From assembly GCA_015075745.1 (NCBI GenBank), contig JABTTW010000001.1, forward strand, positions 620,001-684,000: a DNA stretch of 64,000 bases, read 5' to 3'. The notes beneath the pieces are model-generated. The model was not told the DNA's origin, did not search any database, and saw only the letters and a list, made by a program, of their open reading frames with translations. This DNA is from Planctomycetia bacterium. GTDB taxonomy: Bacteria; Planctomycetota; Phycisphaerae; UBA1845; UTPLA1. Below, one piece after another: positions 1 to 64,000 of this stretch; the first letter of the stretch is position 1, and each line of letters starts with the position of its first letter. Both the position numbers and the translations under genes were made by a program.

Positions 1-54
1 GCCCGGACTGAAGTTCAGGGGTCGTCGAGAACCGGGGGTACGCGTAGATACGCA

Positions 55-151
55 CGGGCTGGAAGCCCATGCTACCCCGGGTTAATACCTACGGGCTGGA
101 AGCCCATGCTCCCCCGCGTTCAAACGTACGGGCCGGAGGCCCATGGTGCCC
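55..151 (-). repeat. Three GTAG-headed REP-like hairpins, class 1
   Basis: Three near-copies lie at about 55-77, 92-114 and 129-151. On the minus strand the unit reads GGGTAGCATGGGC, a short TTCC or CTCC loop, then GCCCG, that is GTAG followed by a GC-rich palindrome. The third copy is more diverged. A further copy lies at 10993-11015. A GTAG head followed by a palindrome is the known form of REP elements acted on by RAYT transposases. No gene is visible in bases 1-156. Confidence 0.6.
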
Positions 152-156
152 GGGGG

Positions 157-1380
157 TTAGCGCTTGGCGGGGGTGGAGCCGGCCTTTTGGCGCTGGGACT
201 GGGTGGGGAGGCTGTCGAGGCGGACCTTTAACTCGGCGAAGAGGGCGTCCAGCGGCCGGTTGAGGACGGTCTTCTCCGCTTCACGTGCTTTGACGTCGGT
301 CATGAGCTCTGCCCGGGCAAAGGCCTCGGCACGGCTGGCCTGGTACTGATAGGCCCGGCGGCGGAGGTCGCTGAGGATGCTGCGGGCGTTGGTCAACTGG
401 GCGTCGTTGAAGCCGTACTTGTCGGCGGTTGAGAGGACGTACTTCTCCCAGTCGTCGAGGGGAGGGGCCGGCTGGGGCGGGGGCTCGGGCTTGGCATTCT
501 GCGGGGCGGCGCGCGAGACGTCGGCGCCCGGATTGGAGACGACGGGTCGCGGGGGACCGGGAAGCGCCGGAGTGGGTGTCGCGGGGTCGGCCGTGGCCGA
601 GGCGCCCTTGTGGCGCTGCTGGTCAATCTGATGGACGACCGGCGGCGGGACGACCTGCGGGACGGAACTCTGGAGATTCGGTCGATCGGGCAATCGGCCG
701 CGGGTGGGCTCGATGTTTCGGGCAAGGCGATCGAGTCGATCCTGGGCCTCGACGCGCTCGCCGAGATCGCTTGCTGGAACGGGGCGGTTGTAGGCGGGGT
801 CGATCTGGGAGGTCATGGCGACGGCCTCCTTACCGAGAATCCCCTTCTTGCCGCTTGCGAGTTCCTGATCCCCTTTTGCCACGATAATCTCTGACTGCGC
901 CTGGGCCTGCAATTCCTGCAATCGAATTCGACCCTCGGCCGCACGTTCCTGCGTAATACGCGAGCCCAACCAAGCTGACACTTCTTCATCGTTCAGCGGC
1001 ATCGACTGTGTCAATGAAAAGAACTTGCTGGCAAGAGCCTGAACCTCAGGCGAGCTTTCATCATCCAGCGACACGCCGGAATTCTCGATCTTCCTAGCCA
1101 TCTCAGAGAGTTCGGTTTTCATTTTTTCGTCGTACTCGTGCTGTTGATGCACGCGTGCGGTGAGCTCAACTCGCAAAGTAGCAATCTCATCCGGCGTCAA
1201 TTCATAGGCCGAAGTAAACCAGTCGACCTGTCGATCGATTTCAGACTGCCAGGACTCAAGCCAGCCTGGCTCCAGATTGGCAAAATCATCGCCGCCTGAC
1301 TGCGCAACAGCGAGCGATCCGGGAATGACGCAAAGCGTCGCAGCGATGGCGAACGAGCAAGCGGAATTTGCGAGCTTCAT
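157..1380 (-). CDS. Secreted hypothetical protein, helical N-half and proline-rich middle
   Basis: The 407-residue product starts with a signal peptide (about residues 1-26, hydrophobic core then AVAQS). A charged helical segment follows (about 30-180), then a low-complexity Pro/Ala/Gln region (about 225-305) and a second charged helical segment (about 310-395). AGAGGA lies 7 nt before the ATG, which supports the start. No family was recognised. The alternation of helix and proline-rich linker suggests a periplasmic or surface structural protein, but this is inference. It stands alone on the minus strand, and its downstream side carries three REP-like hairpins. Confidence 0.7.
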   Translation of the reverse strand: MKLANSACSFAIAATLCVIPGSLAVAQSGGDDFANLEPGWLESWQSEIDRQVDWFTSAYELTPDEIATLRVELTARVHQQHEYDEKMKTELSEMARKIENSGVSLDDESSPEVQALASKFFSLTQSMPLNDEEVSAWLGSRITQERAAEGRIRLQELQAQAQSEIIVAKGDQELASGKKGILGKEAVAMTSQIDPAYNRPVPASDLGERVEAQDRLDRLARNIEPTRGRLPDRPNLQSSVPQVVPPPVVHQIDQQRHKGASATADPATPTPALPGPPRPVVSNPGADVSRAAPQNAKPEPPPQPAPPLDDWEKYVLSTADKYGFNDAQLTNARSILSDLRRRAYQYQASRAEAFARAELMTDVKAREAEKTVLNRPLDALFAELKVRLDSLPTQSQRQKAGSTPAKR

Positions 1381-1655
1381 AGAAAAATCCTCTTGTCGGG
1401 AATGTCGTGGAACGCTTACTCATTATACCAGCTCAGGGGTGGAGCGGCAGACGGAAAGCATGTAACAAGAACGTCAAGAGAAGGCCAGTCGGCCGGGATT
1501 ACCGGGCATTGGTGGATGGCGCTCCAGGAAGCTGGACTCAAGGGATTAGCGTGGCTGCCAAGACGATGAATCAGTCCGGTCGGATCAACAGCGGGCGAGC
1601 CCGCCGGCTAAATGGGATTGCGCGATCGCTCCCTATCCTGTGAGGCGCTCCAGAA

Positions 1656-1712
1656 TAAGGATCAGGATTAGGATTAGGATTAGGATTGGGAATAGGAGTA
1701 GGAGTAGGAACC
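1656..1712. repeat. AGGATT-type hexanucleotide microsatellite
   Basis: About five units of AGGATT and close variants (GGAATA, GGAGTA) run in tandem between two minus-strand genes. The rest of 1381-1802 holds no credible gene apart from the terminator at its right end. Arrays of this kind change length by replication slippage; no function is evident. Confidence 0.7.
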
Positions 1713-1732
1713 AGACCAAAGACACCGGGGCA

Positions 1733-1776
1733 AAAAAGAAACACGGTTGGCCGCGCTAGGCGAGCCAACCGTGTTT
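1733..1776 (-). terminator. Rho-independent terminator of the PEP-CTERM gene
   Basis: A perfect 13-bp inverted repeat (arms 1739-1751 and 1764-1776, 12-nt loop) is followed on the minus strand by TTTTTT at 1733-1738. It lies 27 bp past the stop codon of the upstream minus-strand gene, the classic placement. Confidence 0.85.
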
Positions 1777-1802
1777 TGAATCACTAAGCTAACCGACGTC
1801 GC

Positions 1803-2519
1803 TTACTTGCGGCGGCGGGCCAGAGCGAGGACGCCGAGGCCGATGAGGCCGAGGGTCGCGGGCTCAGGGGTGTTGCGGACGACGATGACCGGACCCTGAA
1901 GGGCATAGGCCGGCCAACCGGTGAAATTGCCGTAGCCAGGGGCCGCAGCATTGGGGCCGATCGCGACGACTTCATGGAAGCCGCTCGGATCGTCGTTTCC
2001 ACCGAACTCGCCCTGACCGACGCGTGAGTGCAGCGTCGAGGTCTGGAGCTCGCCGGGAAGCTTGTTCTTCGAGAGAACAAACGTGGCGATCTCGTAGAGA
2101 CCGGCCGGAGCGCCAGTTGCGGTGACGTTGAGGCCACCGGCGTTGTCGATCAGCCAGCCACCACCCAGATTGATCTGGACGGGGTTGAGAATCGACTGAA
2201 GGGCGTTCGAGGCAAGCTGAATGTTCTTGATGTTGAACTTGCCTTCATCGGCAGTAGCAAGCGTGCCGAGGTCGATCGAGGAACCGAAGGCTCCACCGTC
2301 GAAGTTCTGGTACATGATCGTGACAACCCAATCGCAGCGAAGGCCGGCGCTGATGTCACAGCCAAGCTCGGCGGTGCCGCCCGGGCCACCCTGGCCAATG
2401 ACGCTGGCGTTCGGCGTGCCGGGAGCTGCTTCAAACCACACGGTGCCGGCCGCAAAGCTCATGCTCGTCACAGCGAGCGTGGCAACGGCGGCAAGAGCCA
2501 AAATCCTTGCAACCTTCAT
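1803..2519 (-). CDS. PEP-CTERM sorting-domain secreted protein
   Basis: The product has an N-terminal signal peptide (MKVARILALAAVATLAV, cleavage near SFAAG), a beta-rich body with several Gly/Pro turns, and a C-terminal PEP-CTERM signal: PEPATLGLIGLG hydrophobic helix then ARRRK. PEP-CTERM proteins are known to be processed by exosortase and retained at or exported to the cell surface. The second ATG (2519) is chosen because AAGGAG lies 9 nt before it, whereas the ATG at 2528 directly abuts that motif. The body has no recognised domain. A strong terminator follows the gene. Confidence 0.85.
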   Translation of the reverse strand: MKVARILALAAVATLAVTSMSFAAGTVWFEAAPGTPNASVIGQGGPGGTAELGCDISAGLRCDWVVTIMYQNFDGGAFGSSIDLGTLATADEGKFNIKNIQLASNALQSILNPVQINLGGGWLIDNAGGLNVTATGAPAGLYEIATFVLSKNKLPGELQTSTLHSRVGQGEFGGNDDPSGFHEVVAIGPNAAAPGYGNFTGWPAYALQGPVIVVRNTPEPATLGLIGLGVLALARRRK

Positions 2520-2734
2520 TTTCTCCATCTCCTTCTCTCAAAAAGCTTTTGAGTTTTTGATTCTTTCCCGCTCTCGTTGTTGGCTCTTGGCTTCTGGTTC
2601 CCCTGGCTCCTCCAGCGGCTCCTGTTGCCCCTCGCCAAATGCTTCAAGCTGAGAAACTGATTCCCTTAAACTTATGTCCTGCGGGCCTACGCTGACCCGC
2701 TAACCACTCTATCAGATCAAACAGGTCAATTCAA

Positions 2735-2768
2735 GGGTTCCGGGGCCTTTTTTAAGGCCCCAGAACCC
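2735..2768 (-). terminator. Hairpin terminator after the dockerin-type secreted protein gene
   Basis: The arms GGGTTC-C-GGGGCC (2735-2747) and GGCCCC-A-GAACCC (2756-2768) pair with a single mismatch around an A/T loop. The hairpin lies 14 bp past the stop codon of the minus-strand gene at 2783-3898 and would end its transcript before the next gene. Confidence 0.65.
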
Positions 2769-2782
2769 GGGGTACACCGAAA

Positions 2783-3898
2783 TTACGGGCAGGGCGTGTC
2801 AACTGCGTCTGCGGTGACAAAACCACCGATATCCGCACTGGTTACGCGCGAGTCACCCGAGAAATCGCCAAAGAAGGCCTGGAACTGGTTATCAGTCGTA
2901 TCAGCGGCAGCAGCACCCATGGGGCCTGCATCAGCCGAAGTGACGCGACCGTCACCGGTGAAGTCACCCTTGATATCGATGACGACGGTTGCATCAGCGA
3001 GTGCTGAAACGCTGACCGTGTCATTACCACTGATGGCCGGGCCTTCCGGGGCGCCTGCGGCATCGTAGCCGTAGTTGATCATTTCAACCGCATCGCCGGC
3101 GCCGTTGAAGACGCGGGTGACGAGGAGGTTGTTCGCCTTCAAGCGAATCTCGTAGGTCGACTGAGCCCGGTAGGTGGCCGTTCGGCCGACACAACCGAAG
3201 GTACCGGCCTGGACGCCGATTCGACCGACGCGGTAAGGCATATCGGTCAGACCGGACGGGCGGGGCTGAATACCGAGGGCGGCATTGTAGGTCGGGCCAG
3301 CCTCAACCGGGACGCGGACGGCCTTGTTCGCACCACCCGCGTTGAAAGTGTCAATCTTGCTGTTCCAGGGACCGCTGCCCGCCGGAGTGACCTGATTGAA
3401 CACCGAACCGTCGTTCATCATTTCGAAAGTCGCCGTCATCGTGTTGCGGGGAGTCGCCGGAGGCGTGACAACCACATCGAGGCCGAGCGACGAAATGACG
3501 TCGCCGGTGCCCGAGGCATCGTCATTGACGTCCATGTAGACCCAAATGTCGCCGTCGCTGCGGTCGCCGTCCATACCCAGACCGTTGAGGGTGTTGATAC
3601 CCACCGCGTTGGGGAAGGCCGTCGGGAAGTCAGTGTGCAGAGCGCCAACACCTGCAACTCGCACGGGCTCCAAGTAGAGCGTTTGGCCGCCGCCCTTGCG
3701 ACCGCCATTGACGTTGTCAAAAAGGAACGGCTGATTGCCGCCCAAACCGCCGGTGATGGCGTTCAGGTTGGCGTTGGTGCCGGGGTTGGTCGCGATGCTG
3801 TTTGCACGGACGTCGCACCAGATCACCGACTGAGCCATGGCCGTCGAGGCGAAAACCATCGCCACGCAGGCACAAAGGACAAGTGTCTTCTTATTCAT
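2783..3898 (-). CDS. Secreted protein with C-terminal dockerin-like calcium loops
   Basis: The 371-residue product has a signal peptide (MNKKTLVLCACVAMVFASTAMAQ) and a long beta-rich body. Its C-terminal tail holds two EF-hand-like loops, GDFTGDGRVTSAD and GDFSGDSRVTSAD, separated by about 30 residues, which is the type I dockerin pattern. Dockerin-like tails are common on planctomycete exported proteins and bind calcium; whether a cohesin partner exists cannot be seen here. GGGAG lies 6 nt before the ATG. No catalytic domain was recognised. It neighbours a PEP-CTERM gene on the same strand, but a terminator hairpin separates them. Confidence 0.8.
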   Translation of the reverse strand: MNKKTLVLCACVAMVFASTAMAQSVIWCDVRANSIATNPGTNANLNAITGGLGGNQPFLFDNVNGGRKGGGQTLYLEPVRVAGVGALHTDFPTAFPNAVGINTLNGLGMDGDRSDGDIWVYMDVNDDASGTGDVISSLGLDVVVTPPATPRNTMTATFEMMNDGSVFNQVTPAGSGPWNSKIDTFNAGGANKAVRVPVEAGPTYNAALGIQPRPSGLTDMPYRVGRIGVQAGTFGCVGRTATYRAQSTYEIRLKANNLLVTRVFNGAGDAVEMINYGYDAAGAPEGPAISGNDTVSVSALADATVVIDIKGDFTGDGRVTSADAGPMGAAAADTTDNQFQAFFGDFSGDSRVTSADIGGFVTADAVDTPCP

Positions 3899-4633
3899 TT
3901 CAAACTCCCAAATACGAGCTACTTCGCTCTTCTTTCGTTTCAGCCGGCACTTGCCGACTGTTGACCCGTGCCTTACCGGGGCAGCAAGTCGCTCGTCACA
4001 CCTTTTTTACTTCGCCGGGGAGGAACGCCCTCTCCCATGAAGCTGACACCGCAAGGTCTGCATTCCTCGCGACATCCAACCGCCAGCGTCGAAAACAAGC
4101 CCGACTCCACCACACGCGCCGACCGACCAGTCTGCATTCGGTTCTTCTCGCCCAAAAGCCCGGGGCTCTTGCAAAGCCCGGAGCAGGCGGAACCGTTAAA
4201 CAGAAGCGACGGTGCCAACCCTCTTGCACGGGCGGGCAATCGCTTCACCGGCGGCGGCGAGGCAGCGGCACAGGGCCGATGACCACGCTGCTAAGGGGGT
4301 AAGCGACATCCACTGCATGGATGAACGCTGATTCTTCCGCCCTAAGACGGAATACACCCTCATTCAATATGGTACCCGAAGGGGGGGATCGTATTCAAGC
4401 GATCGGAGGGAGAATTACGGTATTTGTGAGGCAGAGTTAAGATATTGTCAATGCAAGAGTTACGGCTGGTCTGGGGAGTCGCCGGGGCCGTTTGGGGGCA
4501 AAAAAGGGCATGTTGGGGAGGCGAGGTGGGCGCCACTCGCGCGAAGGTACGGGGCAGAGTCCGCCACCCACAAGGGGTGGCGCTACGGGGGGCGAGGCGC
4601 GGCGTGCATAGGGAGTGGTGGGCTGAGCCCACC
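3899..4633. other. 735-bp intergenic region, no supported gene
   Basis: The left part should hold the promoter and leader of the minus-strand dockerin-type gene. A hairpin with ACTTGC/GCAAGT arms (3949-3989) sits in that leader, but I could not match it to a known riboswitch. The right part is the 3' side of pdxB and carries two GTAG-headed palindromes. Short open frames here have no start signals or recognisable products. Confidence 0.6.
4562..4586 (-). repeat. GTAG-headed REP-like hairpin
   Basis: On the minus strand this reads GTAG followed by CGCCACCC, a five-base loop and GGGTGGCG, a perfect 8-bp stem. It belongs to the same structural type as the other GTAG hairpins in the window but has a different stem sequence. 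Confidence 0.55.
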
Positions 4634-4637
4634 CTAC
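4617..4637 (-). repeat. GTAG-headed palindrome overlapping the pdxB stop codon
   Basis: The minus strand reads GTAGGGTGGGCT, C, then AGCCCACC. The TAG inside GTAG is the pdxB stop codon. Near-identical copies lie at 41030-41050 and 55378-55398. The hairpin could protect the 3' end of the pdxB transcript. Confidence 0.65.
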
Positions 4638-5788
4638 GGGAAGCCGAGGCGGGTGAGGATCGCGCGGGCCTCGGGGTCCAGGGGGCCGTGCACCCGATAG
4701 GCGGGGAACTCGCGGCGGGCGGCGCATCGGGCACGGAGGGCATCGAAGGCGGCGGGGTCCATTGCGGCGACGATTTCGCGGAAGGCGAGGTCGGTGGTGA
4801 GAAGGCCGACGGCGTGGCGAAGGACGTGGGCGGCGGCGGACGATGCGGGCTGGCCGGGTGCCACAGCGATGGCATCGGTAGGAGATGATTCGCGGCCGGG
4901 GGACGCCGGTGTCAATCGTCCGGCAGGGGCGCCGGACGCTACGTGGTCGGCGGCGGACGATACGTGGTCGGCCAGTGCGGCGGCGAGCATTTGGGCGGCG
5001 CGGAGCTTTGACTCGGCGGTGTAGCCTGCGACGTGCGGGGTGGCGACGGCGGCGAGGGCGACGAGCTTCGGATCGGGGCGGGGCTCATTTTGCCAGACAT
5101 CGAGCACCGGCGCGGCGAGGCTGCCCGATCGGACGGCGGCGGCGAGGGCGGCTTCGTCGATGACTTCGCCGCGGGATGAGTTGATGAGAATGCAGCCGGG
5201 GCGCAGGCGGGCGAGCCAGTCGCGATTGGCCATGCCCTGCGTCGGATGCGGGCCGGCGACGGTGAGCGGGACGTGGAGGGTGACGAGGTCGCAGCGGGCG
5301 GCGATGTCTTCGAAGCGGTGGAGATTGGGGGCTCCGGAATCGGCGAGCGGCGGATCGCAGGCGAGGACGGTCATGCCGCAGTGGGATGCCCAATCGGCGA
5401 CGAGTGAGCCGATGCGGCCGCGACCGATGACGCCGAGGGTCTTGCCGGAAGGCGAGCCCCCCCACTGCTGCGAGAGGTGGAGGATTGCGGCGAGGACGTA
5501 TTCGGCGACGCCGCGACCGTTGGAACCTTCGGCGGCGGCAAGGCGGATGCCGCGATGATGCAGGTATGCGGTGTCGATGTGATCGAGGCCGGTGGTGGCG
5601 GTGCCGACGAAGCGGATGGGGGCGGCGTCGAGCAATGCGGCGTTTACGCGAGTGACTGAGCGGACGATGAGGGCGTCGGCGTCATGGAGCAAATCGCGCG
5701 TGAGAGCGCGGCCGGGGAAAGGTCGGACCTCGCCGAGGGCGGCGAAGAGATGGCGGCTGGGGATGGCTTCGTCGATGAGGATCTGCAC
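4634..5788 (-). CDS. pdxB: Erythronate-4-phosphate dehydrogenase
   Basis: The enzyme oxidises 4-phospho-D-erythronate in the DXP-dependent pyridoxal phosphate pathway. The product (384 residues from the GTG at 5788) has the D-2-hydroxyacid dehydrogenase fold: N-terminal ILIDEAIP and VRSVTRVN, a Rossmann motif GRGRIGS, the catalytic Arg in NSSRGEVID, the Glu in NEPRPDP and the His in TPHVAGYT. It ends with the PdxB-specific dimerisation domain (FREIVAAMDP...REFPAYRVHG). The GTG is preferred because upstream starts would run into the divergent DinB gene and because family members begin at this point. No other vitamin B6 gene is adjacent. Confidence 0.9.
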   Translation of the reverse strand: MQILIDEAIPSRHLFAALGEVRPFPGRALTRDLLHDADALIVRSVTRVNAALLDAAPIRFVGTATTGLDHIDTAYLHHRGIRLAAAEGSNGRGVAEYVLAAILHLSQQWGGSPSGKTLGVIGRGRIGSLVADWASHCGMTVLACDPPLADSGAPNLHRFEDIAARCDLVTLHVPLTVAGPHPTQGMANRDWLARLRPGCILINSSRGEVIDEAALAAAVRSGSLAAPVLDVWQNEPRPDPKLVALAAVATPHVAGYTAESKLRAAQMLAAALADHVSSAADHVASGAPAGRLTPASPGRESSPTDAIAVAPGQPASSAAAHVLRHAVGLLTTDLAFREIVAAMDPAAFDALRARCAARREFPAYRVHGPLDPEARAILTRLGFP

Positions 5789-5834
5789 GGGGGAATGATA
5801 GCGGGGGTCGGGGGCGCAGCGTATATTGACGGCC

Positions 5835-6362
5835 ATGAGCAAAGAGAGCCTGACGCGGGAGTTCACGAGCTATGGGGTGGTGAAGCTGCGCGATCACTTT
5901 GCGCAGATACAGCGGTGCGCGGGGATGCTCAGCGAGGTGCAGCTCTGGTATCGGGCGAACGACAAGTCGAACAGCGTGGCGAACCTGCTGCTGCACCTGA
6001 CGGGGAATGTGCGGCAGTGGATCATCGGGGGGATCGCCGGGCGGCCGATCGAGCGGGAGCGTCAGGCGGAGTTTGACGCGCGCGGGGGGCAGACGCGCGA
6101 CGAATTGCTGGGGCCGCTGGAGGAAGTGATCAACGAGGCGTGCGCGGTGGTGCGGATGCTGTCGGAGCATGACCTGGCGAAGGAATATGAGATACAGGCG
6201 TACACGATCAGCGGGATCGCGGCGGTGATGCACGTGGTGGAGCACTTCGCCTTTCACACGGGGCAGATCATCACGACGACGAAGTGGCTGCTGAATGTGG
6301 ACCTGAGCCTGTATGACGAGAAGGGGCACCGGCGGGATGGGCGGACGGAGGACGTGCCCTAG
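5835..6362 (+). CDS. DinB-family (DUF1572-like) four-helix protein
   Basis: The 175-residue product has the helix pattern of the DinB/YfiT superfamily. Three histidines sit in the expected places: one in LLHLTGNVRQWI and two in HVVEHFAFHTGQI, the usual metal-binding triad. The family includes thiol-dependent transferases and many uncharacterised proteins; the substrate cannot be told. The ATG at 5835 is chosen over an upstream TTG. The gene is divergent from pdxB with only 46 bp between the starts, so they probably share a promoter region. Confidence 0.8.
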   Translation: MSKESLTREFTSYGVVKLRDHFAQIQRCAGMLSEVQLWYRANDKSNSVANLLLHLTGNVRQWIIGGIAGRPIERERQAEFDARGGQTRDELLGPLEEVINEACAVVRMLSEHDLAKEYEIQAYTISGIAAVMHVVEHFAFHTGQIITTTKWLLNVDLSLYDEKGHRRDGRTEDVP

Positions 6363-6377
6363 CGATTGCGGCGGCGG

Positions 6378-6539
6378 TTAGGCAGTGCCGCCGGAGAGGG
6401 CGCTGAAGATGCCGGAGAAGATCTCGGTGGAGAAGCCCTGGAAGATGCCGAGGATGATGTTCATGATGAGTCCGACGATCTGAAAGGCGAGGTCGATAAA
6501 GGCGAGCTGGAACTGGTTTTCCATGTTCGTCGTGTCCAT
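6378..6539 (-). CDS. Small hydrophobic membrane peptide
   Basis: A 53-residue product begins MDTTNMENQFQ and continues as one long hydrophobic amphipathic stretch (FQIVGLIMNIILGIFQGF) ending SGGTA. AAAGGAG lies 4 nt before the ATG, a strong initiation signal for such a small gene. It lies antisense and downstream of the DinB gene and is divergent from mqnA. No family was recognised. A single membrane helix or a membrane-surface helix is likely. Confidence 0.6.
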   Translation of the reverse strand: MDTTNMENQFQLAFIDLAFQIVGLIMNIILGIFQGFSTEIFSGIFSALSGGTA

Positions 6540-6618
6540 GGGGCTCCTTTCGGGAAAAACGGGGCGGCGCGGGGGTCCAAACCGGCTGCCGCTCATTAGT
6601 TAATCGGCAGAAGTTGAT

Positions 6619-6657
6619 ACCGCGGCCGGGGCGATGCGCCGCGGTGGGGCTTTTTTT
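6619..6657 (+). terminator. Hairpin followed by a T-tract upstream of mqnA
   Basis: The arms ACCGCGG (6619-6625) and CCGCGGT (6639-6645) are followed by GGGGC and seven T residues (6651-6657). It could end rightward transcripts from the DinB gene before the mqnA promoter. The T-tract lies 5 nt off the stem, so it is not ideal. Confidence 0.5.
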
Positions 6658-6714
6658 AGCGGTGGGGTGCGAGTTTTCAATACGAATGAAAGGGGCGGCG
6701 GGCGAGGCGGGCGG

Positions 6715-6744
6715 TTGGCCAGTTGGGAAGGGGTTCCTTATACT
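6715..6744 (+). promoter_or_regulatory. Candidate sigma-70 promoter of mqnA-mqnC
   Basis: TTGGCC (6715-6720) and TATACT (6739-6744) are separated by 18 bp. This sits just upstream of both possible mqnA starts. The -10 element is good and the -35 element is weak. Confidence 0.45.
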
Positions 6745-6760
6745 CCCGATAGATAAATAG

Positions 6761-7597
6761 ATGCCCAGGCGCGAGGCAGTTGAAAGCGGACACACAATGA
6801 CCATGCCTACCGGCGTGCTTGCCCCAGCGAGTACGAAGTCGATCACTTACGGGGTTGTATCCTTTTTGAATGCACGCCCGCTGCGGGAGTTTATTCCCAA
6901 GCGGGAGGACGTGATCGTACGGCCGGAGGTGCCTTCGAAGCTGATTGATTTGCTCAATGCCGGGCAGTGCGACGTCGCGCTGCTGCCGGTGGTCGATTAC
7001 TGGCGGAATCGGGACCGGCTGGAGTCGGTCTCGGACGCGTGCATCGGCAGCGACGGCGAGACGATGACCGTGCGGGTCTATTCGAAGAAGCCGCCGGATC
7101 GGATTGAGCGACTTTACGTGGATGGCGATTCGCATACGTCGGTCGTGCTGGCGCGGCTGGTTTGGCTGGAGCTATACGGGCACAAGCTGGACGTTGTGCC
7201 GCTGCGGGATATGCGGATCGACCTCGATGGGCCGGCCGAGGCGGTGATGCTGATCGGCGACAAGGTCGTGACCAATGCCCCGCGCGGGTTTGGGTTTGAG
7301 GTCGATCTCGGCGCGGCGTGGAAGCACCTGACGAATCTGCCGTTCGTCTTCGCGGCATGGTATGGGCGGCGCGGCGAGCGACACCTTTCGGCGGCGCGGA
7401 TGCTCAATGAGGCGCGCGATCGGGGCGTGGCGGATGTCCGGCGAATCGCGATGGATGCCGCCCCGCTGCACGGCTGGCCGCCGGAGCTGGCGGTAAGATA
7501 CCTCGGCGAGACGATGAAGTATCGCGTCACATCGGCGATGCGGGCGGGGATGGATCGCTTCTTCTACATGGCTGAGAACCACGGGCTGTTCGCATGA
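6761..7597 (+). CDS. mqnA: Chorismate dehydratase (futalosine pathway)
   Basis: MqnA removes water from chorismate to give 3-enolpyruvylbenzoate, the first step of the futalosine route to menaquinone. The product matches the family from SITYGVVSFLNARPL onward: the binding loop VPSKLIDLLNAGQCDVALLP, then YSKKPPDRIERLYVD and DSHTSVVLARL. Two starts are possible, ATG 6761 and ATG 6797 (MTMPTG); the second would give a length closer to the family core, and neither has a clear ribosome site. The stop codon overlaps the mqnC start (ATGA), so the two are translationally coupled. Confidence 0.88.
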   Translation: MPRREAVESGHTMTMPTGVLAPASTKSITYGVVSFLNARPLREFIPKREDVIVRPEVPSKLIDLLNAGQCDVALLPVVDYWRNRDRLESVSDACIGSDGETMTVRVYSKKPPDRIERLYVDGDSHTSVVLARLVWLELYGHKLDVVPLRDMRIDLDGPAEAVMLIGDKVVTNAPRGFGFEVDLGAAWKHLTNLPFVFAAWYGRRGERHLSAARMLNEARDRGVADVRRIAMDAAPLHGWPPELAVRYLGETMKYRVTSAMRAGMDRFFYMAENHGLFA

Positions 7598-8811
7598 CGA
7601 CGATGGCGACGGCGCCGCGGACTGGTTCTTCTTCCCGGTTATCTACCCGTGATTTGCGAGATTTGTACCTGGGGCAGCCGATTCATGCCCTGGGCAGGCA
7701 GGCCTTTGAGGTGACGGAGCGGTTGCACCCGGAGGACTATCGCACCTACGTCGTCGATCGCAACATCAACTATGCCAACTGGTGCACGGCGAAGTGCATC
7801 TTCTGCAACTTCAAGGCGGACGTGCCCGGGACGAACACCGGTCGGCCGGAGCTGCCGTCGGGGTACACGCTTTCTTACGAGGAAATCGGTCAGAAGATCG
7901 AGGAACTCGTGGCCATCGGCGGGACGCAGCTGCTCATGCAGGGTGGGCTGGTTCCATCGGACGGCGCGGCGGGGCTGCCGTTCGATTGGTATCTCGATCT
8001 GATGCGCTTCATTCGCAAGAACTACCCGACGATTCACATTCACGCATTCAGTCCGCCGGAGATTTTCGCGTTTCATCAGATCTACGGCATGAGCATTCAC
8101 GACGTGCTGGCGCGGCTGATGGAGGCGGGGCTGGCCAGCGTGCCGGGCGGCGGCGGGGAGATTCTGTCTGACCGGGTGCGGAAGAAGATCGGCCAGGGCA
8201 AGACGATGACCGACGAGTGGCTCGAGGCCATGCGCCAGTGCCACATCCTCGGCATGCAGACGAGCTGCACGATGATGTTTGGGCATATCGAGACGATCGA
8301 CGAGCGGTTTGAGCATCTGCGGCTCTTGCGCGACCTTCAGGACGAGTCGCTGGCCCGGGGCAACGGCGGCGGATTCGGCGCGTTTATCTGCTGGACCTTT
8401 CAGCCGGAAGACACGCCGCTGGGGCGGATGAAGCGGCTTCCTGTTAAAGGTCAAAATGTCAAAACGTCAAAAGGTCAAAATGAAGAAGACTCAAGCAACC
8501 GATTGCTTAATGATGGGAAGCATCTGCTGCTGGCCGATGCGAACGAGTATCTGACGATGCTGGCGCTGTCGCGGGTCTATCTCGACAACATCCCGAACAT
8601 TCAATCGAGCTGGGTCACGATGGGGCCGAAGATCGGTCAGCTTGCCCTGTTCTTCGGGGCCAACGACATGGGCAGCGTGATGATGGAGGAAAACGTCGTC
8701 AGCGCCGCGGGGACGACGTACCGACTCAACGAAGACGAAATCCGCCGGCTCATCTCCGACGCAGGCTGGCGGCCGCAGAAGCGTGACTATTTCTACCGGC
8801 CGATCAATTGA
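7594..8811 (+). CDS. mqnC: Cyclic dehypoxanthinyl futalosine synthase, radical SAM
   Basis: MqnC is a radical SAM enzyme that cyclises dehypoxanthine futalosine in menaquinone synthesis. The cluster motif is CTAKCIFC (CX3CX2C), followed by QGGLVPSD, the TMMFGHIET segment and the C-terminal DNIPNIQSSWVTMGPK and GANDMGSVMMEENVVSAAG, which distinguish MqnC from MqnE. An oddity is a hydrophilic insert at about residues 285-300 (VKGQNVKTSKGQNEED). It is encoded by a GTCAAAA-type tandem repeat and sits just before the region that normally continues to YL-TLALSRLYLDN. The N-terminus is also about 20 residues longer than usual. Confidence 0.9.
   Translation: MTTMATAPRTGSSSRLSTRDLRDLYLGQPIHALGRQAFEVTERLHPEDYRTYVVDRNINYANWCTAKCIFCNFKADVPGTNTGRPELPSGYTLSYEEIGQKIEELVAIGGTQLLMQGGLVPSDGAAGLPFDWYLDLMRFIRKNYPTIHIHAFSPPEIFAFHQIYGMSIHDVLARLMEAGLASVPGGGGEILSDRVRKKIGQGKTMTDEWLEAMRQCHILGMQTSCTMMFGHIETIDERFEHLRLLRDLQDESLARGNGGGFGAFICWTFQPEDTPLGRMKRLPVKGQNVKTSKGQNEEDSSNRLLNDGKHLLLADANEYLTMLALSRVYLDNIPNIQSSWVTMGPKIGQLALFFGANDMGSVMMEENVVSAAGTTYRLNEDEIRRLISDAGWRPQKRDYFYRPIN
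8449..8482 (+). repeat. GTCAAAA tandem repeat inside mqnC
   Basis: Four 8-bp units of the form GTCAAAAN stand in tandem within the mqnC reading frame and keep it open. A related array lies in intergenic DNA at 56768-56800, where the minus strand reads AAAACGTCAAAACGCC. The base composition is unlike the surrounding GC-rich coding sequence. Confidence 0.75.
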
Positions 8812-8882
8812 TTGCCCGACCCCTGCCTCGAATTTCGCCTGATCAACCGATAAGATAGTCTGGAGACCAACGGGGTGATATT

Positions 8883-9482
8883 GTGTCGACGCTGCAGGAA
8901 TCATTGATGGAAGCGGATTCGCAGGCCGAGCATCGGGGAGTCGTATGGGACACCCTGCGCCGGCTGGCCAGTGAGCTCGATCGAATCCAGATTCCCTATG
9001 CCGTCGTCGGCGGCATCGCCCTGCAGCACTTCGGCATTCAGCGGTCGACCCAGGATGTGGACGTGTTAGTGACACCGAGCCACCTCCGCGAAATTCACGA
9101 CAAGCTGATCGGACACGGCTACGCCCTGAAGGGTGAAGGCAGCCGACATCTCCGTGATGAGATCAGCCGCGTACGCATCGAGTTTCTCGTCAGCGGAGAG
9201 TACCCCGGCGACGGCAAGCCGAAGTCGGTACAGTTCCCGAACCCCGAGACCGTTTCGCAGCTTTCGGATGACGGAATTCGATTCGTGAATCTCGAGAAGC
9301 TGGTCGAGTTGAAACTGGCCAGCGCCAAGTCAGCGGCGCATCGGATTAAGGACCGCGCGGACGTACTGGAACTTATTCATTTCCTGCAGCTCCCGGCTGA
9401 CTTTGCGGAACGACTGGATCCTTACGTCCAGAAGGAATTTCGCGACCTGGCCGCCCTTCCTCCGCCGAGCGAGCGGGATTAG
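8883..9482 (+). CDS. Nucleotidyltransferase-fold protein (MNT/AbiEii-like)
   Basis: The 199-residue product carries the polymerase-beta-like nucleotidyltransferase signature: helix ELDRIQIPYAVVGGIAL followed by STQDVDVLVTP, giving the GG and DxD metal-binding motifs. Later residues (FVNLEKLVELKLAS...KDRADVLELI) match the helical tail of the AbiEii/DUF6036-like group. Such proteins occur both as antitoxin or toxin partners and as orphans; no partner is adjacent here. The start is GTG 8883 with GGGGTG upstream; ATG 8907 is an alternative. The substrate is unknown. Confidence 0.75.
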   Translation: MSTLQESLMEADSQAEHRGVVWDTLRRLASELDRIQIPYAVVGGIALQHFGIQRSTQDVDVLVTPSHLREIHDKLIGHGYALKGEGSRHLRDEISRVRIEFLVSGEYPGDGKPKSVQFPNPETVSQLSDDGIRFVNLEKLVELKLASAKSAAHRIKDRADVLELIHFLQLPADFAERLDPYVQKEFRDLAALPPPSERD

Positions 9483-9565
9483 GCTCCACCCATCCAACGA
9501 TTCGCCGCGACATCCGCTCAGCAGTAGCTACTTTAGACATCGGTCTGCCCGGCAGGAGAATCTGA

Positions 9566-10123
9566 ATGTCCATGGTACGCGTCTATATCGCCATGAGTCT
9601 CGACGGGTACATCGCCGCGCCGGATGGGAGCGTGGCGTGGCTGGAGGCGTATCCGATGGAGGAGTTCGACTTCATGGGCTTCGCGAAGACGATCGCCGTC
9701 ACAGTCATGGGCCGACGGACCTACGACGAGTCGTTTGCCCGCGGCGGGCCGAACCCCGGCGGCGGGCGGGCGGTGGTGATGACGCATCGGCCGGTCGCCG
9801 ACCTGCCCAAGGGCGTGGAGGCGTATGACGGCGATTCGGCGGAACTGATCGCCAGGCTGAAGCGCGAGATTGCAGAGGATCAGAAAAAGAAACCCAGCGA
9901 GAAAAAGGACATCTGGCTGATCGGCGGGGGCAACTCCATCCTGTCGTTTCACCAGGCCGGCCTGATCGATCGCTGGGAAATTTTCATCGCCCCGATCATG
10001 CTCGGCGACGGCATTCCGCTGTTTCCCAAACATGCCGCCGGGCTGGCACACCTGCAACTGACCCATTTCAAGCGATATGAGAAGACGGGATTCCTGGAGG
10101 CGTGGTACGAGCCGCGTCGTTAG
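9566..10123 (+). CDS. Dihydrofolate reductase/RibD C-terminal-like reductase
   Basis: The product follows the DHFR-fold RibD-C family: VYIAMSLDGYIAAPDG at the N-terminus, VMGRRTYDE in the NADPH-binding region, IWLIGGGNSI, and a C-terminal APIMLGDGIPLF segment. Members are NADPH-dependent reductases of uncertain substrate, distinct from true FolA. The length of 185 residues is normal. The 3' end overlaps the convergent RDD gene by 56 bp, which is unusual but both frames are well supported. Confidence 0.85.
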   Translation: MSMVRVYIAMSLDGYIAAPDGSVAWLEAYPMEEFDFMGFAKTIAVTVMGRRTYDESFARGGPNPGGGRAVVMTHRPVADLPKGVEAYDGDSAELIARLKREIAEDQKKKPSEKKDIWLIGGGNSILSFHQAGLIDRWEIFIAPIMLGDGIPLFPKHAAGLAHLQLTHFKRYEKTGFLEAWYEPRR

Positions 10124-10763
10124 TCCGGGGAATGTCCTTGCCGCATTCCGGGCAGCGGCCGGAGACGTTGCCGGTGAGGTCGTAGCCGCAGTTGGTGCAG
10201 AGAATGCCGCGAGGGTCGAAGGGCACTCGGTGGATATACTTCTTCCAGACCACGCGGGTCTTTGCCCACTCATCACCGTAACGAACCCCCCGAATAAGTT
10301 GGAACGCGATAATGAGCGGGACGACCGGGATCATCAGGATGAGATTCCGCTTGAGGCTCTGAGTCATGTGAATGGGATCGCGCGTGTCCCGGTCGACGAC
10401 GCGAACGCCGCACAGCCACCTGCCGGGCGAACAGCCTTTGAAACCATCCTTGAAGCAAAACAGAAGCGGCAAAAGGACCCAGCCGTGGAAGTACCAGAAA
10501 ATCGTGACTCCCAGTGTTTCGCCCGTCGTTGGGGCAAGTACCTCGGGAAACATCAGCGCCATGACAAAGCCGCTGATGAATGACAGGACATACAACAACA
10601 ACGAATCGATGATGTAAGCACCTTGCCGACGGCTGGCGAATCCGTTGCTGCACTTCTTACAGACGCGAACATCGTAGAGCTTGCGCGACTTCTTCGTCGT
10701 GCAGGCGCGATCGCATATCGGGCAATTGAACTGATCCATCTCACGAGCGACGGCTGTAGCCAT
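10068..10763 (-). CDS. RDD-family membrane protein with two zinc ribbons
   Basis: An N-terminal zinc ribbon (CPICDRAC...CKKC) leads into an RDD domain (RRQGAYIIDSLLLY, then two or three hydrophobic segments to about residue 180). A C-terminal ribbon of the planctomycete type, CTNCGYDLTG...CPECG, follows near residue 200. RDD proteins are small multi-pass membrane proteins, in some cases linked to ion transport; the role here is unknown. GAGGAGG lies 9 nt before the ATG. The gene converges on and overlaps the reductase gene. Confidence 0.8.
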   Translation of the reverse strand: MATAVAREMDQFNCPICDRACTTKKSRKLYDVRVCKKCSNGFASRRQGAYIIDSLLLYVLSFISGFVMALMFPEVLAPTTGETLGVTIFWYFHGWVLLPLLFCFKDGFKGCSPGRWLCGVRVVDRDTRDPIHMTQSLKRNLILMIPVVPLIIAFQLIRGVRYGDEWAKTRVVWKKYIHRVPFDPRGILCTNCGYDLTGNVSGRCPECGKDIPRTNDAARTTPPGIPSSHIA

Positions 10764-11110
10764 TTAATAGGTCCTCCTCGTCACGCGGGAATCGGCCCGT
10801 CCGGCCCGGTCGTCGCTCATATTGTCGTGAGGGAGGGTTTGGAAAGTCAATACCGCTACCGCGTGAGTGCCAATCGGCCTGTCACAGTCGCTCGTTGAAA
10901 ATGCAGGGATGTGTAACTTATCGCTCCGGGGCCGGCGCGTATTTTCGTGCGAACGCGGCACTTTCATACGCACACATTCATTGCGATTCGCACAGGCCGG
11001 AGGCCCATGCTACCCAATGGGCAAAGCCTCTAAGCTGAAATGAAAACCGCGACGGTTGTTGCCGGACGGACGGTACTCGGCTTGTTGATGTTGGGCTCGC
11101 CGAACAGCGT
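10764..11110. other. 347-bp intergenic region with one REP-like hairpin
   Basis: No gene is supported. It should hold the promoter of the minus-strand RDD gene at its left end and the 3' side of the lipoprotein gene at its right. A class 1 GTAG-headed hairpin lies at 10993-11015. Confidence 0.55.
10993..11015 (-). repeat. GTAG-headed REP-like hairpin, class 1
   Basis: The minus strand reads GGGTAGCATGGGCC then TCCGGCC. It matches the three copies at the left edge of the window in both the GTAGCAT head and the palindrome. Confidence 0.6.
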
Positions 11111-11530
11111 CTACCCGCGAACCTTCTCGACCGCCCGCGTGGTCGCTTCCTTCACCTGCTCGACCGCCTGCGTGGTGGCGGCCTTGGCCCGATCGATGTA
11201 CGGCTGGGCGTCTTCGCGCAGCTCCTCGGCCTTCTGCGTCGCCGCCGCCTTGAGTTCGCTCGCCTTCTGGGTCGCGGCGGATTTCAACTGGCCGGCCTTT
11301 TCGCGGCCCGCGTCGTAGACCTCGTGCGCCTTTTCCACGCCGCGCTCGACGTAGGGCTTGACCTGCTCCTTGATCTCGCCGGCCGTCTGGGTCGTGGCAT
11401 CCTTCACTTCAACCGCCTTGGAAGTCGCTTCGCGCTTCGCCTTCTCCACGTCTTCCGGATTGCAGCCGGACAGCAGAAAGGCGCAGAGCCCCGCGATGAT
11501 CAACCGATTTGCCGCCATGGAACTTTTCAT
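11111..11530 (-). CDS. Lipoprotein with apolipoprotein/LEA-like helical repeats
   Basis: The 139-residue product has a lipobox (AFLLSGC, Cys near residue 23). The rest is a continuous amphipathic helix rich in Ala, Lys, Glu and Thr with 11-residue periodicity (for example ATQKASELKAAATQKAEEL). Such LEA-like or apolipoprotein-like sequences form extended helices on membranes or coiled coils. It is probably anchored in the outer or inner membrane facing the periplasm. It is transcribed in the same direction as the DUF1571 lipoprotein gene 27 bp upstream, so the two may share a transcript. No catalytic function is expected. Confidence 0.75.
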   Translation of the reverse strand: MKSSMAANRLIIAGLCAFLLSGCNPEDVEKAKREATSKAVEVKDATTQTAGEIKEQVKPYVERGVEKAHEVYDAGREKAGQLKSAATQKASELKAAATQKAEELREDAQPYIDRAKAATTQAVEQVKEATTRAVEKVRG

Positions 11531-11557
11531 AGTGGAGTATTAGCCATCGGCGACGAA

Positions 11558-12487
11558 TTATTCCGCCACGGGCAGGACCGACGCCGCCCCGCCGCTGTCG
11601 GCGTCGCTGCCGACATCACTGGCCGTCTGCACTTCCCGGCCGCCCTTCGCCGCCTTCCGCTTGATCTGCTCGATCACGAAATTCGCGTCGGACAGTTGGA
11701 CGTTGGGCTGCAGGTCGCTGTACATGTAGAGGCCGTCCAGCGTCGCGTCGCAGCGCTCGTCCTTGCCGGGCAGCCAGAGATAGGTCGCCACGGGCAGACT
11801 CGTCTGAATATTGATGTAGAGGTCCTGGAGCTTGCAGGCGTATTCGTCCTTTTCGGGATAGCGAATCTCCAGGTGGAAGCAGGGCTCCTTGGCCGGGCCG
11901 ATCTCCGTCGGCGGACGAAGCACGATGCCCACGCCGCCGACCGCCTCGGCCTTCTCGATGCGATCGAGGATCCGCTCCATCATGCGCCGCGGCCCGAAGT
12001 CGGTGATCGGGTTGCGGGCCTTGCCGAATGTCACGGCGAACACCGCGGGGTACTTCTGCACTTCCGGCGGAAGGCCGAACAGTCCCTTGCGCGGCAGCAG
12101 CGACACCTTGTTGTCGTCGCGCCCGTGAATATAGGTGCACTGGCAATACTCGCTGTCCTCGTCGCGCCAGGTGAAGCGGACGGAGAACGGCTCGTCGCGA
12201 TACTCCGCGATGATGTCTTCCTGCGGCTTGAGCTCCTTGAAGAGGCCCAGCCGCTCCTGGCGGATGAACTCGGTCTTGAACTCCTTGATCTCCTTCGCCG
12301 CGGCCAGGCAGGTCTTCAGATAATCGACCGGAGAGTCGGAGACCAGCTTGACCTTGGCCTCGTAGCCCTCAATCGCCGCGCCGGTCTGCATCTCGACCTT
12401 CGCCGCCGAGCAGCCCAGGCCGCCGACCATCAGGAACATAACGGCCGCGCCCAGAAAATTTCGAATCCGTTCGTATCGTGCTATCAC
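11558..12487 (-). CDS. DUF1571 lipoprotein
   Basis: The 309-residue product has a signal ending in a lipobox (MVGGLGC). It shows the DUF1571 pattern: a Tyr/Cys-rich core (DYLKTCLAAAKEIKEFKTEFIRQE), then PFSVRFTW, YIHGRDDN and NPITDFGPRRMMERI. DUF1571 proteins are found mainly in planctomycetes and look like LolA-type lipid carriers; their function is not established. The start is a GTG with GAGGAG 8 nt upstream. The C-terminal 40 residues are low complexity. Confidence 0.78.
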   Translation of the reverse strand: MIARYERIRNFLGAAVMFLMVGGLGCSAAKVEMQTGAAIEGYEAKVKLVSDSPVDYLKTCLAAAKEIKEFKTEFIRQERLGLFKELKPQEDIIAEYRDEPFSVRFTWRDEDSEYCQCTYIHGRDDNKVSLLPRKGLFGLPPEVQKYPAVFAVTFGKARNPITDFGPRRMMERILDRIEKAEAVGGVGIVLRPPTEIGPAKEPCFHLEIRYPEKDEYACKLQDLYINIQTSLPVATYLWLPGKDERCDATLDGLYMYSDLQPNVQLSDANFVIEQIKRKAAKGGREVQTASDVGSDADSGGAASVLPVAE

Positions 12488-12631
12488 GCGATAAGCTCCT
12501 CAAAAATGCCCGGACGCGCCCGGTCGGGCTCCAATCGTGTTGGCCATGCTAGGCCGATGGCGTCGGTTATTCAATAAAGTATACCGGCGCCGCCTGACAG
12601 TGAAACACGGACTATTTCAAAGTAAATGCAA

Positions 12632-13480
12632 TCATTCGGCCGGGCGCAGCTTGGCGGCTTCGCCGGACTCCATCTGGTAACAGTGCTCGGCGGCGGGGTA
12701 GCGGCGCTCAAGGATGTCCTGGGCGTATGACTGCACCGCCGTGGCAATCTGCCCGCGGATATCGCCGTAGCGCTTCACGAACTTCGGCAGCGGACCGGCC
12801 GTCAAACCCAGCATGTCATGAACGACGACGACGTGGCCGTCCACGTGTGGGCCGGCGCCGCAGCCGATGACCGGGAGATTGGTCGATTCGGTGATGATCT
12901 TTGCCGGTTCGGGCGGGACCGCTTCAAGGAGCAAGGCACATGCGCCGGCGCTCTCCATGAGCTTTGCGTCGTCGATCAGGGGCTGCGCGCCGGCGGCGTC
13001 GCGGCCCTGCGCTCGATAGCCGCCGAACTGGTGAACGGCCTGGGGACGAAGTCCCATATGGACCATGACCGGAATCGTCGCGGACGAGAGGGCCCGAACG
13101 GTGTCGGCCAGGCGGCGATCGCCTTCGACCTTCACGCAGTCGCAACCGGCTTCGGCCATGAAGCGGCCGGCGTTGCGAATGGCCTCTTCGGTGTTCACAT
13201 GGAAGGACAGATACGGCATGTCGCCGACGAGGAATGCGGTCGGGGCCCCACGGCGAACGGCGGCGGTGATGGCGATCATGAAGTCCATGGTCGCCTGAAG
13301 AGTGCTGCCGTGGCCGAGGACGACCTGGGCGGCGGAATCGCCGACGAGGATGCAGTCGATATTCGCGGCTTCCTCGATCTGGGCCGTGGGGAAGTCGTAG
13401 GCCGTCAGCATGGTGATCGGCGTTTGCGTCTTTTTGCGGTGTCGCAGGGTGGCCAGGGTGAGCTTATCCCGTGTGGTCAT
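12632..13480 (-). CDS. panB: 3-methyl-2-oxobutanoate hydroxymethyltransferase
   Basis: PanB adds a hydroxymethyl group from methylene-tetrahydrofolate to 2-oxoisovalerate to make ketopantoate for coenzyme A. The 282-residue product fits the family: PITMLTAYDFPTAQ, the metal-binding LVGDSAAQVVLGH, TAFLVGDMPYLSFH, KVEGD, HMGLRPQ, and the catalytic Glu in LLLEAVPPE followed by PVIGCGAGPHVDG. No other pan gene is adjacent. The 229 bp upstream hold nothing that I can identify. Confidence 0.93.
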   Translation of the reverse strand: MTTRDKLTLATLRHRKKTQTPITMLTAYDFPTAQIEEAANIDCILVGDSAAQVVLGHGSTLQATMDFMIAITAAVRRGAPTAFLVGDMPYLSFHVNTEEAIRNAGRFMAEAGCDCVKVEGDRRLADTVRALSSATIPVMVHMGLRPQAVHQFGGYRAQGRDAAGAQPLIDDAKLMESAGACALLLEAVPPEPAKIITESTNLPVIGCGAGPHVDGHVVVVHDMLGLTAGPLPKFVKRYGDIRGQIATAVQSYAQDILERRYPAAEHCYQMESGEAAKLRPAE

Positions 13481-13709
13481 GGCAATAGGTTAGGTGGGCG
13501 CGGAGGGAAAATCAAAACGCCGGGGGGAGCGGGGGTTATGAACGCCGCAGGGGCCTGGAATGGGGGAAGAACTGTCGCGGCACGGGGAGCGCCTCATCGG
13601 ACAGGGGATGTCCGAAGCGGACGCCGACGAACCGGGACCGCCGCGCTACTTGAATCCGCGGCGAATCACAATGATTGATTGATGATGAGCAGGCGCTTGC
13701 CCGGATTCG

Positions 13710-14807
13710 TCATGGAATCTGCAGGACCATTCCCGGCGCGAGTCGCTTGGGGTCGCCGCGGAGCAGGGCGCGATTGTGCTTGAGGATGGTCTCCCATTTC
13801 GAGCCGGCGCCATAGACGCGCTGCGAGATGCCGTAGAGCGTGTCGCCCTGCTGGACGGTGTAGGTCTTGCCGGAGGATTCAACATTGCGCACTGGCTGCG
13901 CGCCGCCGGAGCGATCCATCGAGACGAGAGAATCCGTTCCCAGTGACGACTTCGCCCCCGATTGCCCGACAGAATCGCCGATCGGCGGAATGATGATCTG
14001 CGTGCCGATCTTCAGATTGCGCGGGTTCTTGAGCGACGGGTTGGCCGCGAGGATCAGGTCCGCCTTGCGGCCGTCGCTGTAGTAGCGGTCGGCGATGGCC
14101 GAGAGCGTGTCGCCCGATGCGATTATGTGCCGGGTCGGCTCGGGCGTCCTGGCCGGCTGCGGCATCGGGATGGCCGTGCGGGAAGGCATCGCTCGCGTCC
14201 GGTCATTGGTCCGTGCGACAGAGGCGGGCGTCTGCGATGACCCGGGCAGGAGCCGCCCCGAAGCGGAATCCCCGTTCATGGTGGCTGGTGCCACATCGGC
14301 GGCACTCGACCTCGCCGTGCTCGGCTCGGATGCGCTGCGATCAATGGAAGCGGCGGGCGGATCGGCCGCCGATGCGCCGGGCTTGACGAGATTATCCCAG
14401 GTGGCCTCGACCAGCTCGGTCGAGGGGCCGGTGCGCAGCGAGATCGGCGGCGTGGTCGGCGACGGCTGGGAAGGGTCGGCGAGAACGATCGGTCCCTGCG
14501 TCGGCTGCGCCGGGGAGCGGTTTTCCGGCGCGCGCGTCTGCGGCGGGCGATTGGCCAGCCGATCCGCCAGGCGGCGCGGCGGCGGCGTCCTCGCGGGGGA
14601 GGCGGTCGGGTTGATGCCGCTACTGCCCTTGCCGACCGGCTTGGACGCGTCGGTCGACAGCGGAATCTTCGGCTGCTCGCCGACGCGCGTGGCCGAGGTG
14701 ACGAGGATCTCGTCATCCCGGCGATCGCTTCCGTAGAAGAAGTACACACTGGCGACCACAACGATCACCAGCCCGGCCAGGATGCCGACGCGCGTCTCAG
14801 TGCCCAT
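13710..14807 (-). CDS. Membrane-anchored protein with two LysM domains
   Basis: An N-terminal membrane helix (about residues 8-25) precedes a long Pro/Ser/Thr/Arg-rich linker. Two LysM domains follow: one near 227-275 (IIASGDTLSAIADRYY...IGTQIIIPP) and one at 314-365 (YTVQQGDTLYGISQRVYG...GMVLQIP). LysM binds N-acetylglucosamine-containing glycans, so the protein probably tethers the envelope to peptidoglycan. The gene starts 29 bp after secDF on the same strand and is likely co-transcribed with it. Confidence 0.85.
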   Translation of the reverse strand: MGTETRVGILAGLVIVVVASVYFFYGSDRRDDEILVTSATRVGEQPKIPLSTDASKPVGKGSSGINPTASPARTPPPRRLADRLANRPPQTRAPENRSPAQPTQGPIVLADPSQPSPTTPPISLRTGPSTELVEATWDNLVKPGASAADPPAASIDRSASEPSTARSSAADVAPATMNGDSASGRLLPGSSQTPASVARTNDRTRAMPSRTAIPMPQPARTPEPTRHIIASGDTLSAIADRYYSDGRKADLILAANPSLKNPRNLKIGTQIIIPPIGDSVGQSGAKSSLGTDSLVSMDRSGGAQPVRNVESSGKTYTVQQGDTLYGISQRVYGAGSKWETILKHNRALLRGDPKRLAPGMVLQIP

Positions 14808-14836
14808 GATGTCCTCCCTGACGATGGCGGTAGTGT

Positions 14837-17800
14837 CTACGACGCCTTCATTGCCGTAAGCATTTTTCGCTTCACCAGGAACTGCGAAGCGATGGCGAAT
14901 GAACTGTACGTCCCGGTAAGGATACCGACAAGCATGGCGAAATTGAAGCCGTGAATGCCGGGGCCTCCGAAGATGTACATGACCAGGATTGTGAACAGCG
15001 TGGTCGCTCCGGTCAATATGGTTCGGGATAGGGTTTGACTCACGGAATTGTTGACCATTTCCGGCGTGATGTCCGTGAGGCGGCCCCGGTTTTCACGAAT
15101 CCGGTCAAAGACGATGATCGTGTCGTTGACCGAGTATCCGATGACCGTCAGAAGGGCCGCGACCAGCGCCAGGTCGATGCGGAAATTCTCCAGCAAGAGC
15201 GCCCTGCCGAAAGCCGTATCCGCCACGAAGTGGGCGGCAGCCAGCGCTCCGGCGGCCACCATCACGTCGTGAATCAGGGCCACGACGGCGGCCAGACCCC
15301 AGCGGATGTTTCCGAACCGGAACCAGACGTAAATGATGATCATGATCCAGCTCAGCATGACGGCGATGATGGCCGACGTCTGGGCCTCGCCGGAGACCTG
15401 CTGATCGAACTGGGTGATCTGGCTCAGCGACGTTTGTCGCTGGAGCGCGACCTGGATCAACTCGACTTCCGGCTCGGCCAGATCGCTCACCCACGCCGAC
15501 GATATATTGCCCTGTTCGTCGAGCAGTGGATAGTTCTCATCCGCGACCACCACCATCACCCGCTTGTAGCGGTCGCTGCCGGGAGCGGCGGGAGTGAGTC
15601 CGAACACGTCCGACTCGCGCCAGCCGTGCGACTCGAAGCCGGGTTGAAGTCGCATGGACCGCAGACGATCCTTCAGCGTATTAATGTCCTGCGGCGGGTC
15701 CATCTGATCGAGGATCATCGCCACGCCGCCCTTCCAGCCGCGCAGATCAACCTCGTTGGCCTCGGCGCCCGATAGCGGCAAATTCATCTGGCGAACGTCC
15801 TCATCGCGCAGGGCGAAATAAGGAACGCTGCCGCCCGCGGTATCGTCCATCAGGTTAAACGTAAGGGCCGGCTGGATGTCGAGGTCGTCGCGCATCGTCT
15901 CCATGATGGCGCCGACGACGATCTCCTTGTTGGTCTCCAGCGTGACCACCTCGAACGACTTGCCCTTGACCGCCTCGGTACCCACGCCCTGCACGCCCTG
16001 CACCTGGGATCGGGCAATGGCCTCGCCGGCCTTTCGGGCGCGCTCAGCGATCTGCTTGACGTAATCCTTCATCTGGTCGAGGGAGACATCCTTGTCGGTC
16101 CGCGTGCGAATCGTGATCTGCTCGGCGCCCGGATCGGTGTAACGAATGCCGTCGACGTCGCTCAGGATGCGATTGTCCTCGGTATCGAGAACGCTCTTGA
16201 CGATCGGCTCGAGCCGGGCCGCCGGAACGCCCGCCGCCGCGACGACGAACGTGCCGCCGGAGCCCGTGACTTCGGCGGACTCCAGGGCGTTTGCGAATTT
16301 GCCGAGCGTTTCACCGCTGGTGGTGAGTCGCTTGGCGATGCCGGTTTGATCCAGTGATCCAGGCTCCTTGAGATCGATCTGCGCCGCCGTACCGCCGAGA
16401 AACTCAATGTCGTACAGCTCGTCGCGATCCAGGTCGGCGAAGGCCACCACGCCCACGATGGTGATCACAATGGAAAAACCGAAGAAGTACTTGCGCGCAC
16501 CGATCCAGTCGATGTTGGGCACGCCGATCAATTGCATCATGGGCATGCGCGGTTTGGCCCCGGTCTGGAACAAACGGTGAATCGCCCTGAAGCCCAGGAG
16601 AAGTATGAGCAGGCCGATCATCGCCGGGGCAATGTCGAGCAGGGCCTCGCCAAACCCGATGAGGACCGAATGAGTCCTCGCCGTCTCGTCATTTAAGACA
16701 TAACCCAATCCATAAAGGACGCCGCCGAGCGCCGCGACGATCAGCCCCGAGTAAAACGGATATCTCAGGACTTCCTTGGGGACCGTGATCAGCGACATCG
16801 TCTCGAAGAAGATGCGCGTCACGAAGTAGGCGGTAAAGAGGTTGAGGACGACGCCCAGGCCGAGCGTCAGGCCGAAGCCCTTGATTTCCTCCGAACCGAG
16901 CCAGTAGAGGATCACGCAGGTCAGGAGCGTGGTGACGTTGGAGTCGAGAATGGCGCGGAACGCTCGTTCATAACCGAGCTTGATCGCCATTCGCATCGTA
17001 TTGCCGCGGGCGAGTTCCTCGCGCATCCGCTCGTTGATGAGGACGTTGGCATCCACCGCCATACCGACTGACAACACCAAACCGGCGATGCCCGGAAGGG
17101 TCAGCGTGGCCCCGAGTGCCGACATCACGGCGAGCGTAAAGAGCAAGTTGAGGCTGACCGCCAAGACCGCAATGCCGCCGGCGTAGGCGTAATAGACAAT
17201 CATGAACACGGCGACGACGATCGCGCCGTACTTCGCCGACCTCATACCGGCCGAGCGATTCGCCTCGCCCAGTGACGGGCCGATGGCACGAACGCTGATC
17301 GGCGGATCCTTGAGCTTGCGCGGCAGACTGCCCGCGTCCAGCTTTTTGACCATGTCCTGAACGTCCTGCGGGGTGAAGCCGCCGGTGATCTGACCGCGCG
17401 TGCGGATGACGCTGTTGATGGTCGCGAAGGAAATCGCCTCATCGTCGAGGAAGATGCACAGGAGCTTGCCGGTGTGCTGCCGAGTGAGCGTGGCGAATTT
17501 GTCGCCGCCGCGCTCGTCGAGCGTGAAGCCGATGGCCGGTCGTCCGATTTCATCGCGCTCGAACGAGGCCCCCTTGAGCGACCAGTCCGCCTCGCCGTAG
17601 CGGTGCGTCAGGACATAGCCGTCGGCAATGTGCGTTAGAACGTAGTACCGATTGCCGAAACGCTCGACGATGACGCTCAGGCTGTTCTTTCGGGCGTCGA
17701 AGTCCTTCTCAAGATCTTTCATCTTGAGGAAGTCCGCCGCGTCTTCGATCTCAAACCACTGGTAATTCTCTTCGCCCGGCATTCGCCGCGGCCCGCGCGT

Positions 17801-18997
17801 CTTGAGTTGTTCGATGTACCGGGCAAAGGTGTCGGCATTGGCGTCGTCGCGCCTCGGGATGATTCGAAACTCGAGAACGCCCGCTCCGCGGAGCAGCCGC
17901 TGGAGGTCGGCCGGGTCTTCGAGTCGCCCTTCGCCGCGACGCTGGGTCTTGAGGCGATCCGAGGCCGTCAACATGCCGTCGATCGTCTCCGACAGTCCGG
18001 CATAGTCTAACTTGATCTTGGCCAGTTGTTCGATCCGCGTCTTGTCGGTCGGCTTGGCCTCGAGCACAAGCTGCAACTGACCGAGATCGATGTTCGTCGC
18101 CAGAAGCTCGCCCATCGCGGCGTCGAATTTCTCCTCCAGCTCGACGACGCGGTCGATCGTCATTCCTTCCGAAATCTTGTCGGGGTCCACGTTGGCCGCG
18201 AGCACCTGCTTGATCGCATCCTCATAGGCGGTCTGCTTGGCATGAAGGGCCGCGAGGGCGTCGGCCGTCGCGGGCGTCGTTCCGGCGGCAGGCTGAGTAG
18301 TGGCCAGCGCGGCGCTCACTTCGTCCCATGCCTTCGCCGCGGCGATGAGAAGTTCCTTTCTCGAAGGAATGCCGCCGACCAACGCATCGAGCGCAGCGGC
18401 CCGCTCGGCAACTGGCTTCTTCACGGCGGCCTCAATGTCCTCTCGGGAGAGGTTGTCCGCCTCGATCGTCTTCACGCGCTGGTCGTATTCCGACTGGGCG
18501 GCTTGCAGCGCGTCGTAGGCGGCGGCCGCGGCCGTCAACAGGGGCTGGCGTCCGCTGATGCCCATCACCATTGCATCGAGCGCCGCGGTCCGCTCGGCAG
18601 CGGGCTTCGACAGGGCGCGAAGGACGTCGGTCCGGCGAAGCGTCGTCGCCTGAATCTCTTCCTGATACCTCTCGTAATCGTGGCGGGCCTTGACGATCTC
18701 GTCGCTGGGCCGCGGCATCTGAATCTCAAGGCGGTTGTAGCCGACCGGACGCCAGACGAGGTTGAACACGCCGCGCGGGTCCACGCGCTCACGAAGGACG
18801 CGCATGACGCGCTCCGAAAGGTCGGCCTTCTCGGCGCCCTCAAGACCGCTGTCGTCGATCTCGTACAGCAGGCTGTAGCCGCCGGCGAGGTCGATGCCGT
18901 ACTTCAGCTTTTCCTTCGGCGGGTATACCGTGGCAAAAGCCAGAGCGGCAACGAAACCAACCAGCACAATCTTCCACCACAAATCACGTTCGTTCAT
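14837..18997 (-). CDS. secDF: Fused SecD-SecF protein translocase subunit, enlarged
   Basis: SecDF uses the proton motive force to help the Sec translocon move proteins. The 1386-residue product starts with a membrane helix and the [15 protein letters not shown] motif of SecD. The SecD membrane block ([28 protein letters not shown]...ERAFRAI) follows, then a linker with two extra hydrophobic segments. The SecF half has its own [13 protein letters not shown] motif and ends with [15 protein letters not shown]. It is nearly twice the length of fused SecDF from firmicutes because of a predicted coiled-coil insert at about residues 85-340 (repeated [25 protein letters not shown]-type segments). 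AGGTG lies 5 nt before the ATG. Confidence 0.93.
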   Translation of the reverse strand: [1386 protein letters not shown]

Positions 18998-19195
18998 CGG
19001 GGCACCTGCGAGAAAATCTCAACTGAAACGATCGAATGTCCAATTAACGCTTTTACTTCTGACGGGAAACCGGGCGATGCCGCGACGATCGCTTCGGATC
19101 GGCCGCCTGCCGCCTGTCATCCTAAGTTTTTACCGGGAGATGTCGGTGACGATCGACGGCGCGCGGCCGGCCGAATTCAATCACCGATCAGATTA

Positions 19196-19612
19196 CTAGC
19201 ACACCGGAGGGGCGTGCGACAGATAAGCTGGATAATGCTGGGCCGAAGCAACAACCCGCGAAAGCTGCGGGACGATCTGACCCGGGCTAACGCTGTCGTG
19301 GTCCTGAAGAATCGAACAGAGGATCGCCGCGCCGGAGGAAAACCCGTGGTGATCGACCGGCTTGGCCGCACCCGCGGCGACGAGACACGAAGTCGACGGC
19401 GGCGGGGTCTTGTGGCTCTCTTCGGAGTCCTGCCCGGCATCTGGCGATGTCTGGTGCCGGTGATCGGCAGCCGCCTTCTGACGGGCTGCCAGCATCGCGG
19501 CACGCTCATGCGATGCGACCCATGCCGTCGACAGAGCAGGCCCGCCGGTCAGCGCGAAGGCCGACAACAACGGGACGATCACCCGGCAGGTCTTGGTGCC
19601 CAGTGTGGACAT
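19196..19612 (-). CDS. Hypothetical secreted protein, His-rich middle
   Basis: From the ATG at 19612 the product starts MSTLGTKTCRVIVPLLSAFALTGG, a plausible signal peptide. A short His/Asp/Ser-rich stretch follows and the rest has no recognised motif; two cysteines (SCLV and the final PPVC) may pair. No ribosome site is obvious and codon use is only moderately convincing, so it could be a chance frame. It lies between secDF and the FG-GAP gene and is transcribed toward secDF. Confidence 0.4.
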   Translation of the reverse strand: MSTLGTKTCRVIVPLLSAFALTGGPALSTAWVASHERAAMLAARQKAAADHRHQTSPDAGQDSEESHKTPPPSTSCLVAAGAAKPVDHHGFSSGAAILCSILQDHDSVSPGQIVPQLSRVVASAQHYPAYLSHAPPVC

Positions 19613-19813
19613 GGTGCAAGAGCATACACTCCCCACCGTCGACGTTCAATGTCCGATACCGACTCACCCAGGGCACAGCGAACCGGCGGTTTCCCGGCCA
19701 TAACCACGCGGACCGGGTGCTACGGCACAAACGGTTGGAAACCGCCCCGCCATTTTTGCTACACTAGACCTTCTCAAATCTGAGTAAGGCAGGGGTTATT
19801 GGAGGATCATCTG

Positions 19814-21574
19814 TTGCTATCGCGAGTCACGCTTTTCGTTTCCGGCCTCTTCCTGCTTTCCTTCTGCGCCGACTCATCCCGGCAAGTCTGCCGGGCTGGC
19901 GAGCCGGTCACGGCTACTCTGCGTGGCACGGCGAATACGCCCGTCGATCTGCCGGCGCGGCTGCTCGGTGCCCCGTCGCTCGATGCGTACCTCAAGGCGT
20001 CGAACACCGACGCAGGCGATGAGTTCGGCCAATCCATCGCGATATCCGGCGACACGCTGGTCGTCGGCGCGTGGGAAGAGGACAGCAGCGCGGTCGGCGT
20101 GGGCGGCAATCAGGCGGACAACGGCGCCGTGGATTCCGGAGCCGTTTACGTCTTTGTATACGAAAGCGGCGGATGGAATCAGCAGGCGTACATCAAGGCG
20201 TCGAACACCCAGACACGCGACTGGTTCGGCTCGTCGGTGGCGATCTCGGGGGACACGCTCGTCGTCGGCGCGCTCGGCGAGGACAGTAACGCCACGGGCA
20301 TCAACGGCGATCAGGCCAACAACAGCGCGTCCAGCGCAGGCGCGGCGTATGTCTTCGTCCGAAGCGGGACGGTGTGGTCGCAGCAGGCCTATCTGAAGGC
20401 GTCGAACACCGATTCATTCGACCGGTTCGGCAATGCGGTGGCGATTTCCGGCGACACGATCGTTGTCGCGGCCTTCAACGAGGACAGCAACGCCACCGGC
20501 GTCAACGGTAACCAGGCAGACAACAGCGCAGACAAGTCCGGTGCGGCCTACGTCTTTACACGCAGCGGCACAGTCTGGACTCAGCAGGCCTATCTCAAGG
20601 CGTCGAACACGGGCGCCAGCGACAAGTTCGGCCGGGCTGTCGCCGCGGACGGCGATACGGTCATCGTCGGCGCGTATTTGGAAAAGAGCAGTGCGACCGG
20701 CGTCAACGGCAACCAGGCGGATGACAGCGCGAACAACGCCGGCGCGGCTTATGTCTTCGTTCGCAGCGGCACCGACTGGTCGCAGCAGGCCTATCTCAAG
20801 GCATCGAACACCGAGGCATACGACCAGTTCGGTTACTCGGTGGCGCTGTCCGGCGACACCGCCGTGGTCGGGGCCGCCGGTGAGAAGAGCAATGCCACCG
20901 GCGTCGACGGCAATCAGGAAGACAACAGCCTCGAACAGGCCGGCGCGGCTTATGTCTTTGCCCGAAGCGGTGTCACCTGGAGCCAGCAGGCTTACCTCAA
21001 GGCGTCCAACACCGACGCGTTTGACCAGTTCGGCTGGTCCAGCGCCGTGTCGGGCGACGTCGTCCTGATCGGAGCGCCGTATGAGGACGACGGGCTTATT
21101 CAGCTCGGCGGTTTCGAAGCCGGGATTCCGGCGCCGACCGGGGCGGGCGCGGCGTATCTTTTCACCCGGGCCAAGTCCGTCTGGAGCCACGCCCATTACA
21201 TCACCGCGTCGAACCGCGAGGCGGAGGACCACTTCGGCCATGCGGTGGCGCTCGATGGACTGAGGGCCGCCGTTGCTGCACCGTTTGAAGAAAGCAGCGC
21301 GGTCGGGGTCAACGGCAACCAGGCCGACAACAGTTTTCCCGACTCCGGCGCGGCGTATGTGTATTCGCTGGCGTCGTGCCCGAGCCTCGGCGATATGAAC
21401 TGCGACTGCGTCGTCGACATGGGCGACGTGGATGCGTTTGTGCTGGCGCTTCTCGACGCGGCGGCATATGACTTGGCGTACCCATCCTGCGAGATTCTGA
21501 ACGCCGACATCCTGACCGACGGCAAGGTCGACGGCGCGGACGCGCAGGGGTTTGTGGACATGCTGGTGCCGTGA
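19814..21574 (+). CDS. Secreted seven-repeat FG-GAP-like beta-propeller with dockerin-like tail
   Basis: A signal peptide (LLSRVTLFVSGLFLLSF) is followed by seven tandem repeats of about 64 residues, each with the pattern KASNT...D.FG..VA.SGDT.VVGA.. and ending GAAYVF.RSG..W.QQAYL. This suits a seven-bladed propeller of the FG-GAP/integrin-alpha kind, with Asp-rich calcium loops. The C-terminus carries GDMNCDCVVDMGDVDAF and a second loop NADILTDGKVDGADAQGF, a dockerin-like pair. GGAGG at 19801-19805 favours TTG 19814 (spacing 8) as the start rather than a TTG at 19799. The protein is likely exported and adhesive; no enzyme domain is present. Confidence 0.85.
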   Translation: MLSRVTLFVSGLFLLSFCADSSRQVCRAGEPVTATLRGTANTPVDLPARLLGAPSLDAYLKASNTDAGDEFGQSIAISGDTLVVGAWEEDSSAVGVGGNQADNGAVDSGAVYVFVYESGGWNQQAYIKASNTQTRDWFGSSVAISGDTLVVGALGEDSNATGINGDQANNSASSAGAAYVFVRSGTVWSQQAYLKASNTDSFDRFGNAVAISGDTIVVAAFNEDSNATGVNGNQADNSADKSGAAYVFTRSGTVWTQQAYLKASNTGASDKFGRAVAADGDTVIVGAYLEKSSATGVNGNQADDSANNAGAAYVFVRSGTDWSQQAYLKASNTEAYDQFGYSVALSGDTAVVGAAGEKSNATGVDGNQEDNSLEQAGAAYVFARSGVTWSQQAYLKASNTDAFDQFGWSSAVSGDVVLIGAPYEDDGLIQLGGFEAGIPAPTGAGAAYLFTRAKSVWSHAHYITASNREAEDHFGHAVALDGLRAAVAAPFEESSAVGVNGNQADNSFPDSGAAYVYSLASCPSLGDMNCDCVVDMGDVDAFVLALLDAAAYDLAYPSCEILNADILTDGKVDGADAQGFVDMLVP

Positions 21575-22106
21575 TTCGCCGGTGCCCGGGCCGGTTGGGC
21601 GGGGCCACATTCCAAGATGACAATAGGCGAAAAAAATAGGGGCCGAGGGACCAAGGGGCTGAGGGGTCCAGGGTGAAGACATTCGCACGCTGATCGCGCG
21701 CAAGTCGTGCAAAAGCCAAGGTGACATAAGGTGACACACGCGATTTTTTTCGTTTGCAAGTCTTGTGGCGGGCATGTGTTGGGGCGGGTCGCGTTTGAGG
21801 TGAAAATTCGTGAAAACAGGCGGCAGCGCGGAAAGGTGAAACAAGGCCGGTACATGCACGAACAGGCACGGAAAGTTTCGGGGAAGTTCGTTTGTAAGTC
21901 TTTGAAAAACGGTTCTGGAAGGTGACACAAGAGAGGGGCTGAGGGGTCGAGGTTCCAAGGGGCCGAGGGTCCTTGTTTGTGAGTGCTCATGGCGCGGCAC
22001 CTCATGGGGCGGGGTAAGGTTGGGCTCTATTTGTAAATACTTGCTCCGCGCTCGCGCGGGGGGATGCCTTTTCGCTCGACCAGAAGGTGCAGGCAGGTCG
22101 GGTACT
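21575..22106. other. Repeat-rich intergenic region
   Basis: No gene is supported. Imperfect repeats of GGGGCTGAGGGGTC-type sequence flank a copy of the ~95-bp dispersed repeat at both sides (about 21640-21675 and 21935-21975). A partial second copy of that repeat's GGTGACACAAG end lies near 21921. Confidence 0.55.
21716..21806 (+). repeat. Dispersed ~95-bp repeat, copy A
   Basis: It begins AAGGTGACATAAGGTGACAC, then ACGCG, an A/T-rich stretch, TTGCAAGTCTTGTGGCGGGC, and ends TGTTGGGGCGG...CGCGTTT. Other copies lie at 41676-41772, 56571-56667 and 56800-56895. All are intergenic. The direct repeat GGTGACA-TAA-GGTGACA at one end is the best conserved part. Confidence 0.8.
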
Positions 22107-22754
22107 CGCCCGGAGGGCGCACGATGGTAGCCAGTGGCTTGAGCCACTGGTAAAAATGGCCCCCAGAATTTCACCGCCCAGAGGGCGGACGAGGCCAGCG
22201 ATGCCGACGACGTACACGCAAAACTACTACCATCTCGTCTTCAGCACCAAGGGTCGGACGAATTTCATCAAACCGGAACTCGAACCGCGCCTGTACGCGT
22301 TCATTGGCGGGATCGTCCGCGACCTGCGGTGTCAGCTTCTCGGCATCAACGGAATGCCGGACCACGTGCATTTGCTCATTCGCTATCGCGCGGACTTGTC
22401 GATCTCGGATGTGGTTCGCCACATCAAGGCGCGATCATCGAAATGGGTCAACGAGACGGGTTTCTCGCCGGATCACTTCTCCTGGCAGGAAGGTTACGGC
22501 GGCTTCACCGTCAGCCGCTCCGCCGTGCCGGAAGTCGAGGCGTACATCGCCCGACAAAAAGATCATCATCAGCGGCAGGATTTCAAGGGCGAGTTTCTCG
22601 AACTCCTCCGGCGACACGGAATCGAGTTCGACGAGAATGAAGTCTTCCGGTGATCGTCGTCCGCCCTCTGGGCGGTGGGGAAAGAAGGGGTGGTGGTTGG
22701 GCTCGTTAACCAGTGGCTGAAGCCACTGGCTACCATCGAGCGCCCTACCGGGCG
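22107..22754 (+). mobile_element. REPtron: RAYT transposase gene flanked by inverted REP palindromes
   Basis: The left flank (22107-22195) holds CGCCC-GGAGGGCG, GTAG with CCAGTGGC-TTGA-GCCACTGG (22127-22150), and a CCGCCCAGAGGGCGG palindrome. The right flank (22656-22754) holds the same three parts in inverted order and orientation, with GTAG now on the minus strand (22710-22733). The transposase gene sits between them. A solo copy of the flank without the gene lies at 55595-55677. Confidence 0.8.
22201..22653 (+). CDS. REP-associated tyrosine transposase (Y1, IS200/IS605-like)
   Basis: The 150-residue product belongs to the TnpA_REP/Y1 HUH family: YYHLVFSTKGR at the N-terminus, the HUH motif in MPDHVHLLIRY, the SISDVVRHIKARSSKWVN helix, FSWQEGYGGFTVS, and the catalytic Tyr in VEAYIARQKDHH. 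RAYTs cleave single-stranded REP hairpins headed by GTAG, and such hairpins flank the gene on both sides. The ATG at 22201 is chosen because the family begins close to YTQNYYH; upstream codons belong to the REP flank. The gene appears intact. Confidence 0.88.
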   Translation: MPTTYTQNYYHLVFSTKGRTNFIKPELEPRLYAFIGGIVRDLRCQLLGINGMPDHVHLLIRYRADLSISDVVRHIKARSSKWVNETGFSPDHFSWQEGYGGFTVSRSAVPEVEAYIARQKDHHQRQDFKGEFLELLRRHGIEFDENEVFR

Positions 22755-22778
22755 AATTGGGATTGGAAGAATCGCACA

Positions 22779-22826
22779 CGGGAAGGGATTCCCATCGGGG
22801 GGCGTGCGAGAAAGGATTCACGCACG
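22779..22826. repeat. GGGATTCCC / GTGCGAGAA dispersed repeat, copy 1
   Basis: The sequence holds GGGAAGGGATTCCCATC, a G-run, then GTGCGAGAAAGGATTCACGCAC, a hairpin with GTGCG/CGCAC arms. An inverted copy lies at 43531-43584 and a half-copy at 44974-44993, on either side of the IS3-family element. Confidence 0.6.
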
Positions 22827-22842
22827 AGCGGGGGCCGTCGGA

Positions 22843-23018
22843 CCGGCAGGATGCCGATGCTACCCTTCGTTACCGGCTACCCGTTACTACCGGCAGGATG
22901 CCGATGCTACCCTTCTTTACCGGCAGGATGCCGATGCTACCCTTCGTTACCGGCTACCCGTTACTACCGGCAGGATGCCGATGCTACCCTTCGTTCCGGC
23001 AGGATGCCGATGCTACCC
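22843..23018 (-). repeat. Array of five GTAG-headed REP-like hairpins, class 2
   Basis: Five copies of a 23-bp unit (plus strand CCGGCAGGATGCC then GATGCTACCC) lie at 22843, 22890, 22920, 22967 and 22996. On the minus strand each is GTAGCAT followed by the palindrome CGGCATCCTGCCG. They are separated by TTCGTTACCGGCTACCCGTT-type spacers, so it is a degenerate tandem array rather than a CRISPR. The rest of 22654-23036 holds no gene. Confidence 0.75.
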
Positions 23019-23036
23019 TTCGTTACCGGCTACCCG

Positions 23037-24569
23037 TTAAATCGCGTGGGCCGGCGAGGGCATATCGCCATGAATCTTCTGCTGTTGACTCTGTTCCCCG
23101 TCGAATGAGAACAGCACCATCTCATCATTGATCATCGCCTGCAAATGCGTCGGGCGGCGCCAGATGCGCTGGACGTTTTTCAGCGTCTCCACCGCGTACT
23201 TGATGTCCAGGTCGACGCCGTGGTGCTTGTGGCCCATGTAGAGCTCGCCGCGGTTGCCGTAGTTCCCGTCCAGGACGTAGATGTACGGCTGGGCGTGATT
23301 CGTCAGCATGAAGAGCAGTTGGGCCTTGATCTTGTCGAAGTCGCGGTTGACCACGACCATCCGCCGGGTTGAGGGGTCGTAGCGGTAGTGGTACATGCGG
23401 AAGCGGTCGACGAACTCGGGGGTGAGGAACTCGTCGATAAAGGTCACGTCGTTATAGATGCGGCGGACCTCGAAGACCTTCTCCATGCCTTTGCCGAGCT
23501 TTTTGTCCCACTTGCGCTTCTGCTCCATCGACTTGCACTCGTCGTATTCCTTGCCGAAGCGGCCCTTGTTCCAGCGCTCCTCGATGTCGCGGAAGAGCTC
23601 GACGCCGATCTTGTAGGGATTGACCTGGCCGGGGGGCATGTGGGTGGTGCCGCTGTGGTGGTCGGCGTAGGTGATGATCTCGTCGTCCTTGAGGATGCGG
23701 GTGGTCATGAGGCGGCTGTGCCAGAAGGTGGCCCAGCCCTCGTTCATGATCTTGGTCTGGCCCTGGGGTGCGAAGTAGTAGGCCTCCTCGCGGATCATGG
23801 AGAGGATGTCGGCCTCCCAATCCTCGAGCGGGGCGTGGTCGACGAGGAACTGCAGCACGTCGCGCAGGGGCTGAAGCGGGAGGGCGAACTTCTTCTTCTC
23901 GCGCTGGGCCATGAGCGACTCGCGCTGGCGGGAGCGCTCGGCCGGGGGATTGACCCAGGGCTCCATGTAGGGCTTGCTCTTGTAGCGAATGATGTCGCGC
24001 TCGACCTCGCGCTCCGGCGAGACGCCGCTGTCGGCGACGGGCTTGGCGGTGCGCTGCATGAAGGGCGCGTGGGGGTCGATGAGATTGTCCAGCGTGGAGC
24101 AGAGGTCGATGAAGCGTTCGACGCGCTCGAAGCCGTAGCGATCGACGTGACGGCGGATGCGCGTAGAGTGGTTGGCCATCTCGTCCATCATTTTGCGATT
24201 GGTCTTGCTGAACCAGTAGTTGTTCTTGAAGAAGTCGCAGTGGGCATAGACGTGGGCCATGACGAGCTTCTGATCGACGACGGAGTTATCGCTGACGAGA
24301 TAGGCGTAGCAGGGGTCGTTGTTGATGACCATCTCGTAAATCTTGCCGAGGCCGTAGACGTGCTGCTTGCGGAGTCGCTCGTACTCCATGCCGAATCGCC
24401 AGTGGGGGTATCGCTGGGGGAAGCCGCCGTATGCGGCGATTTCCTGCATGGTGTCGAAGTCGACCAGCTCGAAGCGCGTCTCAAAGAAGTCGAGGCCGTG
24501 GGACTTGGCGATGTCGGCGATCTCGCGGGCGTACTTGGCGAGGTCGGGTCGGAGGTGTTGGATGTTCAT
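23037..24569 (-). CDS. spoVR: SpoVR/YcgB-family protein
   Basis: The 510-residue product is SpoVR-like throughout: LDFFETRFELVDFDTMQEIAAYGGFPQRYPHW region, MAHVYAHCDFFKNNYWF, IRRHVDRYG, NEGWATFWHSRLMT and HSGTTHMPPGQVNPYKIG. The family is widespread and its biochemical role is unresolved; in non-sporulating bacteria it accompanies the kinase PrkA (YeaG) and YeaH/YhbH under stress or starvation. ATG 24569 is chosen to match family N-termini. It follows the yhbH gene by 37 bp on the same strand. No prkA is seen in the window. Confidence 0.9.
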   Translation of the reverse strand: MNIQHLRPDLAKYAREIADIAKSHGLDFFETRFELVDFDTMQEIAAYGGFPQRYPHWRFGMEYERLRKQHVYGLGKIYEMVINNDPCYAYLVSDNSVVDQKLVMAHVYAHCDFFKNNYWFSKTNRKMMDEMANHSTRIRRHVDRYGFERVERFIDLCSTLDNLIDPHAPFMQRTAKPVADSGVSPEREVERDIIRYKSKPYMEPWVNPPAERSRQRESLMAQREKKKFALPLQPLRDVLQFLVDHAPLEDWEADILSMIREEAYYFAPQGQTKIMNEGWATFWHSRLMTTRILKDDEIITYADHHSGTTHMPPGQVNPYKIGVELFRDIEERWNKGRFGKEYDECKSMEQKRKWDKKLGKGMEKVFEVRRIYNDVTFIDEFLTPEFVDRFRMYHYRYDPSTRRMVVVNRDFDKIKAQLLFMLTNHAQPYIYVLDGNYGNRGELYMGHKHHGVDLDIKYAVETLKNVQRIWRRPTHLQAMINDEMVLFSFDGEQSQQQKIHGDMPSPAHAI

Positions 24570-24606
24570 GGTGTTCGTCGAAGCGACGGCCTCGCCCTCC
24601 GTGGTA

Positions 24607-25707
24607 TCACTTGCCGGCGGTGAAGAACGCCTTGAGTGAGTCGTAAATGTCGTCCTTGGTGTTGACCCGGCTGGTGACCACGTTGGCCTCTTCCTCGAGG
24701 TGTTCGTGGATGACGTTGATGAAGTTGCCGCTGCCGTAGGCGCTGGCGACCTGGCAATAGCCGAACATGTTGGAGAGCGGGAGGATGCCTTCCTTGAGCA
24801 TGCGGCAGCACTCGCGGGAGTCGCTCTCGCTGGAGTTGTCGCCGTCGGAGAAGTGGAAGATGTAGATGTTCCACTCGGACGGGTTGTAGTGCGTCTCGAT
24901 GAGCGACTTGCAGAGCTTGAAGGCGCTGGAGATCTTGGTGCCGCCGTCTTCGCGGATGCTGAAGAAGGTCTGGCGGTTGACCTCGGCGGCGCGGACATCG
25001 TGAACGATGTAGCGGCTCTCGATGCCCTCGTAGTTTCGGCGGAGCCAGGCGTCGATCCAGAAGGCCTCGAGGCGGACGAGCTCCTTCTGCTCGTCGCCCA
25101 TGGAGCCGGAGACGTCCATCATGTAGATGATGACGGCGTTGGACTGCGGCTTGAGGACGGTCTTCCAGCTTCGATAGCGCCGGTCGGAGCGCATGGGGAT
25201 GATGATCGGGTTCTCGGGGTCGTAGGTCCCGGCGATGAGCTGACGGCGCAGGGCCGAGCGGAAGGTGCGCTTGAAATGGCGCAGCGACTCGGGGCCGGTC
25301 GAGCGAATGCCGCTGTAGCGATCCTTCTCCGAGGTGATCGTGTGATGGCCCTTGGGCTTGATGCGCGGGAGCTTGAGCTCTTCGCCGAGGATGTCGGCCA
25401 GCTCGTTGAGCGAGACTTCGACTTCCATGATGTGGTTGCCGGGCTGAGAGCCACCGGGGCCCTGTTCGCCTTCACCGCTGTCGACGGGATCGCCGACGCT
25501 GGCGTCGCCTGCGCCGATGCCGCCGTCGTTGTTGTCGCCGTAGCGAAAGTGGGGAAGCTCGATGCCGCGGACGGGGATGCTGATGAGGTGCTTGCCCTCT
25601 TTGCCGATCAGCTCGCCGCGGGTGAGGAACTTGCGCAGGTCGTCGCGGATCTTGCCTTTGACGATCTGGCGGAAGCGCTGATGGTCTTTGTCGATCTTCA
25701 GGTACAT
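24607..25707 (-). CDS. yhbH: YeaH/YhbH (DUF444) family protein with VWA-like domain
   Basis: The 366-residue product matches DUF444: N-terminal DHQRFRQIVKGKIRDDLRKFL, a Gly-rich segment, then a von Willebrand A-like half with the metal-site motif MMDVSGSMG, the DGGTKISSAFK threonine and FHFSDGDNSSESD. It normally works with PrkA kinase and SpoVR. The ATG at 25707 is preferred over an upstream TTG at 25716. It is the first gene of a two-gene unit with spoVR, and a TATAAT sequence stands upstream at 25743-25748 (minus strand). Confidence 0.9.
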   Translation of the reverse strand: MYLKIDKDHQRFRQIVKGKIRDDLRKFLTRGELIGKEGKHLISIPVRGIELPHFRYGDNNDGGIGAGDASVGDPVDSGEGEQGPGGSQPGNHIMEVEVSLNELADILGEELKLPRIKPKGHHTITSEKDRYSGIRSTGPESLRHFKRTFRSALRRQLIAGTYDPENPIIIPMRSDRRYRSWKTVLKPQSNAVIIYMMDVSGSMGDEQKELVRLEAFWIDAWLRRNYEGIESRYIVHDVRAAEVNRQTFFSIREDGGTKISSAFKLCKSLIETHYNPSEWNIYIFHFSDGDNSSESDSRECCRMLKEGILPLSNMFGYCQVASAYGSGNFINVIHEHLEEEANVVTSRVNTKDDIYDSLKAFFTAGK

Positions 25708-26039
25708 ATGCGGCAAACCCCGTCGGGACTATTGGCTAATTCATTATACGGATCGACTTCTCGGCTTAGCGACGAAACGCGGCATTCGAGCGTTTTGGCG
25801 GAGTCTCGATGATCCGAGAATTCCGCTTCTGGGCACGATAAGCCGGGACGCCCGCAGACCGCAGGCCGCTAGAAAAATATCGGACAGTGGGGGTAGGGGC
25901 TGAAGCAAAGAGTCGGGGGGAGGAAAGGGCCTGCGAGTGCGATATGGCCGCCCATTTGGGCGTGGATGGGGATTTCGAGCGGTGGTGGGGAGAATCTTCG
26001 AGTCTGGCGGGCGGCGGGGATGGGCGTGAGAATCGGGGC
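25708..26039. other. 332-bp divergent intergenic region
   Basis: It separates yhbH (minus) from the HAD hydrolase gene (plus). TATAAT on the minus strand at 25743-25748 is a reasonable -10 element for yhbH, though no good -35 element accompanies it. An in-frame extension of the HAD gene to 25887 exists but lacks support. Confidence 0.45.
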
Positions 26040-26714
26040 ATGGCGATCAAAGTGGTGGCATTTGACGTGTACGACACGCTGGCTCGATGGCCGGAGGGGC
26101 GCGTGGAGCCGATCGAGGTCCAGAGGGTTCTGGCGCGATTCGGCGTGGAGATCAGCTATCAGGCATATGAGGCGGCGCGTCAGGGGGTGATGTTCTTTGA
26201 CGGGGCGAAGCGGCCCATCGAGGGGTGGATCGACTTTCTGGCGCTGACGTTCGCGAAGATGGGGGCGAAAGTGTCGGTGGACCTCATCACGTCGGTGGCG
26301 GCGATGTACGAGTCGCGGAATCGGATGGAGGTGTTTGCGGATGCCCTTGGCGCGGTGGAGGCGGTGAAGGGCGCGGGGCTGGTTGCTTGCGCGTTCACGA
26401 CGCTGCCGAGGTTTATGTTTCAGCGCGGCGGCGAGGCGCTGTTGGCAAGGCTGGATCATTACTTCGACGCGGCGGCGACGGGCTACGCGAAGGGGCATCC
26501 GCAGTTTTACGCGCGCGTGACGGAAATGCTGGGCGTGAAGCCGGAGGAAATTCTATGTGTGGGGGATGATTTGATCTGCGACGTGGAACTTTCGCAGGCG
26601 GCTGGGTGGCGAGCGGTTTGGTTGGATCGGCGGGGTGTTAACGCTGATTCAACTGAATCTCAGAAGGTGCACTCGCTGGTGGATTTGTCACGACATTGGA
26701 GTGATGATTCCTAA
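26040..26714 (+). CDS. HAD-superfamily hydrolase
   Basis: Motif I is VVAFDVYDTLAR (nucleophile Asp plus the Asp two residues on), motif II is the TT in CAFTTLPRF, the Lys is in GYAKGHPQFY, and motif IV is CVGDDLICDVELSQAAGW. The cap is helical, as in phosphoglycolate phosphatase-like and haloacid dehalogenase-like subgroups; the substrate cannot be predicted. ATG 26040 matches the usual distance to motif I. The 3' end overlaps the next gene by 11 bp. Confidence 0.82.
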   Translation: MAIKVVAFDVYDTLARWPEGRVEPIEVQRVLARFGVEISYQAYEAARQGVMFFDGAKRPIEGWIDFLALTFAKMGAKVSVDLITSVAAMYESRNRMEVFADALGAVEAVKGAGLVACAFTTLPRFMFQRGGEALLARLDHYFDAAATGYAKGHPQFYARVTEMLGVKPEEILCVGDDLICDVELSQAAGWRAVWLDRRGVNADSTESQKVHSLVDLSRHWSDDS

Positions 26715-27048
26715 AATGCCAATACCAAACGCCGATCGCGCGGTCATCGCTGAGGAGAAGCTTCGGACCTATCTGCTCAATCCCTCCCATAAACGAGGGA
26801 GCGGAAAAGCTCACGTGTTGGCTTCGATTGGTTTCTTTGAGCGAAACTGGAAAGACCTGGAGGGCGCTATTCGACGCGATCATCTGGGGCAAGAGCCGAA
26901 CGCGACGATTTCATCTCATTACGGCAAACGATATCAGATTTTGGCCCCGATTACCGGTCCGAATGGACGTGCGGCTTCATTTCATACGATCTGGCAAATA
27001 GACATTGGAACAGACTACCCCAGGCTGATTACAATGTATCCGGAGTGA
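26704..27048 (+). CDS. DUF6883-like protein
   Basis: The 114-residue product (MIPKMPIPNADRAVI start) has the pattern of the small DUF6883 family: IPNADRAVIAEEKLRTYLLNPSH, KAHVLASIGF, ISSHYGKRYQILAPITGPNGR and TIWQIDIGTDYPRLITMYP. Its function is unknown. It is often found beside a small DUF4926 protein, as here, which suggests a functional pair. It overlaps the HAD gene and ends exactly at the start of the DUF4926 gene. Confidence 0.72.
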   Translation: MIPKMPIPNADRAVIAEEKLRTYLLNPSHKRGSGKAHVLASIGFFERNWKDLEGAIRRDHLGQEPNATISSHYGKRYQILAPITGPNGRAASFHTIWQIDIGTDYPRLITMYPE

Positions 27049-27291
27049 ATGATGGCACTTGAGATTTACAAAGACGCCGTTTTACTCGTTGACCTGCCGA
27101 AGGAAGGGCTTCGCGCGGGCGACGTCGGCACGATCGTGGAACGCCATCAAGTCGCAGGTCGAGAGGACGGCTATTCCGTCGAGTTCTTTGATATGACCGG
27201 AAGAACGGTCGCGGTCGCGACAATTCCAGCCAGTCAACTCCGGGCGCCGACTGCGACGGATCGGCCCGCTGTCCGCAGCCTCGCTTCGTAA
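27049..27291 (+). CDS. DUF4926-like protein
   Basis: The 80-residue product has the small beta-barrel pattern of DUF4926: KDAVLLVDLPKEGLRAGDVGTIVERH, then GYSVEFFDMTGRTVAVATIPASQLR. The start immediately follows the stop codon of the DUF6883-like gene (TGAATG), so the two are coupled. The pairing resembles toxin-antitoxin or immunity modules, but no activity is established for either family as far as I know. Confidence 0.75.
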   Translation: MMALEIYKDAVLLVDLPKEGLRAGDVGTIVERHQVAGREDGYSVEFFDMTGRTVAVATIPASQLRAPTATDRPAVRSLAS

Positions 27292-27311
27292 GCGCGCGAC
27301 TGCGGAAATCG

Positions 27312-27956
27312 TCACTTTGAACATTTCCAGGGTTCTTTTCCCTTCTCTGTCTGAACGCGAAGCCCAGCAAAACCGTCCTCATAGAACCCGGCGACCCGAA
27401 AAAGTGACTCGCCCTCATTGTCAGTTATCGAAAACATGGCCACTTGCGAAGGTCTTGATTCCATTGTGACGCCTGACAAACCCTCGCCATGCTCGATTTT
27501 CATCGTCGCCTCACCAAGTGTGGATACCGCGAGATCAATACGACCGGGCCCTGCCGTCGATCCTACAGTCAGGCCGCCGCCTGCTCCGTCTCCCTTTGAG
27601 CTCTGATGGGAATGCAACATTACATTCGGATGCTCTTTGGCGTCCAAAAGGCTCACATACGGCATATCCATTTCTTCGCGTCGATCATCTGATCCTCGTC
27701 TGCGAAGTCCTAGTTGGATACGGCGGCGACCTTGAGCGTCGTACAAACGAACATCAGGACCCTTGTCGGTGACGGTGAGCCGAATTCGCTTTCGCCCCCG
27801 GGCGTCTTCAATTGTCAGTGACCGGCATGTGATGTTACCTCCGTGATCATCGCCCAAGCTGTTTGCCAATGCCCGCGAATCTCGCAGGCTAAGGCCGATG
27901 ATGATCCCACCAGTCAGGGTGACGATAAGGAGCGTCGCAGAGAATCTGTTGGACAT
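27312..27956 (-). CDS. Membrane-anchored protein with short beta-strand repeats
   Basis: From ATG 27956 the 214-residue product starts with a membrane helix (SATLLIVTLTGGIIIGLSL). Regular short strands follow (LTIEDARGRKRIRLTVTDKGPDVRLYDAQGRRRIQLGL), later VSLLDAKEHPNVML and FSITDNEGESLFRVAG, which look like a beta-helix or beta-roll stacked in the periplasm. No family was recognised. It converges on the DUF4926 gene with 20 bp between the stops. Confidence 0.6.
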   Translation of the reverse strand: MSNRFSATLLIVTLTGGIIIGLSLRDSRALANSLGDDHGGNITCRSLTIEDARGRKRIRLTVTDKGPDVRLYDAQGRRRIQLGLRRRGSDDRREEMDMPYVSLLDAKEHPNVMLHSHQSSKGDGAGGGLTVGSTAGPGRIDLAVSTLGEATMKIEHGEGLSGVTMESRPSQVAMFSITDNEGESLFRVAGFYEDGFAGLRVQTEKGKEPWKCSK

Positions 27957-28070
27957 TGATTCATCTCCGGTAAATAACGCTGCAGCGTCAAGACGTAGCC
28001 CGATGAACGCGGATTTTGCCCGCGAAGGCAAAGCGACACAATAGAAGGCCAGATTAGATTAGGAAGTCAG

Positions 28071-29522
28071 CTACTTCTGCTGAAGCATGCGCTCGATGAA
28101 GCCGGTGTCGATGTTGGATTTGTGGAATTCGGGGTGGTCGAAGACCTGCCGCAGGACGGGGATCGTTGTCTTGAGCGGTTCGATGTGGAACTCCTCCAAG
28201 CATCGTCGCATGCAGCGGATGGCGTCGTCGCGGTCGGCGCGGTGGACGATCAGCTTGCCGACGAGCGAGTCGTAGTACGGGCCGATGGTGTAACCCGCGC
28301 AGGCGTGCGAATCGAAACGGACGCCGAAGCCGCCGGGCACGCGGAGCTCGTTGATCCTGCCGGGGCTGGGGCGGAAACCGTTTTCCGGGTCTTCGGCGTT
28401 GATGCGGACTTCGATGGCCGAGCCGTTTCGGGGGATGTCCTTCTGCCGCAGGGTCAGTTTCTCGCCGGCGGCGATGCGGATCATCCACTTGATGAGGTCG
28501 ATGCCGGTCACCATTTCGGTCACCGGGTGCTCAACCTGAATGCGCGTGTTCACTTCGAGGAAGTAAAACGTCCCGCTCTTGTCGACGATGAACTCGACGG
28601 TGCCTGCGGAGTAATATCCGGCGGCCTCGACGAGGCGAACGGCCGACTTGCAGAGCTCCTCGCGCGTCTTGGAACTGATGGCCGGAGAGGGCGATTCCTC
28701 GACGAGCTTCTGATGGCGGCGCTGGAGGGTGCAATCGCGCTCCCAGAGGTGCAGATAGTTTCCGTGCTGATCGGCGAGCACCTGCACTTCCACGTGGCGC
28801 GGCTGCTCGACGAGCTTCTCCAGATAGACGCGGCCGTCCTTGAAGGCGTTTTCGGCTTCGTTGCGTGCATTGCGAATCTGGGTGCGCATGGTCACTTCGT
28901 TGTGGGCGATGCGCATGCCGCGACCGCCGCCGCCGGCGACGGCCTTGATCATGACGGGATAGCCGATCTCCGCGGCCAGCTTCACCGCTTCGTCGTCTTC
29001 CTCCACCACGCCGTCGCTGCCGGGCACGGTCCTGACACGCGCCTTGCGGGCAAGCTTCTTGGCCGCGGCCTTGTCACCGAGGAGGCGGATGGCATCGGCG
29101 CCGGGACCGATGAACTCGATCTTGCTGGCGCGGCACTGCTCGGCGAAGTTGGCGTTCTCAGCCAGGAAGCCGTAGCCGGGATGAATGGCGTCGACGTTGG
29201 CGATTTCCGCGGCGGCGATGATGCGGTCGGCGCGCAGGTAGCTTTGAGCCGGAGCCGGGGGACCGATGCAGATGGCCTCGTCGGCGAGCTTGAGATAAGG
29301 GGCGTCGCGATCGGCCTCGGAAAAGACGGCGACCGTGCCGATTCCCATCTCGCGACAGGCGCGAAAGATGCGGAGGGCGATCTCGCCGCGGTTGGCGACG
29401 AGGATCTTGGAGAAATTTCGCTTCTTTACGGGAGTTCTGGATGGCTTGCGAACCAAGGCTTCACCGATTCGATCCGCGATCGTGGCGGTCGATTCCTTGC
29501 TGGATGATTTATGAGATGCCAT
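28071..29522 (-). CDS. accC: Acetyl-CoA carboxylase biotin carboxylase subunit
   Basis: AccC carboxylates the biotin on AccB using ATP and bicarbonate, the first step of fatty acid synthesis. The 483-residue product has all family motifs: [31 protein letters not shown], the ATP-grasp loop [41 protein letters not shown] and RINAEDP. An N-terminal extension of about 38 Ser/Lys/Arg-rich residues precedes the usual start and is not part of the fold. The gene overlaps accB by one base (TGATG), so they are coupled. Confidence 0.95.
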
Positions 29523-29986
29523 CAGGAGGTACGCACCGTCATGAGTATCTGACCAAACTCGACGGGAACGCCGGAGCGGACTTCGATGGATTCGATCGTA
29601 CCGGTTGCATCGGCCTTGATTTCGTTAAAGACCTTCATGGCTTCGATGATGCAGACCACCGAGTCGGGCGTCACTCGATCCCCGACCTTGACGAACGGCG
29701 GAGATTCGGGATCAGGCGTGGCGTAGTAAGTCCCCACCATCGGTGAGGTAATCTTGCCGATGCCGGGGTCGACAGCCGGCGCGGCTGGCGCCGCCGCGGG
29801 CGCAGGCTGCGCGACAGCGGCCTGAAGTTGCGGAGCCGGGCTGACAACCGCCGCCTGCGTGACCGCCGCAGACTTCGGCCCGCCTCGGCGAAGGAGAATT
29901 CGCTTCTCACCGTCACGGATCATGATTTCCGAGAGATCATGCTCGACCATGAGGTCGGTGAGGGTCTTGATTTCGTCTATTTCCAT
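29522..29986 (-). CDS. accB: Biotin carboxyl carrier protein of acetyl-CoA carboxylase
   Basis: The 154-residue product has an N-terminal helical segment ([23 protein letters not shown]), a Pro/Ala-rich linker (about 52-85) and a biotinyl domain with the EAMKVFNEI motif, where the Lys carries biotin; the upstream TSPMVGTYY segment is also typical. It is the first gene of the accB-accC unit and has a good sigma-70 promoter about 110 bp upstream. Confidence 0.95.
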
Positions 29987-30097
29987 CCAGAATCACTTTC
30001 GCAAAGTCTTAATTCGGGCCGCACCACAAAACCGCATTGCGGCGCTGCCTCACCAGGGCGGAAAGATCGCCACTTCTGGTAGTGCGACAAGGGGCCG

Positions 30098-30127
30098 ATT
30101 TTAGTTGACTGGGTGAAAAAGGGTCAA
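30098..30127 (-). promoter_or_regulatory. Sigma-70-type promoter of accB-accC
   Basis: On the minus strand TTGACC (30122-30127) and TAAAAT (30098-30103) are separated by 18 bp. The predicted transcript would have a leader of about 105 nt before accB. Confidence 0.6.
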
Positions 30128-30495
30128 GATCGGCCTAAGTTTCGCATAAGCCTCAGGTTAGCGACACCTGGCCGGGACGCAAGACGAATCTTGTCCACCG
30201 CATTTTTCGGTTATCCCCTATGCGATGCCCCTTGTTTCGCAGTCCATCGAGCGTCGCGGGTGCCCGGAATGCAGGTCTTGCGGCGTGTCCCGCGAATCGC
30301 CGATTCTGAAGGAAACCGCGTGATTCCGGTACTTTTCCACCTGCCAGCGGGCAGGTCGCCGGAGATGTCGGCGACGAATTCATCCGTCGCGGCGGGCATT
30401 CAATTGCGAACCGGCGTCGCTCATTCCCCGAGGTAGAGCTGGCCCACGATTTGGTATCGTCGAACTCAGAAAACTACAACAATCCTGCGATGGCT

Positions 30496-30508
30496 GGGTA
30501 ATATCACC
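30496..30508 (+). repeat. 13-bp direct repeat flanking the STAS-like gene
   Basis: GGGTAATATCACC occurs here and again at 31333-31345, where it contains the stop codon of the STAS-like gene. In both places GATTATC follows within 35 bases. It could be a shared protein-binding site or the footprint of an insertion or duplication. Confidence 0.5.
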
Positions 30509-30541
30509 TTTTACTGGGGATTATCGGGTCGTCCCGGTGGG

Positions 30542-30579
30542 TTGACAACTTTGCGCGTATCATATAACTTTCTATATGA
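30542..30579 (+). promoter_or_regulatory. Promoter-like sequence overlapped by an inverted repeat
   Basis: TTGACA (30542-30547) is followed after 15 bp by TATAAC (30563-30568). A 7-bp inverted repeat, TCATATA-acttttc-type loop-TATATGA (30560-30566 and 30573-30579), covers the -10 element, as an operator would. The spacer is shorter than ideal. Confidence 0.4.
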
Positions 30580-30664
30580 CATGTATTTGCGATATCAGAG
30601 ATAGGATCACCCCTCGCCTGGCTTCATGGTGGCACGTCAGGTGTCATGTATCACTCAGCAACAA

Positions 30665-30732
30665 GAATGCATCCCGGTACTGCTGAAGCCTCGGCCCCCT
30701 GCCGGTGAAATTCATGAATTTCGGATGCATTC
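30665..30732 (+). promoter_or_regulatory. Nested palindromes upstream of the STAS-like gene
   Basis: The arms GAATGCATCC (30665-30674) and GGATGCATTC (30723-30732) are perfect inverted repeats. Just inside the right arm lies a perfect 16-bp palindrome, GAAATTCATGAATTTC (30707-30722), and CCGG blocks also pair within. The block could be an operator for a dimeric regulator or a folded leader RNA. Confidence 0.5.
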
Positions 30733-30882
30733 AAAATCTGCGGTCCGAACCGGGCTTTGACGCGTGACAGTCATAGGGGCCGAGTCACGCAACGAATTCC
30801 CGACCGTCGCGAATTGTTGCTCACCGATTGTTCCCCGCGCCTCACCTCTGCGGGCCCTTGGAGGTCCTATCAGAGGAGAAAG

Positions 30883-31338
30883 ATGTCAGACATTCCAGAA
30901 ACCGAGATTGAAAGCGCCCTGAAGGAGACGCAGTATCTGCTGGGCCGCTGGGAGTTCTCCATTTCCAGCACGGACCTGCTGTGGATCGCTCCCACCAAGC
31001 CTCGATTGAGCCCTGAGGAATTGGCCGGCATGCTCCAGATTCTGAGCAAGGGGTGTCACGGCGATCTGCCGAGAACCATCAAGCTCGACCTGGGCGGCGT
31101 GAAGGTCGTCGGCGAACAGTGGACGCTGATCGAAGCGTTGATCGTCGACTTCGCTCGATTGATTCACGCCGAAGTCCGGATCGTCGGCGGCGGAACTTCG
31201 CCGGCGTACTCCGTGTTTTTCAGCCGGCTCAGTGAAGCGCCACAAGGCCCCGGCGATATTGCGGACGCCCCCTCTGCCGAACGTTTCTACACGGCGCCCC
31301 ACTCTCCAACCGAGCGGAACGACTCCTCAAACGGGTAA
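30883..31338 (+). CDS. STAS-like domain protein
   Basis: The 151-residue product has a central segment TIKLDLGGVKVVGEQWTLIEALIVDFARLIHAEVRIVGGG. It resembles the beta-alpha core of STAS (anti-sigma factor antagonist) domains, though the usual phosphorylatable Ser/Thr is not obvious. The N-terminal 60 residues are helical and the last 30 are disordered. GAGGAG lies about 5 nt before ATG 30883, which fixes the start. Upstream palindromes suggest a regulated gene. The assignment to STAS is by pattern only. Confidence 0.5.
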   Translation: MSDIPETEIESALKETQYLLGRWEFSISSTDLLWIAPTKPRLSPEELAGMLQILSKGCHGDLPRTIKLDLGGVKVVGEQWTLIEALIVDFARLIHAEVRIVGGGTSPAYSVFFSRLSEAPQGPGDIADAPSAERFYTAPHSPTERNDSSNG

Positions 31339-31722
31339 TATCACCCCCAATTTACCCAATGAGACGCCGATTATCCTCTGGCCAAATCCAAATTTATAAG
31401 GGTTTTCCTTGATTCCTGGGGCAATATCGGACAGTATTTGCGGAAGAGCTTCAGGACTCTCGAAGGTTTTCATTTCGCGCGCCGGTCCATACTCACTTCG
31501 ACGCTTTCACACTTAGCGGACCTCGCCCACGCGGCCGGACTATTCATGGGCATCCGGAGGCCGACATGGCATCGTCCCGACCCATCGAGCTCTCGCGTTT
31601 TGACACGCCTATTCCCTGCGCGTTCGACAATGCATCCGATCCCGACTCCGGCACGAACTTTATCAAGCGACAAGTGGGGGTGAAGTCTTTGAGTAAGTGT
31701 CACCTTTCACGGAGGTAGGAAG
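31339..31722. other. 384-bp intergenic region, nothing recognised
   Basis: It separates the STAS-like gene from the CHRD protein gene. Short open frames lack start signals, and no clear promoter or hairpin was found. Its left edge contains the second copy of the GGGTAATATCACC repeat. Confidence 0.4.
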
Positions 31723-34700
31723 ATGAAACAATGCACGACATTGTTATCACCATCGTGTCAGTTCCGTCATGGGCCACCGATCAGGTGGAACGCGGCAGCC
31801 ATCACCCTCGCTGTGCTGATCGCGGCGATGGCATCCGGCGCCGCACAAGCCGCTATTGTTCACTTCGTTGCCGATCCGATCAATTCGGCGAACGAATGCC
31901 CGGCGTGTACGTCCGCCCAAGGATCGGGTTGCGGCGCCTTCACCCTCGATACGGCGACGGGAAACGTCAATTACTACATCGTCCACAATCAGGCTGGTGA
32001 AACGGCGGCCCATGTACACGGAGCAGCCGGTGTCTGCCCTGCGACAGCCGGCGTGCTCAAGCCGCTGCCCGTCGGATTCCTGAAAGTAGGCACTTACAAC
32101 CTCACCGCCGCGCAGCAAGCCGATATGCAGGCCTCACGGCACTATGTGAACATCCATACCGGCGTGTGTCCGAGCGGCGCGATCCGCGGGCAGATCGTTC
32201 CCGTCACCGCGACCGCGCCATGCTGCCTTCCCAACAACGTCTGCATGACCACGCTGCCATCGACCTGTCAATGTCTGGGCGGAACGCCCGGCCCCGTTGG
32301 CGCGGCCTGCACGCAAAGAGAGGCGTGTTGTCTTCCCGGTGCGGCGTGTGTCGATGTTGATCCGGTGTGCTGCACCCAGATGGGGGGCATGCCGCAGGGC
32401 GCCGGGACAAACTGCGTCACGACCGTCTGCCAGCAGCAGACGTGCGAAGTGCTGCCCGATGGCTCCGCCTGTCAGCCGGTTCAATGCCCGGGAGACGGAC
32501 AGGAGTGCATTCCGCGCTGCATGAACTTCAATCCCTCGACCGGACAAATCAAGATCATCGACTGCGACTGCCGCAGCCCGAATGAGTGCCATGTCGAGTT
32601 TGGCGCCGCCGGCCTGACATGCGTCGGTGCGTGCCCGCCGGGTTTCCACTGCGAAACCACCACCAACCAGCTCCCCGACGGCAGTGTCGAAGTCTGTTGC
32701 GATTGCATCGAAGACCCGCCGTATATGAACTGGGTCATCGCCGACGACTTCTGCATCAACCCGTCGTGCCCCGAATGCCGCTGCGACTTTGACGGCGACG
32801 GCGTCTGCACGACGTTTGGTGATTTCCAGATGCTCGTGAACTGCTTCGGACCGGTCACACCGGCCTGCCAGTTCGCGGACCTCAATTGTGACGGTGTGGT
32901 CAACGCGGCCGACGAACAGATTTGGGCGTGTCTTGCCGGGGGAAATCCGCCGGAGCTTTGCTGCCCGGACGTCGTGCCTCCGCGGATGCCGATCACCGAC
33001 ATCCAGTGGTACGGCTCGTATCTCGATCCCGAGTACGATCCCTCCATCACACCCGTGCCGCGACCGATCGACGGATGGCTCATTGCCATTCATCGCGACA
33101 TCGCGCCGCAGCCGTGTCCCCCGGGCACTAACTACGACGCCTGCGGGATCATCTCCCCGCCGAATGCGCTGGGCTGTGTCACGTTCCTGCCCGATGGCGC
33201 TGCGGTACCGATTCCTTTGACGCCGCCGGTTGGCCCGGGATGTGCCGTGCCCGGATGCGTCATTCCTCCGCCCGGCTACTGGCGCATCTGTGCCCGATAC
33301 CTGCCGGATTGCAACACGCCCTGCGCACCTGCTCCGGGCGCTTTGTGCGTGCTGCAACACCTGCCGTGCGAAACCGGCATCAGCCGACCTGACCGCCTCG
33401 TCGCGCAGTGGGCGTTCAATCCGCAGGCGGTTCCGTTCTTCAACACCGGCCTGATCGGTTGGGACCAGCACACAACCTTCTGTTACAGCACGCGGCTTGC
33501 GGCCGGTTGCCTCGTCCACAACAACGCCGGACCGGATGAGATCGACCCGGCGCTGCCCGGCATCTTCAACCCACGCCCGGGCGTTACATACTGGCTGAGC
33601 ATTCAGGCGGAAGTCGGACACTTCATCTCCCCGCCGCCGCAGTGCGTCGAGTCTCCCACGGGCAATATGGCCACGGGCGACTTCTGGGGATGGCACACCA
33701 CGCCGCCGGGATATCACATGAAGGACGATGCCTACATGGGCAAGCTCGGTATGAGTTGCCGGGGCGGATGGGTCTACAACTGGATGAATCATCTGCACTG
33801 GGGCCAGCCGGAATACATCGGTTGCGCTGATGATCCGACGAAGTCCATGGATATGGCGTTCTATCTCATCTGCAGCAACGGTACGGCGGGCAAGCAGGGC
33901 CAGGTCATCTGGTGCCAGCCTCATGTCCCCGGTCCGCCGCCGCCGACCGATCCGCCGCCGCCGGCACGGCCCATCCCGCCGGGAACCATCGACACGCTCA
34001 TCGACACGCATGCCGATGTCGTCATCGAGTTCTTCCCACCGGGACCGCCCATCGTGAATCTGACGGCCGATGGACCGACGCGCGTCTGGCGTGACAACCC
34101 GGACATCCAGCCGGCCGCCACGACGATTCAGACGGAGATCCTCTCCTTGGATCTGACGGGCAATGCTCCGTTCGGCCCGGTCACGATTCGCGAGCAGCCG
34201 GAAAAACACAGCAGCGGTCAGATCTTCGGACCGGGAAGCGAGCCATTCCTCCCCTATCCGTACTGGCCAGTGGATAGCTTCTTCGACGTCTTTGTCGAAA
34301 TTGAGTTGCCTAACGCGCCGCCGGGATTCCAGAACCTGTTTAACTCTGTGCCTGCGCACATGACGGCGCCAAGCGGGCTTTGGGAACTGCCCCCGAACAA
34401 CGTCGATTACGTTGGGCCGGGCGATCCGGTGTTGCTGTTCGATGAAAGCAACCCGAACCAACCGGTCGGGCAGATTATCTCGATCAGGCATGGCGTCGGC
34501 TATCGCGGCGGCATCGACGTCCACAGCGATACCGACTGGGTGAACATGCCGATGTTCTGTTCGTGCAAGGGCGATCTGAATCTGGATGGCCTCCTGAACG
34601 GACTCGACATCCAGCGATTCATCAATTGTCTGCTCAATCCTCCGCCGCCCCCGGTCATGCTGGGGTGCCCGTGCGATTGTGCGGACATGAACAACGACGG

Positions 34701-34782
34701 CGTCGCCACAGTGGCGGACATTAATCCGTTCGTGAATCAGCTCATGGAGGTGCCCAAGGCGGTCTGCCCGCCGGATCCTTGA
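31723..34782 (+). CDS. Large secreted protein: CHRD domain, Cys-rich repeats, dockerin-like tails
   Basis: The 1019-residue product has a signal peptide (ending SGAAQAA near residue 43) and a CHRD domain (about 44-165: VNYYIVHNQAGETAAHVHGAAG, HYVNIHTGVCPSGAIRGQI). A region of short Cys-rich modules follows (about 165-340: CCLP...C). Two dockerin-like loops (CDFDGDGVCTTFGDF, ADLNCDGVVNAADE) sit near 350-400, then a long beta-rich region with WGQPEYIGCADDPTKSMDMAFYL. The C-terminal dockerin-like pair is GDLNLDGLLNGLDIQRF and ADMNNDGVATVADINPF. GGAGG lies 7 nt before the ATG. CHRD domains occur in chordin and in many bacterial surface proteins; the role is probably structural or adhesive. Confidence 0.82.
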   Translation: MKQCTTLLSPSCQFRHGPPIRWNAAAITLAVLIAAMASGAAQAAIVHFVADPINSANECPACTSAQGSGCGAFTLDTATGNVNYYIVHNQAGETAAHVHGAAGVCPATAGVLKPLPVGFLKVGTYNLTAAQQADMQASRHYVNIHTGVCPSGAIRGQIVPVTATAPCCLPNNVCMTTLPSTCQCLGGTPGPVGAACTQREACCLPGAACVDVDPVCCTQMGGMPQGAGTNCVTTVCQQQTCEVLPDGSACQPVQCPGDGQECIPRCMNFNPSTGQIKIIDCDCRSPNECHVEFGAAGLTCVGACPPGFHCETTTNQLPDGSVEVCCDCIEDPPYMNWVIADDFCINPSCPECRCDFDGDGVCTTFGDFQMLVNCFGPVTPACQFADLNCDGVVNAADEQIWACLAGGNPPELCCPDVVPPRMPITDIQWYGSYLDPEYDPSITPVPRPIDGWLIAIHRDIAPQPCPPGTNYDACGIISPPNALGCVTFLPDGAAVPIPLTPPVGPGCAVPGCVIPPPGYWRICARYLPDCNTPCAPAPGALCVLQHLPCETGISRPDRLVAQWAFNPQAVPFFNTGLIGWDQHTTFCYSTRLAAGCLVHNNAGPDEIDPALPGIFNPRPGVTYWLSIQAEVGHFISPPPQCVESPTGNMATGDFWGWHTTPPGYHMKDDAYMGKLGMSCRGGWVYNWMNHLHWGQPEYIGCADDPTKSMDMAFYLICSNGTAGKQGQVIWCQPHVPGPPPPTDPPPPARPIPPGTIDTLIDTHADVVIEFFPPGPPIVNLTADGPTRVWRDNPDIQPAATTIQTEILSLDLTGNAPFGPVTIREQPEKHSSGQIFGPGSEPFLPYPYWPVDSFFDVFVEIELPNAPPGFQNLFNSVPAHMTAPSGLWELPPNNVDYVGPGDPVLLFDESNPNQPVGQIISIRHGVGYRGGIDVHSDTDWVNMPMFCSCKGDLNLDGLLNGLDIQRFINCLLNPPPPPVMLGCPCDCADMNNDGVATVADINPFVNQLMEVPKAVCPPDP

Positions 34783-34898
34783 TTTGACGGGTGAATAGGT
34801 CGCCCGCGCGGCGGCCTGAATGAATGAACCATTAAGCGGCCTTTCGCCCCAGTGCGGAAGGCCGCTGTTTTTTTCTGCGGCAGGTGCGCGCCGACGGC

Positions 34899-37724
34899 CT
34901 ACCAATAGACGTGCCGCCGGAACAGATCTCGCTCGGACTTCGGCAGCGACTCCACATCGGCGATGAGGTAGCGATTCTCGTCGACGTCGGTCAGGATCTT
35001 TCCGCTTTTGCCGTGGTCGATCGCCTGGCTCTGCTGCCAGCGCATCATGAACTGTTCGGGCCCGCGATTCGTCACCACGTGGAAGATCAGGAGGCCGAAT
35101 CGCAGGCGGATGGTCTCGATCCGCTCGATGATGTGAATGAAATAGCGCCGGTCGAGCGCCTCCTGCACCAGCCGACGCACTTCCTCCGGCCAGTCGCTCA
35201 GCCGGGCGATGATGCCGATCTCGTGTTCTCTGCCGTCGGCGCCTTCGTGCCGCAGGCTGATGTATTGATCCGGGTAGGCCGCCGGAAACACGCGCACCGC
35301 GAAGACGCCGCCGTAGATGCGGTCGTCGATCACGGTGACGTGCAAGGCGTCGTGCGTGCCGAGATGGATGTTCGCTGTCTGCGGCGTCAGCCATCGCGGG
35401 GCGAAGTCGAATCTCGCGGGAGAGGACGCGTCTGACGAGACCTGAGCATTCGCCTCCTCGGCGCTTTGCTCTTCCTCGGCACCGGCGACCAGCTTGTCGA
35501 TGCTGGCCCCGGCGGTCAGGCGCGTTTGTATCTTCACCATGGACGCGTAGATGCCGTCCCTGGCCAGCAGCTCCTCGTGCGTGCCCTCTTCCATGAGCTT
35601 GCCGCGATCGAAGGCCATGATGCGATCGGCATTGCGCAGCGTGGAGAGTCGATGCGCGATCACGATGCTGGTGCGTCCACGGGTCAGGGCGAAGAGCGCT
35701 TCCTGGATTGCCTTTTCCGATTCGCTATCCAGATTGCTCGTCGCCTCGTCGAGAATCAGGATCGACGGGTCGTACAGGACCGCGCGGGCAATCGACATGC
35801 GCTGTTTCTCGCCGCCCGACAGCCCGGCGCCGCGCTCGCCGAGCGGCATGTCATAGGCGAACGGCATCTTGAGAATGAAATCGTGAGCGTTGGCCGCGCG
35901 GGCAGCCTGAATCACCATCTCCGGCGTGGCGTCGGGATTGCCGTAGATGAGATTCTCCCAGACCGTGCCGCGAAATAGAAACGACTCCTGCAACACGACG
36001 CCGACGTGGCGCCTTAATTCCATGCTGCTTAGCTCGCGCACGTCGCGCTCCTCTACCAGCACGCGGCCCTCGTCCACGTCATAGAACCGGCAGATGAGAT
36101 TGACCAGCGTGCTCTTGCCCGATCCGCTGCGCCCGACAATGCCGATCATCTTTCCCGGCGAAATCTCGAAGGAGACATTCTCCAATACGGGATGGTGGCG
36201 ATCGTAGCCAAAGGTGACATTCTCGAATCGAATGCTGCCGACCTTTTCGGGAAGCCGGACAGGATTCGCCGTATCGGTGATGCGCGTGGGCGTGTCGACC
36301 AGTTCGAAGATGCGCTGGCAGGCGGTCATGAAGCTGGTCAGCCATGTCGTCAATTGCGCCAGCGTGGAGAGCGGAGCGTAGAACATCGCCAGATATGCGA
36401 GGAACGCCATCAGCGAGCCGAGCGTCATGCGATCGCCGAGCACGTCGCGACCGCCGACATACCAGACGATGAGCCCGCCAAGGCTGAAGATGACCTGCAT
36501 GACCGCCGAAAAGGTCGTCGAAGACAACTCGACCGCCAGCCGTGACTTTCGAAGGTACTCGCTCGATGCGCGGAAGCGCTCGAACTCGCGATCCTCCTGG
36601 GCGAAGGCCTTGACCACGCGAATGCCCGACAGCATTCCGGACAGTGCGCCGGCCTGTTTGCTCGCCGAGTCCCAGTATCGGTAATAGCGCGGATAGACGT
36701 ACCGCCAGAAGAACCAGCTCCCCGCGAGCACCAGCGGCATCGGGATGAGCGTGTAAAAGGCGAGCGTTGCGTTAAGGGTGAACAGCATCGCCCCGACGCC
36801 GAACAATTGCAGAATCTGAAGCAGGAACCCGCCGGTAATCTGATGGATCAGCCCGTGCAGCACCTCGGTGTCGTAGGCCACGCGGTTCATCAGCACGCCG
36901 ACCTGGTGCCGATCGTAGAAGGCGACGGAGAGTTGTTGCAGCTTCTGCACCATCCGCGCGCGGAGGTTGCTCGTCAGCGCCGTCCCGACGCGCAGCGACA
37001 GTCGCCCCTTGAGTTCCGAGACGATCGCCAGCACCACACGCGTGCACGCCAGAAAGAGCACGATGGCCAGCAGCGAACTGGTGAGCTTGCCGATCGGTCC
37101 GCCGCGATGATCGACGCGGAGGATGTCATCCACGAGGTACTGCTGCAGCTTCGGCGGCACCAGTTCGGCGACGACGCCCGCAAGCAGCAACGCAAAGATG
37201 CCGACCGCCGCCGCGCGATACGGTCGAATAAGGTCCCACACCTTCGAGCGAATCGCCTTGCGATCCATGCATTGCGGACAGACATCGCCGACGAAGCGGA
37301 GCATCATGCCGCAGTTGCGACACCGGTGCGGATCGACATCATCCTGCGGGAAGAACTCGATCCGCCCGTCCGCGCGCAGCTTTTCCAGCTTGCGGGCGAT
37401 CTTCGAGAATCGATCGGACAGCCCGTTGGAGTAGCGAAGCAGATCGACCCACACGCCGTCGGCCTGCGCCTGAAGAAAGCCCGAGCCCACGACGCGGTGG
37501 GCGCGAAACTTCGTGATGCTTGAGATCGGCAGATTGCGAAGCAGGCGCGGCGTCGGCTCATCGCTCAGCACGGCGATTCGTTCGGTATTGACCAATAGCC
37601 ACTGGCGCTCGACCGTGCCGCCAATGGCCAGGTCGCTCGAGGTGGTGAGTAGCAGCGGTCCATCGCCGAGCCCTTCCCGCGCGAATCCCTGCACGACGGA
37701 CTGCGGCGCTTCTTCCTGAAGCAT
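34899..37724 (-). CDS. ABC exporter with N-terminal PH-like/zinc-ribbon part and C-terminal DUF1854
   Basis: The 941-residue half-transporter has five parts. A PH-like beta region spans about residues 1-115. A zinc ribbon follows (CRNCGMMLRFVGDVCPQC, about 134-152). A six-helix exporter membrane domain spans about 165-470. The ATPase has GRSGSGKST near 530, LSGGEKQRMS, ILILDEATSNLDSE and IVIAHRLS. A C-terminal extension (about 780-941: ANIHLGTHDALHVTVIDD...YFIHIIERIETIRLRFGLLIFHVVTNRGPEQFMMRW) matches DUF1854. DUF1854 proteins accompany ABC exporters, some in cyanophycin-related loci, usually as separate genes. The substrate is unknown. It is divergent from guaA with 80 bp between the starts. 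Confidence 0.87.
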   Translation of the reverse strand: MLQEEAPQSVVQGFAREGLGDGPLLLTTSSDLAIGGTVERQWLLVNTERIAVLSDEPTPRLLRNLPISSITKFRAHRVVGSGFLQAQADGVWVDLLRYSNGLSDRFSKIARKLEKLRADGRIEFFPQDDVDPHRCRNCGMMLRFVGDVCPQCMDRKAIRSKVWDLIRPYRAAAVGIFALLLAGVVAELVPPKLQQYLVDDILRVDHRGGPIGKLTSSLLAIVLFLACTRVVLAIVSELKGRLSLRVGTALTSNLRARMVQKLQQLSVAFYDRHQVGVLMNRVAYDTEVLHGLIHQITGGFLLQILQLFGVGAMLFTLNATLAFYTLIPMPLVLAGSWFFWRYVYPRYYRYWDSASKQAGALSGMLSGIRVVKAFAQEDREFERFRASSEYLRKSRLAVELSSTTFSAVMQVIFSLGGLIVWYVGGRDVLGDRMTLGSLMAFLAYLAMFYAPLSTLAQLTTWLTSFMTACQRIFELVDTPTRITDTANPVRLPEKVGSIRFENVTFGYDRHHPVLENVSFEISPGKMIGIVGRSGSGKSTLVNLICRFYDVDEGRVLVEERDVRELSSMELRRHVGVVLQESFLFRGTVWENLIYGNPDATPEMVIQAARAANAHDFILKMPFAYDMPLGERGAGLSGGEKQRMSIARAVLYDPSILILDEATSNLDSESEKAIQEALFALTRGRTSIVIAHRLSTLRNADRIMAFDRGKLMEEGTHEELLARDGIYASMVKIQTRLTAGASIDKLVAGAEEEQSAEEANAQVSSDASSPARFDFAPRWLTPQTANIHLGTHDALHVTVIDDRIYGGVFAVRVFPAAYPDQYISLRHEGADGREHEIGIIARLSDWPEEVRRLVQEALDRRYFIHIIERIETIRLRFGLLIFHVVTNRGPEQFMMRWQQSQAIDHGKSGKILTDVDENRYLIADVESLPKSERDLFRRHVYW

Positions 37725-37804
37725 GCCGGGATCATATCGCGGCCGTCAACCGGCGGCAGCACCCCGCCTTTGACGCGAAGTTTGACCGATCGTAGATTAG
37801 CAAA

Positions 37805-39355
37805 ATGATAAATCGCTCCATCGCCATCCTCGATTTCGGCTCCCAGTTCATTCAACTGATTGCCCGGCGGGTGCGCGAGAACCATGTCCATTCGCTCATC
37901 TTCCCCCCCACCGTTTCACCGGAAGAGCTCGCCCGGAACAACGTCTTCGGCATCATCCTCTCCGGCGGCCCGGCCAGCACCTATGCGGCTGCCGCGCCCA
38001 AGCCGCACCCCGGCATCTTCGACATGGACCTGCCCATTCTCGGCATCTGCTACGGCATGCAGGTCGCCTGCGAACAACTCGGGGCCAAGGTCAGCGCCGC
38101 GCCGCACCGCGAGTACGGTCGGGCATCGCTCGAAATCCGCGGTGACGATCCACTGGTCCGGCACTTGCCGCGCTCGACCACCGTCTGGATGTCTCACGGC
38201 GACATCGTCACCGGCATCGGCGACGACTTCATCACCCTCGCCGAGACGCCCAGTTGTCCGCACGCCATCGTTCGGCACAAGCGGCGTCCGCTCTACGGCA
38301 TTCAGTTTCACCCCGAAGTCAGCCACACGCCCGAAGGCTCGCAATTACTTCGCAACTTCCTGTTCGACGTCTGCAAGGCGGAGGCATCCTGGTGCCCCGG
38401 CTCCATCGTCGAGCAGTCGATCGAGGACATCCGCGCAAAGGTCAAAGGCGACGACCGCGTCATCTGCGGCCTCTCCGGCGGCGTCGATTCCTCCGTCACC
38501 GCCGCCCTGCTGCACCGCGCCATCGGCGACCGGCTCACCTGCATCTTCGTCGATAACGGACTGCTCCGGCTCCACGAGCGCTGGCGCGTCGAAGCCATCT
38601 TCCGCGGCCATTTCAAGATGGACCTCCATGTGGTCGACGCGGCCAAACAATTTCTCGATCGTCTCAAGGGCGTCGTCGATCCGCAGGAAAAACGCATCCG
38701 CATCGGCCACGAATTCATCGAGGTCTTCAAGCACGAATCCAAGCGCATCCCCAATGCCCGATTCCTCGCGCAGGGCACGCTCTACCCCGACGTCATCGAG
38801 TCGGGCCACAGCGCCGCCGGGACCGCCGCGAACATCAAGCTGCACCACAACGTCGGCGGCCTTCCCGCCGAACTGGGCTTCGAACTCGTCGAGCCGCTGC
38901 GACACCTCTTTAAGGACGAGGTGCGCATCATCGGCGAGCTGCTCGGCCTGCCGGAGGAGCTCGTCTGGCGACATCCCTTCCCCGGCCCCGGCCTCGCCGT
39001 GCGCATGATCGGCGACGTGACCGAGGCGCGGCTGGAAATCCTCCGCCTCGCCGATCAGATCATCATCGAAGAACTCACCGCCGCCGGGTGGTATCGAAAG
39101 GTCGCCCAGGCTTTCGGCGTGCTCATTCCCGTCGCCAGCGTCGGCGTCATGGGAGACGGCCGGGCCTATCAGGACCAGAGCGTCATCGCCGTGCGCTTTG
39201 TGGAGTCGGTCGACTTCATGACCGCCGACTGGGTCCATATCGACCACGCCATCCTCGCCCGCATCAGCAGCCGCATCACCAACGAAGTCCGCGGCATCAA
39301 CCGCGTCGTTTACGACATCACCAGCAAGCCCCCGGCCACCATCGAGTGGGAATGA
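37805..39355 (+). CDS. guaA: GMP synthase (glutamine-hydrolysing)
   Basis: GuaA converts XMP to GMP with glutamine and ATP. The 516-residue product contains the class I amidotransferase (SGGPAST, the catalytic Cys in ILGICYGMQ, His and Glu in FHPEVSH), the ATP-pyrophosphatase loop SGGVDSSV, and the C-terminal dimerisation domain with [12 protein letters not shown] and KPPATIEWE. The fold is complete and of normal length. It begins a rightward run of genes with the sugar-nucleotide set. Confidence 0.96.
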
Positions 39356-39422
39356 CCACCCTCCGGCGGGCCATGCAAACCGCCCCCCTTCCGGTTAACA
39401 TTTGCCGCCTGAAAGGATGTCC

Positions 39423-40013
39423 ATGCGCCCACGAATCAAGGAACTCATCGCCGAGGCCGCCGCCGCCATCGGTCGACTCGATGACGCCCGACAGGAGCAG
39501 ATCGAGTCCGCCGCGCGGATGATCGTCGACGCCCTCAAGGCGGGCCGCACCCTCTACATCTGCGGCAACGGCGGGTCGGCCGCCGACGCTCAGCACATCG
39601 CCGCCGAACTCACCGGCCGCTATCAGCGCCAGCGCCTGGCCTTCAACTGCGTCGCACTCACCGTCAACTCCAGCAACCTCACCGCCATCGGCAACGACTA
39701 CGGCTTCGATCAGGTCTTCGCCCGGCAGGTCGAGGCCCACGTGCGAAAGGGCGACGTCCTCTGGGCCATCAGCACCAGCGGCAAGAGCCCCAGCATCCTC
39801 CTCGCGGCGAAGGCTGCTCGGCAGCGCGGCGCGAAGGTCCTCGGCTTCACCGGCGAGGACGGCCACAGCCTCACCGAGCTTTGTGATCTGTCCTTCGTCG
39901 CCCCGGCCAAGTCGGCCTACGCCATTCAGCAGCTTCACGAACTCGCCTACCACATCATCTGCGACCTCGTCGAGCGCAGCGCCGAGGAGATCGAGAAAGG
40001 ACTCTCGGCATGA
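39423..40013 (+). CDS. gmhA: Sedoheptulose-7-phosphate isomerase (SIS domain)
   Basis: GmhA makes D-glycero-D-manno-heptose 7-phosphate from sedoheptulose 7-phosphate for heptose synthesis. The 196-residue product matches the family: LYICGNGGSAADAQHIAAELTGRY, LTAIGNDYGFDQVF, ISTSGKSPSI and AIQQLHELAYHIICDLVE with catalytic His and Glu positions. ATG 39423 is preferred, with GAAAGGA just upstream, over ATG 39417. The stop overlaps the next gene (ATGA). In this context it may serve a surface polysaccharide rather than classic lipopolysaccharide core. Confidence 0.88.
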   Translation: MRPRIKELIAEAAAAIGRLDDARQEQIESAARMIVDALKAGRTLYICGNGGSAADAQHIAAELTGRYQRQRLAFNCVALTVNSSNLTAIGNDYGFDQVFARQVEAHVRKGDVLWAISTSGKSPSILLAAKAARQRGAKVLGFTGEDGHSLTELCDLSFVAPAKSAYAIQQLHELAYHIICDLVERSAEEIEKGLSA

Positions 40014-41011
40014 TCGGCGCCGCCGTCATCGGCATGGGCTACTGGGGCCCGAACCTGGCGCGCAACTTCGCCACCGCCGACGACTGCGCGCTGGTGATGT
40101 GCTGCGACAAGGATCGCCGCCGTCTGGAGAAGACCGCCCGGCAGTACCCCGCCGCGACGATGACCGACAGCCTCGCCGAAGTGCTCGACAATAAGAAGGT
40201 GGACATCGTCTCCATCGCCACGCCGGTCCACACGCATTACAGCCTCGCCAAGGCCGCCCTCTCCGCGGGCAAGCACGTCCTCGTGGAGAAGCCGCTGACC
40301 GGCAGCGTCGCCGAGGCGGAGGAACTGGTCGACCTGGCGAAGAAAAACGGCCGCGTCCTCATGGTCGATCACACCTTCATCTATCACCCCGCCGTCGAGA
40401 AGATCAAGGACATCATCCGACGCGGCGAGCTCGGCGACATCTGCTATTACGACTCCGTCCGCATCAACCTCGGCCTCTTCCAGCACGACATCAGCGTCCT
40501 CTGGGACCTCGCCCCGCACGACGCCTCCATCATGGAGCACCTGATCGGCAAGCCGGTCAAGTGGGTGCAGGCCGCCGGCGCGCGACACGCCGGCCAGCCG
40601 GTCGAGTCGATGGCCTACGTCACCGTCCAGTTCGACGACAACATCCTCGGCCACATGCACGTCAACTGGCTCAGCCCCGTGAAGGTCCGGCAGATCATCG
40701 TCGGCGGCGGCAAGCGCATGCTGGTCTACGACGACAACCTCGTCACCGAGAAGGTGAAGATTTACGATCGCGGCGTCGAGCTGCACAGCATCGAGGGCAT
40801 CCATCAGGCGATGGTCCAGTACCGCATGGGCGATATGTACGCCCCGGCCATCGCCACGGAAGAGGCCCTCAAGCGCGCCATCCAGCACCTGGTCTATTGC
40901 ATCCGCGAGAGTAAAAGCCCTGTCACCGACGGCGCGGCAGGCCTTCGCGTGGTGCGCATTCTCGAGGCGGCCGAGCGCTCGCTGGAATCCGGCTCGCGCA
41001 TCACGCTGTAG
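40010..41011 (+). CDS. Gfo/Idh/MocA-family oxidoreductase, WlbA/WbpB-like
   Basis: The 333-residue product has the N-terminal NAD-binding motif AVIGMGYWGPNLARNF, the family signature VLVEKPLTGSVAEAEELVDLA, VDHTFIYHPAVEKIK and a substrate domain with DLAPHDASIMEHLIG. This pattern (including GYWGPNL) is typical of UDP-N-acetylglucosaminuronate 3-dehydrogenase-like enzymes. It is coupled to gmhA by ATGA and followed by a hexapeptide acyltransferase, the usual partner in synthesis of acylated amino-sugar acids. Exact substrate is inferred from context. Confidence 0.85.
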   Translation: MIGAAVIGMGYWGPNLARNFATADDCALVMCCDKDRRRLEKTARQYPAATMTDSLAEVLDNKKVDIVSIATPVHTHYSLAKAALSAGKHVLVEKPLTGSVAEAEELVDLAKKNGRVLMVDHTFIYHPAVEKIKDIIRRGELGDICYYDSVRINLGLFQHDISVLWDLAPHDASIMEHLIGKPVKWVQAAGARHAGQPVESMAYVTVQFDDNILGHMHVNWLSPVKVRQIIVGGGKRMLVYDDNLVTEKVKIYDRGVELHSIEGIHQAMVQYRMGDMYAPAIATEEALKRAIQHLVYCIRESKSPVTDGAAGLRVVRILEAAERSLESGSRITL

Positions 41012-41029
41012 CGCGTACGCGGCGCCGCC

Positions 41030-41050
41030 GTAGGGTGGGCTCGGCCCACC
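41030..41050 (+). repeat. GTAG-headed palindrome, class 3
   Basis: GTAGGGTGGGCTC followed by GGCCCACC lies in the gap between the oxidoreductase and acyltransferase genes. It matches copies at 4617-4637 and 55378-55398. The in-frame ATG at 41051 directly abuts this repeat. Confidence 0.65.
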
Positions 41051-41086
41051 ATGTATTCTTATTACCATCCTGACGGAGAACCCCCC

Positions 41087-41572
41087 GTGCCCGATCCGCT
41101 TCCGACCTACAACCGCATCGCCGACGACGTGAAGCTCGCGCCCGGCGTGAAGGTCTTCGGCTTCGCCAATCTCTACGGCTGCGAGATCGGCGAGAACACC
41201 AAGATCGGCACCTACGTCGAGGTGCAGAAGAACGCGAAGATCGGCGCCAACTGCAAAATCTCCAGCCACACCTTCATCTGCGAGGGCGTCACCATCGAGG
41301 ACGAGGTCTTCGTCGGCCACCACGTCGTCTTCATCAACGACCGCCGCCCCAGGGCGACGACCGAGGACGGGGCCTTGCAGACCGAAGCGGATTGGAAGGT
41401 CGCCCCGACGGTGGTGAAGCGCCGGGCCTCCATCGGCAGCGGCGCGGTGATCCTCTGCGACGTAACCATCGGCGAAGGCGCGACAATCGGGGCCGGGGCG
41501 GTGGTGACGAAGGACGTGCCGGCGGGGGCGACGGTGGCGGGGAACCCGGCGCGGGTGATGTACGCGCGATAG
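41087..41572 (+). CDS. Left-handed beta-helix (hexapeptide) acyltransferase, WlbB/WbpD-like
   Basis: The product is built from hexapeptide turns: YGCEIGENTKIGTYVEVQKNAKIGANCKISSHTFICEGVTIEDEVFVGHHVVFIND, then RRASIGSGAVILCDVTIGEGATIGAGAVVTKDVP and AGNPARV. It matches N-acetyltransferases that modify UDP-amino-sugar acids after the preceding dehydrogenase and an aminotransferase; no aminotransferase gene is present locally. GTG 41087 is chosen because GGAG lies 8 nt upstream, while ATG 41051 abuts a REP palindrome and has no ribosome site. Confidence 0.85.
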   Translation: MPDPLPTYNRIADDVKLAPGVKVFGFANLYGCEIGENTKIGTYVEVQKNAKIGANCKISSHTFICEGVTIEDEVFVGHHVVFINDRRPRATTEDGALQTEADWKVAPTVVKRRASIGSGAVILCDVTIGEGATIGAGAVVTKDVPAGATVAGNPARVMYAR

Positions 41573-41976
41573 TTCTGCGAACATTTCCATACCAGCCCGA
41601 AGCGCAAGCGAGGATGTCTCGGGTGATATTCCGTGCGACATGAAGTGACAATTGGGCGTGCTGGGAAGCAAAAACCCAAGGTGACATAAGGTGACACAAG
41701 GCCTCGAGCGGCGATTGCAACTCGTGCGGCGGGCACGGGTTGGGGCGGTTCGAGTTTTGGGTGGTTTTTTAGGAAAAGGGCTTCGATACTCAGCATGTGA
41801 GTCGGTCGGGGCTTTCGCATTGGACTTTGGCATCGCAGAAGCTCCTTCGAAGAGCAATGCTTGCTCCACGTCCGCGCCTATGGGTTAAGAGGCGCAACGC
41901 CGTTGGCGTATTGGTTAAGTTAATTGGTGCATAGTAGCGTGCCCCTATCATCCCCTCATCCAGTATACTTTGGAGG
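41573..41976. other. 404-bp intergenic region with dispersed repeat copy B
   Basis: Apart from the ~95-bp repeat at 41676-41772 it holds no supported gene. The GC content falls through this stretch toward the TIR gene, marking the left side of an accessory patch. TATACT at 41964-41969 lies only 8 bp before the TIR start. Confidence 0.5.
41676..41772 (+). repeat. Dispersed ~95-bp repeat, copy B
   Basis: It begins CCAAGGTGACATAAGGTGAC and ends TTGGGGCGGTTCGAGTTTTG then GGTGG and a T-run. It aligns end to end with copies A, C and D and differs mainly in the middle A/T-rich section. Confidence 0.8.
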
Positions 41977-43398
41977 ATGTCAAATGGATCAAAGCGGTAC
42001 GATGTATTCATTTCACACGCGAGCGAGGACAAACAAACCGTCGTTAGGGAGTTGGCCCACGCACTTCGATCGAGGCGCTTCGCAGTATGGTATGACGAAT
42101 TCAGCCTCCAAGTTGGTGATGGGCTAAGGAAATCTATTGATGAGGGACTCGCCCAGTCACGGTTCGGTATCGTTGTACTTAGCAGGGCGTTTTTTCAAAA
42201 ACAGTGGACACAATGGGAACTCGACGGCCTGGTCCAGCGTCAGATGACTGGCCATACAGTCATCCTGCCGGTATGGCATGAGGTTTCGCGGGAAGATGTG
42301 GCGACCAATTCACCCTCTTTAGCAAACATCGTAGCTGCCACCACCGCCGAAGGCATTGACGCAGTTGTGAATAAACTCGCTGGAGTCCTTCGCCCAGAAA
42401 AGTCGTCGCTTGAAGTCGCATATGAGATTCTTCGCAAATTTGGCGCCGACCCTCCCCCAATCAGCGACGACTGGTGGTTGTACGTCGCGGAGGAGTACGC
42501 CACTCCGTACTCACTAGTCGATCCTTGGCGATTGAGAGTTCCTGTTTGCCCCTCTGACACTCCAGAACGCGGATGGAACTTGGCTTGGTCTGCGATGCAA
42601 TGGGAGTGGTGCCAGGAAGCATGTTACCGCCGACTCACTTGTACAGCCCACCCGAATGATGTTCTGGATTTCATCGGAGAGATGCCGGGACTCGAGCAGG
42701 CGGCATGCAGTGATGTCGAAAGTGTGCTATCTCACGCCCCACAATTGTCGATACCTGGCCTTGCCGGACGTTTTGAGAACGAAATTCAGCAATTCTATGA
42801 GAAGTCTGTTCAGGAATCCTCACGACGCCGTCAGCGGAACGACCGCTCTGGGAGCGCGTGCACACTGAGCGGACTATGCCCGCTATGCGAAACGAATGTG
42901 GCATTGCGCCATCCGACGTTTGGCGATTGGGAACCCGCTTATGTAGCGAATTGGTTTTGTAAGCCCTGTAATGGCAGGTCCTTTGGGATCGAAATCGCCG
43001 ACGTGCTGTTTTGGTTATTGTCCAATCGTTCGGAATGGATCGGTAACAAGAATCGGGAATTCCTACTTCGCGGAATCGCCGAGTGGGGAATATGGAATTG
43101 GGGCACCTATGCAGCGGGGGCATGGTTCAGTTCAGACGAGGTCCGTTCAGCGTCGCACTACGGGCAGCTCAGTGAGTACCTGTTAAAGCAACTCGAATCG
43201 AAATCCTCGAGAATACGGATTCCAAGTGGGGCGGTAAAGGATCTCCACGAGCGGATCGGTTACTCTGTGCGGACCTTACAGTTTCTTGAGCCGGTCGAGG
43301 ACATCGCACAGAAGTTTCTGAGGATGGATTTCCTTAAAAAATGGTTGAAGGAGAATCGCTCACGCGGATATGGACAGCAGACCCGAAAGAAGGATTAG
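41977..43398 (+). CDS. TIR-domain protein with unknown zinc-binding C-terminal region
   Basis: The N-terminal 140 residues form a bacterial TIR domain: KRYDVFISHASEDKQ, FAVWYDEFSLQVGDGLRKSIDEGL, FGIVVLSRAFF and QWTQWELDGL, where Glu81 is in the place of the catalytic Glu of TIR NADases. The remaining 330 residues match nothing I recognise but contain a CPLC...CKPC pair (about 303-331), likely a zinc ribbon, and many Trp residues. GGAGG directly precedes the ATG. Codon use and GC content are lower than in the neighbours and an IS element is adjacent, suggesting horizontal gain. A role in defence or NAD depletion is inferred; no known partner such as ThsA is present. Confidence 0.8.
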   Translation: MSNGSKRYDVFISHASEDKQTVVRELAHALRSRRFAVWYDEFSLQVGDGLRKSIDEGLAQSRFGIVVLSRAFFQKQWTQWELDGLVQRQMTGHTVILPVWHEVSREDVATNSPSLANIVAATTAEGIDAVVNKLAGVLRPEKSSLEVAYEILRKFGADPPPISDDWWLYVAEEYATPYSLVDPWRLRVPVCPSDTPERGWNLAWSAMQWEWCQEACYRRLTCTAHPNDVLDFIGEMPGLEQAACSDVESVLSHAPQLSIPGLAGRFENEIQQFYEKSVQESSRRRQRNDRSGSACTLSGLCPLCETNVALRHPTFGDWEPAYVANWFCKPCNGRSFGIEIADVLFWLLSNRSEWIGNKNREFLLRGIAEWGIWNWGTYAAGAWFSSDEVRSASHYGQLSEYLLKQLESKSSRIRIPSGAVKDLHERIGYSVRTLQFLEPVEDIAQKFLRMDFLKKWLKENRSRGYGQQTRKKD

Positions 43399-43432
43399 TA
43401 GATGTAGCTTATGCGCAGAGAGGGCGACTGAG

Positions 43433-43522
43433 ATGACTAAGAAGGACATTGAAGCTGAAGAAAACAAGGTTCCGGAGTTGACTTCCTTCGGCATTGGTGT
43501 TTACAAGAAGGAAGAAAGATGA
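43433..43522 (+). CDS. Possible 29-residue peptide
   Basis: An open frame encodes a charged peptide starting MTKKDIEAEENK and ending GVYKKEER. It lies 34 bp after the TIR gene on the same strand and has no clear ribosome site. It could be a small partner of the TIR protein, the remnant of a gene disrupted by the adjacent repeats and IS element, or a chance frame. Confidence 0.2.
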   Translation: MTKKDIEAEENKVPELTSFGIGVYKKEER

Positions 43523-43530
43523 GTGACGCT

Positions 43531-43584
43531 GGTGCGAGATTCCCTTCTCGCACCCCCCGCGATGGGAATCCGTTCCCATGTCCC
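43531..43584. repeat. GTGCGAGA / GGGAATCC dispersed repeat, copy 2
   Basis: It holds GTGCGAGATTCCCTTCTCGC followed by a C-run and ATGGGAATCCGTTCCCAT. It is an inverted relative of the repeat at 22779-22826. A half-copy in the opposite orientation lies just beyond the IS element at 44974-44993. Confidence 0.6.
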
Positions 43585-43695
43585 ACCCCGCCGGGCAGGC
43601 CCTCTCGTACATGGGAAGATTCCCAGTGACCTGCTCCCCGAGACTTGATCCAGTTCTTATGAGAGTCTTAACTGCCCGGATGGGCAAGGAGATTC

Positions 43696-43974
43696 TTGAT
43701 GAAGCGAAGACGACATGGCCCGGAGCAGATCATCGCCAAGCTGCGTGAGGCGGACGCGATGCTGACGGCCGGGGCGAGCATCGGTCAGGTGTGCCAGCGG
43801 CTGGAAGTCAGCGAGCCGACCCTTCACCGCTGGCGGAACCAGTACGGCGGGATGAAGGCCGAGGCGGCCAAGCAGCTCAAGGAGCTGGAGATCGAGAACC
43901 GCCGGCTAAAGAAGGCGGTGGCCGACCTGATTCTGGACAAGCAGATCCTGGAGGAAGTGCTGAAGGGAAAATAG
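43696..43974 (+). CDS. IS3-family transposase OrfA
   Basis: The 92-residue product is a helix-turn-helix DNA-binding protein (RRRHGPEQIIAKLREAD, then GQVCQRLEVSEPTLHRWRNQYGG) followed by a leucine-zipper-like helix (LKELEIENRRLKKAVADLILDK). It matches the OrfA of IS407-like elements. Its stop codon directly follows the slippery heptamer GGGAAAA (43965-43971), so part of the ribosomes should shift -1 into orfB. Confidence 0.92.
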   Translation: MMKRRRHGPEQIIAKLREADAMLTAGASIGQVCQRLEVSEPTLHRWRNQYGGMKAEAAKQLKELEIENRRLKKAVADLILDKQILEEVLKGK

Positions 43975-44945
43975 CGAGCCCGGCGCGCCGCAGGGAGGCG
44001 GTGCAGGAGGCGCAGACGGCATGCGAGGTGTCGGAGCGTCGGGCGTGTGAGGTGGTTGGTCAGCCGCGAAGCACTCAGCGGTACGAGCCGCTCGTGGTGG
44101 AGGATGAGCCGATGCTGGTGCGCGCGATGCATGAGCAGGTACGACACCATCCCCGGTATGGCTACCGTCGGGTCTGGGCGCTCTTGCGGGGTGAGGGCTG
44201 GAAGGTGAACCGCAAGCGAGTTTATCGCTTGTGGCGGAAGGAAGGGTTTCGAGTGCCTCGAAGGCAGCACAAGAAGCGCAGATTGGGCCATAGCGACGGG
44301 GGGATTCTGCGTCATCGCCCGGAACACCCCAACCACGTCTGGGCCTGGGATTTCATCCATGACCGGGATGAGGGCCATCGGTCGCTGAAGTGGTTGACGC
44401 TGGTCGACGAGTACACCCGGGAGTGCCTGGCGTTGGAAGTCGAGCGCGGCATGACCGCCTCGGTGATCATCGACATCGTCGCCCAGGTGATCCTCATTCG
44501 CGGGGCGCCGCGGTTCCTCCGCAGTGACAACGGTCCGGAGTTCATCGCCCAGGCGCTGCGAAGCTACTTGGAGGCGGCGCAGATTGGCACGCTCTACATC
44601 GAGCCGGGCAGCCCCTGGGAGAACGGCTACTCCGAGAGCTTCAATGGCAAGCTGCGCGATGAACTGCTCAATGCCGAGTCTTTCGCCGATCTGCGCGAGG
44701 CCAAGGTCCTGGCGGCCACCTGGCAAAATGATTACAACCACCATCGGCCGCATTCGTCGCTGGGCTATCAGACGCCGGCGGCGTATGCGGCCCAGTGTAG
44801 ATCGGAAGCCTTGGGGGCCCTGCCCCCAAACCCCCGCCAAGGGCTCTGCCCCTGGACCCCGGCTTCTTCCCCTCCTGCCGGTTCGCTATCAGCGCCTGCG
44901 CAGGATCGAAAAGTGGACTCGACTCTCATAGCAACTGGTACATAA
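43965..44945 (+). CDS. IS3-family transposase OrfB (DDE integrase), made by -1 frameshift
   Basis: After the shift at GGGAAAA the frame continues GKIASPARRREAV. The catalytic core holds WAWDFIHDRD (first Asp), LRSDNGPEF (second Asp) and NGYSESFNGKLRDELL (Glu), with HRPHSSLGYQTPAAYA closing the domain. The last 50 residues (LPPNPRQGLCPW...) are not part of the family and come from a GC-rich low-complexity stretch before the right inverted repeat. The frame is intact from the shift site to its stop. Confidence 0.9.
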   Translation, partial: GKIASPARRREAVQEAQTACEVSERRACEVVGQPRSTQRYEPLVVEDEPMLVRAMHEQVRHHPRYGYRRVWALLRGEGWKVNRKRVYRLWRKEGFRVPRRQHKKRRLGHSDGGILRHRPEHPNHVWAWDFIHDRDEGHRSLKWLTLVDEYTRECLALEVERGMTASVIIDIVAQVILIRGAPRFLRSDNGPEFIAQALRSYLEAAQIGTLYIEPGSPWENGYSESFNGKLRDELLNAESFADLREAKVLAATWQNDYNHHRPHSSLGYQTPAAYAAQCRSEALGALPPNPRQGLCPWTPASSPPAGSLSAPAQDRKVDSTLIATGT

Positions 44946-44973
44946 ATTGGGGGCAGGTCACCAGGCTTCAAAA

Positions 44974-44993
44974 TGCGAGAAAGGATTCACGCA
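44974..44993. repeat. Half-copy of the GTGCGAGAA repeat
   Basis: TGCGAGAAAGGATTCACGCA matches the hairpin half of the repeat at 22779-22826. It lies 13 bp beyond the right end of the IS element and next to the 3' end of the SPFH gene. Confidence 0.55.
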
Positions 44994-45001
44994 CCAGCCG
45001 C

Positions 45002-46762
45002 CTACACGACTTCGTTGGAAGTGACCAGACTCGCCGCGTCCTGCACCGAGTGGCCGCAGAGTTGGCCGATGGAGATGACCGCCGTCGGTTCGGCCGGGTC
45101 TTCGATCCGCCAGATGACGAGCTGGTCGCGGCGGTCGTTGATGCCGGCGATCCACGGCCCGGCCGCCAGGGCCCAGCGCATCGGCTGGCCCGCCGCGTAC
45201 TTCGTGCTCACCTGCTCGCCGGGGATCATCATCTCCAGATGCGGCCGCCGGTCGGCGATCAGCAGGCGCGGCACCCCGCCGCCCTCCAGAAAAACGATCG
45301 ACTCCACCGCGCTGCCGCAGGCAAAGCGCAGCGAATCCATCAACTGCGGCGCATCGGCCCGCCACGAGACGATCTGCCCCGACTCCAGCCCCGCGTAAAT
45401 CGCCCCTTCAGCGAGGGTCAGCGCTGTGACACTGGCCGGCGCGTTCATGACGATCGGCTCGGCCTCGCCGTCCGGCCCGATGCCCACGACGCGGCGATCG
45501 ACGGCCATCCACGCCGTGCCTTTATCATCCGTCCGCAGGTCGCGCACCGACTTGGCCGTGAGGAACAGCTCGGCGCGCGGCAGATCGAAATGATCCGTCC
45601 TGCGAAGGGCCCACTCGATCAGCCCCACCTCCGAGTGCGTCGCCAGAAGCCGCTCGCCGATGACCGCCGCCGCGTTCACCCCGCCGCGAAGGGGCCGGTC
45701 CACGTCGAAGAGGAAGGTCAGCCGCGGGTCCTGCTCGGTCCGCAGCACATGCACGCCGCGCTTCGCCCCCGCCAGCACGACCGACTTACCCTCCCAGGTC
45801 CCCGCGTGCACCGAGCGCAGCGGGCCCGCGTCGCCGGCCAGCGACAATCGGCGCGTCGGCCTCGCCGGCGATGCCGGGTCGAACCACAGCAGTTCATCCC
45901 CGGCGACGATCAGAATCGTGTGCGACTGCGCGGCGCCGCCTTGCCGCGCGAGCAGCGCCTGATACAGCCCCCCGCGCTGAAGCGGATCAAACGCGCGGAT
46001 CAGCTCCACCAGCGAGCTGCCCTTGTTCTTTTCCGCCATCGCCTGAAGACGATCGAGCGTGTCGGCCAGCTCGGTCAGCCGCTGCCGCCTGGCATCGGAC
46101 GACAGCTCCCGCAGCTTCTGCTCCGCCGCGATGCGATCGGCCCGAAGCTTCTGCACGCGCTGGGCCTCGGCCGCCCGGGCGAAGTCCTTCGACGCCGTGA
46201 CGATGCGCGCGTCGCCGACCAATTCCAGCCCCGACGAAAAGCCGACCGGCTTGAACGCATCCTCCAGAATGGCGTCGAACTGCGGCCAGGTCTGCGGCGA
46301 GAGCAGGTCCGCCGCGCTGCGGGCCTTCACAAAGGTCTCCACCGCCGAATGAACCGCCTCGGCGCAGTACGTCTGCAGCGCGTCCAGCGTCACCGCCGCG
46401 GCACTGCCCATCAGGCGATCGCAAAAGCCCGCCAGCTCGGTGCGCTCCGCCACCACCCTGACCTGAAGGCCGACCGACGCGGACAGTTCAAAACCGTCGG
46501 AGGAACTGAGCCGATCGAAGTTGTACCCCAGCGAAAAAGGCGCTTTGCGAACGAACATCACGCGGACAGCGCCGTCGGCCTCAATCATCGAACCGGGCCC
46601 CGCGACGCGCGGCGAGCCCACTTGCGGCCAGACCATCGCGGAGCAGTCCGGCGGAAGCACCAGCGAACGCGTCAGGAACGAAAAGACGTCCCCCGCCGCC
46701 GCCCGCCGCGCCACCAGCCGCTCGTCGCCCAGAAAATTCGAGATTTCAAATTTGGTCGTCAT
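45002..46762 (-). CDS. SPFH-like domain, coiled coil and beta-propeller protein of the ESCRT-like locus
   Basis: Residues 1-205 follow the SPFH/band-7 pattern: VLPPDCSAMVWPQVG, FVRKAPFSLGYNF, a strand repeat (SSDGFELSASVGLQVRVV), then helices with SAVETFVKARSAADLL and GLELVGDARIVTASKDF. A charged coiled coil (about 205-275, RADRIAAEQKLRELSSDARRQRL) leads to repeated WD40-like beta strands (about 285-570). SPFH proteins scaffold membrane domains and are known partners of PspA, a bacterial ESCRT-III relative. It is the last gene of the leftward cluster, 44 bp after the ATPase. ATG 46762 is used; a TTG at 46810 overlapping the ATPase stop is an alternative. Confidence 0.68.
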   Translation of the reverse strand: MTTKFEISNFLGDERLVARRAAAGDVFSFLTRSLVLPPDCSAMVWPQVGSPRVAGPGSMIEADGAVRVMFVRKAPFSLGYNFDRLSSSDGFELSASVGLQVRVVAERTELAGFCDRLMGSAAAVTLDALQTYCAEAVHSAVETFVKARSAADLLSPQTWPQFDAILEDAFKPVGFSSGLELVGDARIVTASKDFARAAEAQRVQKLRADRIAAEQKLRELSSDARRQRLTELADTLDRLQAMAEKNKGSSLVELIRAFDPLQRGGLYQALLARQGGAAQSHTILIVAGDELLWFDPASPARPTRRLSLAGDAGPLRSVHAGTWEGKSVVLAGAKRGVHVLRTEQDPRLTFLFDVDRPLRGGVNAAAVIGERLLATHSEVGLIEWALRRTDHFDLPRAELFLTAKSVRDLRTDDKGTAWMAVDRRVVGIGPDGEAEPIVMNAPASVTALTLAEGAIYAGLESGQIVSWRADAPQLMDSLRFACGSAVESIVFLEGGGVPRLLIADRRPHLEMMIPGEQVSTKYAAGQPMRWALAAGPWIAGINDRRDQLVIWRIEDPAEPTAVISIGQLCGHSVQDAASLVTSNEVV

Positions 46763-46806
46763 TGCGTTGATTGTAGATTGCGCCGCACGACATATCAGGA
46801 AGTTTG

Positions 46807-47925
46807 TCAATGCGACTTTGAGAACTCTTCAAAGCGGATCAGGTCCTTCTTCCGCACCGACGGGCCGACCGCTTCAATCGCCGCGACCAGGTCCGCCTTG
46901 CCGATCGCCCCCGCTCCCGCGCCGCCGACGGCCTTCATGAAGGGAATCGTCGCCGCCCGCTCGGCCACCGCCTTGATGTCCGCCCCGCTGTAGCCGTCGA
47001 GCAGCCGCACCATCTCGGCGAAGTCGATGTCCGCCGCCAGCGGCCGCTTGCCGAGGTATATCTCGAGCAGCTTGAAGCGCGCCGGCTCATCCGGCAGCGG
47101 CACATAGACCTTCGCATCAAACCGCCCCGGCCGCATGACCGCCGCGTCCAGGGCCCACGGCTCGTTCGTCGCGCCGACGAAAAGCAGCGAGCGCGTCGAG
47201 CTTCGATCGAACCCTTCCAGTTCCTGCAATATCTGCGGCACCACGCGCGTCATGACGCTGCTGTTCGAATCGCGCCGGCTCGGCACCAGCGACTCGATCT
47301 CGTCGATGAAGATGATCGCCCGCGCCTCGGCCTTCGCCGCCGTGAACAGCTTGCGAATGTTCTGCTCCGCCTCGCCGACCCACTTCGAAAGCACCTGCGC
47401 CGGGCTGATGACGAACATCGTCGCGTCGATCTCGCAGGCGATGGCCTTGGCGATCATCGTCTTGCCTGTGCCGGGCGGGCCATAGAGCAAGAGCCCCCCG
47501 CCTGTGGAGATGCCATACCGCTGCGCCAACTCCGCATGGGCGAAGGGGTAGATCATCTTCAGGCGTATCTCGTGCTTGACGTCTTCCAGCCCGGCGATGT
47601 CGTCGAAGCGGATGCTCGGCTTGTCGCGGACGATCCAGTCCTGGGCGTTGGCCCCCTTCTCGTCTTCATCGCCGCTGGCCGCGCGGCGCCGCTCCTCTTT
47701 GCGATGCTCGCCCTTGAGATCGCACTGCTTGGCAAACTCGATCAACTCGGCCGCCATCGCCTTGCGCCGCTGGCGCTGCGCGGCGTCGGAGGTCTCCGCG
47801 GCGATCTTGATCATCGCATCGGCCGCCTGCATGAGAAACGGCTTGGCCGCGGGATAGTCCCCGTTCTTGTAGGCGGCGAGGCCGCGTTCTTTCAGGCGTT
47901 CGAAGGTATCGTAGGAGACGGACAT
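46807..47925 (-). CDS. Vps4-like AAA ATPase with N-terminal MIT-like domain
   Basis: The 372-residue product has a three-helix MIT-like bundle at residues 5-70 (AYKNGDYPAAKPFLMQAADA). A charged linker and a single AAA module follow: DDIAGLEDVKHEIR (107-120), Walker A GPPGTGKT (149-156), pore loop SKWVGEAE (180-187), Walker B IIFIDEIESL (204-213), sensor GATN (251-254) and RPGRFD (265-270). It closes with YVPLPDEPARFKLLEIYLG and GYSGADIKAVAERAA. The KWxGExE loop and this layout are the marks of the Vps4/katanin clade, whose members disassemble ESCRT-III filaments. ATG 47925 fits the MIT start. It lies between three Snf7-like genes and the SPFH gene. Confidence 0.85.
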   Translation of the reverse strand: MSVSYDTFERLKERGLAAYKNGDYPAAKPFLMQAADAMIKIAAETSDAAQRQRRKAMAAELIEFAKQCDLKGEHRKEERRRAASGDEDEKGANAQDWIVRDKPSIRFDDIAGLEDVKHEIRLKMIYPFAHAELAQRYGISTGGGLLLYGPPGTGKTMIAKAIACEIDATMFVISPAQVLSKWVGEAEQNIRKLFTAAKAEARAIIFIDEIESLVPSRRDSNSSVMTRVVPQILQELEGFDRSSTRSLLFVGATNEPWALDAAVMRPGRFDAKVYVPLPDEPARFKLLEIYLGKRPLAADIDFAEMVRLLDGYSGADIKAVAERAATIPFMKAVGGAGAGAIGKADLVAAIEAVGPSVRKKDLIRFEEFSKSH

Positions 47926-48022
47926 GGTTGAATAGTGAGTAATGATGAATGGAGAATCAAGTAACAACAACAGCCGCTATAGACGAAATTCCGAGGCCCC
48001 TCGACCTAAGCTTGATTACGAA

Positions 48023-48784
48023 TCAACCGCCGAGCAATAGCGCCCCACCTATCGTCCCTAGTTTGTCGAGGACATCAGACTGAGACTGCGCGCTCAGAAT
48101 ATGCTGATCCCAAATACCCACCGGCAACAGAATCGGGGCATTGAGTTTTTCATCGAGTTCACTCGAAAGCTGTGTGTACGCCGATTTAGAAAAGCTGTTG
48201 AACTCGACGGCCCACAGCTTGCACTCATCTGCCAGAATCTGCCACTTGGGAAATACCGTTCCGCCGACGGCTCCGCTCATCGCGGTTTGATTCGGATGTT
48301 CGTTCATCCAGTTTAGATGGTCATACAGTACGGCCAGCTCACCAAGAAAACCTTGTAGGCGCTCAGATGTGCCTTTCGCGAGCGGATCAACCCCATTAGT
48401 TGACCTCGAGGCCAGTTCATCTCGCAATCTGCGAATAGTACCAGGCCACTCTTTTTGCCATTCGGGCAACTGGGCCCTTTCAGACGTCGTAAACATGTTG
48501 TTCCAGTATGCGACCGTCTCAGATTCGGAATTGCCACCCCAAAACCAAACCATGGCAATCACAATCAGTACAACTATCCAGAGCCTTGATTTCTTTGTCT
48601 CCGAAGCTGGTTGCGGAACCTGCTCTGGGTTGCCTGCGTTCCTTGTTTCACTAGGCCAAGCCTTTGTCATGCCCCTGATCACAAATGCGTTTCCGCAGGA
48701 CTTGCACTTAGTCTTCTTCCCTAGATCGCTGATCTCTGCTGCAAAAATGTGAGAACATGACGGACACTGGGTTCTCTCAAACAT
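48023..48784 (-). CDS. Zinc-ribbon, single-pass membrane protein of the inserted segment
   Basis: From ATG 48784 (AGGAGG 7 nt upstream) the 253-residue product starts with a zinc ribbon (CPSCSHIFAAEISDLGKKTKCKSC), then a membrane helix (about 65-83, LWIVVLIVIAMVWFWGG). The rest is a helical, probably extracytoplasmic region with many Trp and Glu residues. GC content is clearly lower than in the ESCRT-like genes on either side, so it probably arrived with the insertion. No family was recognised. Confidence 0.65.
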   Translation of the reverse strand: MFERTQCPSCSHIFAAEISDLGKKTKCKSCGNAFVIRGMTKAWPSETRNAGNPEQVPQPASETKKSRLWIVVLIVIAMVWFWGGNSESETVAYWNNMFTTSERAQLPEWQKEWPGTIRRLRDELASRSTNGVDPLAKGTSERLQGFLGELAVLYDHLNWMNEHPNQTAMSGAVGGTVFPKWQILADECKLWAVEFNSFSKSAYTQLSSELDEKLNAPILLPVGIWDQHILSAQSQSDVLDKLGTIGGALLLGG

Positions 48785-48817
48785 CCCTCGGCCTCCTCGA
48801 AACCTGACGATCAAGAC

Positions 48818-49243
48818 TCACGTTGGTTTAGCCCTTTCCAATTGCATTGTTCGGAGATTGTGATTGACGTATTTCCCCTTTATTAACCATCCAAGACAGA
48901 CGCTAATTACGATTGGGTCATGTCCCTTATGGGCAAGTGCGTTCTCGGCCTCAACAATTGAAATCCTGGAATCGACTGCGGCATTGAGTATCTCACGTAG
49001 GTCGCAAATAAGTTGCGTGCATGGTTCTGGTCCGCCGATCTGCCAATACTTTACTTCGAGTTCCGTCCATACCCCTATAGGGGTCTGATAAAACCGGCGA
49101 CACTCTTTCTGTCGATCGTTCTCACATTGATCAATATCATTGCTGATGGCACAAGGCGATATTCTCATAGTTGCACCAGCACTGTTTGATAATTCTGTCG
49201 GTTCGGGCCACTCAAACTGTTCTGCTGTTGGATCAAACGACAT
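48818..49243 (-). CDS. Hypothetical protein of the inserted segment
   Basis: The 141-residue product begins MSFDPTAEQFEWPEP. GGAG lies 5 nt before the ATG. A middle region (CENDRQKECRRFYQTPIGVWTELEVKYWQIGG) and a helical C-terminus (AVDSRISIVEAENALAHKGHDPIVISVCLGWLIKGKYV, possibly winged-helix-like) are the only visible features. GC content is low relative to its neighbours. It precedes the zinc-ribbon membrane protein gene by 33 bp and may be co-transcribed with it. Confidence 0.6.
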   Translation of the reverse strand: MSFDPTAEQFEWPEPTELSNSAGATMRISPCAISNDIDQCENDRQKECRRFYQTPIGVWTELEVKYWQIGGPEPCTQLICDLREILNAAVDSRISIVEAENALAHKGHDPIVISVCLGWLIKGKYVNHNLRTMQLERAKPT

Positions 49244-49360
49244 GATTGCTCCAAGTTGCTTGTTGACCGTTCACACTTCCGGCGAATTGCGCCAACTACG
49301 CCTTCCAAACCACTGAACCCCTTAGGGGCACGAATCATTCGAATCGCGAAAACTCCACTT

Positions 49361-49426
49361 CTACTTCGCTTCCTTCTGCCCGGCGTTCTTTACCGCGTTG
49401 AGTTCCACCCGCAGCGCGTCGAGTTC
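49361..49426 (-). pseudogene. Detached 3' end of an ESCRT-III-like gene
   Basis: The minus strand encodes ELDALRVELNAVKNAG then QKEAK and a TAG stop. This is the C-terminal tail of the intact gene at 50092-50700, which reads ELDALRAELN at the same place. Over 65 bases the two copies differ at six sites, five of them silent. No start codon is attached. It lies just beyond the DUF5615 gene, so the toxin-antitoxin pair sits between the intact tail and this copy. Confidence 0.85.
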
Positions 49427-49433
49427 AAACACG

Positions 49434-49790
49434 TTACTCGCGGGCATCCTGGGACACACGAATCCGCTCACCACGGATCGTAATAATGGCCCCGGCTTCA
49501 AGAGCCTCTCCGTGGTTTTCCAACACCATTTTCAGTAAGTCAATCCGCCGTTGGACGGCCACGTCCGGCATTCGGATGATCCCTGCGTGTGGCTGGTCAC
49601 GCACAAACACCAGTGCGCCAAAGTCTTTGTCAATGGTGATAAGAACCCTGCCCTGCTCGCGGGCCCACCGCAGTAGAATTTCGTCGCCAGGGTCCGGCCC
49701 GAGCGCCGGAGCATAGATTGAATCATGCCCCGATTCCCTGAGCCAATCGGACAAGCGCAACCCAATGCACCGATCCACCAGGAATCTCAT
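49434..49790 (-). CDS. DUF5615 PIN-like toxin component
   Basis: From ATG 49790 the 118-residue product starts MRFLVDRCIGLRLSDWL and continues PGDEILLRWAREQGRVLITIDKDFGALVF. This carries the first Asp (LVD), the acidic centre and the TxDxDF motif of DUF5615, a PIN-domain relative with likely RNase activity. The start overlaps the DUF433 stop (ATGA). DUF433-DUF5615 pairs are known toxin-antitoxin modules. The 3' end lies 7 bp from the detached ESCRT-III tail. Confidence 0.82.
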   Translation of the reverse strand: MRFLVDRCIGLRLSDWLRESGHDSIYAPALGPDPGDEILLRWAREQGRVLITIDKDFGALVFVRDQPHAGIIRMPDVAVQRRIDLLKMVLENHGEALEAGAIITIRGERIRVSQDARE

Positions 49791-50032
49791 GCCGACACTC
49801 TGACGCAATCCAGTGAGTCATTCGCAATCACCGCGTGGGCATAAGCGAGACACGCCTGAATATCCTCCGGTTTGAGGTCCGGGTAGTCGCCAAGCAGCGT
49901 TTCGACAGTCTCGCCTTGGGCCAAGAGGCTCAGGATCAATTCCACCGATATGCGCATGTCACGAACGATCGGCTTGCCGCCGAAAACGTCCGGGCGCGAC
50001 GTGATGCGTTCCAGCAGACCTTCTTTCGTCAT
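49787..50032 (-). CDS. DUF433 antitoxin component
   Basis: The 81-residue product matches DUF433: ITSRPDVFGGKPIVRDMRISVELILSLLAQGETVETLLGDYPDLKPEDIQACLAYA. It is a small helix-turn-helix protein and the usual antitoxin partner of DUF5615/PIN-like toxins. It is coupled to the downstream toxin gene by ATGA and lies 59 bp beyond the ESCRT-III-like gene. Confidence 0.85.
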   Translation of the reverse strand: MTKEGLLERITSRPDVFGGKPIVRDMRISVELILSLLAQGETVETLLGDYPDLKPEDIQACLAYAHAVIANDSLDCVRVSA

Positions 50033-50091
50033 CGCAATGTCTCCCGTAGGTCTACGCTATTGTATCCCCTGGCAACAACTGACTCCAAGAG

Positions 50092-50700
50092 TTACTTCGC
50101 TTCCTTCTGCCCCGCGTTCTTCACCGCGTTCAGCTCCGCGCGCAGCGCGTCGAGTTCGTCCACGTCCTTGGCGTGTTCCGCCTCGCTTTCCGCCTCGATC
50201 ATCGCGTCGATCTCCTGCTCGGTCACGACTTCCCTCGGCACCTCGGCCGTGTCGCTCGCGGCGATGTCCTCGACCGTCTCGAGGAACATGCTCATCCGCT
50301 CTTCCATGCTCTGACTCTGGGCCATCGCCTTTTCCCACTCGGTCTGGGTGCGCACGAGGTCGGTCTGGCCGAACATCCGGCCGATCTCCGAGGCCATCGT
50401 CCCCATCGCCTGGGCGAAATCGCTCGACGCCTCGGCCTGCCGTTTGATGATCAGCGCGTTCTTCACGGCGAGCAGTTGCCGCTCGAGCATCTTCTTCACC
50501 GTCGCCGTCTTCTTGAGCGAGTTGCGGATGAAGATGTACTGCGAGTTATCGCCGATCTGCTTGGCCCGTCGGGCGTTCTTGATGAACTCGTTGGTGAACT
50601 TGTTCTGCTCCGAGATCGACTTCTCAATCCGCCGGATGCCCTGGCGAATCTTGATGTCCCGCTCGATCCGCCGCTCTTCTTCGCTCTTGAATAGACTCAT
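50092..50700 (-). CDS. ESCRT-III (Snf7/CHMP)-like protein with MIM1-like tail
   Basis: The 202-residue all-helical product starts MSLFKSEEERRIER, a short amphipathic N-terminus, then a basic helical hairpin (RQGIRRIEKSISEQNKFTNEFIKNARRAKQIGD and RNSLKKTATVKKMLERQLLAVKNALIIKRQ). The following SSDFAQAMGTMASEIGRM and SMEERMSMFLETVED resemble the matching helices of CHMP1/2/3. An acidic half ends in LRAELNAVK, close to the MIM1 pattern LxxRLxxLK that binds Vps4 MIT domains. A basic N-half and acidic C-half are typical of ESCRT-III. The start overlaps the previous gene by ATGA. Confidence 0.75.
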   Translation of the reverse strand: MSLFKSEEERRIERDIKIRQGIRRIEKSISEQNKFTNEFIKNARRAKQIGDNSQYIFIRNSLKKTATVKKMLERQLLAVKNALIIKRQAEASSDFAQAMGTMASEIGRMFGQTDLVRTQTEWEKAMAQSQSMEERMSMFLETVEDIAASDTAEVPREVVTEQEIDAMIEAESEAEHAKDVDELDALRAELNAVKNAGQKEAK

Positions 50701-51266
50701 CTCGGCTCCTCGCCTTCTCGCCGTCGCTCAATGGTCACTGCCTCGCTGCGCGATTCGTCGCTGTCCTCGGCCTCGCCTGACAAGGCCTTGACCGCCTGCT
50801 CGTGCGCCGTCGTGTCGCTCGTCAACCGATGCCCGCAGCGACCGCAATAGGTCGCCCGCAGATTCACCACCGGCGCGGTACAGCTCGGGCAGGCCGCCGG
50901 CGTCTTCGTCTCATAGGCCGCGTCATCCATCAGGAACGCTTCGAGCATCGCCCCGATACTCGAACTCCGCGGATGCTCCCCGAAAGAAATCGCGGCGATC
51001 GTCTGTCCTCGCTTTCGGCTCAATTCCACATCGACATACGCCCGGTGCTTCGGCTTATCGAGAAAATAGGTCGAGGCCATCTGAAGCATGCCGGAGATGC
51101 CATCATCGGTCCTGCCATGCTGCGCCGGCACATCGGCATCCGCCTCGATCCGCAGACACTCCGCATACCACGGCGTCGTCACCTTGCAGCCCCGCCGCGC
51201 GGCGAACTGCATGATCGCCCGGCGAACCTGGTCCTTGCTGTGATCGACCGCCGCTTCGAGTGCCAC
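50697..51266 (-). CDS. Zinc-ribbon protein of the ESCRT-like locus
   Basis: The 189-residue product begins at a GTG 2 nt after the preceding stop. An alpha/beta region (about 1-105, ending YVDVELSRKRGQTIAAISFGEH) is followed by a zinc ribbon (CPSCTAPVVNLRATYCGRCG, about 125-144) and a charged disordered tail. No family was recognised. Tight spacing to both neighbours, both ESCRT-III-like genes, marks it as part of the same operon. Confidence 0.7.
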   Translation of the reverse strand: MALEAAVDHSKDQVRRAIMQFAARRGCKVTTPWYAECLRIEADADVPAQHGRTDDGISGMLQMASTYFLDKPKHRAYVDVELSRKRGQTIAAISFGEHPRSSSIGAMLEAFLMDDAAYETKTPAACPSCTAPVVNLRATYCGRCGHRLTSDTTAHEQAVKALSGEAEDSDESRSEAVTIERRREGEEPR

Positions 51267-51268
51267 CG

Positions 51269-51874
51269 CTATGCCCCTTCAGCCGACTTGTGTCGCTCCC
51301 GGACGCGCTTGTCCGCCTCGTCGAAGGCCTGACTCGCGTCGTCGATGAGCCCCGTGTCCATCTGTTCCCAGACATCGAGCACCTGCTTGGAGCCCGGCGT
51401 GAGAATCGACTCGCCTTCTTCCTCGCCGATCGACAGCATCGAGTCGAGCCGCTCCTGATACATATCCGCCGTGATCTTGTCGTTCTCGATCATCTTCTCC
51501 AGCGTCACGAGGTCGCGCTCGCCGATCATCCCCAGCCGCGAGCCCATCGACTTGGCCTTATCCGCGTTCTCCCGCAGCATGCGCATCCGCGAGACGGTCA
51601 GGTACTCCTTCGTGCGCATATTGAGCTGACGGCCGGCCATGAGCTGCTCGGTCGTCTTCAGGTCGAACTCCTGCGCCAGAATCCGCCGCACTTCGGGCGA
51701 TTTCTCCTGCCGGCCCTTCTCGAAGATCTCCTGCTTCTTCGTCGCACAGTCGCTGACCCGTTTGAGCAGTTGCTCGCGGTCGCGCCCCAGGAGCAGTTCC
51801 TGTCGCCGAAGCTCCTGCCGCGTCATCTGCGACAGGGACTTGTTTCGCTTTGTCAGCCAGTCGAATAATCCCAT
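51269..51874 (-). CDS. ESCRT-III (Snf7)-like helical protein
   Basis: The 201-residue product starts MGLFDWLTKRNKS, an amphipathic anchor like the ESCRT-III N-terminal helix. A basic long helical hairpin follows (RQELRRQELLLGRDREQLLKRVSDCATKKQEIFEKGRQEKSPEVRRILAQEFDLKTTEQLMAGRQL), then shorter helices (SRLGMIGERDLVTLEKMIEN) and an acidic C-terminal part (VLDVWEQMDTGLIDDASQAFDEAD). Size, charge distribution and helix pattern fit Snf7 or PspA-like proteins; the assignment is by pattern. It begins 33 bp after the winged-helix-Snf7 gene. Confidence 0.65.
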   Translation of the reverse strand: MGLFDWLTKRNKSLSQMTRQELRRQELLLGRDREQLLKRVSDCATKKQEIFEKGRQEKSPEVRRILAQEFDLKTTEQLMAGRQLNMRTKEYLTVSRMRMLRENADKAKSMGSRLGMIGERDLVTLEKMIENDKITADMYQERLDSMLSIGEEEGESILTPGSKQVLDVWEQMDTGLIDDASQAFDEADKRVRERHKSAEGA

Positions 51875-51906
51875 GCTCCGCCCGTTCTATCTGCTAAGAC
51901 TCTGCG

Positions 51907-53319
51907 TCACTCCGCCTGCGGCCCGCTACGCTCGCGCGACGGCGCCTGTGTCTTGGCTGTCTGCGACTCGCCGACGGCCGGTGTCTTCTCCGGCGGGGCC
52001 TTCTCCTCGTCGCCGCCCTGAAGCTCCTTCAGAATTGCCGCCTCATCGTCCGACATGGCCGACTGCGCCATGTTCACTTCCAGGCTGCTCACCAGATCGT
52101 CGCTGGCCGTCAGTTGCTCCAGCATCTCCTCGGCGTTCACCGCCGCCTCGGTCAGTTCCTCGCTCGACGGCAGATGAGCGATGCTTCCGGTCTGGGCCAG
52201 TTGCAGGTTGTGAATGTGCGTGCTGATGATGTTGATCTGCTTGGACAGCAGCGCCGCGCTGGTGTTGCACCGGCTGATGTCCTTGCGCATGTGGGAGATC
52301 TGCGCGGCGATGCGCCGCTTCACCACGTTCGACGTCGCCGTCTTGCCCTCGTCGACGAGCTGCGTCTCCTTCTTTTCCAGCTTGCCGATGTCGTCGTACA
52401 TCCGGTTCAGCCGGTCGGACAGCGCCGCCCGCCGCTCGGAGAGCAGGTTGATCTTCTTCGCCTCGTCCCCTTCACTGAAAAAGAGACTGCGAACCCATTC
52501 GAACATCGACATCGAACCAACCTCCTCGCCCGAGTACATACCCGCGCCGCGGAAGAGCAGATATTCGCCGGATCGCCTTGAGACGCGCAGGTCCGGGTCG
52601 CTCCTTGCGGCGGTTTCAAACGCCTGCTGCACCACCTTGACCGGCAGCTCCAGCCGAGCCGCCATGCTGCTCGCCGACAGACCGCCGGTCAGCAGATCGG
52701 TGCTGCGCTCCTCGATCTCCCGGCGAACCCGATCGATCTTCTGAGCGACATTCTCCGGATTAAACAGCTTCAGCAGCCGTTCGTCGATCTTCCGCCCGGG
52801 CGATGATATTTTCCACCCGCCGGCCGACGCCGGCTCCACCAGCACCAGGGTCACATTGGGAATATCGAGCGGCGCGCGATACACACTTTCTTCAAAGCCG
52901 CTCGGACTGCACACGCCGATAACATGCGGCGCCCGAAGGTCCGTCGTCAGCGACCGAACATGCGACGCCAACTGCACCAGCGTCACCGGACCGGGCGGCG
53001 TGTCCGGCGTCAGCAGCGGCTCCGGCGGGACCAGCGTCGTCGCGACCGTCACCCCCTGGAGCTTCCGCCAGAAGAATAGCCGCCGCGCCCACTGACGGAT
53101 GACAAACCCCTTGCCCTGCGGCAACTCGGCCGCCAGCGCCCGATCGTGCAGTCGCCGGTCGATCATCGCCGCGCGCACGCGCTCGCCGGAGTCGATCTCC
53201 TGAAACGTGGTGAGCCTGCCGCGGTCGTAGCGCGAACCCGCCTCGCGGATGTTCTGCTGAACCCCCACGAGATAAGCCGACTCCATTTCTATTGCGCGTT
53301 TCGCAGCGGGGTTTACCAT
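51907..53319 (-). CDS. Winged-helix plus Snf7-like fusion protein (CHMP7-like layout)
   Basis: The 470-residue product has three parts. Residues 1-185 form an alpha/beta region without a recognised family. Residues 190-257 (IEERSTDLLTGGLSASSMAARLELPVKVVQQAFETAARSDPDLRVSRRSGEYLLF) have the helix-helix-helix-wing pattern of a winged helix. Residues 271-436 begin MFEWVRSLFF and form a Snf7-like hairpin (NLLSERRAALSDRLNRMYDDIGKLEKKETQLVDEGKT, VVKRRIAAQISHMRKDISRCNTSAALLSKQINIISTHIHNLQLAQ) and the downstream helices ending SDDEAAILKELQ. Eukaryotic CHMP7 joins ESCRT-II-type winged helices to an ESCRT-III core in the same order. A Pro-rich tail follows. Confidence 0.68.
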   Translation of the reverse strand: MVNPAAKRAIEMESAYLVGVQQNIREAGSRYDRGRLTTFQEIDSGERVRAAMIDRRLHDRALAAELPQGKGFVIRQWARRLFFWRKLQGVTVATTLVPPEPLLTPDTPPGPVTLVQLASHVRSLTTDLRAPHVIGVCSPSGFEESVYRAPLDIPNVTLVLVEPASAGGWKISSPGRKIDERLLKLFNPENVAQKIDRVRREIEERSTDLLTGGLSASSMAARLELPVKVVQQAFETAARSDPDLRVSRRSGEYLLFRGAGMYSGEEVGSMSMFEWVRSLFFSEGDEAKKINLLSERRAALSDRLNRMYDDIGKLEKKETQLVDEGKTATSNVVKRRIAAQISHMRKDISRCNTSAALLSKQINIISTHIHNLQLAQTGSIAHLPSSEELTEAAVNAEEMLEQLTASDDLVSSLEVNMAQSAMSDDEAAILKELQGGDEEKAPPEKTPAVGESQTAKTQAPSRERSGPQAE

Positions 53320-53391
53320 ATTGGCCGACTCATTCTCCTGCCTTGATGAAACGTTTGCGATGGCGTCTAAAGCGAGAGGCAGTTGACTGAT

Positions 53392-53673
53392 CTAATGCTG
53401 TTCGCCTTCGCGGGCCGCGTGGCCGCACAACCGGCAGAACTTCGCATGACCGGGGTTCATCGCCCGGCATTGGGGTCGCGGGCATCGCCACGGCTCCATC
53501 CACTCCTCTTCGGAAAGGGAATTGCCGTTTCTGTCGTACATATTGTCCAGTTCCCTGCCGTTATCCCAGCCCGGCCCTCGAATGACCCTCAGAAGGCAGG
53601 AAAACACAAAAATGGTAAACCCGGCAAAGAAGAGCAGGGCAAACAACGGCATCCCGGTTGACCAGATAACCAT
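53392..53673 (-). CDS. Small membrane protein with zinc ribbon
   Basis: The 93-residue product has one membrane helix (PLFALLFFAGFTIFVFSCLLRVI) and a C-terminal zinc finger (CPRPQCRAMNPGHAKFCRLCG), similar to the ribbons of the kinase encoded immediately upstream. The ATG follows the kinase stop by 3 nt. It probably displays its zinc finger on the cytoplasmic face of the membrane as part of the same pathway; this is inferred from position. Confidence 0.7.
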   Translation of the reverse strand: MVIWSTGMPLFALLFFAGFTIFVFSCLLRVIRGPGWDNGRELDNMYDRNGNSLSEEEWMEPWRCPRPQCRAMNPGHAKFCRLCGHAAREGEQH

Positions 53674-53676
53674 GGT

Positions 53677-54765
53677 CTATCCCCCCGTCGCCATCAGCTC
53701 GCCGCCGCAGTGAATGCAGAACCGGTCGTCCGACTCCGGATAGCCGCCGCATTGAGGACATTTTCGCAGGGTCGCCGTTAACTGCTTGCCGCATGAAATG
53801 CAGAAATTGTCGCCCGCCTCGATCGGCGCACGGCACGATGGGCATGCCCCCCCGGATATCGGACGCGCGCCCGGGACACGATTCACCGGAATCGCCGGAA
53901 CCGTTGGAACCGTCGGTATCGTCGCCGCGCTCACCGGCCGCGCCTCCGATTGACCAATGGCCCGAAGGACATCCGCCGCGCCGGGGAACCGCCGCTCGCG
54001 CCGCGTGTAGAGTCTCGCGAAGACTGGATCGATCCACGGCGGCAAGGCCTCGCGCAGATGCGACGGCATGTCGCTCCCGCTGGGCCGCTGACCGGTGATG
54101 AGTTCAAACAGCACGATGCCGACGGCGTACAAATCGCTCCGCGCGTCGGTCGCCTCGCCGTCGCGCTGCTCCGGGGCCATGTAGGCGATCGTCCCGGAGA
54201 TGTTCTTGCCGTCTTCGGCGAGCAGACTGCCCGATTGCATGATGCTGTTGGCCGTCACTTCGCCCACTCGCCCGAGCCCGAAGTCCGTGACCTTCACGTC
54301 ATCGACGCCCAGCTCTTCGACCGGCTTCTCCTTGCCGCCCGCGATGAGAATGTTGGCCGGCTTGATGTCTCGATGAATAACGCCATTGGCGTGGGCGTGC
54401 TCCAGGCCCTCCAGGATGCCGCGCAAGATCCGATGCGCCGTACGCACCGGCATCCCCTCGCGATACCGCTTGATCCACCCTTCCAGCGAGAGACCGTCCA
54501 CGAACTCCATCACCAGATAGGGCGTCTCCGCGTAGGGATCGAGGCCAATGGCCCGGACGATGTTCTTGTGGCGCAGGCCGTGAATCGTGCAGCCCTCTTT
54601 TTGAAGATTGCGCACGAACTGCGAATCGGTCGGGACCTTGATGGCGACGATCTCTTCTTTCCAGACGTGGTGCCGGGCCTTCCAGACCTGTCCAAAGCTG
54701 CCCGCGCCGACCATCTCGACGAGGACGTATTCGCTGATGCGGTCGCCGGCTTGTGGACCGTTCAT
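53677..54765 (-). CDS. Ser/Thr protein kinase with C-terminal zinc ribbons
   Basis: The 362-residue product is a Hanks-type kinase: VGAGSFGQVWKA glycine loop, Lys43 in VAIKV, HRDIKPAN (131-138), DFG (161-163), and GTIAYMAPEQ. After the catalytic domain (to about residue 270) a Pro/Ala linker leads to two zinc ribbons (CPSCRAPIEAGDNFCISCG and CPQCGGYPESDDRFCIHCG). All catalytic residues are present. GAAGGG lies 6 nt before the ATG. Its place in the ESCRT-like operon suggests that it phosphorylates components of that system, which is inference. Confidence 0.88.
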   Translation of the reverse strand: MNGPQAGDRISEYVLVEMVGAGSFGQVWKARHHVWKEEIVAIKVPTDSQFVRNLQKEGCTIHGLRHKNIVRAIGLDPYAETPYLVMEFVDGLSLEGWIKRYREGMPVRTAHRILRGILEGLEHAHANGVIHRDIKPANILIAGGKEKPVEELGVDDVKVTDFGLGRVGEVTANSIMQSGSLLAEDGKNISGTIAYMAPEQRDGEATDARSDLYAVGIVLFELITGQRPSGSDMPSHLREALPPWIDPVFARLYTRRERRFPGAADVLRAIGQSEARPVSAATIPTVPTVPAIPVNRVPGARPISGGACPSCRAPIEAGDNFCISCGKQLTATLRKCPQCGGYPESDDRFCIHCGGELMATGG

Positions 54766-54816
54766 GCTGTACCCTTCATGGACGATGGGGTCACTGACAT
54801 CGACACGTGTCGAGCG

Positions 54817-55242
54817 TCATGGTCCCACATGCCTCGCCAGCGACTCACAAATGACGAAATTATAGGCCGCTGCGGCGGCGAAACCAACGATCAACACGAA
54901 CCATGCGAGACTGCCGGAGACTCCTCCGCCTGCCAGCCACAGCGCGAGCAGTATATCCAGTAGACAATACGTACCGAGCAGCCCCAGGCTCACGATCGCC
55001 GCGCCGGAAGCCGTCGTCTGCTTGGCCTGTATGGCAAGCAGCGGTCGCATGAACAGGTAACTCGACCACGGCAGAGCGGCCACGACCACCAGCCAGATCA
55101 GCGTGTACTTGACCACGTTGCCGAAGGCCTTGACCGAGTCCGGATTCTGATAGCACCAGAACCCCCCCGCCGCCACGGCGATGAAGATCGCCGCCGTCGC
55201 CACCTTGGCCCCCACGAACTTCCCAATGTCCGCTAGTATCAC
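54817..55242 (-). CDS. Four-helix membrane protein at the head of the ESCRT-like locus
   Basis: From GTG 55242 (GAGGAG 6 nt upstream) the 141-residue product has four hydrophobic segments: ATAAIFIAVAAGGFWCY, YTLIWLVVVAALPW, AAIVSLGLLGTYCLLDILLALWL and LAWFVLIVGFAAAAAYNFVI. No family was recognised. It is 51 bp upstream of the kinase gene on the same strand, so it may be the first gene of the operon and supply a membrane anchor. Confidence 0.65.
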   Translation of the reverse strand: MILADIGKFVGAKVATAAIFIAVAAGGFWCYQNPDSVKAFGNVVKYTLIWLVVVAALPWSSYLFMRPLLAIQAKQTTASGAAIVSLGLLGTYCLLDILLALWLAGGGVSGSLAWFVLIVGFAAAAAYNFVICESLARHVGP

Positions 55243-55377
55243 GCGAGACTCCTCACGATCCGCCCCATTTTGAATATACCACACCCCGCCACGCCGCGGG
55301 CTTACAAACCTGTGTTGTGTTTGGAACGGCTTTTCTTCGCGGAAAGGCCGAATTCTTCCGCGCGATCGCCCTAAATA

Positions 55378-55398
55378 GTAGGGTGGGCTCTGCCCGCC
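55378..55398 (+). repeat. GTAG-headed palindrome, class 3
   Basis: GTAGGGTGGGCTCTGCCCGCC matches the copies at 4617-4637 and 41030-41050 except for one stem position. It lies upstream of the tandem array below, in a gene-free stretch. Confidence 0.6.
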
Positions 55399-55498
55399 AC
55401 GTCCCCCTAGCGGATTACCCTGGCAATCTGAACGAGCCCGAAGATCGCGCCAGGCGTCAAAGCATTCACCCGCAAAATCCGCGAAGCTTTATCGCATC

Positions 55499-55610
55499 CG
55501 CCCATAGGGCGCACCAAGCGCCCGTGCATTCGCCCATAGGGCGCACCAAGCGCCCCTGCATTCGCCCATAGGGCGCACCAAGCGCCCCTGCATTCGCCCG
55601 TAGGGCGCAC
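55499..55610 (+). repeat. 32-bp tandem repeat, three and a half copies
   Basis: The unit starts CGCCCATAGGGCGCACC and ends AAGCGCCCCTGCATT. Copies begin at 55499, 55531 and 55563. A fourth partial copy (55595-55610, CGCCCGTAGGGCGCAC) runs into the solo REP flank. Each unit contains a CGCCC/GGGCG hairpin like the outermost part of the REPtron flanks at 22107 and 22754. Confidence 0.85.
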
Positions 55611-55677
55611 GATGGTTGCCAGTGACTTCAGTCACTGGAAAAGAACGCCACTACATCCCCGCCCGGAGGGCGGACGA
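55595..55677 (+). repeat. Solo copy of the REPtron flank, without transposase
   Basis: The order CGCCC-GTAGGGCGCACGATG, GTTG with CCAGTGAC-TTCA-GTCACTGG (55615-55638), then GCCCGGAGGGCGGACGA reproduces the left flank of the transposase element at 22107-22195. The head is GTTG rather than GTAG, and the stem keeps compensatory changes. It overlaps the 3' end of the PEP-CTERM gene. Confidence 0.75.
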
Positions 55678-56322
55678 CTCTCTGTGGAACACCGCGTTCC
55701 CAAAAAACGCGTTCCCCCGCCGTCGACCGCGCCGACTCATTCCCACCCCAACGACGCCCAACAATCCAAGCATCCCCGGCTCCGGCACCGGCGTCCCCCA
55801 GAACTCCCAGGTGATGTTCGCATCAAATCGCGTCCCCGGCCCACAGTCGCACGGCGGATCGTAGGCTTCCACGGTGATGTCGTGAACAATGAGGCGTACG
55901 GATTCCAATTGCCACCCGGCCAGGTCCGGCGCTCCGCCGAGCATTTCTGATTCCATGAAGCCGGGCCCGCCACCGCCGCAACCTTCTGCATAACCGAGCG
56001 AAACGATGAAGTCGTCCTGACCATCCGAAACCAGCGCCGCGAATTCACTAAATGCCGGGGAGTTGCTGGGTGTGAAGTCGATGAAGCCGGCCTCGCCGTC
56101 CCCCCAGAATCGCAGCCCTTGGCCGAGCGTAACGATGTGCGTGAAACCCTGCGAATCATGTTCGAGAAAGAACTGTGTCCTTGTGGACTGACATGGTGCG
56201 GGACCGGCACCGGCGTGCAGACTAAACGAGCTCAGCAACGTACCTGCCTTCAGCGGCGAAGGCAGGATCGAGAGTATGAAGAGGCCGAGAGCCGCTTGAA
56301 TATGAACACGGCGTAGCACCAT
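55651..56322 (-). CDS. PEP-CTERM protein with repeat-derived C-terminal extension
   Basis: The product has a signal peptide (HIQAALGLFILSILPSPLKAG), a beta-rich body of about 150 residues and a PEP-CTERM signal (VPEPGMLGLLGVVGVG then RRGRRRG). Such proteins normally end a few residues after the basic cluster. Here about 20 more residues (GNAFFGNAVFHRESSALRAGM) follow, and the last of them are encoded by the solo REP flank, which also supplies the stop. AGGAGG lies just before the ATG; a GTG one codon later has better spacing. The body matches no family known to me. Confidence 0.75.
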   Translation of the reverse strand: MVLRRVHIQAALGLFILSILPSPLKAGTLLSSFSLHAGAGPAPCQSTRTQFFLEHDSQGFTHIVTLGQGLRFWGDGEAGFIDFTPSNSPAFSEFAALVSDGQDDFIVSLGYAEGCGGGGPGFMESEMLGGAPDLAGWQLESVRLIVHDITVEAYDPPCDCGPGTRFDANITWEFWGTPVPEPGMLGLLGVVGVGMSRRGRRRGNAFFGNAVFHRESSALRAGM

Positions 56323-56570
56323 TCCTCCTTGAAAGCGTGCCGGTTACACATACTGAATATCGGCAGGCTGCACGGCCCATGCCCGCGATTTCATCCCGAA
56401 GCCGCCCCACGGCGCGAGCGCGGAGCAAGAATGAACAAATAGAGACCAATCCACCCACGCCCCGCGAGGTAGCGCGATGTCACCGGTACCGACAACTTCA
56501 ACTGCGAGGCCGAGACCCCAAACTTGCAGCCTAAAGCCTACCGCCTACAGCCTCGCGCCTCAGGTCGTTT

Positions 56571-56667
56571 CCACCAAAAACCGCCTAAAACGCGAACCGC
56601 CCCAACACATGCCTGCCGCAAGAGTTGCAAACGAAAAAAATCGCGTGTGTCACTATATGTCACCTTC
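56571..56667 (-). repeat. Dispersed ~95-bp repeat, copy C
   Basis: On the minus strand it begins AAGGTGACATATAGTGACAC, ACGCGATTTTTTTCG and TTGCAACTCTTGCGGCAGGC, then TGTTGGGGCGGTTCGCGTTT and GGCGGTTTTTGGTGG. It is close to copy A in the middle and to copy D at the end. Confidence 0.8.
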
Positions 56668-56767
56668 GATTGCCGCGATTCCCGTAGCGTCCGGCGCCCC
56701 TGCCGGACGAATGACACAGGAGACCTTCGGAATGAAACCGCGCCCACTCGCCGCCGCTCAAAGTCTT

Positions 56768-56800
56768 GTCGTTTTGACTTTTTGGCGTTTTGACGTTTTC
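56768..56800 (-). repeat. GTCAAAA-type array
   Basis: The minus strand reads GAAAACGTCAAAACGCC then AAAAAGTCAAAACGAC. It matches the units inserted in mqnC at 8449-8482 and directly abuts copy D of the ~95-bp repeat. Confidence 0.7.
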
Positions 56801-56895
56801 ACCAAAAACCGCCCAAAACGCGAAGCGCCCCAACACGTGCCCGCCACAGCGCTTGGCATCGTTCGCCCGCGTGTGTGTCACCTTATGTCACCTTG
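56800..56895 (-). repeat. Dispersed ~95-bp repeat, copy D
   Basis: On the minus strand it begins AAGGTGACATAAGGTGACAC, has a diverged middle, and ends GTGTTGGGGCGCTTCGCGTT then TTGGGCGGTTTTTGGTG. It has the same orientation as copy C, 132 bp away. Confidence 0.8.
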
Positions 56896-57153
56896 GTCTT
56901 GGCGGCCCCAGCGCCCGGATTCTCGGGCCCGCCGCTTGTTGATGTCGCGTTGCGCGGGCCGCCTCCCGCTCGATTACTCGGCAAAGAACCGCCCATCGTC
57001 CGCATATGTGCGCCCCTCTCATTTCTTGACAGCCCCGCCGAATTGGCCGAAACTATGGGGCTCCAATGCGCGTCAGGTTTGCCTCGTGTCAGGGTCTGTC
57101 GGACAGCCCCGCCGGCGCTCGAATGCGGATTTACCGTCCGGAGACTTAGCAAC

Positions 57154-57711
57154 ATGCCCAAAGCCATCGACATTCGCAAAGGCCAGGCGGTCATCTGGGA
57201 GGACAAGCTCTGGATCGTCCACGAGTCCACCCGCGTCGCCAAAGGCAACTGGCGAAGCTACATGCAGCTCAAGTTCAAGAACTTCAAGACCGGTCAGATC
57301 GTCGACAACCGCTTCAACATGGACGAGAACTTTGAATCGCCCCATGTCGAGGACCGGCCCTTTGAATACCTCTATAAGGATGGCGACAACTTCATCCTCA
57401 TGGACGTCAACAACTTCGAGCAGATTCACGCCTCGGCCGAGATCATGCCCGACGCCGACAAGTACCTCAAAGGCAACGAGCGCGTCAGCGCCAAGCTCAT
57501 GGACGGCCAGGTCATCGGCGTCGAACTGCCCAACGTCGTCGAGCTCACCGTCACCGACGCCCCGCCCGTTGTCAAAGGCGCCACGGCGACCAACCAGAGC
57601 AAGGAAGCCACCCTCGAGACCGGCCTCGTCGTCCGCGTGCCTCCGTTCATCGTTAATGGCGAAGTCATCCGCGTCGACACGCGCACCGGCGAGTACCTCG
57701 AACGCGCTTAG
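57154..57711 (+). CDS. efp: Elongation factor P
   Basis: EF-P helps ribosomes through proline stretches. The 185-residue product has the three beta-barrel domains: KAIDIRKGQAVIWEDKLWIVHE, YMQLKFKNFKTGQIVDNRFN, FEYLYKDGDNFILMD and the C-terminal VVRVPPFIVNGEVIRVDTRTGEYLERA. ATG 57154 is the family start. The loop that should hold the tip Lys or Arg (PGKG in E. coli) reads RVAKGNWRSY. By alignment from KFKN backwards the tip position is Asn32, with Lys30 two residues before. Which modification, if any, it receives is unclear. Confidence 0.92.
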   Translation: MPKAIDIRKGQAVIWEDKLWIVHESTRVAKGNWRSYMQLKFKNFKTGQIVDNRFNMDENFESPHVEDRPFEYLYKDGDNFILMDVNNFEQIHASAEIMPDADKYLKGNERVSAKLMDGQVIGVELPNVVELTVTDAPPVVKGATATNQSKEATLETGLVVRVPPFIVNGEVIRVDTRTGEYLERA

Positions 57712-57762
57712 CCCCCGCGTCACCCCACAAGTTCGCGCAGCATGGCAAGGCCGTCCGCCGCG

Positions 57763-58791
57763 TCAAGCCGGCTCCGGCGGCTCCGCGTCCACTTTCCGCG
57801 CTTCCAGCATCCGCCCCACCAATAGCCCCGCTTCAAACAGCCCGTACATCGGCACTGCCAGCATCATCATCGTGGCCACGTCCGGCGTCGGCGTCAGCAC
57901 CGCCGCGAAGATCGCCACGGCGAGCAAAACGTATCGCCGCGCCGCGCCGATCCGATCCGCCGGCACGATCCCCATCATGATGAGAAACACCACCACAATC
58001 GGTATCTGGAATCCGATCCCGAACGCCAGCGCCAGATTCACCACGAATCCGAGGTATTCCGAAATGGAGAAGAACGGCTGAACGAACTGCTGATTGCTCA
58101 TCGGCTTCAGCGGCATGTAATACGTCTCGCCGTCGTATCGGGCGATCAAACGGCGCTCGCCCCGGCTGATCCAGATCTCGCCATCGCGCGGGCTGACCGG
58201 GTTCTCATCCAGAACGGGCACTGTCACGGGCAACGAGTCAATGGGCTCGGCCGGCTGCGTCACCGCAGGCGGCTTCGTAACCAGCCACTGATAAAGAGCG
58301 CTGTCCTGGCTGGGCAGCGGAAACCACATGGACACCTGAATGAGAAACTTCAGCAGCCCCGCAAGGACCGCCATGATCATGAACGCCGCCCCGACGACAA
58401 ACAGTGCGATCGACGTCGGGGCAAAAAGCCGGACCATCCGCCGCTCCGACGGATAAAGCCCGGCCGCGACAAACAGCCAAAGCTGATAAAGCAGCCACGG
58501 CGCCGCAAGCACCAGGGCGAACTCCATGGCGATCTTGAAATACTCAACGAACGATTCGACCGGGTTGAGCTGGACCATCTGCGGGTCGAAGCCCAGCTCG
58601 TGCATGGCCACGCTGTACGGCGTGGTCAGCGTCTCGATGATCGGCCCGCCGAAGTTAAAGCAGATGACCGCCGCGACCGCGAAGCCGATCAGCCCGTAGA
58701 TCAACCGCCGGCGCAGCTCTTCGAGGTGATCGCCGAAGGACATTCGCTTGTCGTCTGGATCGTCGGAGTAGCGTGAGAAGATGGAAGCCAT
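57763..58791 (-). CDS. tatC: Twin-arginine translocase subunit TatC
   Basis: TatC recognises twin-arginine signal peptides of folded proteins. The 342-residue product has the N-terminal FGDHLEELRRRLIYGL motif, six hydrophobic segments, ESFVEYFKIAMEFALVLAAPWLLYQLWLFVAAGLYPSERR and ALAFGIGFQIPIVVVFL, PTPDVATMMMLAVPMYGLFEAGL. A hydrophilic insert of about 90 residues (about 150-240) sits between the third and fourth segments, in the second periplasmic loop, making it longer than E. coli TatC. No tatA or tatB gene is adjacent. Confidence 0.93.
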   Translation of the reverse strand: MASIFSRYSDDPDDKRMSFGDHLEELRRRLIYGLIGFAVAAVICFNFGGPIIETLTTPYSVAMHELGFDPQMVQLNPVESFVEYFKIAMEFALVLAAPWLLYQLWLFVAAGLYPSERRMVRLFAPTSIALFVVGAAFMIMAVLAGLLKFLIQVSMWFPLPSQDSALYQWLVTKPPAVTQPAEPIDSLPVTVPVLDENPVSPRDGEIWISRGERRLIARYDGETYYMPLKPMSNQQFVQPFFSISEYLGFVVNLALAFGIGFQIPIVVVFLIMMGIVPADRIGAARRYVLLAVAIFAAVLTPTPDVATMMMLAVPMYGLFEAGLLVGRMLEARKVDAEPPEPA

Positions 58792-58817
58792 CCGACCCTG
58801 TCCGGCTCGTTGGTGCC

Positions 58818-58991
58818 TTACGTTGAACCGCCCTTGGCCTGCCGGATCAATGCCTGAAAATCGACCTTTCCGGTGGACGTCGCGGGCAACTTGTCCATGA
58901 AAACAAACGTGTCAGGGATCATATACGCCGGCAGGTGCGCCGCACAGTGCTGTTTCATGGCGATGACCCCCAGCTTCGCGCCGGGCTTCAT
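58818..58991 (-). pseudogene. C-terminal fragment of an AMP-forming adenylation enzyme
   Basis: The frame KLGVIAMKQHCAAHLPAYMIPDTFVFMDKLPATSTGKVDFQALIRQ is the closing subdomain of acyl-CoA ligase or amino-acid adenylation proteins, including the catalytic Lys motif (LP-TSTGKVD). Nothing resembling the remaining 400 or more residues precedes it. It lies 26 bp upstream of tatC on the same strand. The fragment is probably the relic of a deleted gene; expression as a short protein cannot be excluded. Confidence 0.75.
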
Positions 58992-59144
58992 CTTCGGCGT
59001 ACCTGCGTGCGGATCGCGATCGGCGGCATTGTCTTGCTTTTGACACTCAATGTGTCCCGACGGAGGCCTCGACGCTCCAGAGCCGTCAACCATCTAGTGC
59101 AGACGATTCCCAAAGCTCAGATCGGGCCGCACCATCAATGGGCG

Positions 59145-60395
59145 TCACCCCATCTTGCCGATCACCGCGTCGCCGAATTCGCTGCACTTGAGCAGCTTGG
59201 CACCTTCCATCAACCGGTGGAAGTCATAGGTGACGGTCTTCGCGGCGATGGCGCCTTCCACGCCGCGGATGATGAGGTCGGCCGCCTCGTTCCAGCCCAT
59301 GTAGCGGAGCATCATCTCACCTGAAAGGATGACGCTGCCGGGGTTCACCTGGTCCTTGCCGGCGTACTTCGGAGCCGTGCCGTGCGTCGCCTCAAAAACG
59401 GCGTGGCCGGTGTCGTAGTTGACATTTCCGCCGGGGGCGATGCCGATGCCGCCGACGCACGCCGCGAGGGCGTCGGAGATGTAGTCGCCATTGAGATTGA
59501 GCGTGGCGATCACGTCGTACTCCGCCGGCCGCGTAAGAATCTGTTGAAGGAATGCGTCGGCAATCACGTCCTTGATGATCAGTTCGCGTGAGCCGTTCTT
59601 GATGACCTGCCAGGGACCGCCGTCGAGGTCGGTCGCGCCGTACTTCTCTTTCACAAGGGCGTATCCCCAATCGCGGAACGCGCCCTCGGTGAACTTCATG
59701 ATGTTGCCTTTGTGGATCAGGGTCAGGCTCTTGCGACCCTGGGAGATGGCGTACTCGATCGCCGCCTTGACCAGGCGGTAGGTGCCTTCCTTACTCACCG
59801 GCTTGATGCCGAACCCGGTCGTATCCGGGAAGCGCACCTTCTTGAATCTGTCGGGAAAGTTATCAGCCAGGAGCTTGCGGAACTTCGTGCAATCGTCGGT
59901 CCCCTGCTGAAACTCGATGCCCGCGTAGATGTCTTCGCTGTTCTCGCGGAAGATGACCATGTCAGTCAGCTCGGGCTGCTTGACCGGACTGGGCACGCCC
60001 TTGAAGTAACGAACCGGGCGGAGGCAGACGTAGAGATCGAGCATCTGGCGGAGCGCGACGTTCAGCGAACGGATGCCGCCGCCGACCGGCGTCGTGAGAG
60101 GCCCCTTGATGCCAACGAGATATTCCTGGAATGCCTTGATGGTGTCATCGGGCAGCCATGCCTTTGCCTCGCCGAGCTTGTCCTTGAACATGTTGAAGGA
60201 CTTTTCGCCGGCATAGACTTCCTGCCACTCGATCTTCCGCTTGCCCGAGTAGGCCTTCTGCACGGCGGCGTCGAAGACTTTCACGCTGGCCCGCCAGATG
60301 TCCGGCCCGGTCCCGTCGCCCTCGATGAAGGGAATGACCGGATGGTCCGGAACGTTCAGCTTGCCGCCGCTCATCGTGATTTTCTGGCCTGCCAT
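59145..60395 (-). CDS. icd: Isocitrate dehydrogenase (NADP-type)
   Basis: The enzyme oxidises isocitrate to 2-oxoglutarate in the citric acid cycle. The 416-residue product follows bacterial Icd: [15 protein letters not shown], the substrate loop [50 protein letters not shown], the metal site [12 protein letters not shown] and [12 protein letters not shown], and [20 protein letters not shown]. Length and all active-site segments are normal. Divergent from the SirB1-like gene. Confidence 0.95.
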
Positions 60396-60514
60396 GAATC
60401 TTCTCCCGAAGTAATCTGATCTTGCTGTGCCCGACCTTGTGTCGCGAATAGAATAGTATCGAATCCTGCGTTTTCAGCCAGTCCGGCGACGACCGGACAC
60501 CGAGAGATGCCGCC

Positions 60515-61231
60515 GTGAAGTTCGATTTCGCACATCCTTTTGATCTGCTCGTACAGAAGCCTGACGGCGACATTCGCATCGCCGAAGCGGCCCTGCTATT
60601 CGCCGCGGACCACAGCCCCGGGCTCGACCCGAAGCCGTGGCTGGAGCGGCTCGACGGCCTCGCCCGGCGAGTTGAGCGGATCGAGGTCGTTTCGCCCGCC
60701 GACCAGGTGGCGGCGCTGCGGACCGTTCTCGTCGAGGAGGAAGGATTCTCGGCCAACATCACCGACTATTACGACCCGCGCAATAGCCTGCTCGATCAAG
60801 TCATCGAGCGCCGCGTCGGGATTCCCATCTCGCTCTCCGTCATCTGGCTCGACATCGCCCGGCAATTGCGCTGGCCCTTTGTCGGCGTTGGTCTGCCTGG
60901 ACACTTCGTCATCAAACGCAAGACATCGATCGGCGACCTTGTCATCGATCCCTTCGGCGGCGGACAGGTGCTCAGTCGGGCGGGCTGCGAGCGGCTCGTG
61001 TCTCATCTGTTAGGCAAACCGATCCAACTGGACGATTCCGCCTTCGAGGCCGTCGCCGCGAAGGCCACGCTCATGCGCATGCTCAACAATCTTCGGACGG
61101 TTCTTTCGCAGCAGGAGGCGTGGTCGAGCACGGCGTGCGTCCTGGCGAGAATGTTGGCGCTGGAGCCTGACTCAGAGTTGATCCGCCGCGAGATTGCCAT
61201 GGTCGGGGTGAGGATCGCCGAGCTGAACTAA
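60515..61231 (+). CDS. SirB1/transglutaminase-like TPR protein
   Basis: The 238-residue product has the SirB1 pattern: FSANITDYYDPRNSLLDQVIERRVGIPISLSVIWLDIARQLRWPFVGVGLPGHFVIKR, then IDPFGGGQVLSR, followed by helices (LMRMLNNLRTVL, LARMLALEPDSELIRREIAMV) of TPR type. It resembles a transglutaminase fold; the usual catalytic Cys is not evident in the PISLSVIW segment, so activity is uncertain. The start is a GTG. The function of the family is unknown. Confidence 0.85.
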   Translation: MKFDFAHPFDLLVQKPDGDIRIAEAALLFAADHSPGLDPKPWLERLDGLARRVERIEVVSPADQVAALRTVLVEEEGFSANITDYYDPRNSLLDQVIERRVGIPISLSVIWLDIARQLRWPFVGVGLPGHFVIKRKTSIGDLVIDPFGGGQVLSRAGCERLVSHLLGKPIQLDDSAFEAVAAKATLMRMLNNLRTVLSQQEAWSSTACVLARMLALEPDSELIRREIAMVGVRIAELN

Positions 61232-61278
61232 AGCCCGACCTCTGCAAAGTACCCAGGGCACCAGAATCCGCCGGGAAC

Positions 61279-62091
61279 ATGGGAATTCACCGCGTGATCT
61301 GCCACCCGCCTATTGACGCCTGTCCCAATTGCTCCTACGCACTGCACGGACTGCCGGAGGCGCATCGCTGCCCGGAGTGCGCGTTTGAGTATGACGAGGC
61401 GACGATCGTCTTCAAGCCGTCGCGGCCGTGGATGACTTACGTCGGGACGCTCGGTTTCGCGGCACTGATGGTCTATTTCTACGGCCCCATGGTGTACGGC
61501 CTGACCGTCGGGGCGCTGGGTCAGACTGGCGGCACGGGTGTTACGCTTGCGGTCCTCGCCTCGCCGCTCGTCTTTCTGGCTTGGCGGATTCGTCGCGCCA
61601 ACCAGATCGGCCGTTTCGCCGCGCTGACGAAGGGCGGCCTCTTTGTACGCAACATGGGCGGGCTGACACAGGTGGCGTGGGACGACATCTCGCTCGTCGC
61701 GATCAGTGACATCCGACCGTGGCTCAAGCGGCACAGCAGCGAGCAAGTCATTGGCCTCCACGGCATCCTTTCGACGCGCGAGGAGAAAAGGTCTTTCCTG
61801 GAGGCCGTCTCGCGCGGGCGGAGCGGGCAGCCGCCCGGCATCCGTGTGGATCCGACGGCGGAAGATGCCGGCGCGACAAAGGGTCAAACATTTGGCACTT
61901 CTCGCTTCGTCAATCGCCTGACCAGCGCCGGCGGCGTCATCCTGCTGATCTCCGGAGTACTCTTCATCCTCGCCGCGATCACGGCTCATCCCCGGATTCA
62001 GGCGTCGGCGACCGTCGCGGCCGGCGCCGCGTGGATCGGCATCATTCTCCTGCTGACGGGAATCTGGCGATCCGACAAAAAAAAGAACTGA
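61279..62091 (+). CDS. Membrane protein with N-terminal zinc ribbon
   Basis: A zinc ribbon of the planctomycete type (CPNCSYALHGLPEAHRCPEC, about residues 15-34) precedes three or four hydrophobic segments (about 55-70, 75-105, 215-265) with a PH-like cytoplasmic stretch between them (GGLFVRNMGGLTQVAWDDISLVAISD). The ribbon resembles the one at the end of the RDD protein gene at 10068-10763. No known family was recognised. The gene follows the SirB1-like gene by 47 bp on the same strand. Confidence 0.75.
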   Translation: MGIHRVICHPPIDACPNCSYALHGLPEAHRCPECAFEYDEATIVFKPSRPWMTYVGTLGFAALMVYFYGPMVYGLTVGALGQTGGTGVTLAVLASPLVFLAWRIRRANQIGRFAALTKGGLFVRNMGGLTQVAWDDISLVAISDIRPWLKRHSSEQVIGLHGILSTREEKRSFLEAVSRGRSGQPPGIRVDPTAEDAGATKGQTFGTSRFVNRLTSAGGVILLISGVLFILAAITAHPRIQASATVAAGAAWIGIILLLTGIWRSDKKKN

Positions 62092-62250
62092 GGACAACTC
62101 GCCCACATATCGCGAATTGGCATCGTCCGGGTCACACTTTAAGACCGAAAACAAGTCCTTTTGCCTTGTTCCTGGGGCCCAATCGGCCTATCATCATGTA
62201 TCAATCTTAACTGCCCAACGAAGCCCAGCCTGAACCTCGGGAGCGAATCC

Positions 62251-64000
62251 ATGCAGTATTCTCGCCTGTCTTTCTCTATCTGCACTTGCGTCCTGTTGGC
62301 CGTTGCCGCGATCGCCAATGCTCAACCGGCCTTTCTCAGCTCGGCCCAGGTCGCCGCGCCGCGCCGAACCCTTGAAGAGACCGCTGTTCGCAGTCGCACA
62401 GTCGATGTCAACTTCGCCGTGCTGCACGGCATGACCGATATGACCGACCGCCGCCTGCGCTTCGACCTGTTCGACGATGTATCGCCCGTCGGGGCGCTGA
62501 CGCGCCGGGAAATCCGCTCCGCCGATAGTTACACCTGGACCGGCCAGTTCGAGAACATCCCCGGATCAAGCTTCTACCTGGTCGTCCATCACGACGTCAT
62601 CTGCGCACGCATCGATCTGGATAACGGCGGCGTCTTTGAGATTCGCTCGATCCCCGGCGGACTGCATGAAGTCGTCGAACTGGATCCATCAGCGTTCAAG
62701 CCTTGCGGAACGGGCAAACAGCACGCGATCCCACATCAGGCCGCGGAATTGACCGAACAGCCATCGAGCCCCGGCGATCCACGGGGGGCCTCGCCGCGCG
62801 TCGATGACGGTTCGGAAATCGACGTGCTCGGCATGTACACCACCACCGCCAAGAACGCCGCCGGTGGAACCAACGGCATCGAGTCGCTGCTGATCCTCTC
62901 GATCAGCGTCACCAACGGCGCCTATTCGTCCAGCCAGATCAATCCGCGACTTCGCCTGGTCCACATGGCCGAGACGAACTACCCCGAAACCGGCAACGCC
63001 GGCCTCGACCTGGGACGCTTCTCGGGAACCTCCGATGGATTCATCGATGAAGTCCACTCGCTCCGCAATACGCATGGCGCCGACCTGTGCGCCCTCATCG
63101 TAAACAGCTCGGACAACTGCGGCATCGCCTATCTGATGACGTCGCTGTCCTCCGGCTTCCAGACGCTTGCGTTTAGTGTCACGCTGCGGACCTGTGCTGC
63201 GGCCAACCTGACCCTTGCCCACGAGCTGGGCCACAACCAGGGCTGCCAGCACGATCGCGACAACGCCGACACCGGCATCTATCCATACGCCTACGGCCAC
63301 CGTTTCAACGCCCCGGACCTCAAGCGCACAATCATGTCCTACGAGCCCGGCTCACGGGTGAACTATTTTTCGAATCCCAACGTGCTGTTCAACGGCGTGC
63401 CGACCGGCGTCCCGATCGGTCAGCCGCTCGAAGCGCACAACGCGCAGACCATCAACAACACGGCGCTGACCATTTCGCAATTTCGCGAGTCGATTCCCGT
63501 CATAGAAGATCTTGATCCGCCGCAGCCCGATCCGCTCTCCTTCGACAGCCCGCCGGCGGCGCTCGATTCGACCAGCATCACCATGACCGCGGCCGGTACG
63601 ATCGACGCGAGCCTGCCGGTGCAGCATTTCTTTGAAGAGACGACGGGCAACCCCGGCGGCACAACCAGCGGCTGGCAGAATCCGAACTCGTACGTCGATT
63701 TCGGCCTCACGCCCAACACGCAATACTGCTACCGCGTGAAGGCCCGTGACAGCAACGGCGTGCCGAATGAGGGCGCCTATTCGCCCGCCGCCTGCACTGC
63801 CAGCCACATTCAAACGCCGATCGGCATGGCTTTTTCGAGCGTAGAGTTTACAACGGCCCAGGTGACGGCGACCGGGGCGTTTACCAATCTCAACGTCGGC
63901 ATGTCCGGCATCTACTTCGATGTCGATCCGCCCGGCGCGTACGGCGGCGCATTCACCTGGCAGCCGAGCAACACATCCATGTTGACCGGCCTGCTTGCGG
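62251..64000 (+). CDS. Secreted reprolysin-like zinc metallopeptidase, 3' end outside window
   Basis: GGGAG lies 7 nt before the ATG, and the frame stays open to the window edge (583 codons). A signal peptide (LSFSICTCVLLAVAAIANAQ) and a propeptide-like region precede a metallopeptidase domain (about residues 188-415). Its zinc site is AHELGHNQGCQHD (HExxHxxGxxHD), with the Met-turn in TIMSYEP, as in metzincins of the M12B-like group. From about residue 430 fibronectin type III-like strands follow (PALDSTSITMTAAGTIDAS, NTQYCYRVKARDSNG). The protein is probably released or surface-bound and may end in further adhesive or sorting domains. Confidence 0.82.
   Translation, partial: MQYSRLSFSICTCVLLAVAAIANAQPAFLSSAQVAAPRRTLEETAVRSRTVDVNFAVLHGMTDMTDRRLRFDLFDDVSPVGALTRREIRSADSYTWTGQFENIPGSSFYLVVHHDVICARIDLDNGGVFEIRSIPGGLHEVVELDPSAFKPCGTGKQHAIPHQAAELTEQPSSPGDPRGASPRVDDGSEIDVLGMYTTTAKNAAGGTNGIESLLILSISVTNGAYSSSQINPRLRLVHMAETNYPETGNAGLDLGRFSGTSDGFIDEVHSLRNTHGADLCALIVNSSDNCGIAYLMTSLSSGFQTLAFSVTLRTCAAANLTLAHELGHNQGCQHDRDNADTGIYPYAYGHRFNAPDLKRTIMSYEPGSRVNYFSNPNVLFNGVPTGVPIGQPLEAHNAQTINNTALTISQFRESIPVIEDLDPPQPDPLSFDSPPAALDSTSITMTAAGTIDASLPVQHFFEETTGNPGGTTSGWQNPNSYVDFGLTPNTQYCYRVKARDSNGVPNEGAYSPAACTASHIQTPIGMAFSSVEFTTAQVTATGAFTNLNVGMSGIYFDVDPPGAYGGAFTWQPSNTSMLTGLLA

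Follow-up and report, generated by a model that had tools for sequence, protein, structure and literature searches.

Does a bacterial gene whose product carries a winged helix ahead of ESCRT-III-like helices share its origin with eukaryotic CHMP7, or was it assembled within bacteria, and how might such a protein work? The question is raised by a 470-aa open reading frame (ORF), the target gene, which runs from 53319 to 51907 on the minus strand of the window, the 64,000-nucleotide stretch of planctomycete DNA analyzed here (Table 1). An initial annotation, made from the letters of the sequence, had described a winged helix and an ESCRT-III core joined in CHMP7 order, in an operon that also encodes a Vps4-like ATPase, and had suggested either deep ancestry or transfer. 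The reading that we favor, at a probability of roughly two in three, is that the target serves as adaptor subunit in a bacterial ESCRT-III/Vps4-like membrane-remodeling system, that it was fused locally, and that its gene gives a dual product.

Table 1. Features of the target gene and its operon, with positions counted from the first letter of the window
Feature	Position	Strand	Basis
Hydrophobic protein of 155 aa, probably in the membrane; conserved in the operon	54817..55284	-	Conserved order
Ser/Thr protein kinase that carries a double zinc ribbon; conserved in the operon	53677..54765	-	Domain scan, conserved order
93-aa membrane protein with zinc ribbon	53392..53673	-	Domain scan, conserved order
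Target gene: N-terminal domain, winged helix, ESCRT-III-like core, disordered tail	51907..53319	-	ORF, ortholog survey, model
Target residues 1-185, unrecognized alpha/beta domain	52765..53319	-	Confident in model
Target residues 190-257, winged helix	52549..52752	-	Model, Foldseek, VIA-align
GAGGAGG, internal Shine-Dalgarno 8 nt upstream of codon 270	52521..52527	-	Sequence, ortholog conservation
Internal ATG (M270), where a predicted ESCRT-III-only product of 201 aa would begin	52510..52512	-	Sequence, orthologs
Target residues 270-436, ESCRT-III-like helices (alpha0, alpha1, alpha2/3, alpha4, alpha5)	52012..52512	-	Model, Foldseek, profile comparisons
Target residues 437-470, low-complexity tail with short C-terminal peptide	51910..52011	-	Alignments
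B201, a second ESCRT-III-like protein of 201 aa, with homology to target residues 270-436	51269..51874	-	Profile comparisons
189-aa zinc-ribbon protein, in the operon of some relatives only	50697..51266	-	Domain scan, conserved order
202-aa Snf7-clade ESCRT-III protein (C202) with C-terminal MIM1-like helix	50092..50700	-	Pfam, PDB profile, Foldseek
Vps4-like ATPase: MIT-like N terminus, one AAA domain, Vps4_C; likely start 47925	46807..47970	-	Domain scans, profiles
602-aa conserved operon member, weak Band_7/SPFH N-terminal match	45002..46810	-	Domain scan, conserved order

Domain architecture of the target protein

An AlphaFold2 model of the target, built with 50 orthologs, had a mean pLDDT of 84.7 and a pTM of 0.69. 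The winged helix that had been placed at about residues 190 to 257 was recovered at 191 to 257, with helices at 191 to 204, 206 to 211, 216 to 223, and 227 to 240 and strands at 244 to 249 and 252 to 257. Beyond a poorly defined linker (residues 264 to 269; pLDDT < 50), the model contains helices at 272 to 281, 286 to 327, 331 to 377, 386 to 417, and 424 to 434, in good agreement with an ESCRT-III core annotated at 271 to 436. These form a hairpin of alpha1 and alpha2/alpha3 followed by alpha4 and alpha5, as in ESCRT-III, and they match the plan of alpha0, alpha1, alpha2/3, alpha4, and alpha5 described for ESCRT-III, Vipp1, and PspA (PMC8281802). With Foldseek, the first part of the model matched winged-helix regulators, while the C-terminal part matched the ESCRT-III filaments of Sulfolobus CdvB2 over about 180 columns, from alpha1 to alpha5. 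The initial annotation had named a missing winged helix or an unrelated C-terminal coiled coil as outcomes that would speak against it; the model showed neither.

The first 185 residues had been set apart as a third, unrecognized part. They form a confident alpha/beta domain with no relative in Pfam or PDB-sequence profile searches. A restriction-endonuclease-like fold was considered for this domain on the basis of its strand order and an EcoRI row in Foldseek (E = 0.18), and was set aside as weak and unsupported. For the target as a whole, comparisons with Pfam, NCBIfam, PADLOC, and PDB profiles were empty or gave spurious matches (Laminin_I and designed coiled coils). At the other end of the protein, a conserved short peptide resembling a docking signal (window 51910 to 51930) follows a low-complexity stretch that varies among orthologs. 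It reads PQAE in the window and PEAS or PEAN in many orthologs, with RPEM also found. The tails of the target and of the 201-aa neighbor were scanned for the MIM1 pattern only, which was not above the level of shuffled tails.

Kinship with ESCRT-III

The hairpin by itself is not proof of ESCRT-III, because unrelated coiled coils fit it with VIA-align Z scores equal to or above those of ESCRT-III. We therefore tie the target to ESCRT-III through a chain of comparisons that begins with the 202-aa protein, the most conserved member of the operon. This neighbor is a real Snf7-clade ESCRT-III homolog. Pfam Snf7 was matched by 15 of the 32 members of its family (best E = 2.7e-6), the score of the window's own copy being below the curated cutoff. 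When the family profile was compared with all PDB sequences, there were five matches only, three to SNF7 and one each to CHMP3 and CHMP2A (best E = 0.006), and the 19 best Foldseek matches of its model (pLDDT 75) were all ESCRT-III, CdvB, or Vipp1. In the window's order its tail is an amphipathic helix of the form LxxLRAELxxLK, which is close to MIM1 with Glu in place of Arg; the full MIM1 consensus closes 3 of 108 sequences of this protein, all of them distant. PspA_IM30 was absent among the matches listed for the target, the 201-aa and 202-aa proteins, and their relatives.

From this anchor, the chain reaches the target in two steps. The 201-aa and 202-aa proteins aligned colinearly in a profile comparison (P = 1.9e-4), and the C-terminal half of the target aligned colinearly with the 201-aa protein over about 143 columns (P = 1.7e-7). 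Controls for both pairs (reversed alignments and 20 column shuffles each) stayed at background level. The direct comparison of the target's C terminus with the 202-aa protein was not significant (P = 0.06), and Pfam and PDB-sequence searches gave no direct ESCRT-III link for it, so the assignment depends on the two-step chain together with fold and context. On these profile comparisons, the C-terminal half of the target appears to join the Snf7 clade via its 201-aa neighbor.

It might be argued instead that this half is just an antiparallel coiled coil of a generic kind, lying by chance beside a Snf7-like gene. The Z scores of generic helical hairpins would fit that reading, as would the designed coiled coils that the target's C terminus matched among PDB sequences. 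We consider such a coincidence improbable because the homology is colinear from the target through the 201-aa protein to the Snf7-clade protein and is lost on reversal, and because the CdvB2 match extends from alpha1 to alpha5. Moreover, the target's C terminus and its neighbors belong to one operon, are of equal size when the target is counted from codon 270, and have a like N-terminal pattern.

A conserved operon with a Vps4-like ATPase

On the minus strand, the operon encodes in order a membrane protein, the kinase, a membrane/zinc-ribbon protein, the target, the 201-aa protein, a zinc-ribbon protein, and the 202-aa protein. The Vps4-like ATPase and the 602-aa gene come after the 202-aa gene, past about 2 kb of unrelated inserted genes. 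Relatives show the same gene order, in many cases lacking the insert of about 2 kb, and the operon is conserved across an order of Phycisphaerae. The C-terminal half of the 602-aa protein is possibly a beta-propeller. Scans for promoters and terminators did no better than shuffled sequences.

The ATPase lies on the same strand as the target, and on its sequence features it can be called Vps4-like. A single AAA domain was found in all 19 of its relatives and Vps4_C in 17 of 19 (best E = 9.9e-7); the window's own protein scored 19.8 bits for Vps4_C, against a cutoff of 21.3. The profile of its N-terminal three-helix region aligned end to end with the MIT domain of human Vps4B (E = 9e-5; profile positions 12 to 96). 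The Pfam MIT model itself was not matched, and TPR models were matched weakly; longer TPR proteins outscored MIT for this region only through repeating a short stretch. The CdvC and CDC48 models scored the window's ATPase alike, both far under their cutoffs. Matches to IetA had raised an antiphage role for the ATPase, which we rejected, putting them down to generic AAA similarity.

Several other observations concern mobile or accessory genes around the operon. The region separating the ATPase from the 202-aa gene holds, at window 49434 to 50032, an inserted pair of a DUF433-like protein of 81 aa and a PIN-like protein of 124 aa, as read by eye. This is possibly a toxin-antitoxin-type pair, and a close copy occurs in L033 at 7369 to 7958. 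An IS3-type transposase, also named by eye, sits at window 43791 to 44945, just downstream of the end of the operon.

Origin of the fusion and the likeness to CHMP7

In a distant sample of 294 genomes from the phylum, the 202-aa gene was found in 54. Of these distant loci, 16, all from other classes and so outside the window's order, contain the N-terminal and winged-helix part of the target, and in every one of them the reading frame stops almost directly after the winged helix, no more than a few residues on. In the distant loci that we read, a separate ESCRT-III-like gene follows; the two abut in L063 and overlap by 4 nt in L067. Full-length target matches inside the order, by comparison, were all fused. 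Since the parts are separate genes in all 16 of the outside loci and fused in every full-length match inside the order, the fusion is a derived trait of one lineage, and the data support its origin in the window's order of Phycisphaerae from two adjacent genes.

These results bear directly on CHMP7. In both proteins a winged helix stands ahead of an ESCRT-III core in one chain, so the part of the initial annotation that concerned domain order stands. Its suggestion that this order reflects descent or transfer is not supported. CHMP7 carries tandem Vps25-like winged helices (PMC7618577), whereas the target has one, behind an alpha/beta domain unrelated to CHMP7, and a predicted dual product. 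CHMP7 also binds LEM2 and acts at the nuclear envelope, a structure that a bacterium does not have. ESCRT-II, Vps25, and CHMP7 were absent among the winged-helix matches listed for the target, which is uninformative either way. A fusion derived inside a bacterial order makes the likeness to CHMP7 convergent. Despite the shared order and the ESCRT-III-like C-terminal half, it is therefore very hard to believe that the target is a true CHMP7-type protein with a fusion ancestry common to the eukaryotic one, by vertical descent or transfer.

The distant loci also differ in their content. Small putative lipoprotein genes lie beside the 202-aa gene inside two distant operons (L061:3764-4348 and L080:10041-10637). 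Operons of other classes (L062, L067, L069, L079, L080, and others) hold extra ESCRT-III-like paralogs and a second MIT-AAA ATPase, with the pore motif SKYFGESS in place of SKWVGEAE. In three distant loci (L066, L073, and L077), the separate N-terminal and winged-helix protein is fronted by what by eye is a MerR-like helix-turn-helix; Pfam MerR_1 matched one of these three with E = 2.4e-5.

The MerR-like domains give some weight to another view of the target, in which its winged-helix part regulates the operon by binding DNA and was at some point joined to an ESCRT-III-like protein. Under this hypothesis the fusion would sense the state of the membrane and control transcription, and the short product would be structural. 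The winged-helix matches in Foldseek and VIA-align are indeed transcription regulators, and pspA often adjoins winged-helix genes (PMC10936438). However, few basic residues occur in the helix that takes the recognition position (judged by eye from the alignment), and in archaeal ESCRT systems winged-helix domains serve protein contacts (PMC10936438). We regard a regulator as unlikely; most likely, the N-terminal domain and winged helix bind a partner or a site of action.

A probable internal start at codon 270

Codon 270 of the fused gene is the old start of the second, once separate gene. Translation from it would yield a protein of 201 aa, in the same size class as both ESCRT-III-like neighbors. 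A pattern placed the junction in 74 of the 88 collected orthologs, so the presence of a start codon at this position in 74 of 74 (69 ATG and 5 GTG) partly reflects how the site was located. The Shine-Dalgarno motif was not in the pattern. It was present at positions -17 to -5 of codon 270 in 67 of 74 orthologs, compared to 67 of 645 (10%) other in-frame internal ATGs, and the mean duplex energy with the 16S tail was -8.1 versus -3.1 kcal/mol. Codon 270 is also the sole Met column conserved in more than 60% of the family, and it held Met in 47 of 50 sequences of a site-blind alignment.

Could these features belong to the protein, or be relics, with the long product alone being made? An amphipathic helix might account for the Glu and Met-Ser at the junction, and the motif descends from the former start site of the second gene. 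We find this explanation doubtful because the choice of codons is 5.7 standard deviations above a null with the protein fixed: resampling of synonymous codons gave 46 ± 3.7 Shine-Dalgarno motifs, against 67 observed. With one sequence per 65%-identity cluster, a weaker test, there were 17 motifs in 19 sequences, against 12.6 ± 1.9 expected. Twelve different amino acids occur just before the conserved Glu, yet G is the third base of the codon at that position in 57 of 74 orthologs (43% expected). Where Val replaces Met, it uses GTG in five of five cases, and the motif is kept between fused orthologs that are only about 25% identical. Together, these patterns offer good sequence evidence that the second product is selected for. 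The ribosome-binding site and start codon of the former second gene have survived inside the fused one, which therefore probably produces an ESCRT-III-only protein of 201 aa in addition to the long fusion.

By contrast, the first start codon of the target in the window, read directly, has its GGAG 15 nt ahead of it, farther than usual. A six-codon leader ORF (MSRPIW; window 53313 to 53333) overlaps the start of the gene.

Distribution and the absence of FtsZ

Of 101 related genomes, 88 carry the target, nearly always as a single copy, and 85 carry the 202-aa gene. Both were present in 84 genomes and neither in 12, with 5 discordant, so that the two agreed in 96 of 101. All matching database records come from uncultured bacteria, nearly all of them Planctomycetota and mostly Phycisphaerae/Phycisphaerales.

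The window's own genome (97% complete) has no match to FtsZ and none to PspA. Among the 101 relatives, a full FtsZ match was seen in one only (G086:C302), in an assembly with 8% contamination, and is probably foreign. The absence of FtsZ is general in planctomycetes (PMC6952346), and a match was missing in 284 of the 294 genomes sampled from the phylum. We considered whether ESCRT might replace FtsZ throughout the phylum. This was rejected: only 54 of the sampled genomes have the 202-aa gene, and since most planctomycetes without FtsZ are also without the operon, the operon is not a phylum-wide replacement. Mutual exclusion of PspA and the operon was likewise rejected, as several genomes carry both.

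A proposed model for the predicted dual product

In the adaptor reading, the ESCRT-III-like helices of the target, judging from their fold and family, would co-polymerize with the 201-aa and 202-aa paralogs on the cytoplasmic face of the membrane. By analogy with ESCRT, the two neighbors and the short product would form a composite membrane filament, in which the plain 201-aa product from codon 270 may act as a filament subunit. The long product, present in few copies, could be a nucleator or adaptor that positions the filament via its N-terminal domain and winged helix. The Vps4-like ATPase would pull subunits out by helices at their C termini, for instance the MIM1-like one that ends the 202-aa protein. 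The kinase may regulate assembly and, together with the membrane proteins of the operon, might regulate or anchor the filament, again by analogy with ESCRT.

A bolder proposal is that this is an ESCRT-III/Vps4 machine of the archaeal-eukaryotic type that has a part in the division or internal membrane scission of FtsZ-less bacteria, with two starts setting the ratio of nucleator to filament subunit. We put it forward tentatively, with the odds against it. The engine of FtsZ-less binary fission in planctomycetes is not known (PMC6952346), and the operon, sitting in such planctomycetes, is a concrete and testable candidate. Retaining an internal start after two genes fuse would also be a genetic trick by which one gene supplies both nucleator and filament subunit.

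Comparison with known systems

Bacteria have been described as being without a clear Vps4 and as having a single PspA/Vipp1 protein for their ESCRT-III (PMC7615534), and ESCRT homologs have been reported in archaea with none in bacteria (PMC10936438). Both statements are contradicted by the planctomycete operon, a conserved bacterial gene set that encodes three ESCRT-III-like proteins together with a Vps4-like ATPase. It differs from PspA/Vipp1 systems in having several paralogs and the ATPase in place of a single PspA, and in the Snf7 matches of its 202-aa protein. Transfer of Vps4-like AAA proteins to bacteria has been reported elsewhere (PMC11237479), which is a point of likeness, but in those bacteria snf7 is reported to have been displaced by a TPR/6TM gene, whereas the planctomycete operon keeps Snf7-type genes beside the ATPase.

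With the CdvB/CdvC system of Thermoproteota, the operon shares an ESCRT-III-type filament protein, a Vps4-type ATPase, a fusion of ESCRT-III with a winged helix, and FtsZ-less cells. The winged helix is C-terminal in CdvB and N-terminal in the target, and CdvA was not among the matches reported for the window proteins covered by the general scan. That a winged helix has been joined to ESCRT-III more than once bears on the view of CHMP7 as a unique relic.

The archaeal ESCRT loci (PMC10936438) resemble the operon in having a Vps4 with MIT, several ESCRT-III-like proteins, and a Ser/Thr kinase. They also have a winged-helix gene just upstream of an ESCRT-III-like gene and, in some loci, an SPFH-type protein. 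In contrast to these loci, the planctomycete winged helix is fused to ESCRT-III, with a predicted internal start and an unrecognized N-terminal domain. Among the systems met in this analysis, for which the literature was open-access PMC, the planctomycete operon is the nearest bacterial counterpart of the archaeal ESCRT loci.
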